DNA of 46,073 nucleotides from a virus: positions 1 through 46,073 of IMG/VR virus record IMGVR_UViG_3300027759_000013; one strand, 5' to 3'. The position numbers were made by a program, and so were the translations under genes. Shown here in pieces: positions 1 to 46,073 of the stretch (position 1 is the stretch's first letter; each line of letters opens with the position of its first letter). Under the pieces are notes generated by a model. That model was not told the origin of the DNA. It worked only from the letters and a program-made list of their open reading frames with translations, and made no database searches.

Positions 1-99
1 AAAATGCTGGTTCAGTTACTCCGCCAAGTGGCTATACAAATTATTTAGGAATTACATCATCTTCTGCATATACTGTTTTATCTGGTGATTTTTTTAGTG
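1..99. repeat. 99-bp direct terminal repeat, left copy
   Basis: Bases 1-99 are identical to bases 45975-46073. Both copies lie inside the same fibre reading frame, which runs uninterrupted across the join. That is what an assembler overlap on a circular or circularly permuted genome produces. It does not look like a non-coding packaging repeat of the T7 kind. The unique genome length is therefore 45,974 bp. Confidence 0.95.
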
Positions 100-905
100 T
101 TCAACATCGTATTGAAGGATATAACATAGCAGATTTAGGATGGGGAACTGCTACAGCTAAAACTGTAACTTTTTCTTTTTGGATTAGGTCATCACTTACA
201 GGAACTTTTGGCGGTGCATTGTATAATTCTGACAGCTCTAGAAGTTATCCATTTAGCTATACAATTTCTGTGGCTAATACTTGGGAACAAAAGTCTGTAA
301 CAATAACTGGTGATACTTCTGGAACATGGCTAACAACTAATGGTATTGGTATACTTATTAATTTTAGTTTAGGTGCTGGTTCTACATATAGTGGAACTGC
401 TAATGCTTGGTCTGGAACTGCTTATGTTCAACCTACAGGAGCAACATCAGTCGTAGGCACTAACGGAGCTACATGGTATGTTACTGGTGTCCAACTAGAA
501 CAAAACACAGTAGCAACACCGTTTGAACGCAGACTTTATAATCAGGAATTGGCTAGTTGTCAGAGGTATTACCAAACATTACCTTTTGATAGTGGATTTA
601 TTTCTGTTGGAGCTGTAATTAATACTAGTTCTGTTAGAGGTCCATTATTTCAGCTTAATGTAAATATGAGAGCTGCTCCAACCATTACTCTCCCAGCTGC
701 TGGAAGTGGTGCTGGACAATTACATTATACTACTTCTAGTGGAGCTGTTCCAGGTACAATAGGCACTAATTCAGTATTAGGAGTGCAAGTAAATTCCTTT
801 AGAGTTGAAGGTGATACTTATACATCAATGTTTACTGCTGGACAAACATCATTATTAAGACTTGGTTCTGGTGGTGCATCTATAACAGCAAGTGCGGAGC
901 TATAA
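1..905 (+). CDS. Tail fibre / receptor-binding protein, 3' part (gene continues from 45758)
   Basis: This is the C-terminal part of a gene that starts at 45758 and crosses the circular join. Joined, 45758-45974 plus 1-905 encodes about 373 aa. The product begins with an NRIINGDMRIDQRNAG segment followed by VDRW. The middle is beta-rich with aromatic residues, like carbohydrate-binding jelly rolls, and it ends through [16 protein letters not shown] and CQRYYQ. That architecture is very common at the ends of phage fibres, so host-surface glycan binding is inferred. The annotated start at 219 would be an artefact of the cut. Lysis genes follow directly. Confidence 0.85.
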
Positions 906-907
906 TT

Positions 908-1048
908 ATGTATAAATTAACAAAAGAAAATGTTGTAATTAGAATATCAGACAATGCTTTTATCCCATTTGACCCAGCTAACATAGACTACCAAACCTAT
1001 CTTAAATGGGTAAGCGAAGGCAATACGCCAGAACCTGCGGATCAGTAA
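908..1048 (+). CDS. Small hypothetical protein, 46 aa
   Basis: The frame opens 2 bases after the fibre stop. It runs [20 protein letters not shown] to PEPADQ and stops in TAATG, sharing one base with the next start. Similar short proteins that follow phage fibre genes often contain an '[17 protein letters not shown]' pattern, and this one fits it. A fibre-associated or chaperone-like role is possible but not shown. The tight coupling on both sides argues that it is translated. Confidence 0.65.
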
Positions 1049-1323
1049 TGAAAAAACTAGTAGCCTTACTATTATTAGCAAGCTACTCTTATGCAGGTGA
1101 TACCAACTTAATGGTAATGCAATACAATGAGAACGTTCGTATTGTACTATCTAAAGAAAAGTGCCCTGTTGGTGAAGGTTTTGTAGCCGTAGCCCAACGT
1201 ATTGATAAAGAATATATGACAGCTTGTTGGACAGCTAAAGGTAATCTTATCCATATACAATGGGAAGGTGGAGACTTTAGTGACTTTGATGTAACAAGAT
1301 TCTATCCTGTGGAGATTAAATAA
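1048..1323 (+). CDS. Small secreted protein with signal peptide, 91 aa
   Basis: I start this gene at 1048 rather than at an upstream in-frame ATG at 1006. At 1048 the protein begins [17 protein letters not shown], a textbook signal peptide with probable cleavage after SYA, and the start overlaps the preceding stop as TAATG. The mature part is about 75 residues with two cysteines (in KEKCPVG and TACWTAK) that could form a periplasmic disulfide. It stands first in the lysis cassette, before the holin. A lysis-accessory or exclusion role is possible; no family is recognised. Confidence 0.75.
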   Translation: MKKLVALLLLASYSYAGDTNLMVMQYNENVRIVLSKEKCPVGEGFVAVAQRIDKEYMTACWTAKGNLIHIQWEGGDFSDFDVTRFYPVEIK

Positions 1324-1688
1324 TGGATCCAATAACAATGTTAACAGCCTTTGCTCCAATGGTTATGGACTTAGGCAAGTCTCTTATTAGTAAGTTTATT
1401 GCACCTGATGTATTTAAACCAGCTACTATAGAACAGTATACTCAAATGAAGACTCTTGACTTAGAGTTCTTTAAGACAATGAACGACGTAGGAGCGGGTA
1501 ATACAAGTTACCCTTGGGTAGAAGCCATTGTTAGATTAATGAGGCCTCTAATAGGCCTTCTTGTGCTTTCTACATGGGTATATACAGTCATCAGTGGACA
1601 CCCTAGTGAAGAAGTTAATAACTTTGCTTCAGCGGTAGGATTCTATCTCTTTGGTGAGCGTAGCCTATTCTACATTAAAAAGAAATGA
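1323..1688 (+). CDS. Holin, 3TM type (gene-transfer-release family)
   Basis: This 121-aa protein starts MDPITMLTAFAPMVMDLGK and carries KPATIEQYTQMKTLDLEFFK and YPWVEAIVRLMRPLIGLL. That pattern is typical of the 'holin of 3TMs' family. One strong hydrophobic segment (about residues 73-90) and weaker ones near the N- and C-termini are visible. Its role would be timed permeabilisation of the inner membrane, letting endolysin reach the wall. It overlaps the endolysin start by 4 bases, as expected in a lysis operon. Confidence 0.75.
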   Translation: MDPITMLTAFAPMVMDLGKSLISKFIAPDVFKPATIEQYTQMKTLDLEFFKTMNDVGAGNTSYPWVEAIVRLMRPLIGLLVLSTWVYTVISGHPSEEVNNFASAVGFYLFGERSLFYIKKK

Positions 1689-2116
1689 AACTAAGCGAAC
1701 ACTTTACATTAGAAGAACTAACACACTCAGAGATAGCTGAACGTCAAGGTTTAAACAATACTCCTAATGAGGAAGTCAAAGCTAACCTAGTTAGATTATC
1801 ACGGATGTTAGAAGAAGTTCGTAGAACTTTAGGTAGACCAATAATGGTTAACTCTGCTTATAGATCACCAGAAGTTAATACTGCAGTAGGAAGTAAACCT
1901 ACAAGTCAACACTGTAATGGTTGTGCTGCTGATATTAAAGTACCAGGCTTAACACCTGATAACATTGTTAAAGAGATTCTTAAAACAAACCTTGAGTATG
2001 ATCAACTTATTCGAGAGTTTGATTCATGGGTACACATATCCATACCTAACAAGTTTGCAGACAAACCTCGCAAACAAGTTTTAATTATAGACAAAGCTGG
2101 CACTAGACCATATTGA
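1685..2116 (+). CDS. Endolysin, peptidase M15A-like (peptidoglycan L,D/D,D-peptidase)
   Basis: This 143-aa zinc peptidase cuts peptide stems of the cell wall at lysis. It starts MKLSEHFTLEELTHSE, the usual M15A opening. The zinc motif SxHxxGxAxD is seen as SQHCNGCAAD (H76, D83), and a later WVHIS supplies the third histidine. The YRSPEVN segment is also typical. There is no signal peptide, so export would depend on the preceding holin, which it overlaps. The length is normal for a single-domain phage M15A endolysin. Confidence 0.9.
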   Translation: MKLSEHFTLEELTHSEIAERQGLNNTPNEEVKANLVRLSRMLEEVRRTLGRPIMVNSAYRSPEVNTAVGSKPTSQHCNGCAADIKVPGLTPDNIVKEILKTNLEYDQLIREFDSWVHISIPNKFADKPRKQVLIIDKAGTRPY

Positions 2117-2120
2117 TTTT

Positions 2121-2459
2121 ATGAAACTTATAACAGTTGAAACGTGTAAAGCAGTTTACAGAATGTTAAGTGAACTACCACCTTTCAATAAGTATGAGTT
2201 ACCCAGACCTTCCGAGATAGAGTTTCTAGTTGTAGATGATCCTGATATGTATGGATCGTATTCACCTGAACCACACTGCATTACCATGAGTACAAGTAAA
2301 CAAAGCTATCTACAGACTCTAGAGAAAACAATGGCACATGAAATGGTGCATCTTATTTTATACCTTGAAGGTAAAAGATATGAACTTCATAACAAAAACT
2401 TCTATAAACTAACATATCAAATAGCCGAGATTTATGGCTGGGAACCTAAGGACTTATAA
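2121..2459 (+). CDS. SprT-like zinc metallopeptidase, 112 aa
   Basis: The protein has an HExxH site at residues 73-77 (AHEMVHL) and a downstream ELHNKNF that supplies the probable third zinc histidine, as in the SprT/zincin group. There is no signal peptide or membrane segment. It sits between the endolysin and a small membrane protein, with only a 4-base gap upstream and TAATG overlap downstream. Its substrate is unknown. Virion maturation, host-protein cleavage and a lysis accessory function are all possible. The start has no good Shine-Dalgarno sequence, so translation may be coupled. Confidence 0.75.
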   Translation: MKLITVETCKAVYRMLSELPPFNKYELPRPSEIEFLVVDDPDMYGSYSPEPHCITMSTSKQSYLQTLEKTMAHEMVHLILYLEGKRYELHNKNFYKLTYQIAEIYGWEPKDL

Positions 2460-2644
2460 TGCCCCACGAACATTTAACAGATGCAACTAAACATGTAATT
2501 GATGGTGCATCTATTGCTACAGCAGTAGGAACTATGATGCAATTACTACCTGCTATTGCAGCTTTATTTACAATTATATGGACAACTATCCGTATCTACG
2601 AAACAAAGACAGTACAAAAACTATTAGGAAAGAACAAGGACTAA
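2459..2644 (+). CDS. Small membrane protein, second holin-like candidate
   Basis: This 61-aa protein has one clear hydrophobic helix (about residues 18-47, through MMQLLPAIAALFTIIWTT) followed by a charged C-terminus ending in LGKNKD. Similar small proteins beginning 'HLTDATKHVIDG.SIAT..GT' are common next to phage lysis and tail genes and are often called holin or antiholin. It overlaps the SprT-like stop and ends 1 base before the neck gene. A role in lysis timing is inferred from topology and place only. Confidence 0.65.
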   Translation: MPHEHLTDATKHVIDGASIATAVGTMMQLLPAIAALFTIIWTTIRIYETKTVQKLLGKNKD

Positions 2645-2645
2645 T

Positions 2646-3641
2646 ATGGCTACTTCAGGTACAACAACATTTAGCGTAACTCGTAATGACATTATTCAGT
2701 CATCTCTACGTCTATTAGGTGTGCTTGAAGAAGGCACACAACCTACGGCTAGTGCTATTGAAAGTGCAAGTTTGGTTCTTAATATGATGCTTAAGGATTG
2801 GATGACTGATGGTATTAAACTATGGACAGTTACTGAGTTAACCATTCCTTTAAAGTCTAACCAAACAACTTATACTATTGGGCCTTCTAGTTCTTATGAT
2901 TTAAATACTAATAGACCTTTAAGACTTATTCAATCTTTTTTAAGAAAGATATCTAATACTACTAATCAAGTTGCAGATATATCTTTACTTTCAGGTGGAA
3001 CAGGTTATACAGTACAAGCTACAAACCCTGTATCAGCTACTGGTGGTTCTGGCTCCGGTGCTACATTTAATTTAACTTATACTGGTGGTGTTGTTACTAA
3101 AGCTCTTCTTGCTAATGATGGTGGTAATGACTATGCAGTAGGTGATGTTTTAACAATGTCTGGTGGTACGTTTACAACTCCAGCAACTATTACTGTTGAC
3201 TCTCTTTTAAATACTTATATTGATTTACCTATGTCTATTCTTTCACAACAAGAATATAACATCTTAGGTTCTAAGTTTAACACAGGTACAGTAAACTCTG
3301 TGTACTACTGGCCTTATCCAACATATGGAGAACTTAAAGTATTCTTAACTCCTAATGCAAGTACATCAACTACATATGAATTACATATAACTGTTCAACG
3401 TCCTATTGAGGATATTACTACAGCTAATCAAACATTTGACTTTCCATCAGAGTGGTTTCAATCATTGCGTTGGGGTCTAGCTTCAGAGATTGCAGTTGAC
3501 TATGGTCTACCCTTAGAAAAACTAAGTGGTGTTATCTCTAGAGCAGAGTCATACAAACAAAGATTAATGGCATGGGATACAGAGTACGCTTCTACATTCT
3601 TCCAACCAGATATTAGATCACAAGTATTAAGGTTTAGATAA
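2646..3641 (+). CDS. Head-closure / neck protein, P22 gp4-like
   Basis: The 331-aa product matches the gp4 type of packaged-DNA stabilisation proteins, which bind below the portal and start the tail. Landmarks are ITRND-like VTRNDIIQSSLRLLGVLEEG, LNMMLKDWMTDGIKLW, and PSEWFQSLRWGLASEIAVDYG near the C-terminus. Residues about 110-185 form a Gly/Thr-rich insert (GGTGYTVQ..., GGSGSGATFNL, GNDYAVGDVLTMSGG) that is not needed for the fold and resembles the insert in the next protein. It is followed head-to-tail by the gp10-like gene, as in P22. Confidence 0.8.
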   Translation: MATSGTTTFSVTRNDIIQSSLRLLGVLEEGTQPTASAIESASLVLNMMLKDWMTDGIKLWTVTELTIPLKSNQTTYTIGPSSSYDLNTNRPLRLIQSFLRKISNTTNQVADISLLSGGTGYTVQATNPVSATGGSGSGATFNLTYTGGVVTKALLANDGGNDYAVGDVLTMSGGTFTTPATITVDSLLNTYIDLPMSILSQQEYNILGSKFNTGTVNSVYYWPYPTYGELKVFLTPNASTSTTYELHITVQRPIEDITTANQTFDFPSEWFQSLRWGLASEIAVDYGLPLEKLSGVISRAESYKQRLMAWDTEYASTFFQPDIRSQVLRFR

Positions 3642-5395
3642 TGCAAACTTTACGTTTACCTATGAGTTATGGGGTAGAGTTTCGTAATGATACCACAGCT
3701 AAAGGTTCTAAGATGGTTAACTGTTATGCAGATGACTATAATGGAACTATCTATGCTAAGAAAAGACCAGGATATACATCTTCTGCAGTAAGTTTTACAG
3801 CAGGAACTGGACAAGGTCTTTATACATATGCTAGTAAAATTTATGGTGTTACTAATAACACTCTTTATAGTACTAATTTAAGTACTGTTTCTACTGTAGG
3901 AAGTTTAACAGGAACTACTACTCCTTGTTCGTTTACTAATACCATTAATAATGGTTATATGTTCTTTCAAAAAGGAGACTATGGTTATACTTATGATGGA
4001 ACAACCTTAGCTAGAGTTAGATCAGATAGCGTAGCATTTGTTACAATTACAGCAGGTGGTACTACATATGTTACACCTACTGTTACGTTTGGACCTGCCT
4101 GGGCAGCTACAACACCATATATTGTAAATCAACAAGTTTCTTATGGTACTAATCTTTATACAGTAACTGTTGCAGGAACTACAGCAAGTACTCCTCCTAC
4201 TTTTACTAGTGGTTCTCAAGCTGATGGTACAGCTACATTAACATATGCAGGAACTCCTGCTACAGCAACAGCTACACAAACTGGTGGTATTGTTACAGCA
4301 ATTACTATTACAAATGCAGGAACAGGTTATATTAACCCTCCTACAATAACAATTTCAGCATCACCATCAGGTATTCAAGCTACTGCTACTTGTTTACTTA
4401 ATGGGTTTCCATCAGGTAGTATTGTACCAGGGACTGCTTATTTTAATACTTATGTCTATGTAATGACAGACGATGGTAAGATTTGGAATAGTGAACCAAA
4501 TGATCCTACTAAATGGGATGCTTTAAACTTTATTACAGCAGAAGCTGAACCTGATAAAGGTGTTGCTTTAGCTAAACACTTTAACTATTTAATAGCCTTT
4601 GGACAATGGTCTACAGAGTTTTTCTATGATGCAGGTAATGCAGTAGGATCTCCATTGTTACCTAATCAAACATTTCGTATTGAGTTTGGATGTGCTAATG
4701 GTAACTCTGTTGTAGAAATGCAACAAACAGTTGTATGGGTAGCTGTAGGGCGTAATACTGGTAGATCAGTTCTTATGCTTGATGGTACAAGACCAGTACA
4801 AATTTCAGATGTTTCTATTGAAAGAATACTAGATGAGTCTTCTTTAACTAATGTTAGAGCTTACTCATTAAAAATAGCAGGACATTATTTTTATGTGCTT
4901 AATTTATTAGATGATGATTTAACTCTTGTTTGTGATATTAAAAGTAAACAATGGTGTATTTGGACTTCTTATGTAAATAATCAAGAGACTATTTTAAATG
5001 GTACATTTTTTACATCATATAATAATGAAGGATATGCTCTTGACAACTCTAATGGAAAACTGTATAATATAAGTGAGCATACTTATACTGATGAAACAGG
5101 ACCTATTCAATATAGAATTAGAACACCTTTAATAGATGCTGAAGCTACTACACGTAAATTTATAGGTAGACTTGAGGTAGTAGGTGATAAGATAGGAGCT
5201 ACACTTCGCATAAGACATACAGATGATGACTATCAAAATTGGTCTCAATATCGTAATGTTGATCTAAGTGCAACTAGAAGTGTTTTATATCAAAACGGTA
5301 ACTTTAGACGAAGAGCTTATGAATTTTTCTGCACAGACAACCAGCCACTTAGATTGCAAGCTTGTGAAATGGACCTTGACGCAGGAACAAACTAA
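3641..5395 (+). CDS. Packaged DNA stabilisation / tail hub protein, P22 gp10-like
   Basis: This 584-aa protein has the gp10-type opening (LPMSYGVEF.., KGSKMVNCYADDY, KKRPGYTSS). Its core includes VEMQQTVVWVAVGR, VCDIKSKQWCIWTSY and a C-terminal RRAYEFFCTDNQPLRL. It would form the needle-to-portal section that closes the head. Residues about 130-255 are a beta-rich insertion with two GTGY/GTTYV-type units (for example TNAGTGYINPPTIT) related to the insert in the upstream gp4-like protein. Stop and start overlap with the neighbours. Confidence 0.82.
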   Translation: MQTLRLPMSYGVEFRNDTTAKGSKMVNCYADDYNGTIYAKKRPGYTSSAVSFTAGTGQGLYTYASKIYGVTNNTLYSTNLSTVSTVGSLTGTTTPCSFTNTINNGYMFFQKGDYGYTYDGTTLARVRSDSVAFVTITAGGTTYVTPTVTFGPAWAATTPYIVNQQVSYGTNLYTVTVAGTTASTPPTFTSGSQADGTATLTYAGTPATATATQTGGIVTAITITNAGTGYINPPTITISASPSGIQATATCLLNGFPSGSIVPGTAYFNTYVYVMTDDGKIWNSEPNDPTKWDALNFITAEAEPDKGVALAKHFNYLIAFGQWSTEFFYDAGNAVGSPLLPNQTFRIEFGCANGNSVVEMQQTVVWVAVGRNTGRSVLMLDGTRPVQISDVSIERILDESSLTNVRAYSLKIAGHYFYVLNLLDDDLTLVCDIKSKQWCIWTSYVNNQETILNGTFFTSYNNEGYALDNSNGKLYNISEHTYTDETGPIQYRIRTPLIDAEATTRKFIGRLEVVGDKIGATLRIRHTDDDYQNWSQYRNVDLSATRSVLYQNGNFRRRAYEFFCTDNQPLRLQACEMDLDAGTN

Positions 5396-5753
5396 AGCTA
5401 TTGAAAAAGCTTGGGATAGTTATAAAGACTATTGGGAAGATACTAAAGAAGAATTCTTAAAACAATTTACAGGGTTTATCATTTACCCTATTAAAACTAT
5501 AAATGGTGTTATAGGTTGTGTTGCAGTAAGAGATAATGAAATTCACATATTTGCTACAGATAAATTTAATCTTAGAAAATATGTTAAAGCTATTTTAGTT
5601 CCGTTGTTAAACGAACATAAAGAAGTTATTTCTACTGTTCATTCTAATAATCTAAATGCTTTAAAGTTTGTAACTAGATTGGGATTTAAACCATACAATC
5701 AAATTAATAATAAAATAAATATAAGGATTACACAAGATGGGCTTTGTTGCTGA
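5364..5753 (+). CDS. GNAT-like acetyltransferase or internal virion protein, about 129 aa
   Basis: The open frame extends upstream to 5268 inside the gp10-like gene. I prefer the GTG at 5364, which limits the overlap to 32 bases and gives MKWTLTQEQTK.... The C-terminal half has a GNAT-like pattern: IYPIK...GVIGCVAVRDNEIHIFATDKF, then HSNNLNALKFVTRLGFKPYN, the usual acetyl-CoA fold ending. The function is unclear; in T7-like phages a GNAT-like protein sits at this place among virion proteins. There is no good Shine-Dalgarno sequence, so the start is uncertain. Confidence 0.6.
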   Translation: MKWTLTQEQTKAIEKAWDSYKDYWEDTKEEFLKQFTGFIIYPIKTINGVIGCVAVRDNEIHIFATDKFNLRKYVKAILVPLLNEHKEVISTVHSNNLNALKFVTRLGFKPYNQINNKINIRITQDGLCC

Positions 5754-6693
5754 TATTGTTGGAGGTGTAGCCGATGCAGTTGGTTCTGTAGTCGGTGGCG
5801 TTGTTGACGCTGTAGGAAGTGTAGCCGATGCTTTGGGACCTATAGGAACTATAGCTGCTGCTTACTTTGGTATGCCTTACCTTGCTCCTTCTGGGTTTGC
5901 TGCACTTTCAGCTCCTAGTATATTAGGAGGAGGAATGACAGGGGCAGGTATGTTAACCTCTGGCACTTTAGCTAGTGGTATTGGAGGCTCATTACTATCT
6001 ACTGCAGGAGGTTTAGGAGTATCTAGTGCCTTTAGTGGAGCTAATTCTTTTATTAATGGTCTTGGTGGTTTTACTTCATCTGTACCTAATGCAAGTTCTT
6101 CTTTTGGTAGTATTGCAAACTCACTTAGTAATTTAGGTAATACAATTACAACAGGTGAATCTGGTGGTATTCCTACTAGTAATGGTGGTATTGGTGGTCT
6201 TAGTAAATATACTAATCTTATTAAAAGTGGTATGAGTATTTATGATGCCTTTAATAATACAAGTACAGGACAAACACCTCAAGCAGCTCAAGCTAATGCA
6301 GATCCTTATGCTAAATATAGAGAGGATGCTGCTACTCAATTAAATCAATTAATGAACGATCCTAGTAGGGTTTATGGTATGCCAGGTTATAACTTTGCTC
6401 AAGAAGAACAAGCTAAAGCTATTCAAAGACAAGCATCCGCTTCAGGTCAATCTATTTCAGGTAATACATTAGCATCATTACAAAAACAAAGTGCTAACGT
6501 AGCACAAGACTGGTTTAATAATTATGTAAATCAATTATCTGCACAATCAGGAGCAAATCAAGCTCCAGCTGTAGGTCAAACTGCTTATGCAAATGCAGCT
6601 AACATGCAATCATTAGCAGCAAAGAATAAAAAGGACCAACAATTAGAAGCAGTTCTTGGTTTAGGTGGTGCTCTTGGTGGATTTTTTGGATAA
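5737..6693 (+). CDS. DNA ejection / internal virion protein, Gly-Ala rich
   Basis: The N-terminal 60 residues of this 318-aa protein repeat VADAVGSVVGGVVDAVGSVA, a hydrophobic amphipathic stretch suited to membrane insertion. The middle is Ser/Gly-rich. The C-terminal half is helical (DPYAKYREDAATQLNQLM, GYNFAQEEQAKAIQRQA) and ends LGLGGALGGFFG. It resembles small ejection proteins such as P22 gp7 in layout, and its order just before two larger internal proteins supports that. Transfer into the host envelope with DNA is inferred. Confidence 0.65.
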   Translation: MGFVADIVGGVADAVGSVVGGVVDAVGSVADALGPIGTIAAAYFGMPYLAPSGFAALSAPSILGGGMTGAGMLTSGTLASGIGGSLLSTAGGLGVSSAFSGANSFINGLGGFTSSVPNASSSFGSIANSLSNLGNTITTGESGGIPTSNGGIGGLSKYTNLIKSGMSIYDAFNNTSTGQTPQAAQANADPYAKYREDAATQLNQLMNDPSRVYGMPGYNFAQEEQAKAIQRQASASGQSISGNTLASLQKQSANVAQDWFNNYVNQLSAQSGANQAPAVGQTAYANAANMQSLAAKNKKDQQLEAVLGLGGALGGFFG

Positions 6694-6703
6694 AGGATAA
6701 ATT

Positions 6704-8299
6704 ATGGCAGGCATTCCAATGTATTATGGTACTTCCACTTTTGGTGGAATAGAAGCTAAGATGGCTAGGGACAGAATGGATGTTCTTAAAACAGGCGAAG
6801 CTGAAATTGATTTAGAAGATTATAAAAAATCTAAAGAAATAATGAAAAAGAATGCATTAAAAGAAGATGCTATTAAAAGACTAGCTGAGTCTAAAGTTAA
6901 TGCTCCTACTTCTATTCCTACTATGAACAATCAACAAGATCCAATGTTGTCATATCAAACACAAGATAAAGGAACTCGTCAAGGTCCTACAGGACTTGAT
7001 CAAGCTCCTACAGAATATGCTACTGCTGAAACAACAGATGTTAATCCTACATCTCCGTTTGGTACTTATGAACAACGTGGTGCTGAGAGTCCTGCTGACA
7101 TGCCTTATGGTCTTGGCGGAGCTATTCCTAAAGATTATAAGTCTCCTGAGCAAGCTCTACAAACTCAAGTAGATCCTAGTTCTGGTCAGGAGCAACCTCC
7201 TACTGAAGCAGCACCTCAAGAACAAACTCCTGTACAAGGATATAATCAACCTCCTTCACCACAAGAGACTGCACCTCCTCCTGTTAGTAATATTGCTACA
7301 AAGGTTAAAAAAGCTACATTAGATTTTACTGAAGCTAATGATCAAGTAGACTCTGCTTATAAATTAGCAGAAGAATTTAAACGAGCTGGTCTATTAAAAC
7401 CATATCAAAAACAACTTGAAGTTGCTGGTAAATTAGAAGAAGCTAGAACACAAGCACAGACTCGTCGTATTAGTGCTACTAAAGATATTATGGAAATAAC
7501 TGGTAGACTTGCTGGTGGTTATGTTGAAGTAGCTAAGAGAACAAATGATCCTGTAGAATTAGAAAGAGCATGGCAATCTACATTAATGTTATTAGAAATG
7601 AATGGTATTCCTGCTGGTGATTTAAGATCTATGACAGATCCTAAAGCACGTTTAGCTATTGCAGAGAAATATTCAGATGCTTCTATGTCAGCTGCTAAGA
7701 AACTTGAACTTATGCTAAAAGGTGTTAAATTACAAGAACAAAATGATAGAGCTAATAAAGCTCAAGTTACAAGAGATAGGTTAGCTAATGAAACTATAAC
7801 AAATAATGCTGCAAAACGAGAAATTGCTAAAAACAAAGAGTCAAAAGAAGAGCTTACTACTTTTATTAATGAAGGTCAAAAACGAGTTACTTCATTACAA
7901 ACAGATCTTAAATTAAAACAAAGTAAATTACTTGAATTAAGAAAAGGTAATTTATATATTGATTCATCAGGTTTAAAAATGGACGATGATGAACGTGCTA
8001 AAGAAGTTCCACTTTTACAACAAGAGGTTGTTAATTTAGAAACTGAGATTGCACTTGAAGAAGCTAAACTTAAAGGTTATACTGCTAAGTTAAAACCTGG
8101 TGCTAAAGATACTACAGATAAGACTACTACTGATAATGCTAATGTACCTTCACAAGAAGTTATTCAAGACACTATTAAAGCTCTTAATGCTACTCCAACA
8201 AAAGCTTTGCTTGATCATGTTAAAGCTAAGTTTAAAGAAGCTTATCCTGATTTAGAGTTTGAAAAGTATATTAAAGTAAATCCTGCTAAATATAAATAA
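6704..8299 (+). CDS. Internal virion / ejection protein, 531 aa
   Basis: The N-terminal part is short and basic and is followed by a low-complexity Pro/Gln/Thr-rich linker (about residues 70-190). A long helical, coiled-coil-prone region follows (for example ALEEAKLKGYTAKL preceded by LQQEVVNLETEI). No enzymatic motif is seen. Its place between the small ejection protein and the 1281-aa protein matches the three-gene ejection modules of P22/T7-type viruses. The role is inferred from position and composition. Confidence 0.6.
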   Translation: MAGIPMYYGTSTFGGIEAKMARDRMDVLKTGEAEIDLEDYKKSKEIMKKNALKEDAIKRLAESKVNAPTSIPTMNNQQDPMLSYQTQDKGTRQGPTGLDQAPTEYATAETTDVNPTSPFGTYEQRGAESPADMPYGLGGAIPKDYKSPEQALQTQVDPSSGQEQPPTEAAPQEQTPVQGYNQPPSPQETAPPPVSNIATKVKKATLDFTEANDQVDSAYKLAEEFKRAGLLKPYQKQLEVAGKLEEARTQAQTRRISATKDIMEITGRLAGGYVEVAKRTNDPVELERAWQSTLMLLEMNGIPAGDLRSMTDPKARLAIAEKYSDASMSAAKKLELMLKGVKLQEQNDRANKAQVTRDRLANETITNNAAKREIAKNKESKEELTTFINEGQKRVTSLQTDLKLKQSKLLELRKGNLYIDSSGLKMDDDERAKEVPLLQQEVVNLETEIALEEAKLKGYTAKLKPGAKDTTDKTTTDNANVPSQEVIQDTIKALNATPTKALLDHVKAKFKEAYPDLEFEKYIKVNPAKYK

Positions 8300-8308
8300 G
8301 GAAGTTTA

Positions 8309-11300
8309 ATGGCTACAGCAAATCCTTTATTAGATGGATTTAATGACCCACCCTCTAGCGTAGACTATAATTCTAATGTTGATAACTATTTAGAGTTTTT
8401 AAATAAAGCTGAGGGTAGTCCTGATTACAACACCATTGTTGGTGGTGGTAAGTTCTATGACTATTCTAAACATCCTGATACTGTTGGTGCTACTACTAAA
8501 GAAGGTCCAAGTAAAGCTGCAGGCAAATGGCAGATTACTAAACAGACTTATGATGATGTTGCTCCTAAACTAGGTATTACTGACTTTAGTCCTGATAGTC
8601 AAAAGAAGATTGCACTTAAACTTATTCAAGATAAAGGTGCACTAGAAGATATTCAAAAGGGAGACTACAAAACTGCTAACGAAAAGTTGGGTTCAGTTTG
8701 GGCAAGTCTTCCATCAAGTCCCTATTTACAATCAAAACGATCACCCGAGTGGGTTGAGGAAAATTTAAAAGCTACCATGACTGCAGACAATGCAGTTACC
8801 AAAGCCGATGAAGCACAACCTCAACAGGTGTTAGATCGGCCTAGTTCTTCTTCTAATCCTTTGCTTGACGGTTTTAAAGAAGAAGTTCAAACAGAAACAA
8901 ATCCCCTCCTAGCAGGTTTTAATCAACCTACCAAAACTAAAACTAAAACATCATCTTATCCTGGCTATGTACCTTTTGAAGGTGGATCTGCTGAGAACAT
9001 TGATACTGTTAAAGCATTTACTAAGAGTGCTATAGGTACAGCTGCTAAACTTACTCCTGCATTACCAGCAATGACACTTGGAGCTGAGGGATTAGGAACA
9101 CTAGGTACTATCTATGGAGGCCCTGTAGGAGGCATTGCAGGGGCTATTGTAGGAGGTGTTGGTGGATTAATTGCTGGTGAAAAAGCTACAGAAAAACTTT
9201 ATGATGAGTTTATGCCTGAGAAGTTTAAAGAGTTTACTGGTTATGATACTAAGACTCGTGAAGCAGAAATAAAAGATAATCCTAAAGCTTCTCGTTATGG
9301 TGTGTATGCTGGTAGTACTGTATTGTTTAGACCTGGTTTCTTAAAACCTATTGTATTAGCTAGTGGTAAAACAATAAGTCCTTTAATGCAAAGAGCAGGA
9401 TTAGGAGTAGCTGGTGGTGCATTTGAAGCTGGTTCTGAATTAGCATCAGGTGAAAAACTTAGTTCTGAGAAAATTAAAGAAGCTTCTCTTTTTAGTGCTA
9501 TTGCTGCTAAACCTACAGCTATAACTACTCAAGCTGAAAAGATGGCAGCTAACATAATGAAGAAGTTTAAACTTCCTACATTAGCAGAATCTATGGCAGC
9601 AAAGACTCAGCCTAAACCTGAAGCTGAGTATACATTACCTGATAATCCAATGCCACAAGATGTAGCTGACCCAGCTGAAGCTGAAGCTAGATCAGGTCAA
9701 GTATTTACTCCTGTACAAGAAGCTACTATATCTAATAAAAATAAACCTATACAAGCTATTCTGCAGACTCTTGCTGATATAACTAAAAATGTTAGAGAGT
9801 CTAAGATTTGGAGAGCTACACTTGAACAAATGGTTCCTGATGTACGTAATAGAGAAAATATTACTATGGCTCTTGAAGGTCAAAAGACTTTTGATGTATT
9901 AGTAAATCAAGAAACTAAACGTCAAAAACTTTATGGTGACAATGAAACAATAGTGGCAGCTAAAGAAGCTAGAGCTGAAAGACGTAAAGCTTTAGGTTTA
10001 CCTACAAGTATGGCTGATCGTATTGATCGTGGTATGGTTGGTGCTAGACAAGTATACCGTATGATGATATCTGAAGGACTTCCTGGTATTGAACGTTACA
10101 ATGCTAGAATAGCTGCTAAAGAGAATCCTAATACTTTTAAAGGATTTGATCGTGCCTGGCATAACTATAATAAATCTAAAGGTTTTCCTAAAGAAGCTAC
10201 TCCAGAAAGACAGCTTTCTTTCTTAAAAGAACATGAACAAAGATTAACTAATGTAGTTGATAGGGTTGAAGCTCGTCCGCATGATACTCCTGAGACATTT
10301 AAAGCTATGGAGTTAGTTAAAAACGAATTTAAACGTTTAGATATCCTTGCTAGAACAGAGGGTAACTATGAAAAGACTAGACAAAACTATGTAACTCATG
10401 CTCTTAACTTTAAAGGTAGTAACTTAAATAGAGATGAACAAATTAAAATTAGTGATTGGTTATTTAAAAACACTAGTCCTAGGTTCTTTAGAGATTTTGC
10501 TAAGGCTCGTACTGTTCGATATATTAGAGAGCTTGAAGCTAAGCTACGTGAAGCAGGTGATAGTCTAGGTATAGATACTCGTGGTGTTATTGTAGAAAAA
10601 GATATTGCAAAGATTATGCAAATCTATAAAGACTCTATGGGTAAAGCTATAATTGAAAAACGTCTTGTTAACTACTTAACTAAGATTAAGTTAGATGGTA
10701 ACAAACTTTTAGGTACAATTAAAGAGTTACCTATTATAACTAAAGATGCTAAGACTGCTTATGAAGGGAACTATGTTCCGTTTACAGGACCTGGTTCAGA
10801 AGTATTAAAAGGTTATAAAGTACACCCTGACTTTGCAGATCCTTTAGGTCATCTGTTCTATCAAAAAGATCCTTTACTTCTTCTTCAAGGATTGAATTCT
10901 GTTTCAATGCTTGCTAAGACATTTGCAACCACTGCATCATTATTTCACGCTACATCATTGTTTATATCTAAATCAACAGCAGCTCCTAGCTTAATGATTA
11001 AAGAAATCTTTACTAAAGGTGCGGGTTCTAGACAAGCTTTAGAAGAGTTTGAACGTAATGGAGCTAGTCAAACAGTTAAACAAGCTTTAGATACAAATCT
11101 TGGTATTAAATCAGATGACGTTCAATTAGGTTCTGTTGAAAAGTTAGGTAAAGATATTGATAACTTTATTAATACTTATTTAATTAAACCTATTAGTAAA
11201 GAAACAGGTAATGTTAAATTATTAAGTAGAGCTACTGACCCTTTACAAGAACATTTCTTAGGGCACCTAGAAAAGTTTACTTGGGAGTATATGCATACTG

Positions 11301-12154
11301 CTGGTAAATTACAACTATGGCAACATTACTTTACAGAGATTAAGACTAGACATCCTGAACTTAGTGATCAAGCTATTGGAGAAGAAGTATCTAAGTTTGT
11401 TAATAATACAATGGGTGGTTTAAATTGGTTACAAATAGCTAATGATACACAGAGTGTAGTACTTAGAGAATTCTTATTTAAACTTCTTAAAAAAGAAAAT
11501 AGGATGTGGGCTAACGTAGCTTTATTTGCACCTGACTGGACGGTATCTACATTAAGAGCATTTACTACAGGACTACCTAAAGAGTTATTAAAGCCTAAGA
11601 ATTGGGAATTACGTAAAGGTTTTAAAGGACTAAATGATCCTACATCTCAAGCCGACTTAGCTAGACGTTATGCATTGTTTACATTAATAGGTTGGGCTAC
11701 GATTTACAATGGTATTAACTATGCTACATCAGGTAATTATATGTGGGAAAATAAAGATCCTACTCGAATTGATTTAAAAGATGGTACAACTATGCAAGCA
11801 GCTAAACACTCTATGGAAGCAGCTCATTGGGTAATGCATCCGTGGAAAACACTAAGTAATAAATTTGGTTACTTCCCTAAAACTATAATAGAAATATCTA
11901 AAGACACTACTAAAGGTCCTATTGATGTAGTTGAAAAGATAGTAGAACCTTTCTTACCATTCCAAGTAAGCTCTGCTGTTAAAGCACCTAAAGGTGAAAA
12001 GATTAAACGAGCAGTTGCAAGCTTTGTGGGTACTCCTATTTATGGTCAGACTAATAAACAAAATACAAGTCCTGATGTTCTTATGGAACGTAAGAGACAG
12101 AAAAAAGAAACAACACGTGAGAATAAAATGAAGAAGATTGAGGATTCTAATTAA
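8309..12154 (+). CDS. Large ejection protein with N-terminal lambda-R-type transglycosylase
   Basis: This is the largest protein, 1281 aa. Residues about 25-150 match lambda endolysin R. LNKAEGSPDYNTIVGGGKF carries the catalytic glutamate (E35), and DYSKHP, AAGKWQI, TDFSPDSQKKIALKLI and VWASLPSSPY follow in the same order as in R. The motif NPLL(D/A)GF occurs three times, starting at residues 5, 183 and 198. A Gly/Ala-rich hydrophobic stretch (about 255-300) and a long helical C-terminus follow. It probably enters the periplasm on infection, locally opens peptidoglycan and forms part of the DNA channel. Confidence 0.85.
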   Translation: MATANPLLDGFNDPPSSVDYNSNVDNYLEFLNKAEGSPDYNTIVGGGKFYDYSKHPDTVGATTKEGPSKAAGKWQITKQTYDDVAPKLGITDFSPDSQKKIALKLIQDKGALEDIQKGDYKTANEKLGSVWASLPSSPYLQSKRSPEWVEENLKATMTADNAVTKADEAQPQQVLDRPSSSSNPLLDGFKEEVQTETNPLLAGFNQPTKTKTKTSSYPGYVPFEGGSAENIDTVKAFTKSAIGTAAKLTPALPAMTLGAEGLGTLGTIYGGPVGGIAGAIVGGVGGLIAGEKATEKLYDEFMPEKFKEFTGYDTKTREAEIKDNPKASRYGVYAGSTVLFRPGFLKPIVLASGKTISPLMQRAGLGVAGGAFEAGSELASGEKLSSEKIKEASLFSAIAAKPTAITTQAEKMAANIMKKFKLPTLAESMAAKTQPKPEAEYTLPDNPMPQDVADPAEAEARSGQVFTPVQEATISNKNKPIQAILQTLADITKNVRESKIWRATLEQMVPDVRNRENITMALEGQKTFDVLVNQETKRQKLYGDNETIVAAKEARAERRKALGLPTSMADRIDRGMVGARQVYRMMISEGLPGIERYNARIAAKENPNTFKGFDRAWHNYNKSKGFPKEATPERQLSFLKEHEQRLTNVVDRVEARPHDTPETFKAMELVKNEFKRLDILARTEGNYEKTRQNYVTHALNFKGSNLNRDEQIKISDWLFKNTSPRFFRDFAKARTVRYIRELEAKLREAGDSLGIDTRGVIVEKDIAKIMQIYKDSMGKAIIEKRLVNYLTKIKLDGNKLLGTIKELPIITKDAKTAYEGNYVPFTGPGSEVLKGYKVHPDFADPLGHLFYQKDPLLLLQGLNSVSMLAKTFATTASLFHATSLFISKSTAAPSLMIKEIFTKGAGSRQALEEFERNGASQTVKQALDTNLGIKSDDVQLGSVEKLGKDIDNFINTYLIKPISKETGNVKLLSRATDPLQEHFLGHLEKFTWEYMHTAGKLQLWQHYFTEIKTRHPELSDQAIGEEVSKFVNNTMGGLNWLQIANDTQSVVLREFLFKLLKKENRMWANVALFAPDWTVSTLRAFTTGLPKELLKPKNWELRKGFKGLNDPTSQADLARRYALFTLIGWATIYNGINYATSGNYMWENKDPTRIDLKDGTTMQAAKHSMEAAHWVMHPWKTLSNKFGYFPKTIIEISKDTTKGPIDVVEKIVEPFLPFQVSSAVKAPKGEKIKRAVASFVGTPIYGQTNKQNTSPDVLMERKRQKKETTRENKMKKIEDSN

Positions 12155-12705
12155 TGGCTATTCAATTACCTCCAATACCTAACAACCCAATTACGGACGT
12201 ATTTGTATGGCGTGATTGGTTTTTTGCTGTTTCTCAATTGCTTGTGCAACAATCTTCTATTGCTTGGACGTCTATTGACTTTACAGGATCTAATTTATTA
12301 AACATTCAGACTAGACAGCATAATGCTTTACAGAGTATTCAAGGTGGTATTGCTTCACAATATTATCATTTAACTGCCGCTGAGTATGCAATTGTACAAG
12401 CGTTCCCTGCTATACCTTTAACCGTAGCTAATGGTGGTACAGGGGCTACCACTGCAGCGGGAGCTAGGACTAACTTAGGTGTTACTGCTACAGGATCTGA
12501 TACAACCTATGCCTATCGTGCTAATAATCTATCAGACTTAGCTAGTGCTGCTACTGCTAGAACTAACCTAGGGTTAGGTACTATGGCTACTCAGAATACA
12601 GGTATTACAGCTACTATTACTACAGCAGCTTTAACTGCTTTAGGAACACAAGGTAGTATGACATTTACTAATGGTATTTTAACAGCTCAAACACAAGCTA
12701 CTTAG
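12154..12705 (+). CDS. Tail fibre protein with phage fibre repeats, 183 aa
   Basis: The N-terminus (MAIQLPPIPNNPITDVFVWRDWF) is a typical attachment segment of short fibres. The C-terminal half has two fibre repeats, ANGGTGATTAAGARTNLGV and NNLSDLASAATARTNLGLG, the trimeric shaft repeat of many phage fibres. No distal receptor domain is present, so it may be an adaptor or need a partner such as the 45758 or 42907 product. It is the last gene of the structural block. No terminator is visible between it and the pqqA promoter, so read-through is possible. Confidence 0.75.
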   Translation: MAIQLPPIPNNPITDVFVWRDWFFAVSQLLVQQSSIAWTSIDFTGSNLLNIQTRQHNALQSIQGGIASQYYHLTAAEYAIVQAFPAIPLTVANGGTGATTAAGARTNLGVTATGSDTTYAYRANNLSDLASAATARTNLGLGTMATQNTGITATITTAALTALGTQGSMTFTNGILTAQTQAT

Positions 12706-12726
12706 TATAGATTCATGGTTTTACTG

Positions 12727-12755
12727 ATGATTGTTTTCATTCATTATGGTATAAT
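12727..12755 (+). promoter_or_regulatory. Extended -10 promoter for pqqA
   Basis: TGGTATAAT at 12747-12755 is a perfect extended -10 element. The hexamer 17 bases upstream (ATGATT, 12727-12732) is weak, as allowed for extended -10 promoters. Transcription would start near 12762, giving a leader of about 40 bases with AAGGAG at 12790-12795. The same TGGTATAAT or TGGTATACT core occurs at three other promoters here. Confidence 0.7.
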
Positions 12756-12801
12756 TATTGGGTAGAGTGAAAACTTTACATTAACTTTTAAGGAGATTAC
12801 T

Positions 12802-12873
12802 ATGTGGACTAAACCCGCTGCTACTGAAATGCGTTTCGGTTTCGAAGTTACAATGTATGTAATGAATAAGTAA
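12802..12873 (+). CDS. pqqA: PqqA, PQQ precursor peptide, 23 aa
   Basis: PqqA is the ribosomal substrate for pyrroloquinoline quinone. In the known pathway PqqE with PqqD cross-links one Glu and one Tyr of the peptide, and PqqF/G, B and C complete PQQ. This product has the usual 23 residues. It starts MWTKPA, has [10 protein letters not shown] in the core, and puts the reactive Glu at 15 and Tyr at 19, exactly as in Klebsiella PqqA (from memory). Trp2, Lys4, Pro5, Arg11, Gly13, Val16, Thr17 and Asn22 also agree. AAGGAG lies 6 bases before ATG. It has its own promoter and terminator, and no other pqq gene exists in the genome, so host enzymes must process it. Confidence 0.93.
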
Positions 12874-12880
12874 TAATAAA

Positions 12881-12910
12881 AAAGCCCCGATTAAGGGGCT
12901 TTGTTATTTA
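12881..12910. terminator. Two-way intrinsic terminator between converging units
   Basis: AAAGCCCC (12881-12888) pairs with GGGGCTTT (12895-12902) around a 6-base loop. On the minus strand the stem is followed by TTTTTTATTATT, a strong U-run ending the early operon. On the plus strand it is followed by TTTGTTATTTA, weaker but adequate. It closes pqqA on one side and the 12908-13075 gene on the other. Confidence 0.85.
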
Positions 12911-13075
12911 TACTGATGCTAATGTTGCTTTAGGATTTAGAAACTGTTCTACTAAGTCCCATTCATGAAAGACTTTAATAGTCTGTTCAGGTTGTGGTTG
13001 ACCAAAGACAACTTTATTTGCTGTTACTAAATAACCATTGTCTACCTTGTTAATTTGCACTTGCGTATACTGCAT
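12908..13075 (-). CDS. Small hypothetical protein, 55 aa
   Basis: The frame starts at 13075 after AAAGGAG (7 bases upstream), reads MQYTQVQINKVDNGYLVTAN to KATLASV, and stops at the foot of the terminator. It contains KVFHEWDLVEQFLN, probably an amphipathic helix after a beta-hairpin. No family is recognised. As last gene of the early operon it has a good ribosome-binding site, so it is likely real. Confidence 0.7.
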   Translation of the reverse strand: MQYTQVQINKVDNGYLVTANKVVFGQPQPEQTIKVFHEWDLVEQFLNPKATLASV

Positions 13076-13085
13076 GTTTTCTCCT

Positions 13086-13220
13086 TTAAATATCTATTAC
13101 TGCCCTGAATAAAAATAAGTCTATTACTAAATACACTGCTTCACTATTAGGATCTATCATCTTACCATCTACTAGTTCTAAACCAAAGGTACAACCTTGT
13201 ATTAAACTCCAGGTAATCAT
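13086..13220 (-). CDS. Small hypothetical protein, 44 aa
   Basis: The start at 13220 overlaps the ribonucleotide reductase stop as ATGA and has AGGAG 7 bases upstream. The product begins MITWSLIQGCTFGLELVDG and ends in a hydrophobic VYLVIDLFLFRAVIDI, which may touch a membrane or partner. The next gene follows after 10 bases that contain its AAAGGAG. No function can be assigned. Confidence 0.65.
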   Translation of the reverse strand: MITWSLIQGCTFGLELVDGKMIDPNSEAVYLVIDLFLFRAVIDI

Positions 13221-15106
13221 GTCTGTACTCCTATAATGTCACAGGCACCAGCTAAGCAACTTAACTCTTGTGTTCCTGTAGTGGTGTCTTCTTCCTCTTT
13301 TAAGTTACCCCAATCGATTGAAGGGAAACTACTTACAAAGGTATCATACTTTTCCTTTGTAATCTCTTGATAAGGAGCTTGTTCATAAACGTGATCGGTA
13401 TGAGGCAGAAGCGATATACCTGAGACATCACTGAAGTTATTATAAATCCAAGCACCAATGTTCAAGAATTCATCATCTTTATAGTATACAGTAATAGAAG
13501 GATTATGTTCTGTCCAGTGTTTTTGGTATACACTATAAAGTTTTAATTGATCTATTGCATTTGTTTCGTTTCTTGTTACTCCTGATTTGCTTCCTTCTTG
13601 CGGGAAACTGAAGATTGTAATGTCACTTGGCTTGGTAACATCAGGCTCATTAGGGACTCCTTGGCTTTTAAAGAAGAGTGTGAGGGGGTCTTTATTGTCC
13701 ATTCGTACAGTCCGAATATAGTATTCACTATATGCAGGATGAATGCCACTAGAACAACCCACCAACTGACTAACTGTTCCTGAGGGTTTAACAGTAGTGA
13801 TAGCAGCAGACACAGGAATACCAAGTCGTTCAGCCCACTCCTTATTAGTTTTAATTGCATATTCTCTTAGCTCCGTTAACCAGTTAATTGTTTCTTCATT
13901 AGGTTGACTAAGTACTGGATGATCCATAATACCAGTCATACTTACACCAAGTAAACGTTCTTCTTCTTGATTCTTTTTCCACTCACTTCTTAAGTATCTA
14001 AAGTTTGTAAGGGTGGATTGAAATGTCCCGACAATTGTTGCGATCCTGACTTTTTCCTTAAGACTAATAAGGGTATCATTCTCTCTGATGACAATTTCAC
14101 TGAGATTGCAAAGTCCTTTAGATCGCAGGATAATTTCTCCGCAAGGGTTTGTACCATAGTCAAAGCCTTCAACATCTCTTCTTCCGTTAGAGCTGGCTTT
14201 CTTTGTAGCTGCAACTCTATTAAATAAACCTCGTTCCCCGCTTTTCGAGTCATACAATGTTCCCCATTCTTTTAAGAAAATACCTACATCGGGTTTCTCG
14301 GTGTAAGCAACGGAATTGTTGGCAAGGCTACGCTGCACATCAGTACGCCACCACTCTCCGTTTTTTGCGTTACGCATTCTGTCGTCGGTGAGGTTTGACA
14401 AGCTGATAAGAGCTGACCTACGCACACCCCCCACAATAACAATATCAGCAACTTTACATACAAGGTCATGGCATTCTAAGCTGTTAAGCTTCCTTCCTGC
14501 TGCTTTCTTAAAAGTGTGTACCGTAAATGCGAACAAGTCCTCGAGAGGCTTAGGGCCGCTTGCTCTACCCCCGAAAGTTTTAAGCCTAGCTCCGGCAGGT
14601 CTAATTCCAGAAGTATCCCATTTTGGAAGTCTTCCTGAATAGAGTAAGCTAATGAGTTCACGGTATGCACTAGCCCACCCAATTCTTGAGTCTTTAACTC
14701 TAATTGTTGTATCAGTTTCATGAAATTCCTCTGTTATATTAGGTAAGTTATTAATGAATTGTCTTTCAACACTAAAGCCTACACCAGTACCACACATTAA
14801 AACATACATTACTTCGTCAAATGCTTTAGGTGAATCAATAGCTATAAAGCTACAATTGTAACCAGCTATCTCATCTCGTTCTAAAGCAGGCCCTGCCGCC
14901 ATTAAACATCTCATACTAGGCATTACATCCAAATTGTGTATTGCTTTATTTACATCTTCAGTAGGAAAGATATCAGGGAATCTATTAGTAAAGAATCCAG
15001 TGTATCTGTCTACAGTTTCTTTCCATGTTTCTCTACGGTACTCTTCAGGTAGCCATCTTGCATAGCGGCTAGCATGAATGAATCGTTGGTAATCGGTTAA
15101 TTGCAT
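13217..15106 (-). CDS. nrdJ: Adenosylcobalamin-dependent (class II) ribonucleotide reductase
   Basis: This 629-aa enzyme reduces ribonucleotides to deoxyribonucleotides, supplying phage DNA synthesis. It resembles the monomeric Lactobacillus-type reductase. The first active-site cysteine is in YNCSF (about residue 85), and CGTGVGFSVE follows. The radical-site motif NPCGEI lies near residue 320, and the shuttle cysteines C617 and C622 (CLAGAC) lie at the extreme C-terminus with the expected spacing. It is shorter than the Lactobacillus enzyme of about 739 aa. No small subunit or activase is present, as expected for class II. The start overlaps the upstream stop (TAATG). The B12 cofactor must come from the host or environment. 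Confidence 0.92.
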   Translation of the reverse strand: MQLTDYQRFIHASRYARWLPEEYRRETWKETVDRYTGFFTNRFPDIFPTEDVNKAIHNLDVMPSMRCLMAAGPALERDEIAGYNCSFIAIDSPKAFDEVMYVLMCGTGVGFSVERQFINNLPNITEEFHETDTTIRVKDSRIGWASAYRELISLLYSGRLPKWDTSGIRPAGARLKTFGGRASGPKPLEDLFAFTVHTFKKAAGRKLNSLECHDLVCKVADIVIVGGVRRSALISLSNLTDDRMRNAKNGEWWRTDVQRSLANNSVAYTEKPDVGIFLKEWGTLYDSKSGERGLFNRVAATKKASSNGRRDVEGFDYGTNPCGEIILRSKGLCNLSEIVIRENDTLISLKEKVRIATIVGTFQSTLTNFRYLRSEWKKNQEEERLLGVSMTGIMDHPVLSQPNEETINWLTELREYAIKTNKEWAERLGIPVSAAITTVKPSGTVSQLVGCSSGIHPAYSEYYIRTVRMDNKDPLTLFFKSQGVPNEPDVTKPSDITIFSFPQEGSKSGVTRNETNAIDQLKLYSVYQKHWTEHNPSITVYYKDDEFLNIGAWIYNNFSDVSGISLLPHTDHVYEQAPYQEITKEKYDTFVSSFPSIDWGNLKEEEDTTTGTQELSCLAGACDIIGVQT

Positions 15107-15282
15107 TATTCATTGTCCCTATTCATTGACAGTTCTTTATTAAAGTGTTCATACCTTTCTTCTATACGTTCAAAGAATGCATCAACTAGATCATATGAGT
15201 TAATATTTAAAACTTCTAACAAAGTAATTTCATCATACTCTTCAGCTAGTTTTACTTTTATTTCTTGTAACGTAAGTGTCAT
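15106..15282 (-). CDS. Small acidic hypothetical protein, 58 aa
   Basis: The frame reads MTLTLQEIKVKLAEEYDEIT to LSMNRDNE. It is acidic and helical. It overlaps the DUF3310 stop (ATGA) upstream and the reductase start (TAATG) downstream, so it belongs to the same translated string. Proteins with the pattern 'T.QEIK..LA...DEI.LLEVL.I.S.DLV.AF...IEE.Y' are frequent in phages, but their role is unknown to me. Confidence 0.7.
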   Translation of the reverse strand: MTLTLQEIKVKLAEEYDEITLLEVLNINSYDLVDAFFERIEERYEHFNKELSMNRDNE

Positions 15283-15491
15283 TTAGTGTTTTCAAATTCA
15301 ATTAGTAAATCTATAAAATGTTTAGCTTTTTCAAGGTCTTGTATACCACCCTTGTTTTTCCATCTGCAAAGATATTTAATAGCTGTAGCTTCTAAGTAAG
15401 GAATTTCATTAACATAAGAAAAGAAAGCAGGTTGTATTTTAAACTGCTTATAATGATCTCCACCAATTTGTTTGTCTAAGGCACTACCCAT
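15279..15491 (-). CDS. DUF3310 protein (SaV-like), 70 aa
   Basis: The domain signature is plain: DKQIGGDHYKQFKIQPAFF, then EATAIKYLCRWKNKGGIQDL and KAKHFIDLLIEF. DUF3310 proteins are common in phage nucleotide-metabolism regions and are sometimes called nucleotide kinases without strong evidence. Here it is directly upstream of the reductase genes, which fits a nucleotide role. The ATG lies only 3 bases after a consensus -10 box, so transcripts from that promoter would be leaderless or lack this start. Confidence 0.85.
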   Translation of the reverse strand: MGSALDKQIGGDHYKQFKIQPAFFSYVNEIPYLEATAIKYLCRWKNKGGIQDLEKAKHFIDLLIEFENTK

Positions 15492-15493
15492 AT

Positions 15494-15522
15494 ATTATAC
15501 CATTTCTATAAAAAGAATGCAA
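15494..15522 (-). promoter_or_regulatory. Sigma-70 promoter inside the early operon
   Basis: Read on the minus strand, TTGCAT (15517-15522) and TATAAT (15494-15499) are separated by 17 bases. TGG directly before the -10 makes it extended. The start of transcription would fall at about 15487, inside the first codons of DUF3310. A copy of the repeated 10-mer TGATAGTAGT lies at 15539-15548, just upstream of the -35 box. It probably boosts the reductase genes. Confidence 0.75.
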
Positions 15523-15550
15523 GTTATTTGTTAAGTGATGATAGTAGTAA

Positions 15551-16297
15551 TTAAACATTTACTAACTTCTGCGATCCTTTTGGTTTTAAATTAGTTCCAT
15601 CTCTAAACCAATTACCACAATCACGACATTGATAACGTTGATAACGGCTAGTTGTAGTAATGTTATAGCCACGTTTCTGTATGTTTTTAGATTGACATGT
15701 AGGACAACAATTGGTAGTTCCATTAATAATGTTGTGGTTAAGATGGTTTTTAATCCAAGGTTTAAAGCGTTCATAGACCTTCTCTAGAAGGATAACATCG
15801 TTTTTGTTATACTCTTCCATAGTCTTCCATGCTTTAGGGATACCTGCCATGCATTGCACCCATAGTTCATGCCCCTCATGAGCAGTCTTCTTACCTAAAC
15901 CTAGTGACTGAGCAACGTAGTCAAGCTTGTTAGATACAAATCTAAAGCGACCCCTAGCTACAGTAAGTAAATCTATTTCTTTAAAAGGGGCTGGTGGAAA
16001 CATACCATTTAATAAGAATTCTTTGTTAAGAGAAGGTATGTCAAAACGTTTACCATTGTAATGGATAACAGCATCAGCTTCATCAAGTAGTTTATGGATA
16101 CTAGCAAGCATTTTCTTTTCACCAGATTTCTTTACAGAATCAAACATCATCTTTTTATCACCCAACCATTTGGCTGCGTAACACATTACATAAGATGATT
16201 CTCTAAGTTGGTTAAGACCAATGTTCTGATCCCATATACCCCATACATGGGCTACATTTGGTGCCATTTCAATATCTAATAATAATATCTTACTCAT
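15551..16297 (-). CDS. RNase H-fold 3'-5' exonuclease with C-terminal zinc ribbon
   Basis: The N-terminal 170 residues of this 248-aa protein follow the DnaQ/YprB-like exonuclease pattern. The DxE motif is in LLLDIEMAPN, then come IHYNGKRFDIPSLNKEF and the final acidic motif EEYNKNDVILL. Residues about 195-235 form a zinc ribbon with CCPTCQSKNIQKRG and YQCRDCGNWF. The likely job is DNA or RNA trimming during replication or repair. It is separate from the polymerase's own exonuclease domain. It overlaps the next gene upstream by an ATGA junction. Confidence 0.8.
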   Translation of the reverse strand: MSKILLLDIEMAPNVAHVWGIWDQNIGLNQLRESSYVMCYAAKWLGDKKMMFDSVKKSGEKKMLASIHKLLDEADAVIHYNGKRFDIPSLNKEFLLNGMFPPAPFKEIDLLTVARGRFRFVSNKLDYVAQSLGLGKKTAHEGHELWVQCMAGIPKAWKTMEEYNKNDVILLEKVYERFKPWIKNHLNHNIINGTTNCCPTCQSKNIQKRGYNITTTSRYQRYQCRDCGNWFRDGTNLKPKGSQKLVNV

Positions 16298-16473
16298 TTT
16301 CTGTCCTCAGAAGTTTCTACATGGATAATTCTTAAATCTTTTTCACTAATGTTAGGAAGCTCAGTAAGAAAGTCATGCATTGCTTTAACTTTAGCTATTT
16401 CTTCATTAACAACATGCACTCGTATTTCTTTTTCATAACGAACCTTAACCCAGTAATTAGATGTTTTAGCCAT
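16294..16473 (-). CDS. Small hypothetical protein, 59 aa
   Basis: The frame begins MAKTSNYWVKVRYEKEIRVH at 16473 and ends HVETSEDRK, overlapping the exonuclease start as ATGA. It is charged, with an alpha/beta pattern and a helix around NEEIAKVKAMHDFLTEL. No family is recognised. Coupling on one side and a 2-base gap on the other support translation. Confidence 0.65.
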   Translation of the reverse strand: MAKTSNYWVKVRYEKEIRVHVVNEEIAKVKAMHDFLTELPNISEKDLRIIHVETSEDRK

Positions 16474-16475
16474 AA

Positions 16476-16676
16476 TTATTTATACTTAAGTCTTTCTTCA
16501 AGCATTATATCAGCAAGCCTATAAGCCTCTGCTGGTATGTCATCTCGTTTAACATGATCTGCTTCAAGTAAACCATTCATAGCTTCTAATGCAAAGTAAT
16601 CTCTAAGGTTCATACCTGTATAGATTTGTTTATTATTATCTTGACACGGGAAAGCTGGTGAGTTTCCATTACTCAT
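16476..16676 (-). CDS. Conserved small phage protein, 66 aa
   Basis: The protein contains SPAFPC..., TGMNLRDYFALEAMNGLL and YRLADIMLEERLK. This is the widespread phage pattern 'NPAFP...GMTLRDYFAAKAMQGLL...A.AD.ML..R'. Its function is not known to me. The start overlaps the upstream stop by 4 bases. Confidence 0.75.
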   Translation of the reverse strand: MSNGNSPAFPCQDNNKQIYTGMNLRDYFALEAMNGLLEADHVKRDDIPAEAYRLADIMLEERLKYK

Positions 16677-16867
16677 GATACCATACCTCCATCTCCTTTA
16701 AATAAGTCTAATTCTTGTTGAGCTACATCTGTAGCAATACTAAATACACCACGTCTAACTAACTCTTTAATAGCTAAATCCATTAAGAATGAAGCTTCAT
16801 CAGGATCTACATGAAAGTCAAAGTCCAAAGACCCATCAGAGTTTTGTACACAATTGTTTATAATCAT
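16673..16867 (-). CDS. Small hypothetical protein, 64 aa
   Basis: The product reads MIINNCVQNSDGSLDFDFHV and then a helical DEASFLMDLAIKELVRRGVF. The 'DGSLDFDFHVDPDEASFLM..A' pattern recurs in small phage proteins of replication modules. It is acidic and soluble. It overlaps both neighbours, by 4 bases downstream and 32 bases upstream. Confidence 0.65.
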   Translation of the reverse strand: MIINNCVQNSDGSLDFDFHVDPDEASFLMDLAIKELVRRGVFSIATDVAQQELDLFKGDGGMVS

Positions 16868-17279
16868 TTAACCAATCCTTTCTAAAATCTAACCATTTAA
16901 ACTCATTGGCTTCCGCCCACATCCAATAAGTTGTTTTACTTCTTTTAGTAATTTTGTTATCAGGATTCATAAACAAAAAGATTACAGTTGTTTCAGGATG
17001 TGAATCTCTAAACCACACCATCTTTTGTCTTGTATCTAGATCTAACTTACCTTTAGCTTCAAGGTATATATTACGTTTACCTGTTTTAAAGTCAGGTATA
17101 TAAGTTCTTTCTTTTTCAGGTTGTATGTATTTAAACTTGTCAGGCTCATACTTAACTGATGGAAAGTTACTCTTTAAAATCTTCCAAACTTGTTCCTCTA
17201 GTTTGCTCTTGAATGAGTGTATCAAATCTTTCCTTCCAGTCTTCGTTTTCTTTACGTCTAATCCATAGGACTCGACCAT
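16836..17279 (-). CDS. Endonuclease I (T7 gp3-like Holliday junction resolvase)
   Basis: This is a PD-(D/E)xK nuclease. SFKSKLEEQVWKILKSN matches the T7 gp3 opening helix. YIPDF and IYLEAKGKLD form the catalytic Asp and Glu-x-Lys core, and KMVWFRDSHPETTVIFLF follows as in T7. It resolves branched DNA before packaging. The ATG at 17279 has no Shine-Dalgarno sequence. A TTG at 17225 with AAGGA upstream would give a shorter 129-aa form; both keep the catalytic core. The frame overlaps the 5'-3' exonuclease gene by 113 bases with the longer start. Confidence 0.85.
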   Translation of the reverse strand: MVESYGLDVKKTKTGRKDLIHSFKSKLEEQVWKILKSNFPSVKYEPDKFKYIQPEKERTYIPDFKTGKRNIYLEAKGKLDLDTRQKMVWFRDSHPETTVIFLFMNPDNKITKRSKTTYWMWAEANEFKWLDFRKDWLNDYKQLCTKL

Positions 17280-17877
17280 TCATTAGGAATTCTTCATCAT
17301 TACTATAAGCTTCCCTAACAGCGTTAAACAACTCTTGTTCTGTTACACAACCTACTAAAATCTTTTCTGCTTTTTTAGGACCAATCTGTTCAATACCTTT
17401 AATATTATCAGAACGGTCTCCAGTGAGACATTGCATGTAGAAATGACGCATACCTGAATCATTGGTAACTTCTTGAAACTCGTCTTTAACAAAGTTATAG
17501 TGCCGACCAGGAATCATAAGTAGGTCTTTGTCAATAGAGCATATGATTGTATCCTCTGTTTGAGCAATACCTAAAGCGTCGTCAGCCTCTTGTCCATCAA
17601 CCACCTCTGCATTGAATGTAGCGATAAGGTACTGTCTACATTTCTCAAGCCAGAATGGTTTCTCTTTAGGACGATGAGCTTTATACTCAGGATATATTGT
17701 ATACCTAAAGTTATTCTTTCCTGTTAAGAAGAGACGATACTCGGTCGCTTCAGTATTTACTAGAATGTTATCTATAAGATCTTCTGCTCTAGCATATACA
17801 AAGTCTTCGGCATCGTCTTCCTCTAACGTACAGGCAACCCTATACGCTACTATGTCAGCATCAATAAGAGCTTTCAT
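17167..17877 (-). CDS. 5'-3' exonuclease (flap-nuclease family, T7 gp6 role)
   Basis: This 236-aa protein starts ALIDADIVAYRVAC, the first metal-binding aspartates of FEN-type nucleases. It continues with KAHRPKEKPFW, GQEADDALGIA, CSIDKDLLMIPG and the helix-hairpin-helix part LTGDRSDNIKGIEQIGPKKA. It would remove primers and degrade DNA for recombination and nucleotide supply. It directly follows the SSB gene (shared base at the junction) in a replication order like that of T7. Confidence 0.9.
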   Translation of the reverse strand: MKALIDADIVAYRVACTLEEDDAEDFVYARAEDLIDNILVNTEATEYRLFLTGKNNFRYTIYPEYKAHRPKEKPFWLEKCRQYLIATFNAEVVDGQEADDALGIAQTEDTIICSIDKDLLMIPGRHYNFVKDEFQEVTNDSGMRHFYMQCLTGDRSDNIKGIEQIGPKKAEKILVGCVTEQELFNAVREAYSNDEEFLMNGRVLWIRRKENEDWKERFDTLIQEQTRGTSLEDFKE

Positions 17878-18386
17878 TATAAAGGGATGTCATCCTCTAA
17901 TTCATTAATTGCATCAATACCTGTTGATTTACTAAATACATAAGCTTCAAATTGTTTAGCTGTTGCAATAACATCTTCTACAGATTTACCAGCACCAAGT
18001 AATTCTACTGCACTAGATAAAGAAGATTGACGTACAATTAATATTTGACGTGCTGCTCTTTCTTCTTTAGTCTCATAGTTAGAACCTGTAACTCTACCAC
18101 CTGTTGCTGGTGCTGTTTGTTTAGTTTCTGACACAACGTTATCTCCTCCGATACCAGTCCATTGCCAATAACCATTAGCATCTTTTTCAGTTGTTACATT
18201 AAGTGATTCACCTTTGTTTAAATCTTTAATATGATTAAACACAGTTGGATTACTGAAAGACATTAGTTTTTTAGACTGTGTCTGACCTAGATCATTCTTG
18301 TATGTAACTTCGATTGATTGATATGATCGACCATTCTTAGCTGCATGTGTATTTGGTGCACCTACATCTACAATATTAATTAACAT
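17877..18386 (-). CDS. Single-stranded DNA-binding protein
   Basis: This 169-aa protein has an OB-fold-like N-terminus (MLINIVDVGAPNTHAAKNGRSYQSIEVTYKN begins it; TGIGGDNV ends it), a linker, and an acidic C-terminal tail NELEDDIPL. The tail resembles the SSB tip that recruits replication proteins. It lies between the polymerase and exonuclease genes. The fold call is inferred from pattern and context; T7 gp2.5 has a similar layout. Confidence 0.75.
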   Translation of the reverse strand: MLINIVDVGAPNTHAAKNGRSYQSIEVTYKNDLGQTQSKKLMSFSNPTVFNHIKDLNKGESLNVTTEKDANGYWQWTGIGGDNVVSETKQTAPATGGRVTGSNYETKEERAARQILIVRQSSLSSAVELLGAGKSVEDVIATAKQFEAYVFSKSTGIDAINELEDDIPL

Positions 18387-19092
18387 TCACTATCTCCATG
18401 TTACCCCAGTTAGGTCCAACTTGACACTCGACCCTCATGGGAAGGTTAAAATCTACCCCAAATAACTTCTTAAAGTTCAATGGGATATCGGTAAAACATT
18501 TATCAACTATTGATACTATACTAATATTATCCCATACTTTAGAATCAAAGTCAAGTATAATTGAATCATGTACAGTATTTATTAGTTTGATTCCTTGCAT
18601 ATCTTTAAGTCTATTACTCAAAGAAACTCTTGCTATAGCCATTAGGTCAGCTCCTAACCCTTGTACAGGGTAATTTAATATCTTTGTTCTTGGCCATTTA
18701 GCTTGTCCACTTCTAACCTCAGGTTCGTAATAATAGATTCGTCCTGTAGGCATAGTTAATTTTCTATCTCTTTTAGCGTCATTGACAATGTCAACATGCC
18801 ACTCTCCGAGTCGTACATATTTTGCATAGAATTGATCAATAACTCCTTGCCAGAAAGTTTCTCCACCAATGTTTTTAAAATCGGGATCCCTTGCATAGCT
18901 CCAGGCTGACCCTCCATATATAAGTCTGAAGACGAAAGTCTTTGCGACCAGTCTACTTGGTAATCCAAATCTTTCTTGGTTATCACTATGTTGATCAACA
19001 TTATTTAATACCTCCTCAATTGCTATTGGATCTTGACTTAAGTAAGCTGCACATACCCATTCTAGTGCCTTAGCATCAGCTTGTAACAGCAT
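18376..19092 (-). CDS. DNA polymerase A, C-terminal (palm/fingers) subunit, split gene
   Basis: This 238-aa product carries all polymerase catalytic motifs. Motif A is QADAKALEW (D6), directly at the N-terminus; motif B is RLVAKTFVFRLIYGG; motif C is NTVHDSI. It lacks the exonuclease and thumb, which are in the gene upstream (19076-20245). The frame is +1 relative to that gene. I start at ATG 19092 because GGGAG lies 5 bases upstream; longer starts at 19128 or 19125 overlap further and have no such site. It must pair with the N-terminal subunit to work. Confidence 0.85.
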   Translation of the reverse strand: MLLQADAKALEWVCAAYLSQDPIAIEEVLNNVDQHSDNQERFGLPSRLVAKTFVFRLIYGGSAWSYARDPDFKNIGGETFWQGVIDQFYAKYVRLGEWHVDIVNDAKRDRKLTMPTGRIYYYEPEVRSGQAKWPRTKILNYPVQGLGADLMAIARVSLSNRLKDMQGIKLINTVHDSIILDFDSKVWDNISIVSIVDKCFTDIPLNFKKLFGVDFNLPMRVECQVGPNWGNMEIVNVN

Positions 19093-20245
19093 ACTTACTC
19101 CCAAATAATTGTTTAATTTCACCATCAAAGTTTTGCAAGTTAGGTTTACTAGATGATAGTCTACCTGTTCTAGCTACACATTGGTTAAGTTGCCCATGTA
19201 ATTTATTTATAGGCCAGTTCATATGAGTTCTAAGCTCAACCAGTCCTCTATAATAAGCTGTTAATCTTTTTTCTAGGGTAGATCTGGTTAAGATAAGTTC
19301 TATTAAATCTTTAGCTTTTTTAGTACCTCGTAACCCTTTAAGTGTGGCCTCATCAGTTGAGAAGTAACCCTCTTTTTCTAACTCAGATCTTTTTAATGGT
19401 GTTACCATTCTTTCAAATGGTATTAAGTGTTCAACCCATTTTTCTTTAGGTTGGCCCGCTCTTTCACCAGTTTTAAAAGTTCCAATGATTTCTCTTCTTT
19501 TAACCTTAATTGTCCCGCCATAGAGTAAAGAAGATACATGCTCACCGCTGGAAGGATTGAACTCAGCAAGAGAATGATATTGATAAAGCCCGTTGTCAAT
19601 AGCACTGATCCGTAATACAAGATCTTTAGCTCCCTCATTACATCCCTCTTCATCGTATAGTATACCATTGTATTCCATCTCCTCTAAAACCAATAAGTCT
19701 TGGTTATGTAAACTAATTAATCTTTGCATTTGTTTTGTACATAACGCAAATTCTTCTTGTTGTTTCTCATATACTTTTTGCGTTAACTGCAAATCACCTA
19801 GTAGATACTCTTCAAGGATATCTGCAGGGATGTTTGGTGTATCTATTTTATTGCTCCAATATTCTGTAGCAACAACATCAAGTTTACTACCCAAATTATA
19901 GTAAGCAGCGACACTGTTAAGACTTGGATAGGGATATTGTTGTCCCGTAAGTATAAAATGTACCAGCTGACAATCCCAAACACGCTTACCCACAAAGTTA
20001 ATTCCATATTTCCTAACCCAATGCAAATCAAACTTAAGATTAAAGCCAACCAATATTTCAGCATCATCAATTCTTTTTTGCACCTCGTCTAGTTTATTAC
20101 GGTAAGGATCATTTCCGTATTCAATTGCATAGCAGTCATTACCATTAGCATCTGTTATCCCAATGTAACATAGTTTGTTTGATTGGTCAAATGAGTTTCC
20201 CTTATTGCTGATGGTTGTTTCAACGTCTAAAACTAGGCTCCGCAC
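19076..20245 (-). CDS. DNA polymerase A, N-terminal (3'-5' exonuclease/thumb) subunit, split gene
   Basis: This 389-aa product begins at GTG 20245 with AAGGAG 7 bases upstream. VLDVETT is the Exo I motif, VGFNLKFDLHWV Exo II, and LEEYLLGDLQLTQKVYE Exo III. The thumb follows, then the polymerase-family motif ARTGRLSSSKPNLQN (about residues 360-374). It stops 16 codons later, just where motif A should come. The rest of the enzyme is in the next gene, which overlaps by 17 bases in another frame. The break is exactly between conserved motifs, so both pieces look intact. Confidence 0.87.
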   Translation of the reverse strand: MRSLVLDVETTISNKGNSFDQSNKLCYIGITDANGNDCYAIEYGNDPYRNKLDEVQKRIDDAEILVGFNLKFDLHWVRKYGINFVGKRVWDCQLVHFILTGQQYPYPSLNSVAAYYNLGSKLDVVATEYWSNKIDTPNIPADILEEYLLGDLQLTQKVYEKQQEEFALCTKQMQRLISLHNQDLLVLEEMEYNGILYDEEGCNEGAKDLVLRISAIDNGLYQYHSLAEFNPSSGEHVSSLLYGGTIKVKRREIIGTFKTGERAGQPKEKWVEHLIPFERMVTPLKRSELEKEGYFSTDEATLKGLRGTKKAKDLIELILTRSTLEKRLTAYYRGLVELRTHMNWPINKLHGQLNQCVARTGRLSSSKPNLQNFDGEIKQLFGSKYAVTS

Positions 20246-20391
20246 TCTCCTGCTCCTTTGTTAAGTGGATAGTATTTGTTAGCTGATTCCAGCATTGTAT
20301 CACCTACATCCATAATATCTATTATGTCATACAAATCTGCACGAGTCAAGTCAGGTCTTGCTTTTAATACTATATCAAATTCATTATCCAT
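20233..20391 (-). CDS. Small hypothetical protein, 52 aa
   Basis: The frame starts one base after the helicase stop (TAAATG) and reads MDNEFDIVLKARPDLTRADL. It continues DIIDIMDVGDTMLESANKYY and ends GAGECGA, overlapping the polymerase GTG by 13 bases. Its end supplies the AAGGAG of the polymerase gene. It is acidic and helical; a replication partner is possible from place only. Confidence 0.65.
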   Translation of the reverse strand: MDNEFDIVLKARPDLTRADLYDIIDIMDVGDTMLESANKYYPLNKGAGECGA

Positions 20392-21633
20392 TTATATGTC
20401 CTCATATCTAGCAATTTCAGGTTTAATTAATACTTGCGTAGAGCCATGTCGTAGATCAGGTGATGTATCTTTATCACCAATAAGTTTATTCTTAGTAATG
20501 TTAAAGTACCTAGATCTACTAGTGTTATCTTGTTCTTTACCTATTCCCAAGATCCAGTCAGCTTCGCCTTGTTTGGCTGTCTTAGAGCCATCCACCATGT
20601 CCATGGTAAGAAATAGTTTACCTTCGGCTTCACCACTTGCTTGGGATACAGCAATAACTGGTGCGTATGTTTTAGATATCTCTCTAGCCCATTGATAGAT
20701 CTGTTTGAGTTCAAGGTCATTACGATCTCCTTTAAATCCACGGACTTTATCTATCTGGTCAAAGATAATAAGAGCGGGGTTGTATTGTTTAAGTACAGAT
20801 TCAATTCTATTTTTACTACTTGAATCTTCAAAGTCTAGAATCTTAATACGGTTATTTGTTATTGCTTTATATCGTGCTTTATTAGTCTGTTTGTCTGCAA
20901 ATAATGCTTGCGTAGTAAGGCCCAGTGTAGCTTGATAGACTCTGATGCCAACCTTAGTTCCCTGTTCTTCATTATTAAACCACAGTATATCACCTTCAGT
21001 CTGACTGACCATATGCGTAATCTCACTTGCAAGAAATGTAGTCTTACCTGTCTCGGGACGAGCAAAGATAAACCCAAAGTCACCCTTACGCAAAGATCCA
21101 AGACTTTTATTAAGCCAATTAATACGCCAACGCAAACCAGGTGTAGCAATTTGAGTGTCGTAAAGGTTATCCAAATCCATGTCAACCGGAGTAATTTCAT
21201 CTGCTTCCACCTCTTGATGTTCAAAGTTATTAAATAATTCTAGTAGCTCTGCTGTAGATTTCTTACCAGCTTCTACATCTAGAGCCATAAGTGCTACTTG
21301 TCCAGCAAGGGAACGTCTTCTGTGTTCCTCTAACAGTCCAATGATTGCTTCCATGTTAGTGATGTCTTGTTCATAGACATCTTTTAACAGCAATTCTAAA
21401 TCTTTTCTTTCATTATCTTTTAATAAATAATTACTATTATAAAATATATCTAATTCATTTAGATTAATATTATTATTATTAATATATTTATTATAATATA
21501 AATCTATCATATTAAATAATTTATATAATTCATTATAATTAATCTTAATATAATTAATATTAACATACTTGTAGTATTTTGTAAAGATAATTTTATCTTC
21601 ACAAAACAATTTAATTATTTGTTTCTCAACCAT
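20392..21633 (-). CDS. Replicative DNA helicase, DnaB/T7 gp4 C-domain family
   Basis: This is a RecA-fold ring helicase of 413 aa. Walker A is FARPETGKTTF (about residues 190-200), Walker B is ALIIFDQIDK, and there is a SQASGEAEGK loop and a C-terminal YFNITKNK. A conserved 'GLRWRINWLNKSLGSLRKGDFGFI' entry precedes Walker A. The first 75 residues are extremely rich in Asn, Ile and Tyr and are coded by almost pure A/T DNA. In T7 helicase and primase are one protein; here they are two genes overlapping by 19 bases. Confidence 0.88.
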   Translation of the reverse strand: MVEKQIIKLFCEDKIIFTKYYKYVNINYIKINYNELYKLFNMIDLYYNKYINNNNINLNELDIFYNSNYLLKDNERKDLELLLKDVYEQDITNMEAIIGLLEEHRRRSLAGQVALMALDVEAGKKSTAELLELFNNFEHQEVEADEITPVDMDLDNLYDTQIATPGLRWRINWLNKSLGSLRKGDFGFIFARPETGKTTFLASEITHMVSQTEGDILWFNNEEQGTKVGIRVYQATLGLTTQALFADKQTNKARYKAITNNRIKILDFEDSSSKNRIESVLKQYNPALIIFDQIDKVRGFKGDRNDLELKQIYQWAREISKTYAPVIAVSQASGEAEGKLFLTMDMVDGSKTAKQGEADWILGIGKEQDNTSRSRYFNITKNKLIGDKDTSPDLRHGSTQVLIKPEIARYEDI

Positions 21634-22310
21634 TGGTTGATTTCTCCTGTAGAATATTCTTTAGGATCGTTGGGTGTAATTATTACATCCGAGTCAATAC
21701 CTTTTTGTTTGATATTTCTAGCCTGTTTAACAGCTTCAATTGCTTTATCCCTATCCAACCATAGGCAAACCTTTTTAAAGCGTTTAAGGATGGTTTCTGT
21801 GAGTTCTAGAGATATAATTGAACCTAGTAGGGGAGTTACTGTAACATTTTTATTAGCTTTAGCTATTTTAATAGCAGAAATTACATCCTCTACACATATA
21901 AGTATATCACCTAACCCATAGAATAGCAAGGGTTTTTTACCTTTAGCTATATACTTTGGCCCATAGTTACTGAAGTTTCTAGCTTGGTAATATTGAGGTG
22001 TATTGACAAGTACTAACATTTGATTATTAGAATTCCATCCAAGTTTGTATGTATCAACATCTTGTTGCGTAATACCATACTGAAGCAACCATTGCATTGG
22101 TTCTATTGGTATATCATTAGTAGTAAAAATATCAAGCTCATTAGATGGCATCGCTCCGTCTACTCCACTCTGCAATCTACTTCGCACAGAATTAAGATCA
22201 TTCTTTTGCTTTCTATAACCACATCCAAAGCAATAGAAACCATCAGAATATTCTGCTAGATTATCTTTACTCCCACATTTGGGGCAATTAGTATGTTGAA
22301 TGAAGGCCAT
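21615..22310 (-). CDS. DNA primase, T7 gp4 N-domain type
   Basis: This 231-aa protein has a zinc site made of C9, C12, C27 and C30 (CPKCGS and CFGCGYRK), which reads template recognition sites. The TOPRIM core shows ILICVEDVISAIKIA (catalytic Glu) and VCLWLDRDKA (DxD). It would lay RNA primers for lagging-strand synthesis. It lies directly upstream of the separate helicase gene, and the pair equals T7 gp4 cut in two. Confidence 0.88.
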   Translation of the reverse strand: MAFIQHTNCPKCGSKDNLAEYSDGFYCFGCGYRKQKNDLNSVRSRLQSGVDGAMPSNELDIFTTNDIPIEPMQWLLQYGITQQDVDTYKLGWNSNNQMLVLVNTPQYYQARNFSNYGPKYIAKGKKPLLFYGLGDILICVEDVISAIKIAKANKNVTVTPLLGSIISLELTETILKRFKKVCLWLDRDKAIEAVKQARNIKQKGIDSDVIITPNDPKEYSTGEINQWLRNK

Positions 22311-22498
22311 TAGTGTCCATTATAAGCATCAGTTAATCTTTTAGAATCTACTTTGACAACTTCCCCCGTAGACTTATCAAGTTCATATTCAGGTAATTCT
22401 TTTTTCTTTTTAAATATCTTATCCCAATTATCTTCACCCTCTTTAGATAGTCTTTTATTAATAAGTCTATCCCCTGTAATATCATTCTTTGTAGCCAT
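22310..22498 (-). CDS. Small basic hypothetical protein, 62 aa
   Basis: It reads MATKNDITGDRLINKRLSKE, then WDKIFKKKKELPEYELDKST. It is lysine-rich, soluble and probably helical. It shares its last base with the primase start, and its own start overlaps the preceding zinc protein by 17 bases. Similar 'DITGD.I..K..S..Y..N.D.IF' proteins occur beside phage primases, but I know no function. Confidence 0.65.
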   Translation of the reverse strand: MATKNDITGDRLINKRLSKEGEDNWDKIFKKKKELPEYELDKSTGEVVKVDSKRLTDAYNGH

Positions 22499-22703
22499 TT
22501 AACAAATCCCCTTCTAAATCATCTAATTCATTTTCATCTTCAATAGATTCTTCATCTCGTAAGTCTTCACGAACAATAGATTCTATGTCTTGTTCTACAT
22601 TATGAAAACAATGATTACATAAGTCAACATATTCCCCTGTTGTAGCTGATTTACGAGTAGATTCAAAATCATTTAAGTTTTTATTGCAAGCTATACAACG
22701 CAT
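22482..22703 (-). CDS. Small zinc-finger protein, 73 aa
   Basis: Two CxxC pairs, MRCIACNKNL and LCNHCFHNV, about 25 residues apart, form a probable zinc knuckle. The C-terminal half is very acidic (RDEESIEDENELDDLEGD). It may act as a nucleic-acid or protein adaptor in the early region. A GGGG run lies 9-10 bases before the start. Confidence 0.7.
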   Translation of the reverse strand: MRCIACNKNLNDFESTRKSATTGEYVDLCNHCFHNVEQDIESIVREDLRDEESIEDENELDDLEGDLLNGYKE

Positions 22704-22716
22704 TATAATACCCCTT

Positions 22717-23469
22717 TTAAGTTATAGTCTTATAATAATTGTATATGGCTTTTGAATATTTGTCAAGCGTTGTTCCTTCTAATCCTGGTGCAGTATTAAC
22801 TTCGAAGACAAATAATTTATTATCGATAAGTCGATGACCTATGTCAACAGCACCAAAGTCTAGCCCTAATAATTTTACGGCTTCTATTGATGATGATAGT
22901 AGTTCTTCGGACGGTAGTATTTCTGCCCTTGTATACACCCATCCATTTGCATGGTTACGAACACCTGATCCCCCTAGGGATCCATTACGCTTACGCTTCA
23001 TTTGAACATCAAGTACCTTGTCTTTAAATACATGAACACGATACTCATACTTATGTTTAGTATGTAATGTATATAGTGGTGCATGTACAAGTCTATCACC
23101 ATCATTACATATAACAATACCATTACCACTATGTCCCATAGTTGTTGTACGACAGTATACTTTAAGTCCCAAGTCAAGCCATTGTTGTGCTTCATTAGGA
23201 TTAGTAGTCCAGTCTGGCACATGTTTAAAAGATTTAGTACGGTATTCTAGAAAAGTATTTAGTTTGTTACTAGCCAAGGCAATAGCCTGTGGCTTATTGA
23301 GATCCTGTTCCATCCAACGAAAGTGTGGTGGTGTAGAGCTACCCCAATTAACTATAACATCCTTGCGTCTAGCATTATAACTAGATGACACCCGTAACAC
23401 ACCAAGTGTACGGGCTAATCGTTTAGCTGATACGCTACCAGATTTATATGGAAAGATTTTAAGACTCAT
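22717..23469 (-). CDS. ATP-grasp carboxylate-amine ligase (COOH-NH2 ligase type)
   Basis: This 250-aa protein has an ATP-grasp layout. The lysine/glycine region is YCRTTTMGHSGNGIVI. EYRVHVFKDKVLDVQMKRKR follows, and the metal-binding end is FGAVDIGH...LFVFEVNTAPGLEGTT. Such enzymes join a carboxylate to an amine using ATP. It is the last of three coupled genes (24428-25990, 23466-24428, then this one by ATGA overlap). From memory this combination matches phage peptide-ligase clusters predicted by Iyer and colleagues. The substrate is unknown. Confidence 0.82.
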   Translation of the reverse strand: MSLKIFPYKSGSVSAKRLARTLGVLRVSSSYNARRKDVIVNWGSSTPPHFRWMEQDLNKPQAIALASNKLNTFLEYRTKSFKHVPDWTTNPNEAQQWLDLGLKVYCRTTTMGHSGNGIVICNDGDRLVHAPLYTLHTKHKYEYRVHVFKDKVLDVQMKRKRNGSLGGSGVRNHANGWVYTRAEILPSEELLSSSIEAVKLLGLDFGAVDIGHRLIDNKLFVFEVNTAPGLEGTTLDKYSKAIYNYYKTIT

Positions 23470-24428
23470 TTAGTTTTTCCTTTCAATAAAGAAGGTGCTG
23501 CATAGTTATGATATGGTGGTACACCTACTGGATCTACAGGACAATTTAAATAATCTTCATCATCTAAAGCAAAGTCATCTAAAAAGTTTAGTGAATGGAA
23601 TGGAACATTGTAAATAAATTTAGGTTTATCTTTATCTGATCCATCACTATCTAACATAAGGTCACATGTAAAGTTTTGATTGACTGCTACAACTTCACAT
23701 ATTTCCCCTGTTTCATGCACAGTTAGAGTACCTGGGTCAGCTATGTCTTCTAGTAATTCTACCATGTCACCAATTACTACTGCTGTTTTAGTTTTAATCT
23801 TTGTTACTGGTTTTTTGTAAGTGTCTTTAATCCAGTCAGTGTTATTCCAACTGTAGTCTTTACCTTTGTATCCTAAGGATACTGGTGCTACATATGGTTT
23901 GTAACTGTTGTTAGAATACCATACACCATTATCCCATACACCTTTATCTTCATTCATAATCTTGTGGTTCCCATGTCTATCAAGGAACACAAGTTTACTG
24001 TATCCAATACGACCTTCGATAAGGTTTATGATTGGATCTTGGAAGAGAGCCAAGTTACCCCACTTATGTACAAGTGGCTGAAGAATTGCATTATTAAATC
24101 CAATGGTATCGCTATGATTAGAATCACCGAAGCCACTAATAATCCCATTGTGCACAAAACCAATTGCATTATTAACTGCAAAGGGATGACAATTTGTTGT
24201 ATCAATTTTACCATGAGTTTTTATCCTAAAGTGAATGACTGCTTGTTTGTGTTCATGTTGTTTGAATGCATTATAAAAAGAATCATAACTAAAGAATCCT
24301 TTTTCTATGTGTAGCTTTTTATCTTGAGCATACATAAATCCAGCACCATCAGGGTTGGAATTATAGCACTCGGTAAGTGTTTCTTGAGATAAGATTTTAT
24401 CTGCAGGTTTATAGATTGCAATACACAT
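23466..24428 (-). CDS. Class II glutamine amidotransferase (Ntn hydrolase)
   Basis: The 320-aa product starts MCIAIYKPAD, placing the nucleophile cysteine at position 2, ready after Met removal. NPDGAGFMY, HFRIKTHGKID, NCHPFAV and FVHNGIISGFGD are the standard GATase II core motifs. It releases ammonia from glutamine, or works in reverse on gamma-glutamyl amides. The C-terminal third has a small beta domain (DMVELLEDIADPGTL, GEICEVVAV) that may hold a partner or substrate. It sits between the amidoligase and ATP-grasp genes with one- and four-base overlaps. Confidence 0.88.
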   Translation of the reverse strand: MCIAIYKPADKILSQETLTECYNSNPDGAGFMYAQDKKLHIEKGFFSYDSFYNAFKQHEHKQAVIHFRIKTHGKIDTTNCHPFAVNNAIGFVHNGIISGFGDSNHSDTIGFNNAILQPLVHKWGNLALFQDPIINLIEGRIGYSKLVFLDRHGNHKIMNEDKGVWDNGVWYSNNSYKPYVAPVSLGYKGKDYSWNNTDWIKDTYKKPVTKIKTKTAVVIGDMVELLEDIADPGTLTVHETGEICEVVAVNQNFTCDLMLDSDGSDKDKPKFIYNVPFHSLNFLDDFALDDEDYLNCPVDPVGVPPYHNYAAPSLLKGKTK

Positions 24429-25990
24429 TATTTACACTCCTTTAAATGATAACTAAGTTCTGGGAACATACGCTTTCTACTAGATAACCAATGCATGAAT
24501 GCTTGATAGTGTGTCTGTTTCTTTAAAGATTCATTTGATTGGGCTGGACTACAATAGTCTACTAATGCTTGAACAAACTGTAAGCGACTAGCAAATTCTT
24601 TATAGTTCATAGGTGTTGCAAACAACCTAACTTCGATTGTTTTCTCATTGTTAAGATTGAGTGCATTGTATCTGTCACCACCATGCCTATTCTTTCTTAA
24701 GAATGTAATCGTTCTGTCACTGCTCATCTTTGCATATGAATTATCTATACGACCTGCAATGTGATGAATGAATGCTTTATTATCTAAACGATTTAAGAAT
24801 TCAATCAGCTTACCAATTGTCAACTGTGACAAGGGTTTGCGACTGATATGCACATGCATACCTACATTGTTTGCTATCTTAAGATCAGGTGGTATATTAT
24901 CGTAGAATTTCTTGAAGATGTCAAGATGTATATCCAATGTAGCTGGACATGTAACAATTTCAAAACCATTACGAATAGAACCATCAGATTTCATAAGAGC
25001 ATGACCATGCATTAGCTTACCAACACCTAGCTGTGCACGATTACGATTGTTTGTTTCGTATTCTAACTCACAACCTAGATACACAGTATTAGGTCTAACA
25101 CGAGTAGCTTTGAATTTAATCATCTGCTCTACACGAGTAGAATAATTATGAATCTTGAATGATGCATCAAGACAGTGATGACATACTTTGTCAATCATAA
25201 GTTCGGTAACAGTTTCATTACCACAATTAGTACATGTCTCAATGTCTACTTCACCACGATTATATACATGACCATCATGAAAGAATTGCTCAGGTTTGAG
25301 CCATATGTCATAGCGGTCATTGAATAGATAACCATAGTCTGTTGGATCAGTTGATCTATGTATCTGTTGCCATTCTGTAGAGCCTACTCTAACACGCTTT
25401 TGAGAACCATCTACATGATATTCTTCTGTTAAGAAGTCTTTGTAATAAGCCCATTGAGGTATATCTTTAACTGCAAAAAGATCTTCAAGACTTACTGGTG
25501 TATCTAATGATTCTGCAAGATGTCCTATCTCTACTGCTTTGTCAAGCATAATTTGAGTAGTACGATTAGGTCGTAATGCATTAGAACGAAGTCGTCTTTT
25601 TAATGCACCCCAGAATCCTTTCTTTAAAGTTCCATTTTTATTATGGAATTCTATAGGATTAACAATATAATATAAAGCATCAATGATTGTAGAAGCATTA
25701 GCTTTATAGCTTTGATGACTTATTAATTCTGTGTCTCTACATGCATCACGATGTACATTGTAAACAGTTAAGCGTCTACTTTTATTAGATTCATCATTTG
25801 TATAAAATTGTAATACACGTTCTTCTTTGTACCAAATGGTAGATAAAGTATAAGTACCACGAACAGTTGCTTGTTGTCCATAATCGTAAGCTGTATCTTC
25901 CTTAGTCCAATAGGTCTGCCTTATGTCTGGATGTTCCCATCTAAACATATTGAATACCTTTTGGAAATCATTAAAACTATATGGTTTCAT
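24428..25990 (-). CDS. Putative amidoligase (glutamine-synthetase-like fold)
   Basis: The 520-aa product has its catalytic domain in the C-terminal half: LGCELEYETN, MKSDGSIRNGFEIVTCPATL, VGMHVHISRKP and NEKTIEVRLFATPMNYKEF. These are the amidoligase-type metal and substrate motifs. A zinc ribbon (ETCTNCGNETV and VCHHCLD) precedes it. The N-terminal 230 residues are unlike anything I recognise. AAGGAG lies 6 bases before the start. The enzyme would form amide or isopeptide bonds, working with the GATase II and ATP-grasp genes that follow. Confidence 0.87.
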   Translation of the reverse strand: MKPYSFNDFQKVFNMFRWEHPDIRQTYWTKEDTAYDYGQQATVRGTYTLSTIWYKEERVLQFYTNDESNKSRRLTVYNVHRDACRDTELISHQSYKANASTIIDALYYIVNPIEFHNKNGTLKKGFWGALKRRLRSNALRPNRTTQIMLDKAVEIGHLAESLDTPVSLEDLFAVKDIPQWAYYKDFLTEEYHVDGSQKRVRVGSTEWQQIHRSTDPTDYGYLFNDRYDIWLKPEQFFHDGHVYNRGEVDIETCTNCGNETVTELMIDKVCHHCLDASFKIHNYSTRVEQMIKFKATRVRPNTVYLGCELEYETNNRNRAQLGVGKLMHGHALMKSDGSIRNGFEIVTCPATLDIHLDIFKKFYDNIPPDLKIANNVGMHVHISRKPLSQLTIGKLIEFLNRLDNKAFIHHIAGRIDNSYAKMSSDRTITFLRKNRHGGDRYNALNLNNEKTIEVRLFATPMNYKEFASRLQFVQALVDYCSPAQSNESLKKQTHYQAFMHWLSSRKRMFPELSYHLKECK

Positions 25991-26071
25991 AATTGACTCC
26001 TTAAGTTGATTGCATGAAGACCTATGATTGTCAGCAGATGCGTGGCAGCTGTCTGCAATCTAGGGATGATT

Positions 26072-26230
26072 CTAACACATTACATATGTAGGATGGAAAA
26101 CCCCATATATAGTAAGAGCTAAGCAGATAATGATAGTAGTAAGCACAAGGCCCATAACTATTTTGTCGAATAACTCATATTTATGTTTGTATTTTGGAAC
26201 ACATTTTAAATCATCTTCACAATTACACAT
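26072..26230 (-). CDS. Small single-pass membrane protein, 52 aa
   Basis: I start at 26230 (AGGAG 8-9 bases upstream) rather than at 26266. The product begins MCNCEDDLKCVPKYKHKYEL, has three N-terminal cysteines, and one strong transmembrane helix (KIVMGLVLTTIIICLALTIY). It overlaps the upstream gene by 8 bases. It could recruit a host or phage protein to the membrane. It is also the site of one copy of TGATAGTAGT. Confidence 0.7.
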   Translation of the reverse strand: MCNCEDDLKCVPKYKHKYELFDKIVMGLVLTTIIICLALTIYGVFHPTYVMC

Positions 26231-26411
26231 TAATTTTCTCCTTGATTTGAAGTTTAATATCTGCATCTAATTTACTTAATACAAAAGCACAACCATATTT
26301 ACGAATACTATCTTGGAAGCCTTCTATAGTAAAATAGAAGTGAGCTTCTTCTTGGTCGATACGAGCATCTAACTCGTCAGGCGAGTCATAATCAATTTCC
26401 ATTTGAGTCAT
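26223..26411 (-). CDS. Small acidic hypothetical protein, 62 aa
   Basis: It reads MTQMEIDYDSPDELDARIDQ, then HFYFTIEGFQDSIRKYG. AGGAG lies 7 bases before the start, and one base separates it from the stop of the gene upstream. The N-terminus is strongly acidic, as in many early phage inhibitors of host enzymes; that role is only a guess. Confidence 0.7.
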   Translation of the reverse strand: MTQMEIDYDSPDELDARIDQEEAHFYFTIEGFQDSIRKYGCAFVLSKLDADIKLQIKEKINV

Positions 26412-26412
26412 T

Positions 26413-26577
26413 TTATTCTCCTTGAAGTTTATGGTCTAACAGTTTGATTGCATTAACTAATTCTGTTTTGGATTTGAGTTTACTATTGGCATGAGGCCAG
26501 ACTTTATATGCTTTCCAAAAAGATACAGCATATAATTCTTGTAATGTTTGCACATTATAAATATTTAAGTCATGCAT
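26413..26577 (-). CDS. Small hypothetical protein, 54 aa, first gene of the early operon
   Basis: The frame starts at 26577 after AGGAGA (5 bases before ATG) and reads MHDLNIYNVQTLQELYAVSF, then WKAYKVWPHANSKLKSKTEL, ending KLQGE. A longer frame starting at 26800 overlaps it but runs through hairpins and lacks a ribosome site. The next gene starts 1 base after its stop, and its last codons supply the AGGAGA of that gene. Confidence 0.7.
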   Translation of the reverse strand: MHDLNIYNVQTLQELYAVSFWKAYKVWPHANSKLKSKTELVNAIKLLDHKLQGE

Positions 26578-26804
26578 TTGAATCTCCTAAATTGAAATTG
26601 GAATTGATGATCGCCCCCATACGATGATAGTAGTATGGGTTACCTGGTGCAAATTTAGTATAGATTATACTATGAAGAGCATTATAAATAAAAGCAAACA
26701 ATACATTTGTTTGCACATTGCTAAGTGATTTTAATAAGTTCCTAAGTAAGATTAGCATAAGAGTAGGCTTTATAAAGATTGGTCTCGCTTGGCGAGACAT
26801 TAAT

Positions 26805-26829
26805 CCCGAGCCGAAGGCGAGGGTTTTTT
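26805..26829 (+). terminator. Plus-strand intrinsic terminator with no gene upstream
   Basis: CCC-GA-GCC pairs with GGC-GA-GGG around a GAA loop, the two GA steps facing each other as likely sheared pairs. Six T follow directly (26824-26829). A 7-bp hairpin lies 6 bases upstream. No plus-strand gene precedes it, so it may end a short RNA or stop antisense transcription. Confidence 0.6.
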
Positions 26830-26860
26830 GTAAAAAGGCTTATGCACCAAAATGATGCAC

Positions 26861-26885
26861 GAAAAAAAGCCCTATTTCTAGGGCT
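26861..26885 (-). terminator. Intrinsic terminator of the 26905-27402 gene
   Basis: Read on the minus strand, AGCCCTA and TAGGGCT form a perfect 7-bp stem around GAAA, followed by a run of T. It lies 20 bases after the stop of the 165-aa gene. It therefore separates that gene from the early operon downstream. Confidence 0.88.
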
Positions 26886-26904
26886 ATTTCTCAAATATAA
26901 ACTA

Positions 26905-27402
26905 TTAAGCTAGATTATATTTAGCTAAGACAGAAGCAACTTCTGAAGCTGTCGCTGTTTCTGTTGCTGTTTTGCTTGGTGCTGTGTAAGGTCGCCATTG
27001 GTCGCCTGTTGCTTGTTCGTATTTTTCTTTGACTGCATGAAATACTTGCTCAAGTGCGTCTAGGTTATGCTCAATTACTGCTAGTCGTTCTAAAAGGCTT
27101 TCGGCTTTAACATTCCAAAATTCTGTGCCGTTGTTGGTTTTGTTGTGTTGCATTAAATCGTCTGCCGTTTTTGTTGCCAACTTGTGCTGATTTTTTACGC
27201 CATAATCCAAGCCGTTAGCTAGTGCGTTAAATGCTAGTGCTTGGCTTGTGTATTGAAACTGACCATTTTCTTTAGACCATTGTGTCATGTTGTCTGCTGG
27301 TAGGCTTTCAAAAAGTAAGCCAAGACCTTCTGACATTTTCTCAATGTCCATGTATGTGAAAGTATGTGCAACTGCTGAAATTAACTCTGATTGATTACTC
27401 AT
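26905..27402 (-). CDS. Hypothetical 165-aa protein in its own transcription unit
   Basis: The product is soluble, mostly helical and not recognised: MSNQSELISAVAHTFTYMDI, then LERLAVIEHNLDALEQVFHA, with a Thr/Ala-rich tail (SKTATETATASEVASVLA). AAAGGA lies 7-8 bases before ATG. It has its own extended -10 promoter (27464-27493) and terminator (26861-26885). Its DNA is visibly richer in G+C than neighbouring genes, suggesting separate origin. As a first-transcribed single gene it may act on the host very early. Confidence 0.75.
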   Translation of the reverse strand: MSNQSELISAVAHTFTYMDIEKMSEGLGLLFESLPADNMTQWSKENGQFQYTSQALAFNALANGLDYGVKNQHKLATKTADDLMQHNKTNNGTEFWNVKAESLLERLAVIEHNLDALEQVFHAVKEKYEQATGDQWRPYTAPSKTATETATASEVASVLAKYNLA

Positions 27403-27463
27403 TTTGTTTTCCTTTACAAGTGATTAAAAATTAAGCATTTGGTTTCCCTTGTGCTTGTGAAGT

Positions 27464-27493
27464 ATTATACCAAACTATTTAAAACTTGTGCAA
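27464..27493 (-). promoter_or_regulatory. Sigma-70 extended -10 promoter for the 165-aa gene
   Basis: On the minus strand TTGCAC (27488-27493) and TATAAT (27464-27469) are 18 bases apart, with TGG directly before the -10. Transcription would start near 27457, leaving a leader of about 55 bases before the ATG at 27402. Confidence 0.75.
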
Positions 27494-27600
27494 CTTTTAC
27501 AAACTATTACATTTTGATACAATTAGAAACATTTACCTATCACCATTTATTAAAGACAAACATTCAAATCACGGTTGTCAGTTTAGTGATAGTAGTTAAT

Positions 27601-27771
27601 CTATCGTTGTTTAGCATTGTCAATAGATACAACTATTGGTGAATGACTGACGATTTGAATAGGTTTTATTAAAGCTTTTAATGCTTTTCTTTTATTGTAT
27701 TTGTTTAATACATAAGAACCATAAACAATTAATACAATTGATTGCAAGATGAAATAAGTTAGATTAGACAT
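27601..27771 (-). CDS. Small membrane protein, 56 aa
   Basis: The frame starts at 27771 with AAGGA 8 bases upstream. The N-terminus is one hydrophobic helix (MSNLTYFILQSIVLIVYGSY) followed by a basic stretch (NKYNKRKALKALIKP), giving an N-out, C-in topology. It ends DNAKQR. No family is recognised. A TGATAGTAGT copy lies just past its stop. Confidence 0.55.
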   Translation of the reverse strand: MSNLTYFILQSIVLIVYGSYVLNKYNKRKALKALIKPIQIVSHSPIVVSIDNAKQR

Positions 27772-27850
27772 ATTGATTTCCTTCTTTAAGATTACATTGA
27801 TTGAACTTATTTAATTCTAATATTGCTTTGAAGATATAATAATTATTCAT
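27764..27850 (-). CDS. Possible leader mini-gene, 28 aa
   Basis: The frame begins MNNYYIFKAILELNKFNQCN after AAAGGA and ends GNQYV, overlapping the next start by 8 bases. Its end carries the ribosome site of the following membrane protein. It may be a coupling or leader peptide; length and A/T richness leave room for chance. Confidence 0.4.
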   Translation of the reverse strand: MNNYYIFKAILELNKFNQCNLKEGNQYV

Positions 27851-28470
27851 TTTATTCCTTTCCAAAAATTAATTACATCGAAACAATTATTATATTGATT
27901 AGTAATTATCGAGCACTTGCGTTAAGGATTGAAGCCCGAAGGGACGAGACATTGTAGTTATGGCTCGGTTTACGAAAGCCTGTTTAAACGCACAAAGAAT
28001 TACTAGATGATACACAACCATTAGATGAATAAGATAATGCGTTTACGGTACCTTTACGCAACGATTAGGGGTATGATTAGTATGGTGTAAGTTATTGATA
28101 GATATGATTGGTGATATACACACTCTAATAATCCTAGGAAGCAATGATTAATTAATGTATATTACAGGGGTATGGATGGTGTATATGTTATCAATGTATG
28201 TATTGATTAACAATGTATGATGATTAATACAGGGGGACTAGGTGGGCTAGGTAGGTGGTAGGTCTATCTACGGCCTGTCACCCAGGGGGGAGCAATTAAT
28301 TGATATAGATATCTGATGGGGGGCACTAAACTAGATTTATTATAGATTTTAGCATTAAGCCTAGTAACGGACACTCCTAACGGAGGCTCTTATTGATCAC
28401 GGTCCTCGTCTTAACTAAGTGCGGATTAATAGACTTCGGACTTACGTCCTCAGTCTTGATTACTGGATTC

Positions 28471-28585
28471 CTATAATTAATAATTAGTAATTAATAATTA
28501 ATAACTATAACTATTATTATTATATTATATATAAATAAATATAATTAATAATAATTATTAATTAATAATTAATAGATTTTAACAC
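28471..28585. repeat. AT-rich island with ATTAATAATTA-type repeats
   Basis: The stretch is almost only A and T and repeats units such as ATTAATAATTA and its complement many times, giving several self-complementary segments. This would melt easily. It may be a DNA-unwinding element of an origin or an upstream element of the promoter at 28644. Confidence 0.6.
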
Positions 28586-28643
28586 AAATGTATATTCCTG
28601 TCAAGAAAAATATAAAATATTTACGAACAAGGCCTGTTAGTAC

Positions 28644-28672
28644 TTGACAATTACTTTGAGTTATGGTATACT
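28644..28672 (+). promoter_or_regulatory. Strong sigma-70 promoter of the structural operon
   Basis: TTGACA (28644-28649) is a perfect -35 box. The spacer is 17 bases, and TATACT (28667-28672) is preceded by TGG. Transcription would start about 28679, one or two bases before the GTG of the terminase small-subunit frame. The transcript would then be leaderless, or translation begins at the ATG at 28699. Confidence 0.88.
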
Positions 28673-28680
28673 ATTACTAA

Positions 28681-29349
28681 GTGAGTGAGAATTTATCTAT
28701 GATACGAGAAGAGTTACCTGAAGATACTAATCCAGACAAGCTGTCTGGGTACAAGCTAGATGACAAAGAAATCATACTAAGCAAGAAACGTGGTCCAGGA
28801 TTTAAATTCAATAACCCTAGTTACTTTAACCTAGAACAGAAGACTGACGCTTGTGCGTTGTACTGTGTCTACGGTGATGTAGATCAAGTCAGTGAGTTAA
28901 CTGGCATAGATCCTAAGTTCTTACGTCTTTGGAAAGACGAACCTTGGTGGTCTGAAATTCAAAAGAAAGTTTTTATTGAACAAAATGAAAAGTTGGCTTC
29001 TAGAATTAGTGGTGTGCTTGATCGCAGCTTGGATCATCTGGTCGACAGACTCGATAATGGCGACTATCTTTGGGATGTAAGAAAGTCTAAGCTTGTTCGC
29101 AAGCCTGTAGACACTAAAGTATTATCAAACCTATTTAACAATCTTGTAACTCGACGTCAGCTTATTAGAGGCGAGCCTACGAGTATCACAACTCAAGTTG
29201 CTGTAGACGATAGATTAAAACTACTCGCTAAGCAGTTTGAGAAATTCGCTAACGCTACAGAAATCGAAGGGGAAACTTATGGCAACACCGTACAAGAAGT
29301 CAGCACCAATGAAAAAACCAATGAAGAAGATGCCAATGAAAAAGGGTAA
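28681..29349 (+). CDS. Terminase small subunit
   Basis: The 222-aa product recognises phage DNA and loads the large subunit. A helix-turn-helix-like stretch lies at about residues 55-90 (ACALYCVYGDVDQVSELTGI, then FLRLWKDEPWW). It is followed by a helical oligomerisation region (ASRISGVLDRSLDHLVDRL) and an acidic C-terminus. It heads the operon that holds the large subunit and portal. The GTG start lies at the predicted transcript start; ATG at 28699 would give 216 aa with a normal leader. The fold is inferred from pattern and place. Confidence 0.75.
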   Translation: MSENLSMIREELPEDTNPDKLSGYKLDDKEIILSKKRGPGFKFNNPSYFNLEQKTDACALYCVYGDVDQVSELTGIDPKFLRLWKDEPWWSEIQKKVFIEQNEKLASRISGVLDRSLDHLVDRLDNGDYLWDVRKSKLVRKPVDTKVLSNLFNNLVTRRQLIRGEPTSITTQVAVDDRLKLLAKQFEKFANATEIEGETYGNTVQEVSTNEKTNEEDANEKG

Positions 29350-29356
29350 ATGCTAA
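29279..29356 (+). CDS. Lys/Met/Pro-rich mini-protein, 25 aa
   Basis: The frame overlaps the end of the small terminase gene in another frame and reads MATPYKKSAPMKKPMKKMPM and then KKGKC. GGGG lies 6 bases before the ATG. PMKK units repeat, and it is extremely basic. Similar 'P.KK.PMKK' peptides recur in phage genomes at this place, from memory. A nucleic-acid-binding role is a guess. Confidence 0.55.
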   Translation: MATPYKKSAPMKKPMKKMPMKKGKC

Positions 29357-29359
29357 GTC

Positions 29360-29533
29360 ATGGCTTCAAAGGTTAATGCTGCTAACAACTATACTAAACC
29401 AAGCTTACGCAAGAAGATAGTATCTCAAGTTAAAGCAGCAGCAACACACGGTACTAAAGCAGGACAATGGAGTGCTCGTAAAGCACAACTAGTAGCTAAG
29501 AAGTACAAAGCTGCTGGTGGTAGTTACAAATGA
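29360..29533 (+). CDS. Conserved small basic phage protein, 57 aa
   Basis: It reads MASKVNAANNYTKPSLRKKI, then GTKAGQWSARKAQLVAKKYK and AAGGSYK. This is a widespread phage pattern ('N..GNYTKP..RK.....KPGQWSARKAQLLAK.YK..GG.Y'). It lies 3 bases after the mini-protein and overlaps the next gene as ATGA. Virion association is inferred from its position among packaging genes. Confidence 0.75.
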   Translation: MASKVNAANNYTKPSLRKKIVSQVKAAATHGTKAGQWSARKAQLVAKKYKAAGGSYK

Positions 29534-29781
29534 GTCATTTAGCTAAACCACAACGTTCACTTAAAGCTTGGGGTGAACAGAAGTGGAAGACTAAGTCAGG
29601 TAAAAAGTCCAGTGTAACTGGTGAAAGATACCTACCTGAGAAAGCAATTAAAGCTTTAACTCCACAAGAATATGCAGCTACAACAAAAGCTAAGCGAGAA
29701 GGTAAAGCTAAAGGTAAACAGTTTGTAGCACAGCCTAAAAGTATTAAAGCCAAAACTAAAACGTATAGGAAAGTATCTTAA
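29530..29781 (+). CDS. DUF5872-like basic protein, 83 aa
   Basis: The opening HLAKPQRSLKAWGEQKWKTK and SGKKSSVTGERYLPEKAI are the signature of a family I know as DUF5872, found in phages and large DNA viruses. It is lysine-rich throughout. It belongs to a string of five adjacent basic small proteins before the terminase large subunit. Confidence 0.75.
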   Translation: MSHLAKPQRSLKAWGEQKWKTKSGKKSSVTGERYLPEKAIKALTPQEYAATTKAKREGKAKGKQFVAQPKSIKAKTKTYRKVS

Positions 29782-29782
29782 T

Positions 29783-29965
29783 ATGGCAACTAAATCTAAA
29801 AATTGGATTGCAGAAGCAATCAAGAAGCCTGGAGCACTCAAGAAGTCTATGGGTGTTAAGAAAGGCGAGAAGATTCCTGCAGGTAAACTGGCAGCTGCTG
29901 CTAAGAAACCTGGTAAAATAGGTCAACGTGCTCGTTTAGCACAGACACTCAAAGGATTTAAATAA
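29783..29965 (+). CDS. Small basic phage protein, 60 aa
   Basis: It reads MATKSKNWIAEAIKKPGALK, then GEKIPAGKLAAAAKKPGKIG and ends LAQTLKGFK. 'NWIA.AIKKPGAL....GVK.GEKIP..KL..A....GKLGQRARLA.TLK' is a widespread pattern in phages. DNA binding is likely from charge alone. Confidence 0.75.
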   Translation: MATKSKNWIAEAIKKPGALKKSMGVKKGEKIPAGKLAAAAKKPGKIGQRARLAQTLKGFK

Positions 29966-29966
29966 A

Positions 29967-30230
29967 ATGGCTACCAAAAAGAAGGGCGTAAGCCTTGCTG
30001 TTGGTCGTGGTGAGAAGCTTCCTGTTTCTAAAGGAGCAGGTCTTACTGCTAAAGGCCGTGCAAAATACAATGCAGCTACAGGTTCTAACCTAAAAGCCCC
30101 ACAACCAGGTGGTGGTCCACGTAAAAGATCATTCTGTGCACGTATGTCTGGTATGCCAGGACCTATGAAAGATGAAAAAGGTCGTCCTACAAGAAAGGCT
30201 GCATCACTTAAACGTTGGAAATGTAGTTAA
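29967..30230 (+). CDS. DUF6321-like basic protein, 87 aa
   Basis: The central block GLTAKGRAKYNAATGSNLKA, then GGGPRKRSFCARMSGMPGPM and RKAASLKRWKC is very conserved in phages; I know it as DUF6321. Two cysteines near the C-terminus may bind metal. It ends in a shared base with the next start (TAATG). Confidence 0.75.
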   Translation: MATKKKGVSLAVGRGEKLPVSKGAGLTAKGRAKYNAATGSNLKAPQPGGGPRKRSFCARMSGMPGPMKDEKGRPTRKAASLKRWKCS

Positions 30231-31222
30231 TGGACTTTAATGCTCCAATGCAAGCTCTATGGAGCTATTTTAATGGCAATAAAGCTACTAAAGTACAACC
30301 AACACAACAAATGCAACAAGGAGCTCTAACACAGGGACCTAAATTAGTACCTTCATCTCAACAACAGTTACAATGGAGAACAGGTACTAATAAAAAACCT
30401 GTTGCAGATTTACCAGATCCTGATGAAGTAGCATTAGATGTATATCCAACAATACATTCATTGCAACCTACAAAATTAAACAAAGGTACTCCTTGGGCAG
30501 GTCAAAAGATTCCTACTGGGTACTTAGATGGTTTAGCTTATGCTGAACATAAAGCTAGAGAAGTTGGTGGTCTTGATGAAGATACACTTAAACAGTTTCT
30601 ACCTTTAGCAACTAGAGAGAGTCGTTACCATGAAGGAACAGCTTATGGTAATAATGGTGTTTTTGTTAACTATAAAACTCCTCCTCCTAAAGATTTACAA
30701 GGTATTATTGATCAATCTAATACCTACGCTAGTTTAGAAAATAGAGCGTATGATAGTGGCAATATGAGAGTGTTTGATGAATTTAATAAAAAACGTGTAG
30801 CACTGGATGCACAATTACTTGCAGATCCTAGATGGAAGTCTAGAGCAGATTCTTATCATAAAGTTACTAAGTATGCTACCGACCTAGGTTTAGAACAATC
30901 TACTAACCAAGAAATTATAAGAGATCCAGTTACATTTAAACTTATAGGTAAAGCAGATCGTTACATGGCTGCTGATAATGCCTCTTATGCTACAAAAGCT
31001 TTACATGTTCCTTTAGCTTTATATAACAAAAGATATGGTGAAGGTAAAGAAGGCGTAGGTTTAGAGCTTACTAAAAAGTATATAGGTGGTGGTGAAAAAG
31101 CAAATATAAGAAGTAAACACGAAGCTCAAATAACTGAAGCTATATACCATCCTAAAAATAAACCTGTATTAGATTATTATACAGGAAGAGTAAAACACCA
31201 CTCTAAAGAAAGTAAAAGATAA
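30230..31222 (+). CDS. Hypothetical 330-aa protein, possible virion or lysozyme-fold protein
   Basis: The N-terminal 90 residues are Gln/Pro-rich and disordered. The rest is helical, with LKQFLPLATRESRYHEGTAYG, where ATRESRY resembles the catalytic-glutamate surroundings of lysozyme-like transglycosylases. Other core motifs of that fold are not clear, so I do not call an enzyme. It is translationally coupled with genes on both sides just before the terminase. Confidence 0.5.
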   Translation: MDFNAPMQALWSYFNGNKATKVQPTQQMQQGALTQGPKLVPSSQQQLQWRTGTNKKPVADLPDPDEVALDVYPTIHSLQPTKLNKGTPWAGQKIPTGYLDGLAYAEHKAREVGGLDEDTLKQFLPLATRESRYHEGTAYGNNGVFVNYKTPPPKDLQGIIDQSNTYASLENRAYDSGNMRVFDEFNKKRVALDAQLLADPRWKSRADSYHKVTKYATDLGLEQSTNQEIIRDPVTFKLIGKADRYMAADNASYATKALHVPLALYNKRYGEGKEGVGLELTKKYIGGGEKANIRSKHEAQITEAIYHPKNKPVLDYYTGRVKHHSKESKR

Positions 31223-31482
31223 TGCCTAGTTCACCAAATTATAAAAGAAACTATAAAAAAGAGTATGACTTGTTTGCTGACTCTACCAAAGCTAAGAAAG
31301 ATAGAGCTGCAAGAAACAAAGCTTCTAGAGCTAAGGGGGCTGGTCCTACTGATGTAGATCATAAGAGACCTTTACGTGCTGGTGGATCTAAAGCCTTAAG
31401 TAATACACGAACAAGATCAGTATCAGCTAATCGTAGTGACAATGGTCACAATCCTGGTGAGAAACAGAAAAGACATAGATGA
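31222..31482 (+). CDS. HNH-like protein, 86 aa
   Basis: The C-terminal half has TDVDHKRPLRAGGSKALSNT and RSVSANRSDNGHN, resembling the 'vDH..Pl..GG....Nl.......N..K' core of HNH nucleases. The last conserved residues are weakly matched (N..R rather than N..K). HNH proteins next to terminase genes often assist cos or pac cleavage. The sequence is very basic. It overlaps the large terminase gene by 4 bases. Confidence 0.65.
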   Translation: MPSSPNYKRNYKKEYDLFADSTKAKKDRAARNKASRAKGAGPTDVDHKRPLRAGGSKALSNTRTRSVSANRSDNGHNPGEKQKRHR

Positions 31483-32990
31483 AGTTAACTCCAGACATGA
31501 TCCACGGTTTTGCTGGAGCATGTTTAGCAAGACGTTATGACGGTTCTACCCCTACTCCGCAATGCCATCTGGAGTGGTGGGATCTCTGTTGCAGCGACGA
31601 TCCTCTTGTAGCAATTGCAGCCCCGCGGGCACACGGTAAATCCACTGCAATCACTCATGCCTACTTGCTCGCTGCTCTTTTATTTAGAGATAGAAAGTTT
31701 GCTTTAATTATATCAGACACTGAGAGTCAAGCAACTAACTTCCTCAGTGATCTTAAAGATGAGCTAATTAATAATGAAGACTTAGTTACGTTGTTTGGTA
31801 TCAAAGGTCTTATTAAAGATTCACAGACTGACATCATTGTAGAGTTTACAGATGGTGAACAATTTAGAGTTTTAGTACGTGGTGCAGAACAAAGGGTACG
31901 TGGACTTAAATGGGATCAACGTCGACCTGATTTAATTATATGTGATGACTTAGAAGGCGATGAACAAGTACAAAGCAAAGACCGTAGAGAGAAATTTAGA
32001 AGATGGTTTTATGCTGCACTTCTTCCTTGTAGGTCTCAGCATGGTATTGTACGTGTTGTGGGAACTGTGTTACATCTTGATTCCTTACTCAATCGTATTA
32101 TGCCTCCCGATTATGATGGCGATTATACTAAAGTTGAACCACTAAAAACATATTCAACACGAAAACGTGTAGAGTGGAGATCTGTAAGATACAGAGCTCA
32201 CTCAGAAGATTACCAGCATATACTGTGGACTGATAGATATAATGCAGAGTTCTTTCAAACAAAGAAAGAAGATTATACTAAACAAGGTATCCCTGAAGTA
32301 TATGCACAAGAGTTTTTAAACTATCCAATTGATGAGTCGACAGCTTACTTTAAGCGTCCTGACTTTATTGAGATACCAAAGTTTACACTAGATGCAATTA
32401 AACATAAAGAAAAGAAACTTACTTACTACGCTGCAGTTGACTTCGCCATTTCTACTAGAGAACGTAGCGATTATACTGTCATTGCTATTGGTGGGATTGA
32501 TTCAGATGGTATAATGAATATCGTGGACATTCGACGAGGAAGATGGGATTCCTTGGAGATTGTTGATGAGATGTTTTCAGTACAAAAGAAATATGAACCT
32601 CAATACTTTGTAACAGAACGAGGAGCTATTGAGAAAGCTCTAGGTCCTATACTAAGACGTGAGCAGTTAGCTAGACAACAATACATGAGTCTGTTCCCTA
32701 TGACTCCTACAAAAGATAAACAAACTAGAGCACGATCATTCCAAGCTAGGTTTAGAGCTGGAGGGGTTAAGTTTGACAAGAGTGCTGCTTGGTATCCTGA
32801 CTTAGAAGAAGAGATGGTTCGTTTCCCTAAAGCTAGACATGATGACCAAGTAGATGCTTTAAGTTGGTTAGGTCTTATTGTAGACCAAGTACAAGACGCT
32901 GATTCTCCTGAAGAGGAAGATGAGTATGAATATCAAATGGCTAAGCGTTCTTCAACAAACGATGGACGTTCACAAATAACAGGATATTAA
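31479..32990 (+). CDS. terL: Terminase large subunit
   Basis: The 503-aa packaging motor has Walker A at AAPRAHGKSTA (residues 47-57) and Walker B at PDLIICDDLEGDE. The nuclease acidic sites are YAAVDFAISTRERSDYT and RHDDQVDALSWLG. It pumps DNA into the prohead through the portal, encoded by the next gene with no spacer, and cuts it when the head is full. The length is normal for podovirus-like TerL. Confidence 0.93.
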   Translation: MKLTPDMIHGFAGACLARRYDGSTPTPQCHLEWWDLCCSDDPLVAIAAPRAHGKSTAITHAYLLAALLFRDRKFALIISDTESQATNFLSDLKDELINNEDLVTLFGIKGLIKDSQTDIIVEFTDGEQFRVLVRGAEQRVRGLKWDQRRPDLIICDDLEGDEQVQSKDRREKFRRWFYAALLPCRSQHGIVRVVGTVLHLDSLLNRIMPPDYDGDYTKVEPLKTYSTRKRVEWRSVRYRAHSEDYQHILWTDRYNAEFFQTKKEDYTKQGIPEVYAQEFLNYPIDESTAYFKRPDFIEIPKFTLDAIKHKEKKLTYYAAVDFAISTRERSDYTVIAIGGIDSDGIMNIVDIRRGRWDSLEIVDEMFSVQKKYEPQYFVTERGAIEKALGPILRREQLARQQYMSLFPMTPTKDKQTRARSFQARFRAGGVKFDKSAAWYPDLEEEMVRFPKARHDDQVDALSWLGLIVDQVQDADSPEEEDEYEYQMAKRSSTNDGRSQITGY

Positions 32991-35072
32991 ATGGAACTAG
33001 ACGTAAAATTAAATATTAATAAATTATTAGCTTCTCCTAACATTGTAGATTTGTTAGATGAAAGAGCTCTTAATACTATTGGTTATCATGTAATTAATGA
33101 GTTTAACCTAGATAAAGAATCACGTATTCAATGGGAAAAACGTGTAGAAAACGCTATGAAGTTAGCTCTTCAAGTATCAGAAGCTAAATCATTTCCTTGG
33201 ACTAATGCCTCTAATATCAAGTTTCCATTAGTTACTATTGCAGCATTACAGTTCCATAGTAGAGCTTATCCTGCTTTAATACCTAGTGATCAGATTGTTA
33301 AAGTAGATTATGACTCATCTATGAGTCTTGATCCTAGAGCATCAAAAGAAATAGAAGACAGAAATAAACGTGTTGAAAAACACATGAGTTACCAGTTATT
33401 AAAACAAGATGAATGCTGGGAATCAGAAATGGACAAGGTGCTTATTACAGTACCTATTGTTGGTTGTGCATTTAAGAAAACATATTGGGACTTTAATGAA
33501 GATCATCCAATATCAGAAAATGTATTAGCTAAAGATTTTGTTGTATCTTACTGGACTAAGAATTTAAAAGACTGTAATCGTCAATCACATGTTCTTTACT
33601 TATCAGTTAATGATGTTTTATCTAGACAACGTCGTGGTATTTGGACTGATGATTTTAAAATTAGACCACAACAAACTATTCAAGAAGATGATCTAAGTCA
33701 AGCACAAGATCAAGCTCAAGGTGTTTACCAACCCCAATCAGATCCTGGTACACCATTTGAGTTTATTGAACAGCATCGTTGGGAAGATTTAGATGGTGAT
33801 GGTTTTAAAGAACCGTACATTATTACAGTACATAAAGATACTCGTAAAGTAGTTCGTATTGTTGCTAACTATTTTGAGACATCGATTAAAAGAAATGATA
33901 AGAATGAAATCTTAAATATTAAACCTGAGAGTTATTTTACTAAGTATTCATTCATACCCTCACCTGATGGTGGTTTCTATGATATTGGTTTTGGTATTCT
34001 TTTAGGACCACTAAACGAATCTATCAATACAATCATTAACCAACTTGTTGATGCTGGCACAATGGCTAACACAGCAGGTGGATTCCTTTCAAGAGGTATT
34101 AAGATTCGTGGTGGTAACTACAACTTTGCTCCTATGGAATGGAAACATGTAGATTCTACTGGAGAAGACTTAGCTAAAGGTATTTATCCATTACCTGTTC
34201 GTGAACCAAGTCAAGTTCTTTACACACTATTAACAACACTTGTTAACTATGGTGAAAGAATTGTAGGTTCTACAGACATTATGGTAGGTGAAAATGTAGG
34301 TCAGAATACTCCTGCAGAAACATCACGTACTATGGCAGAACAAGGTATGAAAGTATTTGCTGGTATCTTTAAACGTACCTATAGAGCTTTAAATGAAGAG
34401 ATTCGTAAAGTCTATCGTTTAAATCAACTATACTTACCAGAAGAAACTAAATTTGCAGGTGGTGGTGTTTTAGCTACAGACTATCAAGATAATAGCACAG
34501 ACATTCGTCCTGCAGCAGATCCACATGTAGTATCTGATGTACAACGTATTATGCAAGCTGAAACTTTAAAACAAACAGCATTATCAGTACCAGGCTTTAA
34601 TGTGTACAATGTAATGAAACGTTACCTTGAAGCACTTAAAATACCTAATATTGACGAAGTTCTACCAGATCCTCAAGGTCCTAACGCTATCCAAAGCGGT
34701 CCAGATGTTAAGGTTCAAGTTGAACAAATTAAAGCTCAAGAACGTAAACTTTCACTTGAAACTAAGTTTAAACTTGGTGTATTAAAACTACAACAAGAAG
34801 CAGAAGTAAATAAAGCTAAGATAGCTAAGATGGAAGCAGAAGCAGCTAAAGCACTTGAAGAGGCTGGCGGTATTCAAGCAGGTCACGATATTGCAATGTT
34901 ACAAACTAAGTTAGGGGCAGCTAAAGCTCACCAAGATGGCATTCTTAAATCTATTGATATGATGATGAAAGCAACCGAGGGAGTAGTAAAGTATGACAAT
35001 AACACAGCAGGAATTCTTGGAATGGGTGGACAGCCCAGTGACCAAGGCACTCAAGAAGTCCCTACACAATGA
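32991..35072 (+). CDS. Portal protein
   Basis: This 693-aa protein forms the dodecameric DNA gate. It matches the P22-like portal pattern: FPWTNASNIKFPLVTIAALQ, FIEQHRWEDLDGDGF, KPESYFTKYSFIPSPDGGFYD, LLGPLNESINTIINQLVDAG and GQNTPAETSRTMAEQG. The C-terminal 100 residues are a long helix (KLQQEAEVNKAKIAKMEAEA) like a P22 barrel. It directly follows TerL. Confidence 0.9.
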   Translation: MELDVKLNINKLLASPNIVDLLDERALNTIGYHVINEFNLDKESRIQWEKRVENAMKLALQVSEAKSFPWTNASNIKFPLVTIAALQFHSRAYPALIPSDQIVKVDYDSSMSLDPRASKEIEDRNKRVEKHMSYQLLKQDECWESEMDKVLITVPIVGCAFKKTYWDFNEDHPISENVLAKDFVVSYWTKNLKDCNRQSHVLYLSVNDVLSRQRRGIWTDDFKIRPQQTIQEDDLSQAQDQAQGVYQPQSDPGTPFEFIEQHRWEDLDGDGFKEPYIITVHKDTRKVVRIVANYFETSIKRNDKNEILNIKPESYFTKYSFIPSPDGGFYDIGFGILLGPLNESINTIINQLVDAGTMANTAGGFLSRGIKIRGGNYNFAPMEWKHVDSTGEDLAKGIYPLPVREPSQVLYTLLTTLVNYGERIVGSTDIMVGENVGQNTPAETSRTMAEQGMKVFAGIFKRTYRALNEEIRKVYRLNQLYLPEETKFAGGGVLATDYQDNSTDIRPAADPHVVSDVQRIMQAETLKQTALSVPGFNVYNVMKRYLEALKIPNIDEVLPDPQGPNAIQSGPDVKVQVEQIKAQERKLSLETKFKLGVLKLQQEAEVNKAKIAKMEAEAAKALEEAGGIQAGHDIAMLQTKLGAAKAHQDGILKSIDMMMKATEGVVKYDNNTAGILGMGGQPSDQGTQEVPTQ

Positions 35073-35217
35073 TAGGGAATATCTAAAAGAAATGCTTGTC
35101 CGTGGTAACGTGGACAATGAGGTAGAAATAAAAGGAAGATGTAGTGCAGTATTAAGTATCCTTAATTTAACATATGAGGATTTAGTAGAGGGAGCAAGAG
35201 AAGATGCAAAATACTAG
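34993..35217 (+). CDS. Small hypothetical protein, 74 aa
   Basis: The frame overlaps the portal end by 80 bases and the GroES gene by 14 bases. It reads MTITQQEFLEWVDSPVTKAL, then REYLKEMLVRGNVDNEVEIK. 'EFL.WV.SPVTKAL' proteins follow the portal in many related phages, so it is likely real. Charged and helical; it may be a head-assembly factor. Confidence 0.7.
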   Translation: MTITQQEFLEWVDSPVTKALKKSLHNDREYLKEMLVRGNVDNEVEIKGRCSAVLSILNLTYEDLVEGAREDAKY

Positions 35218-35512
35218 TGGGATTCATCCTAAGGGTCACAGAGTTTTAATACTCCCAGATCCAGTAGAAGAAGTAACACAGAGCGGTATTATTTTGTCAG
35301 TCGGTGAAAATAGAGATAGGGAAAGACTAGCACAACTAAAAGGTACTATTGTCGAGTTAGGCAATACTGCATGGTTAGATCAACCAAGCCCTTGGGCTGA
35401 AGTTGGAAATCATGTAATCTTTGGTAAGTACTCAGGCCTAATCTATACAGGAGATGACGGCAAAGAATACCGAATCATAAATGATTTAGATGTTGTAGCA
35501 TTAGTTGATTAA
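35204..35512 (+). CDS. groES: GroES-like co-chaperonin, 102 aa
   Basis: The protein has GroES landmarks: HPKGHRVLILPDPVEEVTQSGIIL (mobile-loop region), LKGTIVELGN, VGNHVIFGKYSG and EYRIINDLDVVALVD. It would cap host GroEL, most likely to fold the capsid protein, as T4 gp31 does. The position between portal and scaffold/capsid genes supports that. The length is normal for GroES. Confidence 0.87.
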   Translation: MQNTSGIHPKGHRVLILPDPVEEVTQSGIILSVGENRDRERLAQLKGTIVELGNTAWLDQPSPWAEVGNHVIFGKYSGLIYTGDDGKEYRIINDLDVVALVD

Positions 35513-35522
35513 AGGAAACCAT

Positions 35523-36389
35523 ATGTCAGAAGAAAAACAAGTAGAGCAACAAGAAGAGAATACTGAGCAACAAGAACAACAGTTAGATCCACAGACTGAA
35601 AAAGAAGCCCGCATTTTTGGTTGGGTTCCTAAAGAAGAGTTTAGAGGATCAGACACTGATTGGGTAGATGCAGAAGTATTTGTAAAACGAGGTAAAGAGA
35701 TTAATCCTATTCTCCGTAAGAATAATGAGTTACTTATGAAGAGGCTGGATGAAAAAGCCAAAGAAATTGACAGCATAAAAGCATCCGTTGAGGAATTTAA
35801 AGTATTCCAACAAGAGTCTTTTGAACGTAAGGCAGCTGAATATGAAGTACAGATTGCCCAGTTAAAAAGTCAAAAACGAGAAGCAATTGCAGCAGGGGAT
35901 GGAGATTTGGTAGTTGATATTGACGATCAAATTGATTCATTAAAAGATGCTCAGAAAGAAGCAAAGGCCGAAGCTAAGAAAAAAGCTGAAGAGCCTGCTA
36001 AAACTGAAGCACAGGTCAGCATACCAAATGACCCTGATTTACAAAGCTGGTTAGGTCGCAATCAATGGTTCGGAGACGACACTGAGATGACTGATGTAGC
36101 TAATGGATTAGGAGCATCGGTAAGAAGACAATTCCCCCACCTGTCTGGTCGTGCTTTTTTAGACAAGCTTGATGAAAAGATTGTGGAGTATTTTCCCCAT
36201 AAAACCTTAGGTAAAAAAACTAAGGGTAGTGCAGTAGATTCTACTGGTAATGTTAGGGGAGGTACAACATCTGGTAAGAAGTCCTATGATAACCTACCTG
36301 ATGACGCAAGACAAGCATGTGATCGATTCATTAAACAAGGATGGATCAAATCTAAACAAGAATATGTCGATTCATACGACTGGAATTAA
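35523..36389 (+). CDS. Scaffolding protein
   Basis: I start at ATG 35523 with AAAGGA 7 bases upstream, not at an earlier in-frame start at 35505. The 288-aa product begins with a Glu/Gln-rich stretch and has RIFGWVPKEEFRGSDTDWVDAEVF. Long coiled coils follow (LKSQKREAIAAGDGDLV, LKDAQKEAKAEAKKKAEE), and the C-terminus is basic. That is the usual scaffold layout just upstream of the capsid gene; the scaffold guides prohead assembly and then leaves. Confidence 0.8.
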   Translation: MSEEKQVEQQEENTEQQEQQLDPQTEKEARIFGWVPKEEFRGSDTDWVDAEVFVKRGKEINPILRKNNELLMKRLDEKAKEIDSIKASVEEFKVFQQESFERKAAEYEVQIAQLKSQKREAIAAGDGDLVVDIDDQIDSLKDAQKEAKAEAKKKAEEPAKTEAQVSIPNDPDLQSWLGRNQWFGDDTEMTDVANGLGASVRRQFPHLSGRAFLDKLDEKIVEYFPHKTLGKKTKGSAVDSTGNVRGGTTSGKKSYDNLPDDARQACDRFIKQGWIKSKQEYVDSYDWN

Positions 36390-36400
36390 GGAGAACAATT

Positions 36401-36892
36401 ATGGCTAAAGCATTAACAATTGAAGAGAAAAAAGAACAGGCACTTACTAGAACTACTACAGAACGTCCTACACGTGAGCGTGTTAGAAACGTTTTTAATG
36501 GCACTCAAGCTAAGTTAACTGTGAATCATCAAATCCCTGGATATAAGCTACACATCTTTAATGATGAACCTGGCCGTATCCAAACCGCAATAGATGGGGG
36601 CTGGGAGTTTGTTCAACCAGACGAAGTGGGCGGTGTAAAAGATAGCGTTACATCTGGTAATACAGATTTAGGAGAAAAGGTAAGATACCTAGTTGGTACA
36701 AGCGAGAAAGGTGATGGTCTATACGGCTACTTGTTAAAGATTAAACAAGAGTGGTGGGAAGACGATCAAGCAGAGTTACATAAACGAAATGATCGAGTAG
36801 ATGATGCAATCCGTGGTGGTGTAAATATTAAGGACGGTACAAGTTCTGAAGGTTTCTATACTCCTAAGGGTGGTATTAACTATAAAACATAA
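36401..36892 (+). CDS. Head-associated hypothetical protein, 163 aa
   Basis: It has PGYKLHIFNDEPGRIQTAID, GGWEFVQPDEVGGV and KQEWWEDDQAELHKRNDRVD. The 'PGY...w.Nd.pGri..a...Gwefv' pattern recurs in phage head regions beside the scaffold. AAGGAG lies 7-8 bases before the start. Probably a minor head or assembly protein. Confidence 0.65.
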   Translation: MAKALTIEEKKEQALTRTTTERPTRERVRNVFNGTQAKLTVNHQIPGYKLHIFNDEPGRIQTAIDGGWEFVQPDEVGGVKDSVTSGNTDLGEKVRYLVGTSEKGDGLYGYLLKIKQEWWEDDQAELHKRNDRVDDAIRGGVNIKDGTSSEGFYTPKGGINYKT

Positions 36893-36917
36893 ATTAAATT
36901 TCTAAAAGGAAATAAAA

Positions 36918-37541
36918 ATGGCTAACGTAAATTCCCCTCGTGGACTTAGCCCAGTAGGAACAATTACTGGTGCTCCGTTTAACGAACAGGGTCGCCTATA
37001 CGCTATCGCTTCTGACGCTTCTAACACTTACGCTATTGGCGACGTTGTTAAAGTTGCAGGTTCAAGTGATACAAATGGTGTACCTTATGCAACAAAAGCG
37101 GCTACTACTGATACACCAGTTGGTGTTATTGTAGGTATCCGCGTATCAGACCCAAGTGTATCTTTAGTAGGTACAACATTGGCTTTAAACACAATCTATC
37201 TACCACTTAGCTCAGGACTTCGCTACGTTTACGTAGTTGATGATCCGAATGTTATTTTCGAAGTAGAAGGTGATGCTACAGGTGTAGCTGCTGCTGACGT
37301 ATTCAAGAATGCTGGTTTAACTATTACAGCTAACCAAACAACTCTTGCTCAATCAGCTCCGCTATCAAATACAGTATTGAATGCTTCTTCATTCCTTGCA
37401 ATTGGGTCTTCAGGCTCATTAGCATTGCCATTACAAATCATTGGTCTAACACAAGCAGTTAATAATGCTGCTGGTGCTTATGCTAATGCATTGGTAAAAT
37501 GGAACAAGCATCAATTCCTCAACCCAGTTGGCACGGCTTAA
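36918..37541 (+). CDS. Head decoration / structural protein, 207 aa
   Basis: The opening MANVNSPRGLSPVGTITGAP and the beta-rich body (YAIGDVVKVAGSSDTNG, TDTPVGVIVGIRV) match small structural proteins lying just before the major capsid in many aquatic podoviruses. The C-terminal KWNKHQFLN is typical too. It lies 15 bases before the capsid gene, with AAGGAG between. A decoration role is inferred. Confidence 0.7.
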   Translation: MANVNSPRGLSPVGTITGAPFNEQGRLYAIASDASNTYAIGDVVKVAGSSDTNGVPYATKAATTDTPVGVIVGIRVSDPSVSLVGTTLALNTIYLPLSSGLRYVYVVDDPNVIFEVEGDATGVAAADVFKNAGLTITANQTTLAQSAPLSNTVLNASSFLAIGSSGSLALPLQIIGLTQAVNNAAGAYANALVKWNKHQFLNPVGTA

Positions 37542-37556
37542 TAAGGAGAATATAAC

Positions 37557-38471
37557 ATGGCTGGTATTATAACAACCGCTTCACATCCGAAGGCTCTATG
37601 GCCAGGGATCAAAGCATGGTGGGGTCAAGTCTACGATGAACATAAAGAAGAATATTCTCAATTGTTTGACAGTGACACATCCTCAATGAACTATGAAGAA
37701 GATGTTCAACTTACAGGTTTCGGTTTAGCTCCAGTTAAATCCGAAGGTTCTGGAGTTTCATACGATTCAGAAATTCAAGGTTTCACAACACGTTATACAC
37801 ACATTGCTTACGCTTTGGGTTATATCGTAACAAAAGAAGAGTTAGATGACAACTTGTATGAACAAGTATCACGTCGTAGATCTGCTGCATTAGCAATGTC
37901 TTTCCGTCAAACGAAAGAAAACGTTGGTGCTAACATCTACAACCGTGCATTTAATGGTACGTATTTAGGTGGTGACGGTGTTGCATTATGCTCTACATCA
38001 CATCCTAACACCTCTGGCGGTACATTCGCTAATAAACCTTCAGTAGATGCAGATCTTTCTGAAGCGTCTTTAGAAGATGCATTAACAGCAATTATGGGTT
38101 TCCAAAATGACCGTGGTCTTTTGATCAATGTTATGCCAAGAAGCTTAGTTGTTGCTCGTCAAAACTGGTGGAATGCTAACCGCATTATGAAATCAGCGTA
38201 CACACCATCAACAGCAAACAATGCAGTGAACGTTTTAGTAGCAACAAATGCTTTACCAGAAGGTATCGTAATGAACCACTACTTAACATCACCAAACGCA
38301 TGGTTTGTTCGTACTAACATCCAAAACGGTCTCAAGTACTACTCACGTGTTGGTATTCAATTTGATCAAGACAATGATTTTGATACAATGAATGCTAAAG
38401 CTAAGGGTTACGAAAGATACTCATTTGGCTGGACAGACCCTAGAGCAATCTATGGTGTTAACGGTCCTTAA
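37557..38471 (+). CDS. Major capsid protein, Mu gpT-like HK97 fold
   Basis: This 304-aa protein has Mu gpT-type features: FDSDTSSMNYEEDVQLTGFG, AYALGYIVTKEELDDNLYEQ, ALAMSFRQTKENVGANIYNR, LCSTSHPNTSGGTFANKP and RYSFGWTDPRAIYG. It would form the icosahedral shell. AAGGAG lies 9-10 bases before ATG. A hairpin and an alternative-folding leader lie right after the gene. Confidence 0.88.
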   Translation: MAGIITTASHPKALWPGIKAWWGQVYDEHKEEYSQLFDSDTSSMNYEEDVQLTGFGLAPVKSEGSGVSYDSEIQGFTTRYTHIAYALGYIVTKEELDDNLYEQVSRRRSAALAMSFRQTKENVGANIYNRAFNGTYLGGDGVALCSTSHPNTSGGTFANKPSVDADLSEASLEDALTAIMGFQNDRGLLINVMPRSLVVARQNWWNANRIMKSAYTPSTANNAVNVLVATNALPEGIVMNHYLTSPNAWFVRTNIQNGLKYYSRVGIQFDQDNDFDTMNAKAKGYERYSFGWTDPRAIYGVNGP

Positions 38472-38539
38472 TTAGGACTTAATTAAAGTGCAGAGGGGGC
38501 GAGATAAAGTTCCCTCTAATCTTTATTTTAGGAGTAAGT

Positions 38540-38599
38540 ATGTCATATCCAATAGAAGAAAAAAAAGGGAAACGCCCCCCTGTAAAAAAAGGCAAATAA
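38540..38599 (+). CDS. Possible Lys/Pro-rich mini-protein, 19 aa
   Basis: The frame reads MSYPIEEKKGKRPPVKKGK, with AGGAG 5 bases before ATG, which is as good a ribosome site as any in the genome. It lies 68 bases after the capsid gene. It resembles the basic mini-proteins near 29279. The length alone does not prove coding. Confidence 0.5.
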   Translation: MSYPIEEKKGKRPPVKKGK

Positions 38600-38614
38600 T
38601 TTAGTGTTCTCTGA

Positions 38615-38660
38615 TGACGCTTAGCAATAAGCGTTGTTATAACATACAACGTCAAAGGAG
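38615..38660 (+). promoter_or_regulatory. Leader with two mutually exclusive hairpins before the 38667 gene
   Basis: Hairpin A is ACGCTTA (38617-38623), loop GCAA, TAAGCGT (38628-38634). Hairpin B is CGTTGT (38632-38637) with ACAACG (38646-38651). They share bases 38632-38634, so only one can form. A third pairing TGACG/CGTCA (38615-38619/38650-38654) is possible. AAAGGAG starts at 38654, so B or the third pairing would crowd the ribosome site. Confidence 0.45.
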
Positions 38661-38666
38661 ATTTAT

Positions 38667-39380
38667 ATGGGTAATCCAACAAGATTTACAAGCGGAGTAG
38701 GTACAGCTTACCAAGGTGAAACACTAGGTAACTATCCTTTTCCAGATCCATTTCACACATCAAGTGAAAAAACATTAGGTAGTTCATCTTATCAAAATGA
38801 CTTTAATACACTTATTGGTACTGACTATACAGTAACAGGTTCTTCATCAACATTTACATTGTCAAGCACAATTGTTGGTGGTGCAGGTGTATTAACACCA
38901 GGTGGTGCTACAACAGCAACAGCTGCTTACAAAGCTGGTTCATTCTTACAATTCCAAGCTGGTAATCAGTTCTGGTATGAAGCAAGATTTAAAGCATCAG
39001 CTGTATCAGGTACTAAATCATTCTATGTAGGTTTACGTAATGGTTCAGGTGTAACTGATGGTTTATGGTTTGCTAAGGCAGCCTCATCAACATCTATTAA
39101 CTTAGTATCAACTGTAGGCTCTTCAGCTACTACTTTAGTAACTGGCGTAGCAACAGCTGCAGCAGATACTTGGGTTACTTTAGGTTTCTACTACGATGGT
39201 ACTGATTTACTAGTCTATTCAGACAATGCTTTAGTAGCTCGTGTTTCAGCTCCAACAATTGGTACTTCAGGTACAACACTATCAAGCGTGTTAATGGCAC
39301 CTGTGTTCCAAATTACTCCAACAGCAACTGATACTTTAAGTGTTGATTTTGTTTTAGCTGCTCAAGAACTAGCACGCTAA
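38667..39380 (+). CDS. Virion protein with lectin-like beta sandwich, 237 aa
   Basis: After the opening (FTSGVGTAYQGETLGNYPFP), residues about 45-235 show alternating beta strands: FLQFQAGNQFWYEARFKASA, DTWVTLGFYYDGTDLLVYSD. This order is typical of concanavalin/laminin-G-type sandwiches. It may decorate the capsid or bind glycans. Position right after the capsid gene favours a head or vertex protein. Confidence 0.65.
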   Translation: MGNPTRFTSGVGTAYQGETLGNYPFPDPFHTSSEKTLGSSSYQNDFNTLIGTDYTVTGSSSTFTLSSTIVGGAGVLTPGGATTATAAYKAGSFLQFQAGNQFWYEARFKASAVSGTKSFYVGLRNGSGVTDGLWFAKAASSTSINLVSTVGSSATTLVTGVATAAADTWVTLGFYYDGTDLLVYSDNALVARVSAPTIGTSGTTLSSVLMAPVFQITPTATDTLSVDFVLAAQELAR

Positions 39381-39392
39381 TAGGAGAATAAC

Positions 39393-39809
39393 ATGGCTAA
39401 TTCAGTTCAGATTCAAACGTTAGTTGATAGTGAACGTAACTTAGTTGTTAAATTAGTTGGTATTTTAGATACAAGTAACGTAAGTTTAGCTACATTAATT
39501 GACCCAGCACTTGTTGCTGCAGTTAATGCTTCAGGTTTAAACTCACAACAACCTTCTAAAGTAGCAATTAAAAAAGTAACTTATGATATAGAAGATGGCT
39601 TAGCTGTTAACCTTTATTGGGATGCCACAACAGATGTACCTATCTGGAGGTTTGTAGGTAGGGGATTTGTAATGGGAGAACCAATTGGTTTCTTACAAAA
39701 CAATGCTGGTGCAGGTGTGACTGGTAAAGTTTTATATGATACAGACGGTTATTCATCAGGCTCATTATCATTCAGTTTATTAATTGAATGTATTAAACAA
39801 TGGACTTAA
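39393..39809 (+). CDS. Structural hypothetical protein, 138 aa
   Basis: It reads MANSVQIQTLVDSERNLVVK, then KVTYDIEDGLAVNLYWDATT. 'LVDg.RnvVvKltGild' and 'i.y.i.g..v.l.WDAt' recur in small virion proteins of aquatic phages. It is beta-rich, with AGGAG 7 bases before ATG. Precise place in the virion is unknown. Confidence 0.65.
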   Translation: MANSVQIQTLVDSERNLVVKLVGILDTSNVSLATLIDPALVAAVNASGLNSQQPSKVAIKKVTYDIEDGLAVNLYWDATTDVPIWRFVGRGFVMGEPIGFLQNNAGAGVTGKVLYDTDGYSSGSLSFSLLIECIKQWT

Positions 39810-39810
39810 T

Positions 39811-40161
39811 ATGGAACAAATCATAGGATTATTGTTCTTTGCACGTAATGTTGCACACATTGAACATTTAAAAACTAAGAGTTATGCTAAACACAAAGCT
39901 CTTGGGCATTTCTATGATGATGTAATTGATCTAGCAGATAAACTTGCAGAAGCGTATCAAGGGGATAAAGGTCTTTTAGGAGACATCCCCTTATATGCTA
40001 AATTACCAGATTATGCAATTGATGTATTCTTAGAGAAACAACTTAAGACTATTGATGAACTGCGTAAAGATGCAACAGATAGATCAGCTATTCAAAACAT
40101 TATTGACGAAGTTGTTGAGTTATATTTGAGTACACTTTACAAGTTAAGGAACTTATCATGA
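39811..40161 (+). CDS. Dps/ferritin-like protein, 116 aa
   Basis: I start at 39811, one base after the preceding stop, rather than at 39784. The product is all-helical and begins MEQIIGLLFFARNVAHIEHL. H16, H28, D43 and E47 have exactly the 12-, 15- and 19-residue spacings of the Dps ferroxidase ligands (H51, H63, D78, E82 of E. coli Dps, from memory); the Asp at +4 is not kept. From memory, similar phage proteins are grouped as DUF5856. It might protect or compact DNA or handle iron. At 116 aa it is shorter than cellular Dps (about 160). Confidence 0.65.
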   Translation: MEQIIGLLFFARNVAHIEHLKTKSYAKHKALGHFYDDVIDLADKLAEAYQGDKGLLGDIPLYAKLPDYAIDVFLEKQLKTIDELRKDATDRSAIQNIIDEVVELYLSTLYKLRNLS

Positions 40162-40313
40162 TTACTTCTGATGCTAAAGTAAAACAAATGGAGATTTCTG
40201 CTATTATTACAAGAGCAGATGGAACTATTGAAAATCTTGGAACAATTCAATATTGGCACAAGAACCCTTTTAAACGTATTATATGGAGAATTAAAAAATG
40301 GCTACACTATTAG
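40158..40313 (+). CDS. Conserved small phage protein, 51 aa
   Basis: The start overlaps the Dps-like stop as ATGA. It reads MITSDAKVKQMEISAIITRA, then GTIENLGTIQYWHKNPFKRI. 'ITRADGT.E.LG.I.Y.HKNP.KR' is a widespread phage pattern. The end is basic and aromatic (IWRIKKWLHY) and overlaps the next gene by 16 bases. Function unknown. Confidence 0.7.
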   Translation: MITSDAKVKQMEISAIITRADGTIENLGTIQYWHKNPFKRIIWRIKKWLHY

Positions 40314-40666
40314 TCAATACTGGTAAGGCAATTGTAACAAATTACCTTGCTGGCGGTGCTGCAACACAACCTAAATATGTAGGTTGGGGTACAGGTGCAG
40401 GTACTACTGCTGCAACTGACACAACTTTATTTACTGAAGTTGGTACTAGAACTTCTGGTACAACTACACAACAAACAACATCAACAACAAATGATACTTA
40501 TCAAGTTATTGGTACAGTAACAGCTGGTTCTAGTTTAACTATTACTAATGCTGGTTTATTTGATGCTTTATCATCAGGTAACTTGTTTGTTAAAGGTGAC
40601 TTCACTGGAGTTGCTTTAACTTCTGGTGACAGTATTCAGTTCACTTTTAAAACGCAATTTAGTTAA
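40298..40666 (+). CDS. Beta-rich structural protein, 122 aa
   Basis: It starts MATLLVNTGKAIVTNYLAGG and has PKYVGWGTGAGTTAATDT. The body is Thr-rich (TSGTTTQQTTSTTNDTYQVI) and ends DSIQFTFKTQFS. 'vG.GtGttaaa.tdt.L..E' proteins are common in phage tail-fibre regions. GGAG lies 10 bases before the start. Probably a fibre or vertex protein. Confidence 0.65.
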   Translation: MATLLVNTGKAIVTNYLAGGAATQPKYVGWGTGAGTTAATDTTLFTEVGTRTSGTTTQQTTSTTNDTYQVIGTVTAGSSLTITNAGLFDALSSGNLFVKGDFTGVALTSGDSIQFTFKTQFS

Positions 40667-40687
40667 TTCTGATTGGGGCCTTGAGCT

Positions 40688-41650
40688 GTGGCTCTTAATC
40701 AATCTGCAGTTAATGTAGAGGTAGTCAATGGAAGTGCTGGTGGGGCTGTTTTCACTAAGGCACTTTCTGTTGTTACCTCTTCTACAGCTTCCTTCTTAAG
40801 AGGTATTGGGGCATTAAAAACTATTACAAGTACAAGTTCTGTACTTATAACACAGGCCTTTACCTATGTTAAATCTTTACTAGCTTCAAGTACATCTACG
40901 GTATCTATTGTAAGAGCTTTTGCTAAGATTATTACTTTAATAAATGTTTTATCAACAGCTACTATAAACTTAGCTATTACATTTAGTAAAATAATTTCTG
41001 CTTCTGTATTTAGTACAGTTACTTTAGTTAGACAATTAGGTAAACAAATAACTTCTTCTATAGTATCTTCAATAGTTACTATAGCACAACAATTAAGTTA
41101 TTTAAAGACTTTATCTGTTACAAGTACCGTTATTCCTATTTTACAACGTTACTTTAGTAAGATTATTTTAGAAGTAGAAGTTGTTTCAGCTACTATTTTA
41201 ACAGCTGTTAATAGACTTATTACTTTACTAGCTTATTCTTCTAGTTCTATAAGTATTACTAAAGCTATAACTAAACCGTTAACTTTAGTAGTTTCTACAG
41301 TTACTACTACTTTAACTAAAACTTTAGCTTTACTTAAAACTTTAACAGTATCTGTAAGTTCTTTAGTAACCATAGCTGTAGCTAGATTTTATTTTAGAAC
41401 TTTATCTGTAGTAGCTACAGTAACAGCTATAGTCAATAAATTGTTAAATAACTTATTGACAATTTCAGTAAATTGTGGTATTATATTAAGTAAGCTTATT
41501 AATATAAGTATTACTGCAGTATCTACAATAATTCAAGTACTTTTAGTAAACTATGTTTCGTTTATTAATTACCCTGTAAGTAGATTTATGTATGCTGCTC
41601 AGAAATTTAGAACAGTTTCTGCAGCTAAACTTCGTAAGATATTTTATTAA
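40688..41650 (+). CDS. Tandem-repeat protein, about 14 repeats of 18-20 residues
   Basis: The 320-aa product (GTG start) is built from repeats like LSYLKTLSVTSTVIPILQR and ITKPLTLVVSTVTTTLTKT. The shared plan is an aromatic or Leu, x, Lys, x, Leu, then a Ser/Thr/Val strand, then a basic residue. Fourteen units can be cut between about residues 22 and 285. The regular hydrophobic spacing suggests a beta-solenoid rod. The C-terminus is basic (KFRTVSAAKLRKIFY). A fibre or spike shaft is likely from place; the family is not recognised. Confidence 0.7.
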   Translation: MALNQSAVNVEVVNGSAGGAVFTKALSVVTSSTASFLRGIGALKTITSTSSVLITQAFTYVKSLLASSTSTVSIVRAFAKIITLINVLSTATINLAITFSKIISASVFSTVTLVRQLGKQITSSIVSSIVTIAQQLSYLKTLSVTSTVIPILQRYFSKIILEVEVVSATILTAVNRLITLLAYSSSSISITKAITKPLTLVVSTVTTTLTKTLALLKTLTVSVSSLVTIAVARFYFRTLSVVATVTAIVNKLLNNLLTISVNCGIILSKLINISITAVSTIIQVLLVNYVSFINYPVSRFMYAAQKFRTVSAAKLRKIFY

Positions 41651-41665
41651 TAAGGACTTACTCAT

Positions 41666-41977
41666 ATGAGTGCATCATTCTCATACAAAATTACTACAGA
41701 GAACGAGCAATTTACCTTTGACTTTTCAACAGTCATGTCTACTGGAGAAACAATATCTTCAGCTACTAGTGCAGTTGAAGTTGTATCAGGCACTGATCCT
41801 AGTCCTAGTAGTATCTTAGTAGGTACTCCTGTAGCAAGTGGTCAACAGGTTGCTCAACGTATTTATAATGGTTTAGATGGTGTTATCTATCGTATTGAAA
41901 TAACAATAATAACATCTTTAGCAAATACTTACTCTCTTGTAGCAGACCTTCCAGTCTTATCTCCTCTTAACGTATAG
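41666..41977 (+). CDS. Ig-like structural protein, 103 aa
   Basis: It is beta-rich with TGETISSATSAVEVVSGTDP, SPSSILVGTP and GVIYRIEITIITSLANTYSL. 'SGtDpspsail.g......v.Q.v..G..G..Yri..t..ts.g..l.l' is a frequent phage head or tail pattern. A role as a fibre-attachment or decoration domain is inferred. Confidence 0.65.
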   Translation: MSASFSYKITTENEQFTFDFSTVMSTGETISSATSAVEVVSGTDPSPSSILVGTPVASGQQVAQRIYNGLDGVIYRIEITIITSLANTYSLVADLPVLSPLNV

Positions 41978-41986
41978 GAGATTCCT

Positions 41987-42403
41987 TTGAGTTATACCCC
42001 TAGATATGACAATGGAGATTGGATAGCAGATTGTGATGTCTGTGGTCGTAAGTATAAGGCTAGTGCTTTAAGTCAACGTTGGGATGGTCTAATGTGTTGT
42101 GACGATGACTGGGAAATCCGTCAACCACAAGACTTTGTTAGAGGTGTACCAGATACTCAGATAGCACCTTGGTTGAGACCAGAACCTCCAGACTACTTTA
42201 TACCTATAGCATTAACTGCTCCAACAGCTAATTTTAATGTTTCTAGTAACTGTAGTTTAACAGTTCAATATATACAAGGTCCAGCTCAACAAAATGCTAC
42301 AAGTATAGTTACAGCAATACTAAACTGGGTAAGAAGGTTCCCTATTACAGCAGGGGCTAGAGAAATAAATGGTTCATCAATTAATACAAACTCAATAAAT
42401 TAA
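41987..42403 (+). CDS. Zinc-binding structural protein, 138 aa
   Basis: It starts at TTG with AGGAG 6 bases upstream. CDVCGRKYKASALSQRWDGL and MCCDDDWE form a zinc ribbon at residues about 16-45. 'C..CGrkykas.L..rWdGL.vC.dDwe.RhPqdf' is a well-known phage pattern. A proline-rich linker (PWLRPEPPDYFIP) and a beta C-terminus follow. It is conserved in fibre regions; the exact role is unknown. Confidence 0.75.
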   Translation: MSYTPRYDNGDWIADCDVCGRKYKASALSQRWDGLMCCDDDWEIRQPQDFVRGVPDTQIAPWLRPEPPDYFIPIALTAPTANFNVSSNCSLTVQYIQGPAQQNATSIVTAILNWVRRFPITAGAREINGSSINTNSIN

Positions 42404-42414
42404 TAGGATAGTCT

Positions 42415-42897
42415 ATGTCATCTAATTATCAATTTACCAATAATGCCGCCTCTACATTAGCGTCTAGTATCCTTATAGGTGCTACCTCGTTAACTGTAGC
42501 TGCTTCTACTGGTGCATTATTTCCTACCTTAACAGGGTCTAATTTCTTTTATTGTACTTTACAAAATACAGCTGGTACTACAGTTGAAATTGTTAAAGTA
42601 ACAGCAAGAAGTACAGATACATTTACTATTGTAAGAGCTCAAGAAGGTACATCAGCTTCAGCATTTGCATCTGGTGATAAAGTAGAACTAAGACTTACAG
42701 CTGGTGAAATAAATCAGTTATTTGCTGGTGCTACTGCAGGAGCTGGTACTGATCAAGTATTCCATGAAAATGCTTTAATAGTTACAGCAAACTATACATT
42801 AACAACTAGTCGCAATGCTATGAGTGTCGGTCCTATTACGGTTAACTCAGGTGTAGCTGTTACTATCCCTAGCGGTGCTAGATGGGTAGTCCTTTAG
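42415..42897 (+). CDS. Tail fibre / baseplate-type protein, 160 aa
   Basis: It has SSILIGATSLTVAASTGALFP, then VEIVKVTARSTDTFTIVRAQ, EGTSASAFASGDKVELRLTA and GEINQLF. This is the common 'E.v.Vtar.gdt.tv.Raqegt.A.afaaGd.velRlTa..ln' domain of phage fibres. The last 45 residues (beta strands, PSGARWVVL) look like a trimeric cap. Confidence 0.75.
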   Translation: MSSNYQFTNNAASTLASSILIGATSLTVAASTGALFPTLTGSNFFYCTLQNTAGTTVEIVKVTARSTDTFTIVRAQEGTSASAFASGDKVELRLTAGEINQLFAGATAGAGTDQVFHENALIVTANYTLTTSRNAMSVGPITVNSGVAVTIPSGARWVVL

Positions 42898-42906
42898 GAG
42901 AAATAA

Positions 42907-44091
42907 ATGGCATCAACCATAAACGCAAGTACAAGTCCAGCAGCCATAGTCCAAACGGCTGACGGCACAGCTAATTTAAGTTTACAGAGTAATGGCACAA
43001 CAATAGCAGCTATTACATCTACAGGAATTGCAGTTACTGGTGCTGTTTCAGCTACAACTGATTCAACATTTAACTCTACAGGAGCTTTAACTGTTTCATC
43101 TGGTACTACTGCACAAAGACCAACAGCAGCAGCGGGTATGATAAGATATAATACTACTCTTAGTTCTTTTGAATATTCTAATGGTAGTGTTTGGTATTCT
43201 TCAACTGCTCTTTATGGTACACAAAAAGGTATCATGATTGGTGGTGCTAATGCTAGTACTATTTTTGGTCTTAGTAATTTAGTTTCTAGTTCTGGTGTAA
43301 TAGCTACAGATACTACAGCTGTTGCAACTGGCAGAGTATTAGGAGCAGCTGCTAGTTATGGTAGTGATAAAGCTATATTTGGTTTTGGTTCTTTAACTTC
43401 AGGTGCTGATACAGCAATAACAAACCTTATATCTAACACAGGTGTGGTAGCTTCTGATACAACAGGCGTAGGAACAATAAGATCTGGACTTGCTGCTTGT
43501 GGATATGGTAATGATAAAGCTATATTTGGGTTTGGATCGCCAACTACAGCTGTAACTAATTTGGTATCTAACACAGGAGTTGTTAGTAGTGATGTTACAG
43601 GCGTAGGAACAGCAAGAGCTTATCCTGGTGCTGCTACTTATGGTGGAGATAAAGGTATATTTATGTTTGGTACTACTGGAAGTTATGTATCTACATCTAA
43701 TCTTGTTTCTAATACTGGAGTTGTAGCAACAGATACTACTAACCCTGCTGGAGTAACTATTAAAGGTTATGGAGGAGCAGCTCAATTTGGTGGCGGTCAA
43801 GTAATTTATGCGTTTGGTTATAATTCTGCTAGTGCTTTTACTAGTATAAGTAACTTAGTATCTACTACAGGGGTGATAGCTTCTGATACTACTGGAGTAG
43901 GAACAGCAAGAAGGAACCCAGGAAATTCTTCTTATGGAAGTGATAAAGCTATATTTGCATATGGATATAATGGAAGTTATTTATCTATGTCTAATTTAGT
44001 ATCTAATACAGGGGTAGTAGCAACAGACACAACTGGTGTAGGTACAGCAAGATATGGTGTTACTGGTGCTGGATATTCATTAACTGCATAG
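42907..44091 (+). CDS. Tail fibre with six-repeat, propeller-like receptor domain
   Basis: The N-terminal 100 residues of this 394-aa protein are a fibre shaft (ITSTGIAVTGAVSATTDSTF, AQRPTAAAGMIRYNTTLSSF). Six repeats of 45-50 residues follow. Each has YGSDKAIFGFG, then SNLVSNTGVVATDTTGVGTAR, in a Kelch-like pattern; the final YSLTA probably closes the ring. Six blades would make a beta-propeller suited to receptor binding. It is followed by chaperone-like genes. Confidence 0.75.
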   Translation: MASTINASTSPAAIVQTADGTANLSLQSNGTTIAAITSTGIAVTGAVSATTDSTFNSTGALTVSSGTTAQRPTAAAGMIRYNTTLSSFEYSNGSVWYSSTALYGTQKGIMIGGANASTIFGLSNLVSSSGVIATDTTAVATGRVLGAAASYGSDKAIFGFGSLTSGADTAITNLISNTGVVASDTTGVGTIRSGLAACGYGNDKAIFGFGSPTTAVTNLVSNTGVVSSDVTGVGTARAYPGAATYGGDKGIFMFGTTGSYVSTSNLVSNTGVVATDTTNPAGVTIKGYGGAAQFGGGQVIYAFGYNSASAFTSISNLVSTTGVIASDTTGVGTARRNPGNSSYGSDKAIFAYGYNGSYLSMSNLVSNTGVVATDTTGVGTARYGVTGAGYSLTA

Positions 44092-44100
44092 GACATATAA

Positions 44101-44697
44101 ATGGCATCAAATTTTAATTCGGAATTTAATTATAGGTATCAAGTAGTAGGTGCAACTCCTTGGGAAAAACTTAAAACCCTAAAAGGATTTCTAGAAGGTC
44201 GTAAACGTGCAGCTGCATTAGAACAATGTGCAGAATTAAAGTATCAAGCTAAACTTGAAGAACTAAAACATTTAAAAAGTATTGGTGGATTACTTCATGT
44301 TATTCTTACATTGCAAGCAGAGATAATTGAATTAGAGTCTACATTAGAAGATACCGCCCATGCTTTTAAACTTAATAAAGCTGAATTAGAAATACTTAAT
44401 AAACTTATTGCAGAAGTTTATACAGAGGTAGAACCAACAAGATTAAAACATACTGATGGCACACCTTATACAGATGATGAAATGTTTGAAGCAAATGCTA
44501 ACCATGAGTTTACTGTGCAAATAGGTAGAGAAATACAAGCAGAAATTATTGCTAATGGTAGACCATCACCAGCTAAATTACTTAATGCTATGAGTAACCC
44601 ACAGACATTAAAAGCACTTAAACAGATTGGCATTGTGCCGAAAGAAACTCTATTATTAGGAGAAAAAGATGTTGCTCTACAAATTACAAGCAAATAA
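44101..44697 (+). CDS. Coiled-coil hypothetical protein, 198 aa
   Basis: It reads MASNFNSEFNYRYQVVGATP, then WEKLKTLKGFLEGRKRAAAL. A long helix follows (LQAEIIELESTLEDTAHAFK), as does ELEILNKLIAEVYTEVEPTR. It is related in pattern to proteins accompanying phage fibres. The end overlaps the next gene by 29 bases. It may be an assembly helper. Confidence 0.6.
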   Translation: MASNFNSEFNYRYQVVGATPWEKLKTLKGFLEGRKRAAALEQCAELKYQAKLEELKHLKSIGGLLHVILTLQAEIIELESTLEDTAHAFKLNKAELEILNKLIAEVYTEVEPTRLKHTDGTPYTDDEMFEANANHEFTVQIGREIQAEIIANGRPSPAKLLNAMSNPQTLKALKQIGIVPKETLLLGEKDVALQITSK

Positions 44698-45037
44698 TTC
44701 TGCATCATTATTTGGCACACCAAAAGAACCAAAGCCAAAAAATGATGTATTTACTATTGCACAAAAACAAGACTGTTCAGAATTTTTAGTATTATCTAGC
44801 ACAGCTTATCCAGAACTAGAAGCATTTGTATCTTATGATGGTTTTGACTTTACATACTGTCAAGCATGGGGATTAACTATTAATGATGCAGTAGTTAAAC
44901 GCGTATGGCAAGATATTAGAGCTAAAGCATATCCTAGTATTCCAGATCAACTTGATACTATATTTCATCAAGGTATAGATGTTTGGAAAGCAGACATTCA
45001 AGCAATTAAAGATAAGTATCCTAAAGGAGTAGCATAA
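44669..45037 (+). CDS. Tail fibre assembly chaperone-like protein, 122 aa
   Basis: The C-terminus has AYPSIPDQLDTIFHQGIDVW, then KADIQAIKDKYPKG. This is the common 'yPsi.dQLD.iy..G...W...I..iK..yP' signature of XkdW/DUF4376-type proteins next to fibres. The N-terminal part (MLLYKLQANNSASLFGTPKE) is variable. It lies between fibre genes with a shared base on the 3' side. Confidence 0.7.
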   Translation: MLLYKLQANNSASLFGTPKEPKPKNDVFTIAQKQDCSEFLVLSSTAYPELEAFVSYDGFDFTYCQAWGLTINDAVVKRVWQDIRAKAYPSIPDQLDTIFHQGIDVWKADIQAIKDKYPKGVA

Positions 45038-45591
45038 TGTCATCAGTCATCATAGCTGGGGATACCTCTGGCACAGTAACACTTGCAGCACCAGCAGTAG
45101 CTGGCACGACAACACTTACGTTGCCAGCGACAACAGGGACAGTATTAACGACTGCGTCTACTTTTGGGGGAACAGGACCAGCGTTTAGTGCTTATATAAA
45201 TGTTGGACAAACTATTTCAAATAATACAGCAACTAAATTACAATTTGGTGCAGAAACATTTGATACTAATTCTAATTTTGACCCAACAACAAACTATCGT
45301 TTTACCCCTACAGTTGCTGGTTATTATCAAATAAACGGACAAGTTAGTTTAACTTCAGGCGGAACAGGATATCAGACTTTTTCAATATTGAAAAATGGTT
45401 CTAGTGTTTTTAATAATTACACAGCTTCTAGTACCGCAGGACCATCAAGCGTTATAAACAGTATTATTTATTGTAATGGTTCAACTGATTATATTGAATT
45501 GTATTTTACACAGACCACAGGGGTATCACAAACTACAAATAATGGTTCTTTATATTCTCAATTTTCAGCATCAATGGTAAGGAGTGCATAA
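45037..45591 (+). CDS. Tail fibre with C1q/TNF-like head domain, 184 aa
   Basis: The N-terminal 40 residues are a fibre repeat (TSGTVTLAAPAVAGTTTLTL, ATTGTVLTTA). Residues about 50-184 match a C1q-like trimer: PAFSAYINVGQTI, NYRFTPTVAGYYQINGQVSL, QTFSILKNGSSVFNN, DYIELYFTQTTG and a final FSASMVRSA. This would be a globular receptor-binding tip. Start and stop overlap both neighbours. Confidence 0.8.
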   Translation: MSSVIIAGDTSGTVTLAAPAVAGTTTLTLPATTGTVLTTASTFGGTGPAFSAYINVGQTISNNTATKLQFGAETFDTNSNFDPTTNYRFTPTVAGYYQINGQVSLTSGGTGYQTFSILKNGSSVFNNYTASSTAGPSSVINSIIYCNGSTDYIELYFTQTTGVSQTTNNGSLYSQFSASMVRSA

Positions 45592-45761
45592 TGACACTAT
45601 ACGAAAAGATTAAACAACTATATCCACAATTAACTGATAATGACTTTTTAACAGTAATTATTCTACAAAACGACTCTGATGGTAAAGGTGACTACATAGC
45701 TAAATGGGAACATCCTACACTAGCTAAACCAACAGACGAACAATTAGGAGCAGTACTATGA
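45591..45761 (+). CDS. Small fibre-associated protein, 56 aa
   Basis: It starts in the stop of the previous gene (TAATG) and reads MTLYEKIKQLYPQLTDNDFL, then GDYIAKWEHPTLAKPTDEQL. The 'LYP.Lt..DF....I.LQnDsDG.GdYIakWeHp.lakPt.eqL' pattern is common in phage fibre regions and is the N-part of XkdW-like helpers. It overlaps the fibre start as ATGA. Confidence 0.75.
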   Translation: MTLYEKIKQLYPQLTDNDFLTVIILQNDSDGKGDYIAKWEHPTLAKPTDEQLGAVL

Positions 45762-46073
45762 GTGTAATTATTAATGGGACGGATGGGGTCACCTTTAACG
45801 ACACCTCTCTACAAGGAGCTGCTGCGTCACCTTATGTGCTAAAGAACCGTATTATAAATGGTGATATGAGGATAGACCAGAGAAATGCTGGTGCTGCTGT
45901 GACTGCAGCTAATGCATTTCCTGTTGATAGATGGTTAATTTATGGTACTCAAGCATCTAAATTTACAGCACAACAAAATGCTGGTTCAGTTACTCCGCCA
46001 AGTGGCTATACAAATTATTTAGGAATTACATCATCTTCTGCATATACTGTTTTATCTGGTGATTTTTTTAGTG
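45758..46073 (+). CDS. Tail fibre / receptor-binding protein, 5' part (continues at 100-905)
   Basis: The gene starts with ATG at 45758 (overlap ATGA, with AGGAG about 11 bases before it) and runs off the window end. The product begins MSVIINGTDGVTFNDTSLQG and reads into KNRIINGDMRIDQRNAG. The reading frame continues without change at base 100, because 45975-46073 equals 1-99. See the entry for 1-905 for the rest. Confidence 0.88.
   Translation, partial: MSVIINGTDGVTFNDTSLQGAAASPYVLKNRIINGDMRIDQRNAGAAVTAANAFPVDRWLIYGTQASKFTAQQNAGSVTPPSGYTNYLGITSSSAYTVLSGDFFS
45975..46073. repeat. 99-bp direct terminal repeat, right copy
   Basis: Identical to bases 1-99. It should be removed from one end when the genome is treated as a circle. 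Confidence 0.95.

Follow-up and report, generated by a model that had tools for sequence, protein, structure and literature searches.

In the Ralstonia podophage GP4, each fiber I reportedly consists of five gp80 dimers joined by an elongated rope protein. Bead-chain fibres have also been described in A-1(L), where five neck fibres sit on a 15-mer near the neck; in the available part of that report, this gp82-gp81-gp80 neck fibre differs in that its beads are gp81 trimers arranged head to tail, and a rope is not mentioned (PMC10966104). The available part of a further paper describes a 15:12 mismatch as 'like in the podophage GP4' (PMC10925440). In LSH1, according to the accessible part of the source, gp34-36 always co-occur and were found in a virion mass-spectrometry survey; gp35 matches 8JOU_g, the GP4 fibril protein, and is a dimer in the model; gp36 is an Ig-like protein; and gp34 includes a part that resisted modelling and that, according to the authors, may be a repetitive motif or linker (PMC13243795). 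Additionally, gp53 and gp55 of JC1, by position the bead and the adaptor, are listed as virion proteins, and gp54, by position the rope, appears nowhere in the available text nor in the rows of Table 6 listed there, which run to gp47 (PMC9144972).

We analysed a window of 46,073 nucleotides, which is the whole of IMG/VR virus record IMGVR_UViG_3300027759_000013 (record length 46,073 bases). It carries a direct terminal repeat of 99 bases (1-99 and 45975-46073) and therefore probably represents a complete genome. PHROG and Pfam models recognised a terminase, an SU10-type portal, an Ad3-like adaptor and an Hc3-like head closure protein, together with a weak DNA-ejection match elsewhere in the window. 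As for GP4 fiber I (PDB 8JOU), the Gp80 and Gp77 families are both represented within a single gene block of the window, in which a long chain would be expected to join the Gp80 beads. The proposed bead is a 122-aa protein of the Gp80 family (PF23140, podophage GP4 fiber I protein; 40298-40666, plus strand), which passed the Pfam cut-off of 27 bits (31 bits, E 3.6e-07), matched phrog_5417 (E 2.8e-08) and gave a weak match to PDB 8jou_a (E 0.1; E 0.044 with the bead profile). The proposed anchor is a 103-aa protein of the Gp77 family (PF23148, GP4 fiber-tail adaptor; 41666-41977, plus strand), which also passed its cut-off of 27 (30.7 bits, E 4.7e-07) and whose family profile matched PDB 8jou_D (E 0.0019). 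Between these two genes, on the same strand, lies the gene for the repeat protein (40688-41650; 320 aa, GTG start). The Gp77 gene is directly followed by that of a zinc-ribbon-like protein (41987-42403, plus strand; assigned by eye, with a Pfam E of only 0.18), and two tail-fibre-type genes on the plus strand (42415-42897 and 42907-44091) continue the block, with matches to phrog_8469, a tail fiber protein (E 3.4e-30), and to phrog_25721, of unknown function (E 8.7e-07). The protein encoded at 42907-44091 has repeats of its own, with a period of roughly 47-49 residues (z 6.2 at lag 47 and 5.9 at lag 49). The location of the repeat gene in a tail-fibre gene block agrees with the fibre-type role suggested in a preliminary description of this DNA. 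Taken as a whole, our analysis favours a role for the repeat protein as rope or core strand in a bead-chain fibre resembling GP4 fiber I, in a helical version.

The preliminary description had also proposed about 14 imperfect repeats of 18-20 residues in this protein, each with a hydrophobic or aromatic start, a Lys, a Leu, a Ser/Thr/Val strand and a basic end. Repeat detection by autocorrelation on residue similarity (1000 shuffles) bore this out, with peaks at lag 39 (z 4.7) and lag 18 (z 4.5) against a 95% limit of z 3.2 for the maximum across 60 lags, and with a z of 4.6 (p<=0.001, 1000 shuffles) for the 18-20 lag band; this band was absent (p>0.05) from six of seven control ORFs of the window, the positive one being ORF 5737-6693 (p 0.007). 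A position-specific model scored 13 units of 18-21 residues, and a weak, degenerate 14th was placed by eye; together they form an array at 40763-41557 (plus strand) with helix-type hydropathy. The unit consensus, L-S-V-x-S-T-S-T-V-T-I-V-K-x-I-x-K-L, fits the layout proposed earlier. The array is followed by a basic C-terminal tail (41558-41647, plus strand; from the alignment, by eye) with Arg or Lys every 8-10 residues or so (YPVSRF..QKFR..KLRK). S, T, V, I and L make up 64% of the protein, which has 27 basic and only 3 acidic residues. As the preliminary description had stated, no named family is recognisable: no model in Pfam, PHROGs or NCBIfam names the protein. In addition, tblastn against phage records and a search of the PDB gave no match. 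The start residue is common to the relatives, with GTG or ATG as its codon. A spurious ORF was rejected as an explanation because dN/dS of the repeat gene was 0.21-0.62 in five pairs; the neighbouring genes gave 0-0.45 (Gp80, five pairs) and 0.13-0.27 (Gp77, four pairs).

Relatives were collected by scanning IMG/VR with the repeat protein, the adaptor and the bead, two of the scans being represented by the best 80 of 507 and the best 80 of 125 loci. Among the matches listed, at least 136 loci have the adaptor, at least 150 the bead and at least 124 both; in all 124 records with both, these two genes are on the same strand and a repeat ORF lies between them. As the module genes served to find the loci, 124/124 expresses the constancy of the module and not its frequency; the 124 records count the window twice (W and L001) and include one phage record (L008) as well as pieces of the same contig that overlap one another. 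Some loci have an extra gene between the bead and the repeat gene, or between the repeat gene and the adaptor. The first-picked ORF was wrong in L068, L073, L125 and L145, where a repeat ORF is also present; the set of 84 distinct picked proteins obtained from the 124 records still contains these four wrong picks. In this set, the unit spacings were mostly 18 aa (637 times), 20 aa (224) and 19 aa (58), followed by 39 aa (34), 21 aa (24), 38 aa (18) and rarer values; spacings of 38-41 aa are probably skipped units. The 18-20 band was significant (p<0.01) in 54 of 58 non-redundant relatives; among other ORFs taken from these loci, the figure was 11 of 200. For 55 of the 58, the strongest lag in the range 10-24 was 18 or 20. 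These 58-protein tests omit L008, which was tested separately as MW202796, and the alignment (A4) holds 57 of 59 representatives, L008 and L106 being left out. A profile of 17 relatives found no match in the PDB. When genome contigs were scanned with the Gp80 alignment, the only locus obtained was on a Saccharibacteria-binned contig, probably a phage contig, with genes for Gp80-like, 965-aa, repeat (F-type, see below), Gp77-like and zinc-ribbon-like proteins (L182:418-5783). Our literature search found no description of this protein family.

Hydropathy moments, tested against shuffles on the Kyte-Doolittle and Eisenberg scales, were alpha-helical (z>2) in all 58 representatives and of the beta type (z>2) in none; the window protein itself had an alpha z of 5.9 and a beta z of -1.3. 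Over the 58 proteins, the hydropathy correlation was positive at lags 3, 4, 7, 11, 15 and 18 (lag 18, z 30.5) and negative at lags 2 (z -36.8), 5, 9, 13, 16 and 20 (lag 20, z -10.7), which is the signature of an amphipathic alpha-helix; the strongest combined lags were 18, 36, 56, 74, 4, 38, 131, 22, 149 and 92. An 18-residue unit corresponds to five helical turns of 3.6 residues, and a hydrophobic stripe would thus return to the same side with each unit. A beta-strand reading had first been drawn from the excess of 18 and 20 over 19 and, on average, of even over odd lags (8.2 vs -2.0), and was withdrawn because of the strongly negative lag 2 and the helical moments in 58/58. Structure prediction, which the preliminary description had put forward as a check for a repetitive fold, gave a divided answer. 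AlphaFold2 predicted the repeat protein alone (57 alignment rows) as all helix (pLDDT 54, pTM 0.28; best stretch, residues 251-290, pLDDT 74-86), and predicted short strands every 20 residues or so within the repeat part when Gp80 and the first 110 residues of the repeat protein were joined as one read-through chain (101 rows; pLDDT 52, pTM 0.34). These two models conflict; the helical one agrees with the hydropathy, both are of low confidence, and neither offers a reliable fold or a confident contact. The self-standing beta-solenoid shaft, with one unit per rung, that the preliminary description had suggested draws on the period of 18-20 residues and on the strands of the Gp80-repeat model, but the beta moment is missing throughout the 58 proteins on both scales and Foldseek with that model found nothing credible in the PDB (best E 0.08). 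Neither strand periodicity nor a confident solenoid fold was found for the window protein, and we regard such a shaft as highly improbable.

The same helical signal would suit a protein that forms a fibre shaft of its own, a straight alpha-helical coiled-coil oligomer built on 18 residues per five turns and decorated or capped by Gp80; the helical AlphaFold2 model, with its better stretch, and the location in the fibre gene block also speak for it. However, the 20-residue units disrupt the 18/5 phase, as reflected in the negative lag 20, the AlphaFold2 confidence is low overall and the Ser/Thr/Val content is high, which is unusual for coiled coils, and this shaft therefore appears unlikely. 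Helix-type hydropathy, the excess of basic residues and weak PHROG matches to tape-measure families (best E 0.074 for the window protein, 0.026 for L023) could likewise point to a tape-measure-like protein or to one active on membranes during ejection, in either case with amphipathic helices. The window protein has no significant match to a tape-measure family, P22-type head-closure and ejection genes are found elsewhere in the window and the repeat gene keeps a fixed position between two fibre genes; we consider an ejection or tape-measure role very unlikely.

The number of repeats differs between relatives, as the preliminary description had anticipated for strains, and it does so in whole blocks. 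Twenty pairs of at least 60% identity had a single gap of at least 12 residues, and in 14 of these the gap measured 74-79 aa, that is, about four units; the others measured 102 aa (one), 39 aa (one), 18 aa (three) and 17 aa (one), and the pairs share members and are thus not independent. L098 and L103, for example, are 89% identical and differ by one 76-aa insertion. The one 18-aa indel examined sits in the basic tail, and no step around 75 aa is apparent in the total protein lengths (p 0.70). The conservation of unit length, with changes in roughly whole units, argues against a mere tether that stretches from adaptor to adhesin without binding Gp80 bead by bead, and so does the presence of a Gp80 gene in all 124 records, a count for which both genes were required. 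Such a tether would be consistent with the low AlphaFold2 confidence, with the dN/dS range of the repeat gene set against those of Gp80 and Gp77, and with a repeat chemistry that varies among phage groups (see below); we consider it quite unlikely.

A second feature shared with relatives is an N-terminal triple pentad, LNQSAVNVEVVN in the window (40694-40729, plus strand), which we propose as a docking end. The motif occurs within the first 60 residues in 78 of the 84 picked proteins and, among the matches listed, at most 60 residues from the start of the picked ORF in 118 of the 124 records, 102 with an N-type motif (phi-(N/D)-x3, three times) and 16 with an F-type motif (FGxxxF(S/G)xxx(F/Y)(A/G/S)G); proteins with the motif range from 235 to 772 aa. 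The remaining six records also have a repeat ORF, which opens with an MFG variant in four and has a domain in front in L029 and L141. In the repeat protein at L068:7135-8511, several extra triple pentads of the VNGAALNVYALNGYG type are present in the C-terminal part. The zinc-ribbon-like protein of the window ends in a triple pentad as well (INGSSINTNSIN, its last 12 residues, 42365-42400), which makes it a candidate for a second client of the docking site. Pentad patterns were present in 45 of 2614 other frames, 16 of them, by reading, further repeat proteins of this kind and 15 distinct C-termini of the downstream zinc-ribbon-like gene. Where there was room for a downstream motif, none was seen in 58 of 93 N-type records (nor in 14 F-type and 4 unclassified ones), and the pairing of pentad types between the repeat protein and the downstream gene was uninformative, all 35 pairs being N with N. 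Triple pentads such as LNGAALNVYPIN were also seen, about 70 residues before the end, in three proteins some 580-600 aa long, those of BcepMigl (L036:9515-11320, annotated as internal virion protein), Itty13 (L037:10168-11946) and Atu_ph08 (L040:7946-9691), for which we infer a possible head-closure role.

A 72-residue piece of GP4 Gp77 used as query retrieved 64 phage records with an E limit of 0.1 and 74 with one of 0.5, and 12 named phages were chosen from these matches. This distant set comprises Burkholderia, Pseudomonas, mycobacterial, Microcystis and Sphingobium phages and others. Each of the 12 encodes a repeat protein within the module or close to it; it lies between bead and adaptor in eight (BcepMigl, BcepIL02, Itty13, DSL-LC06, Mae-JY04, Lacusarx, PBC5, where it has 143 aa, and Atu_ph08), upstream of Gp77 in Mwe-JY26 and, in Faith1, Vasanti and Madraxi, downstream of it within the block. 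A Gp80 gene above the Pfam cut-off was found in 9 of the 12; Pfam Gp80 was missing from Mwe-JY26 and from the single candidate gene tested in each of Vasanti and Madraxi. Ten of the 12 passed the periodicity threshold, with Itty13 and Atu_ph08 below it; Itty13 and BcepIL02 match the same PHROG (E 1.9e-14 for Itty13). In Atu_ph08, an unannotated 184-aa ORF (L040:5432-5986, plus strand), just under the periodicity threshold and with the GenBank gene on the opposite strand, is a candidate for a missed repeat-protein gene. An alpha moment (z>2) was found in none of 13 distant phages, namely these 12 and Slicko01, and in four of them the beta moment passed this threshold, weakly and on one scale (BcepMigl, BcepIL02, Faith1 and DSL-LC06). 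As these proteins have no helical periodicity, they may not be homologous to that of the window, and the slot in the module seems to be filled by different repeat types. MW202796, which was found via the window adaptor, encodes at this position a repeat protein of 429 aa whose hydropathy is helical (alpha z 9.3).

Among the distant proteins, those of phrog_19041 (BcepIL02 gp56, BcepMigl gp28 and Itty13 gp15) resemble the window protein in their placement between the Gp80 and Gp77 genes, in an N-terminal triple pentad, in repeats of about 20 residues (clear in BcepIL02, z 8.0) and, by eye, in an arginine-rich end. In contrast to the helical window protein, their repeats are Gly-rich and lack helical periodicity, and phrog_19041 was not among the PHROG matches of the window protein up to E 1. 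No chain of 8JOU was matched when the PDB was searched with the window protein, with the profile of its family and with two Bcep22-like repeat proteins; the link to the GP4 rope therefore rests on gene order. The LSH1 module, as far as described in the available part of the source, is also similar, with a Gp80-like bead, a small Ig-like protein and a large protein with a poorly modelled part (PMC13243795). The 1843-aa protein WGH49683 of Slicko01 (L175:11570-17101, minus strand) is probably the homolog of LSH1 gp34 that its authors meant; its last 753 residues are repetitive (lags 40, 20 and 60, with z 13.0, 11.9 and 10.0), its first part has no autocorrelation peak above the limit, and its gene adjoins a Gp80-like gene and a small gene. 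These systems differ from the window in having large payload domains, and Slicko01 yielded no match to Gp77, while its bead, at 16.6 and 18.1 bits, fell short of the Pfam threshold.

Under the favoured reading, as rope or core strand, the chain would form a long amphipathic helix or a thin helical bundle, one end of which, most likely the pentad motif, would dock on the Gp77 ring, close to the top of the tail. Gp80 subunits would ride as beads on the repeating face, so that the number of units could set the number of beads and the reach of the fibre, and the basic C-terminus may hold its far end; certain relatives have an adhesin-like domain, either as part of the repeat protein or in a neighbouring gene. 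The data show the gene order, the repeats, their helical periodicity and the unit-wise variation, and from these we infer bead binding, the docking ends and the ruler function; our confidence in the rope and ruler readings was lowered by the different repeat types of the distant phages. The virion proteins of JC1, which include bead and adaptor by position but, in the text available, not the rope, also speak against the rope reading, as do the named phages in which Pfam Gp80 or significant periodicity was missing. More tentatively, and as a possibility to which we give less weight than even chance, Gp80/Gp77 fibres could constitute a widespread module of short-tailed, long-tailed and contractile phages with a repeat protein as its ruler, in which the helical variant described here, with exactly five turns per unit, would occupy the position taken by a non-helical protein in other phages and keep the pentad dock. 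Blocks of about four units might then tune the reach while the beads stay unchanged, and the pentad could be a docking code shared with the downstream protein and some head-closure-type proteins.

If this is correct, rope-linked bead fibres would be common, with one known structure, that of GP4, said to contain such a fibre. They would be recognisable by gene order and repeats where homology searches fail, the Atu_ph08 candidate being an example, and the gp34-36 module of LSH1 would gain an explanation. Furthermore, a switch between helical and non-helical repeats in one structural slot would become testable, and so would the way in which a virus sets the length of its appendages.
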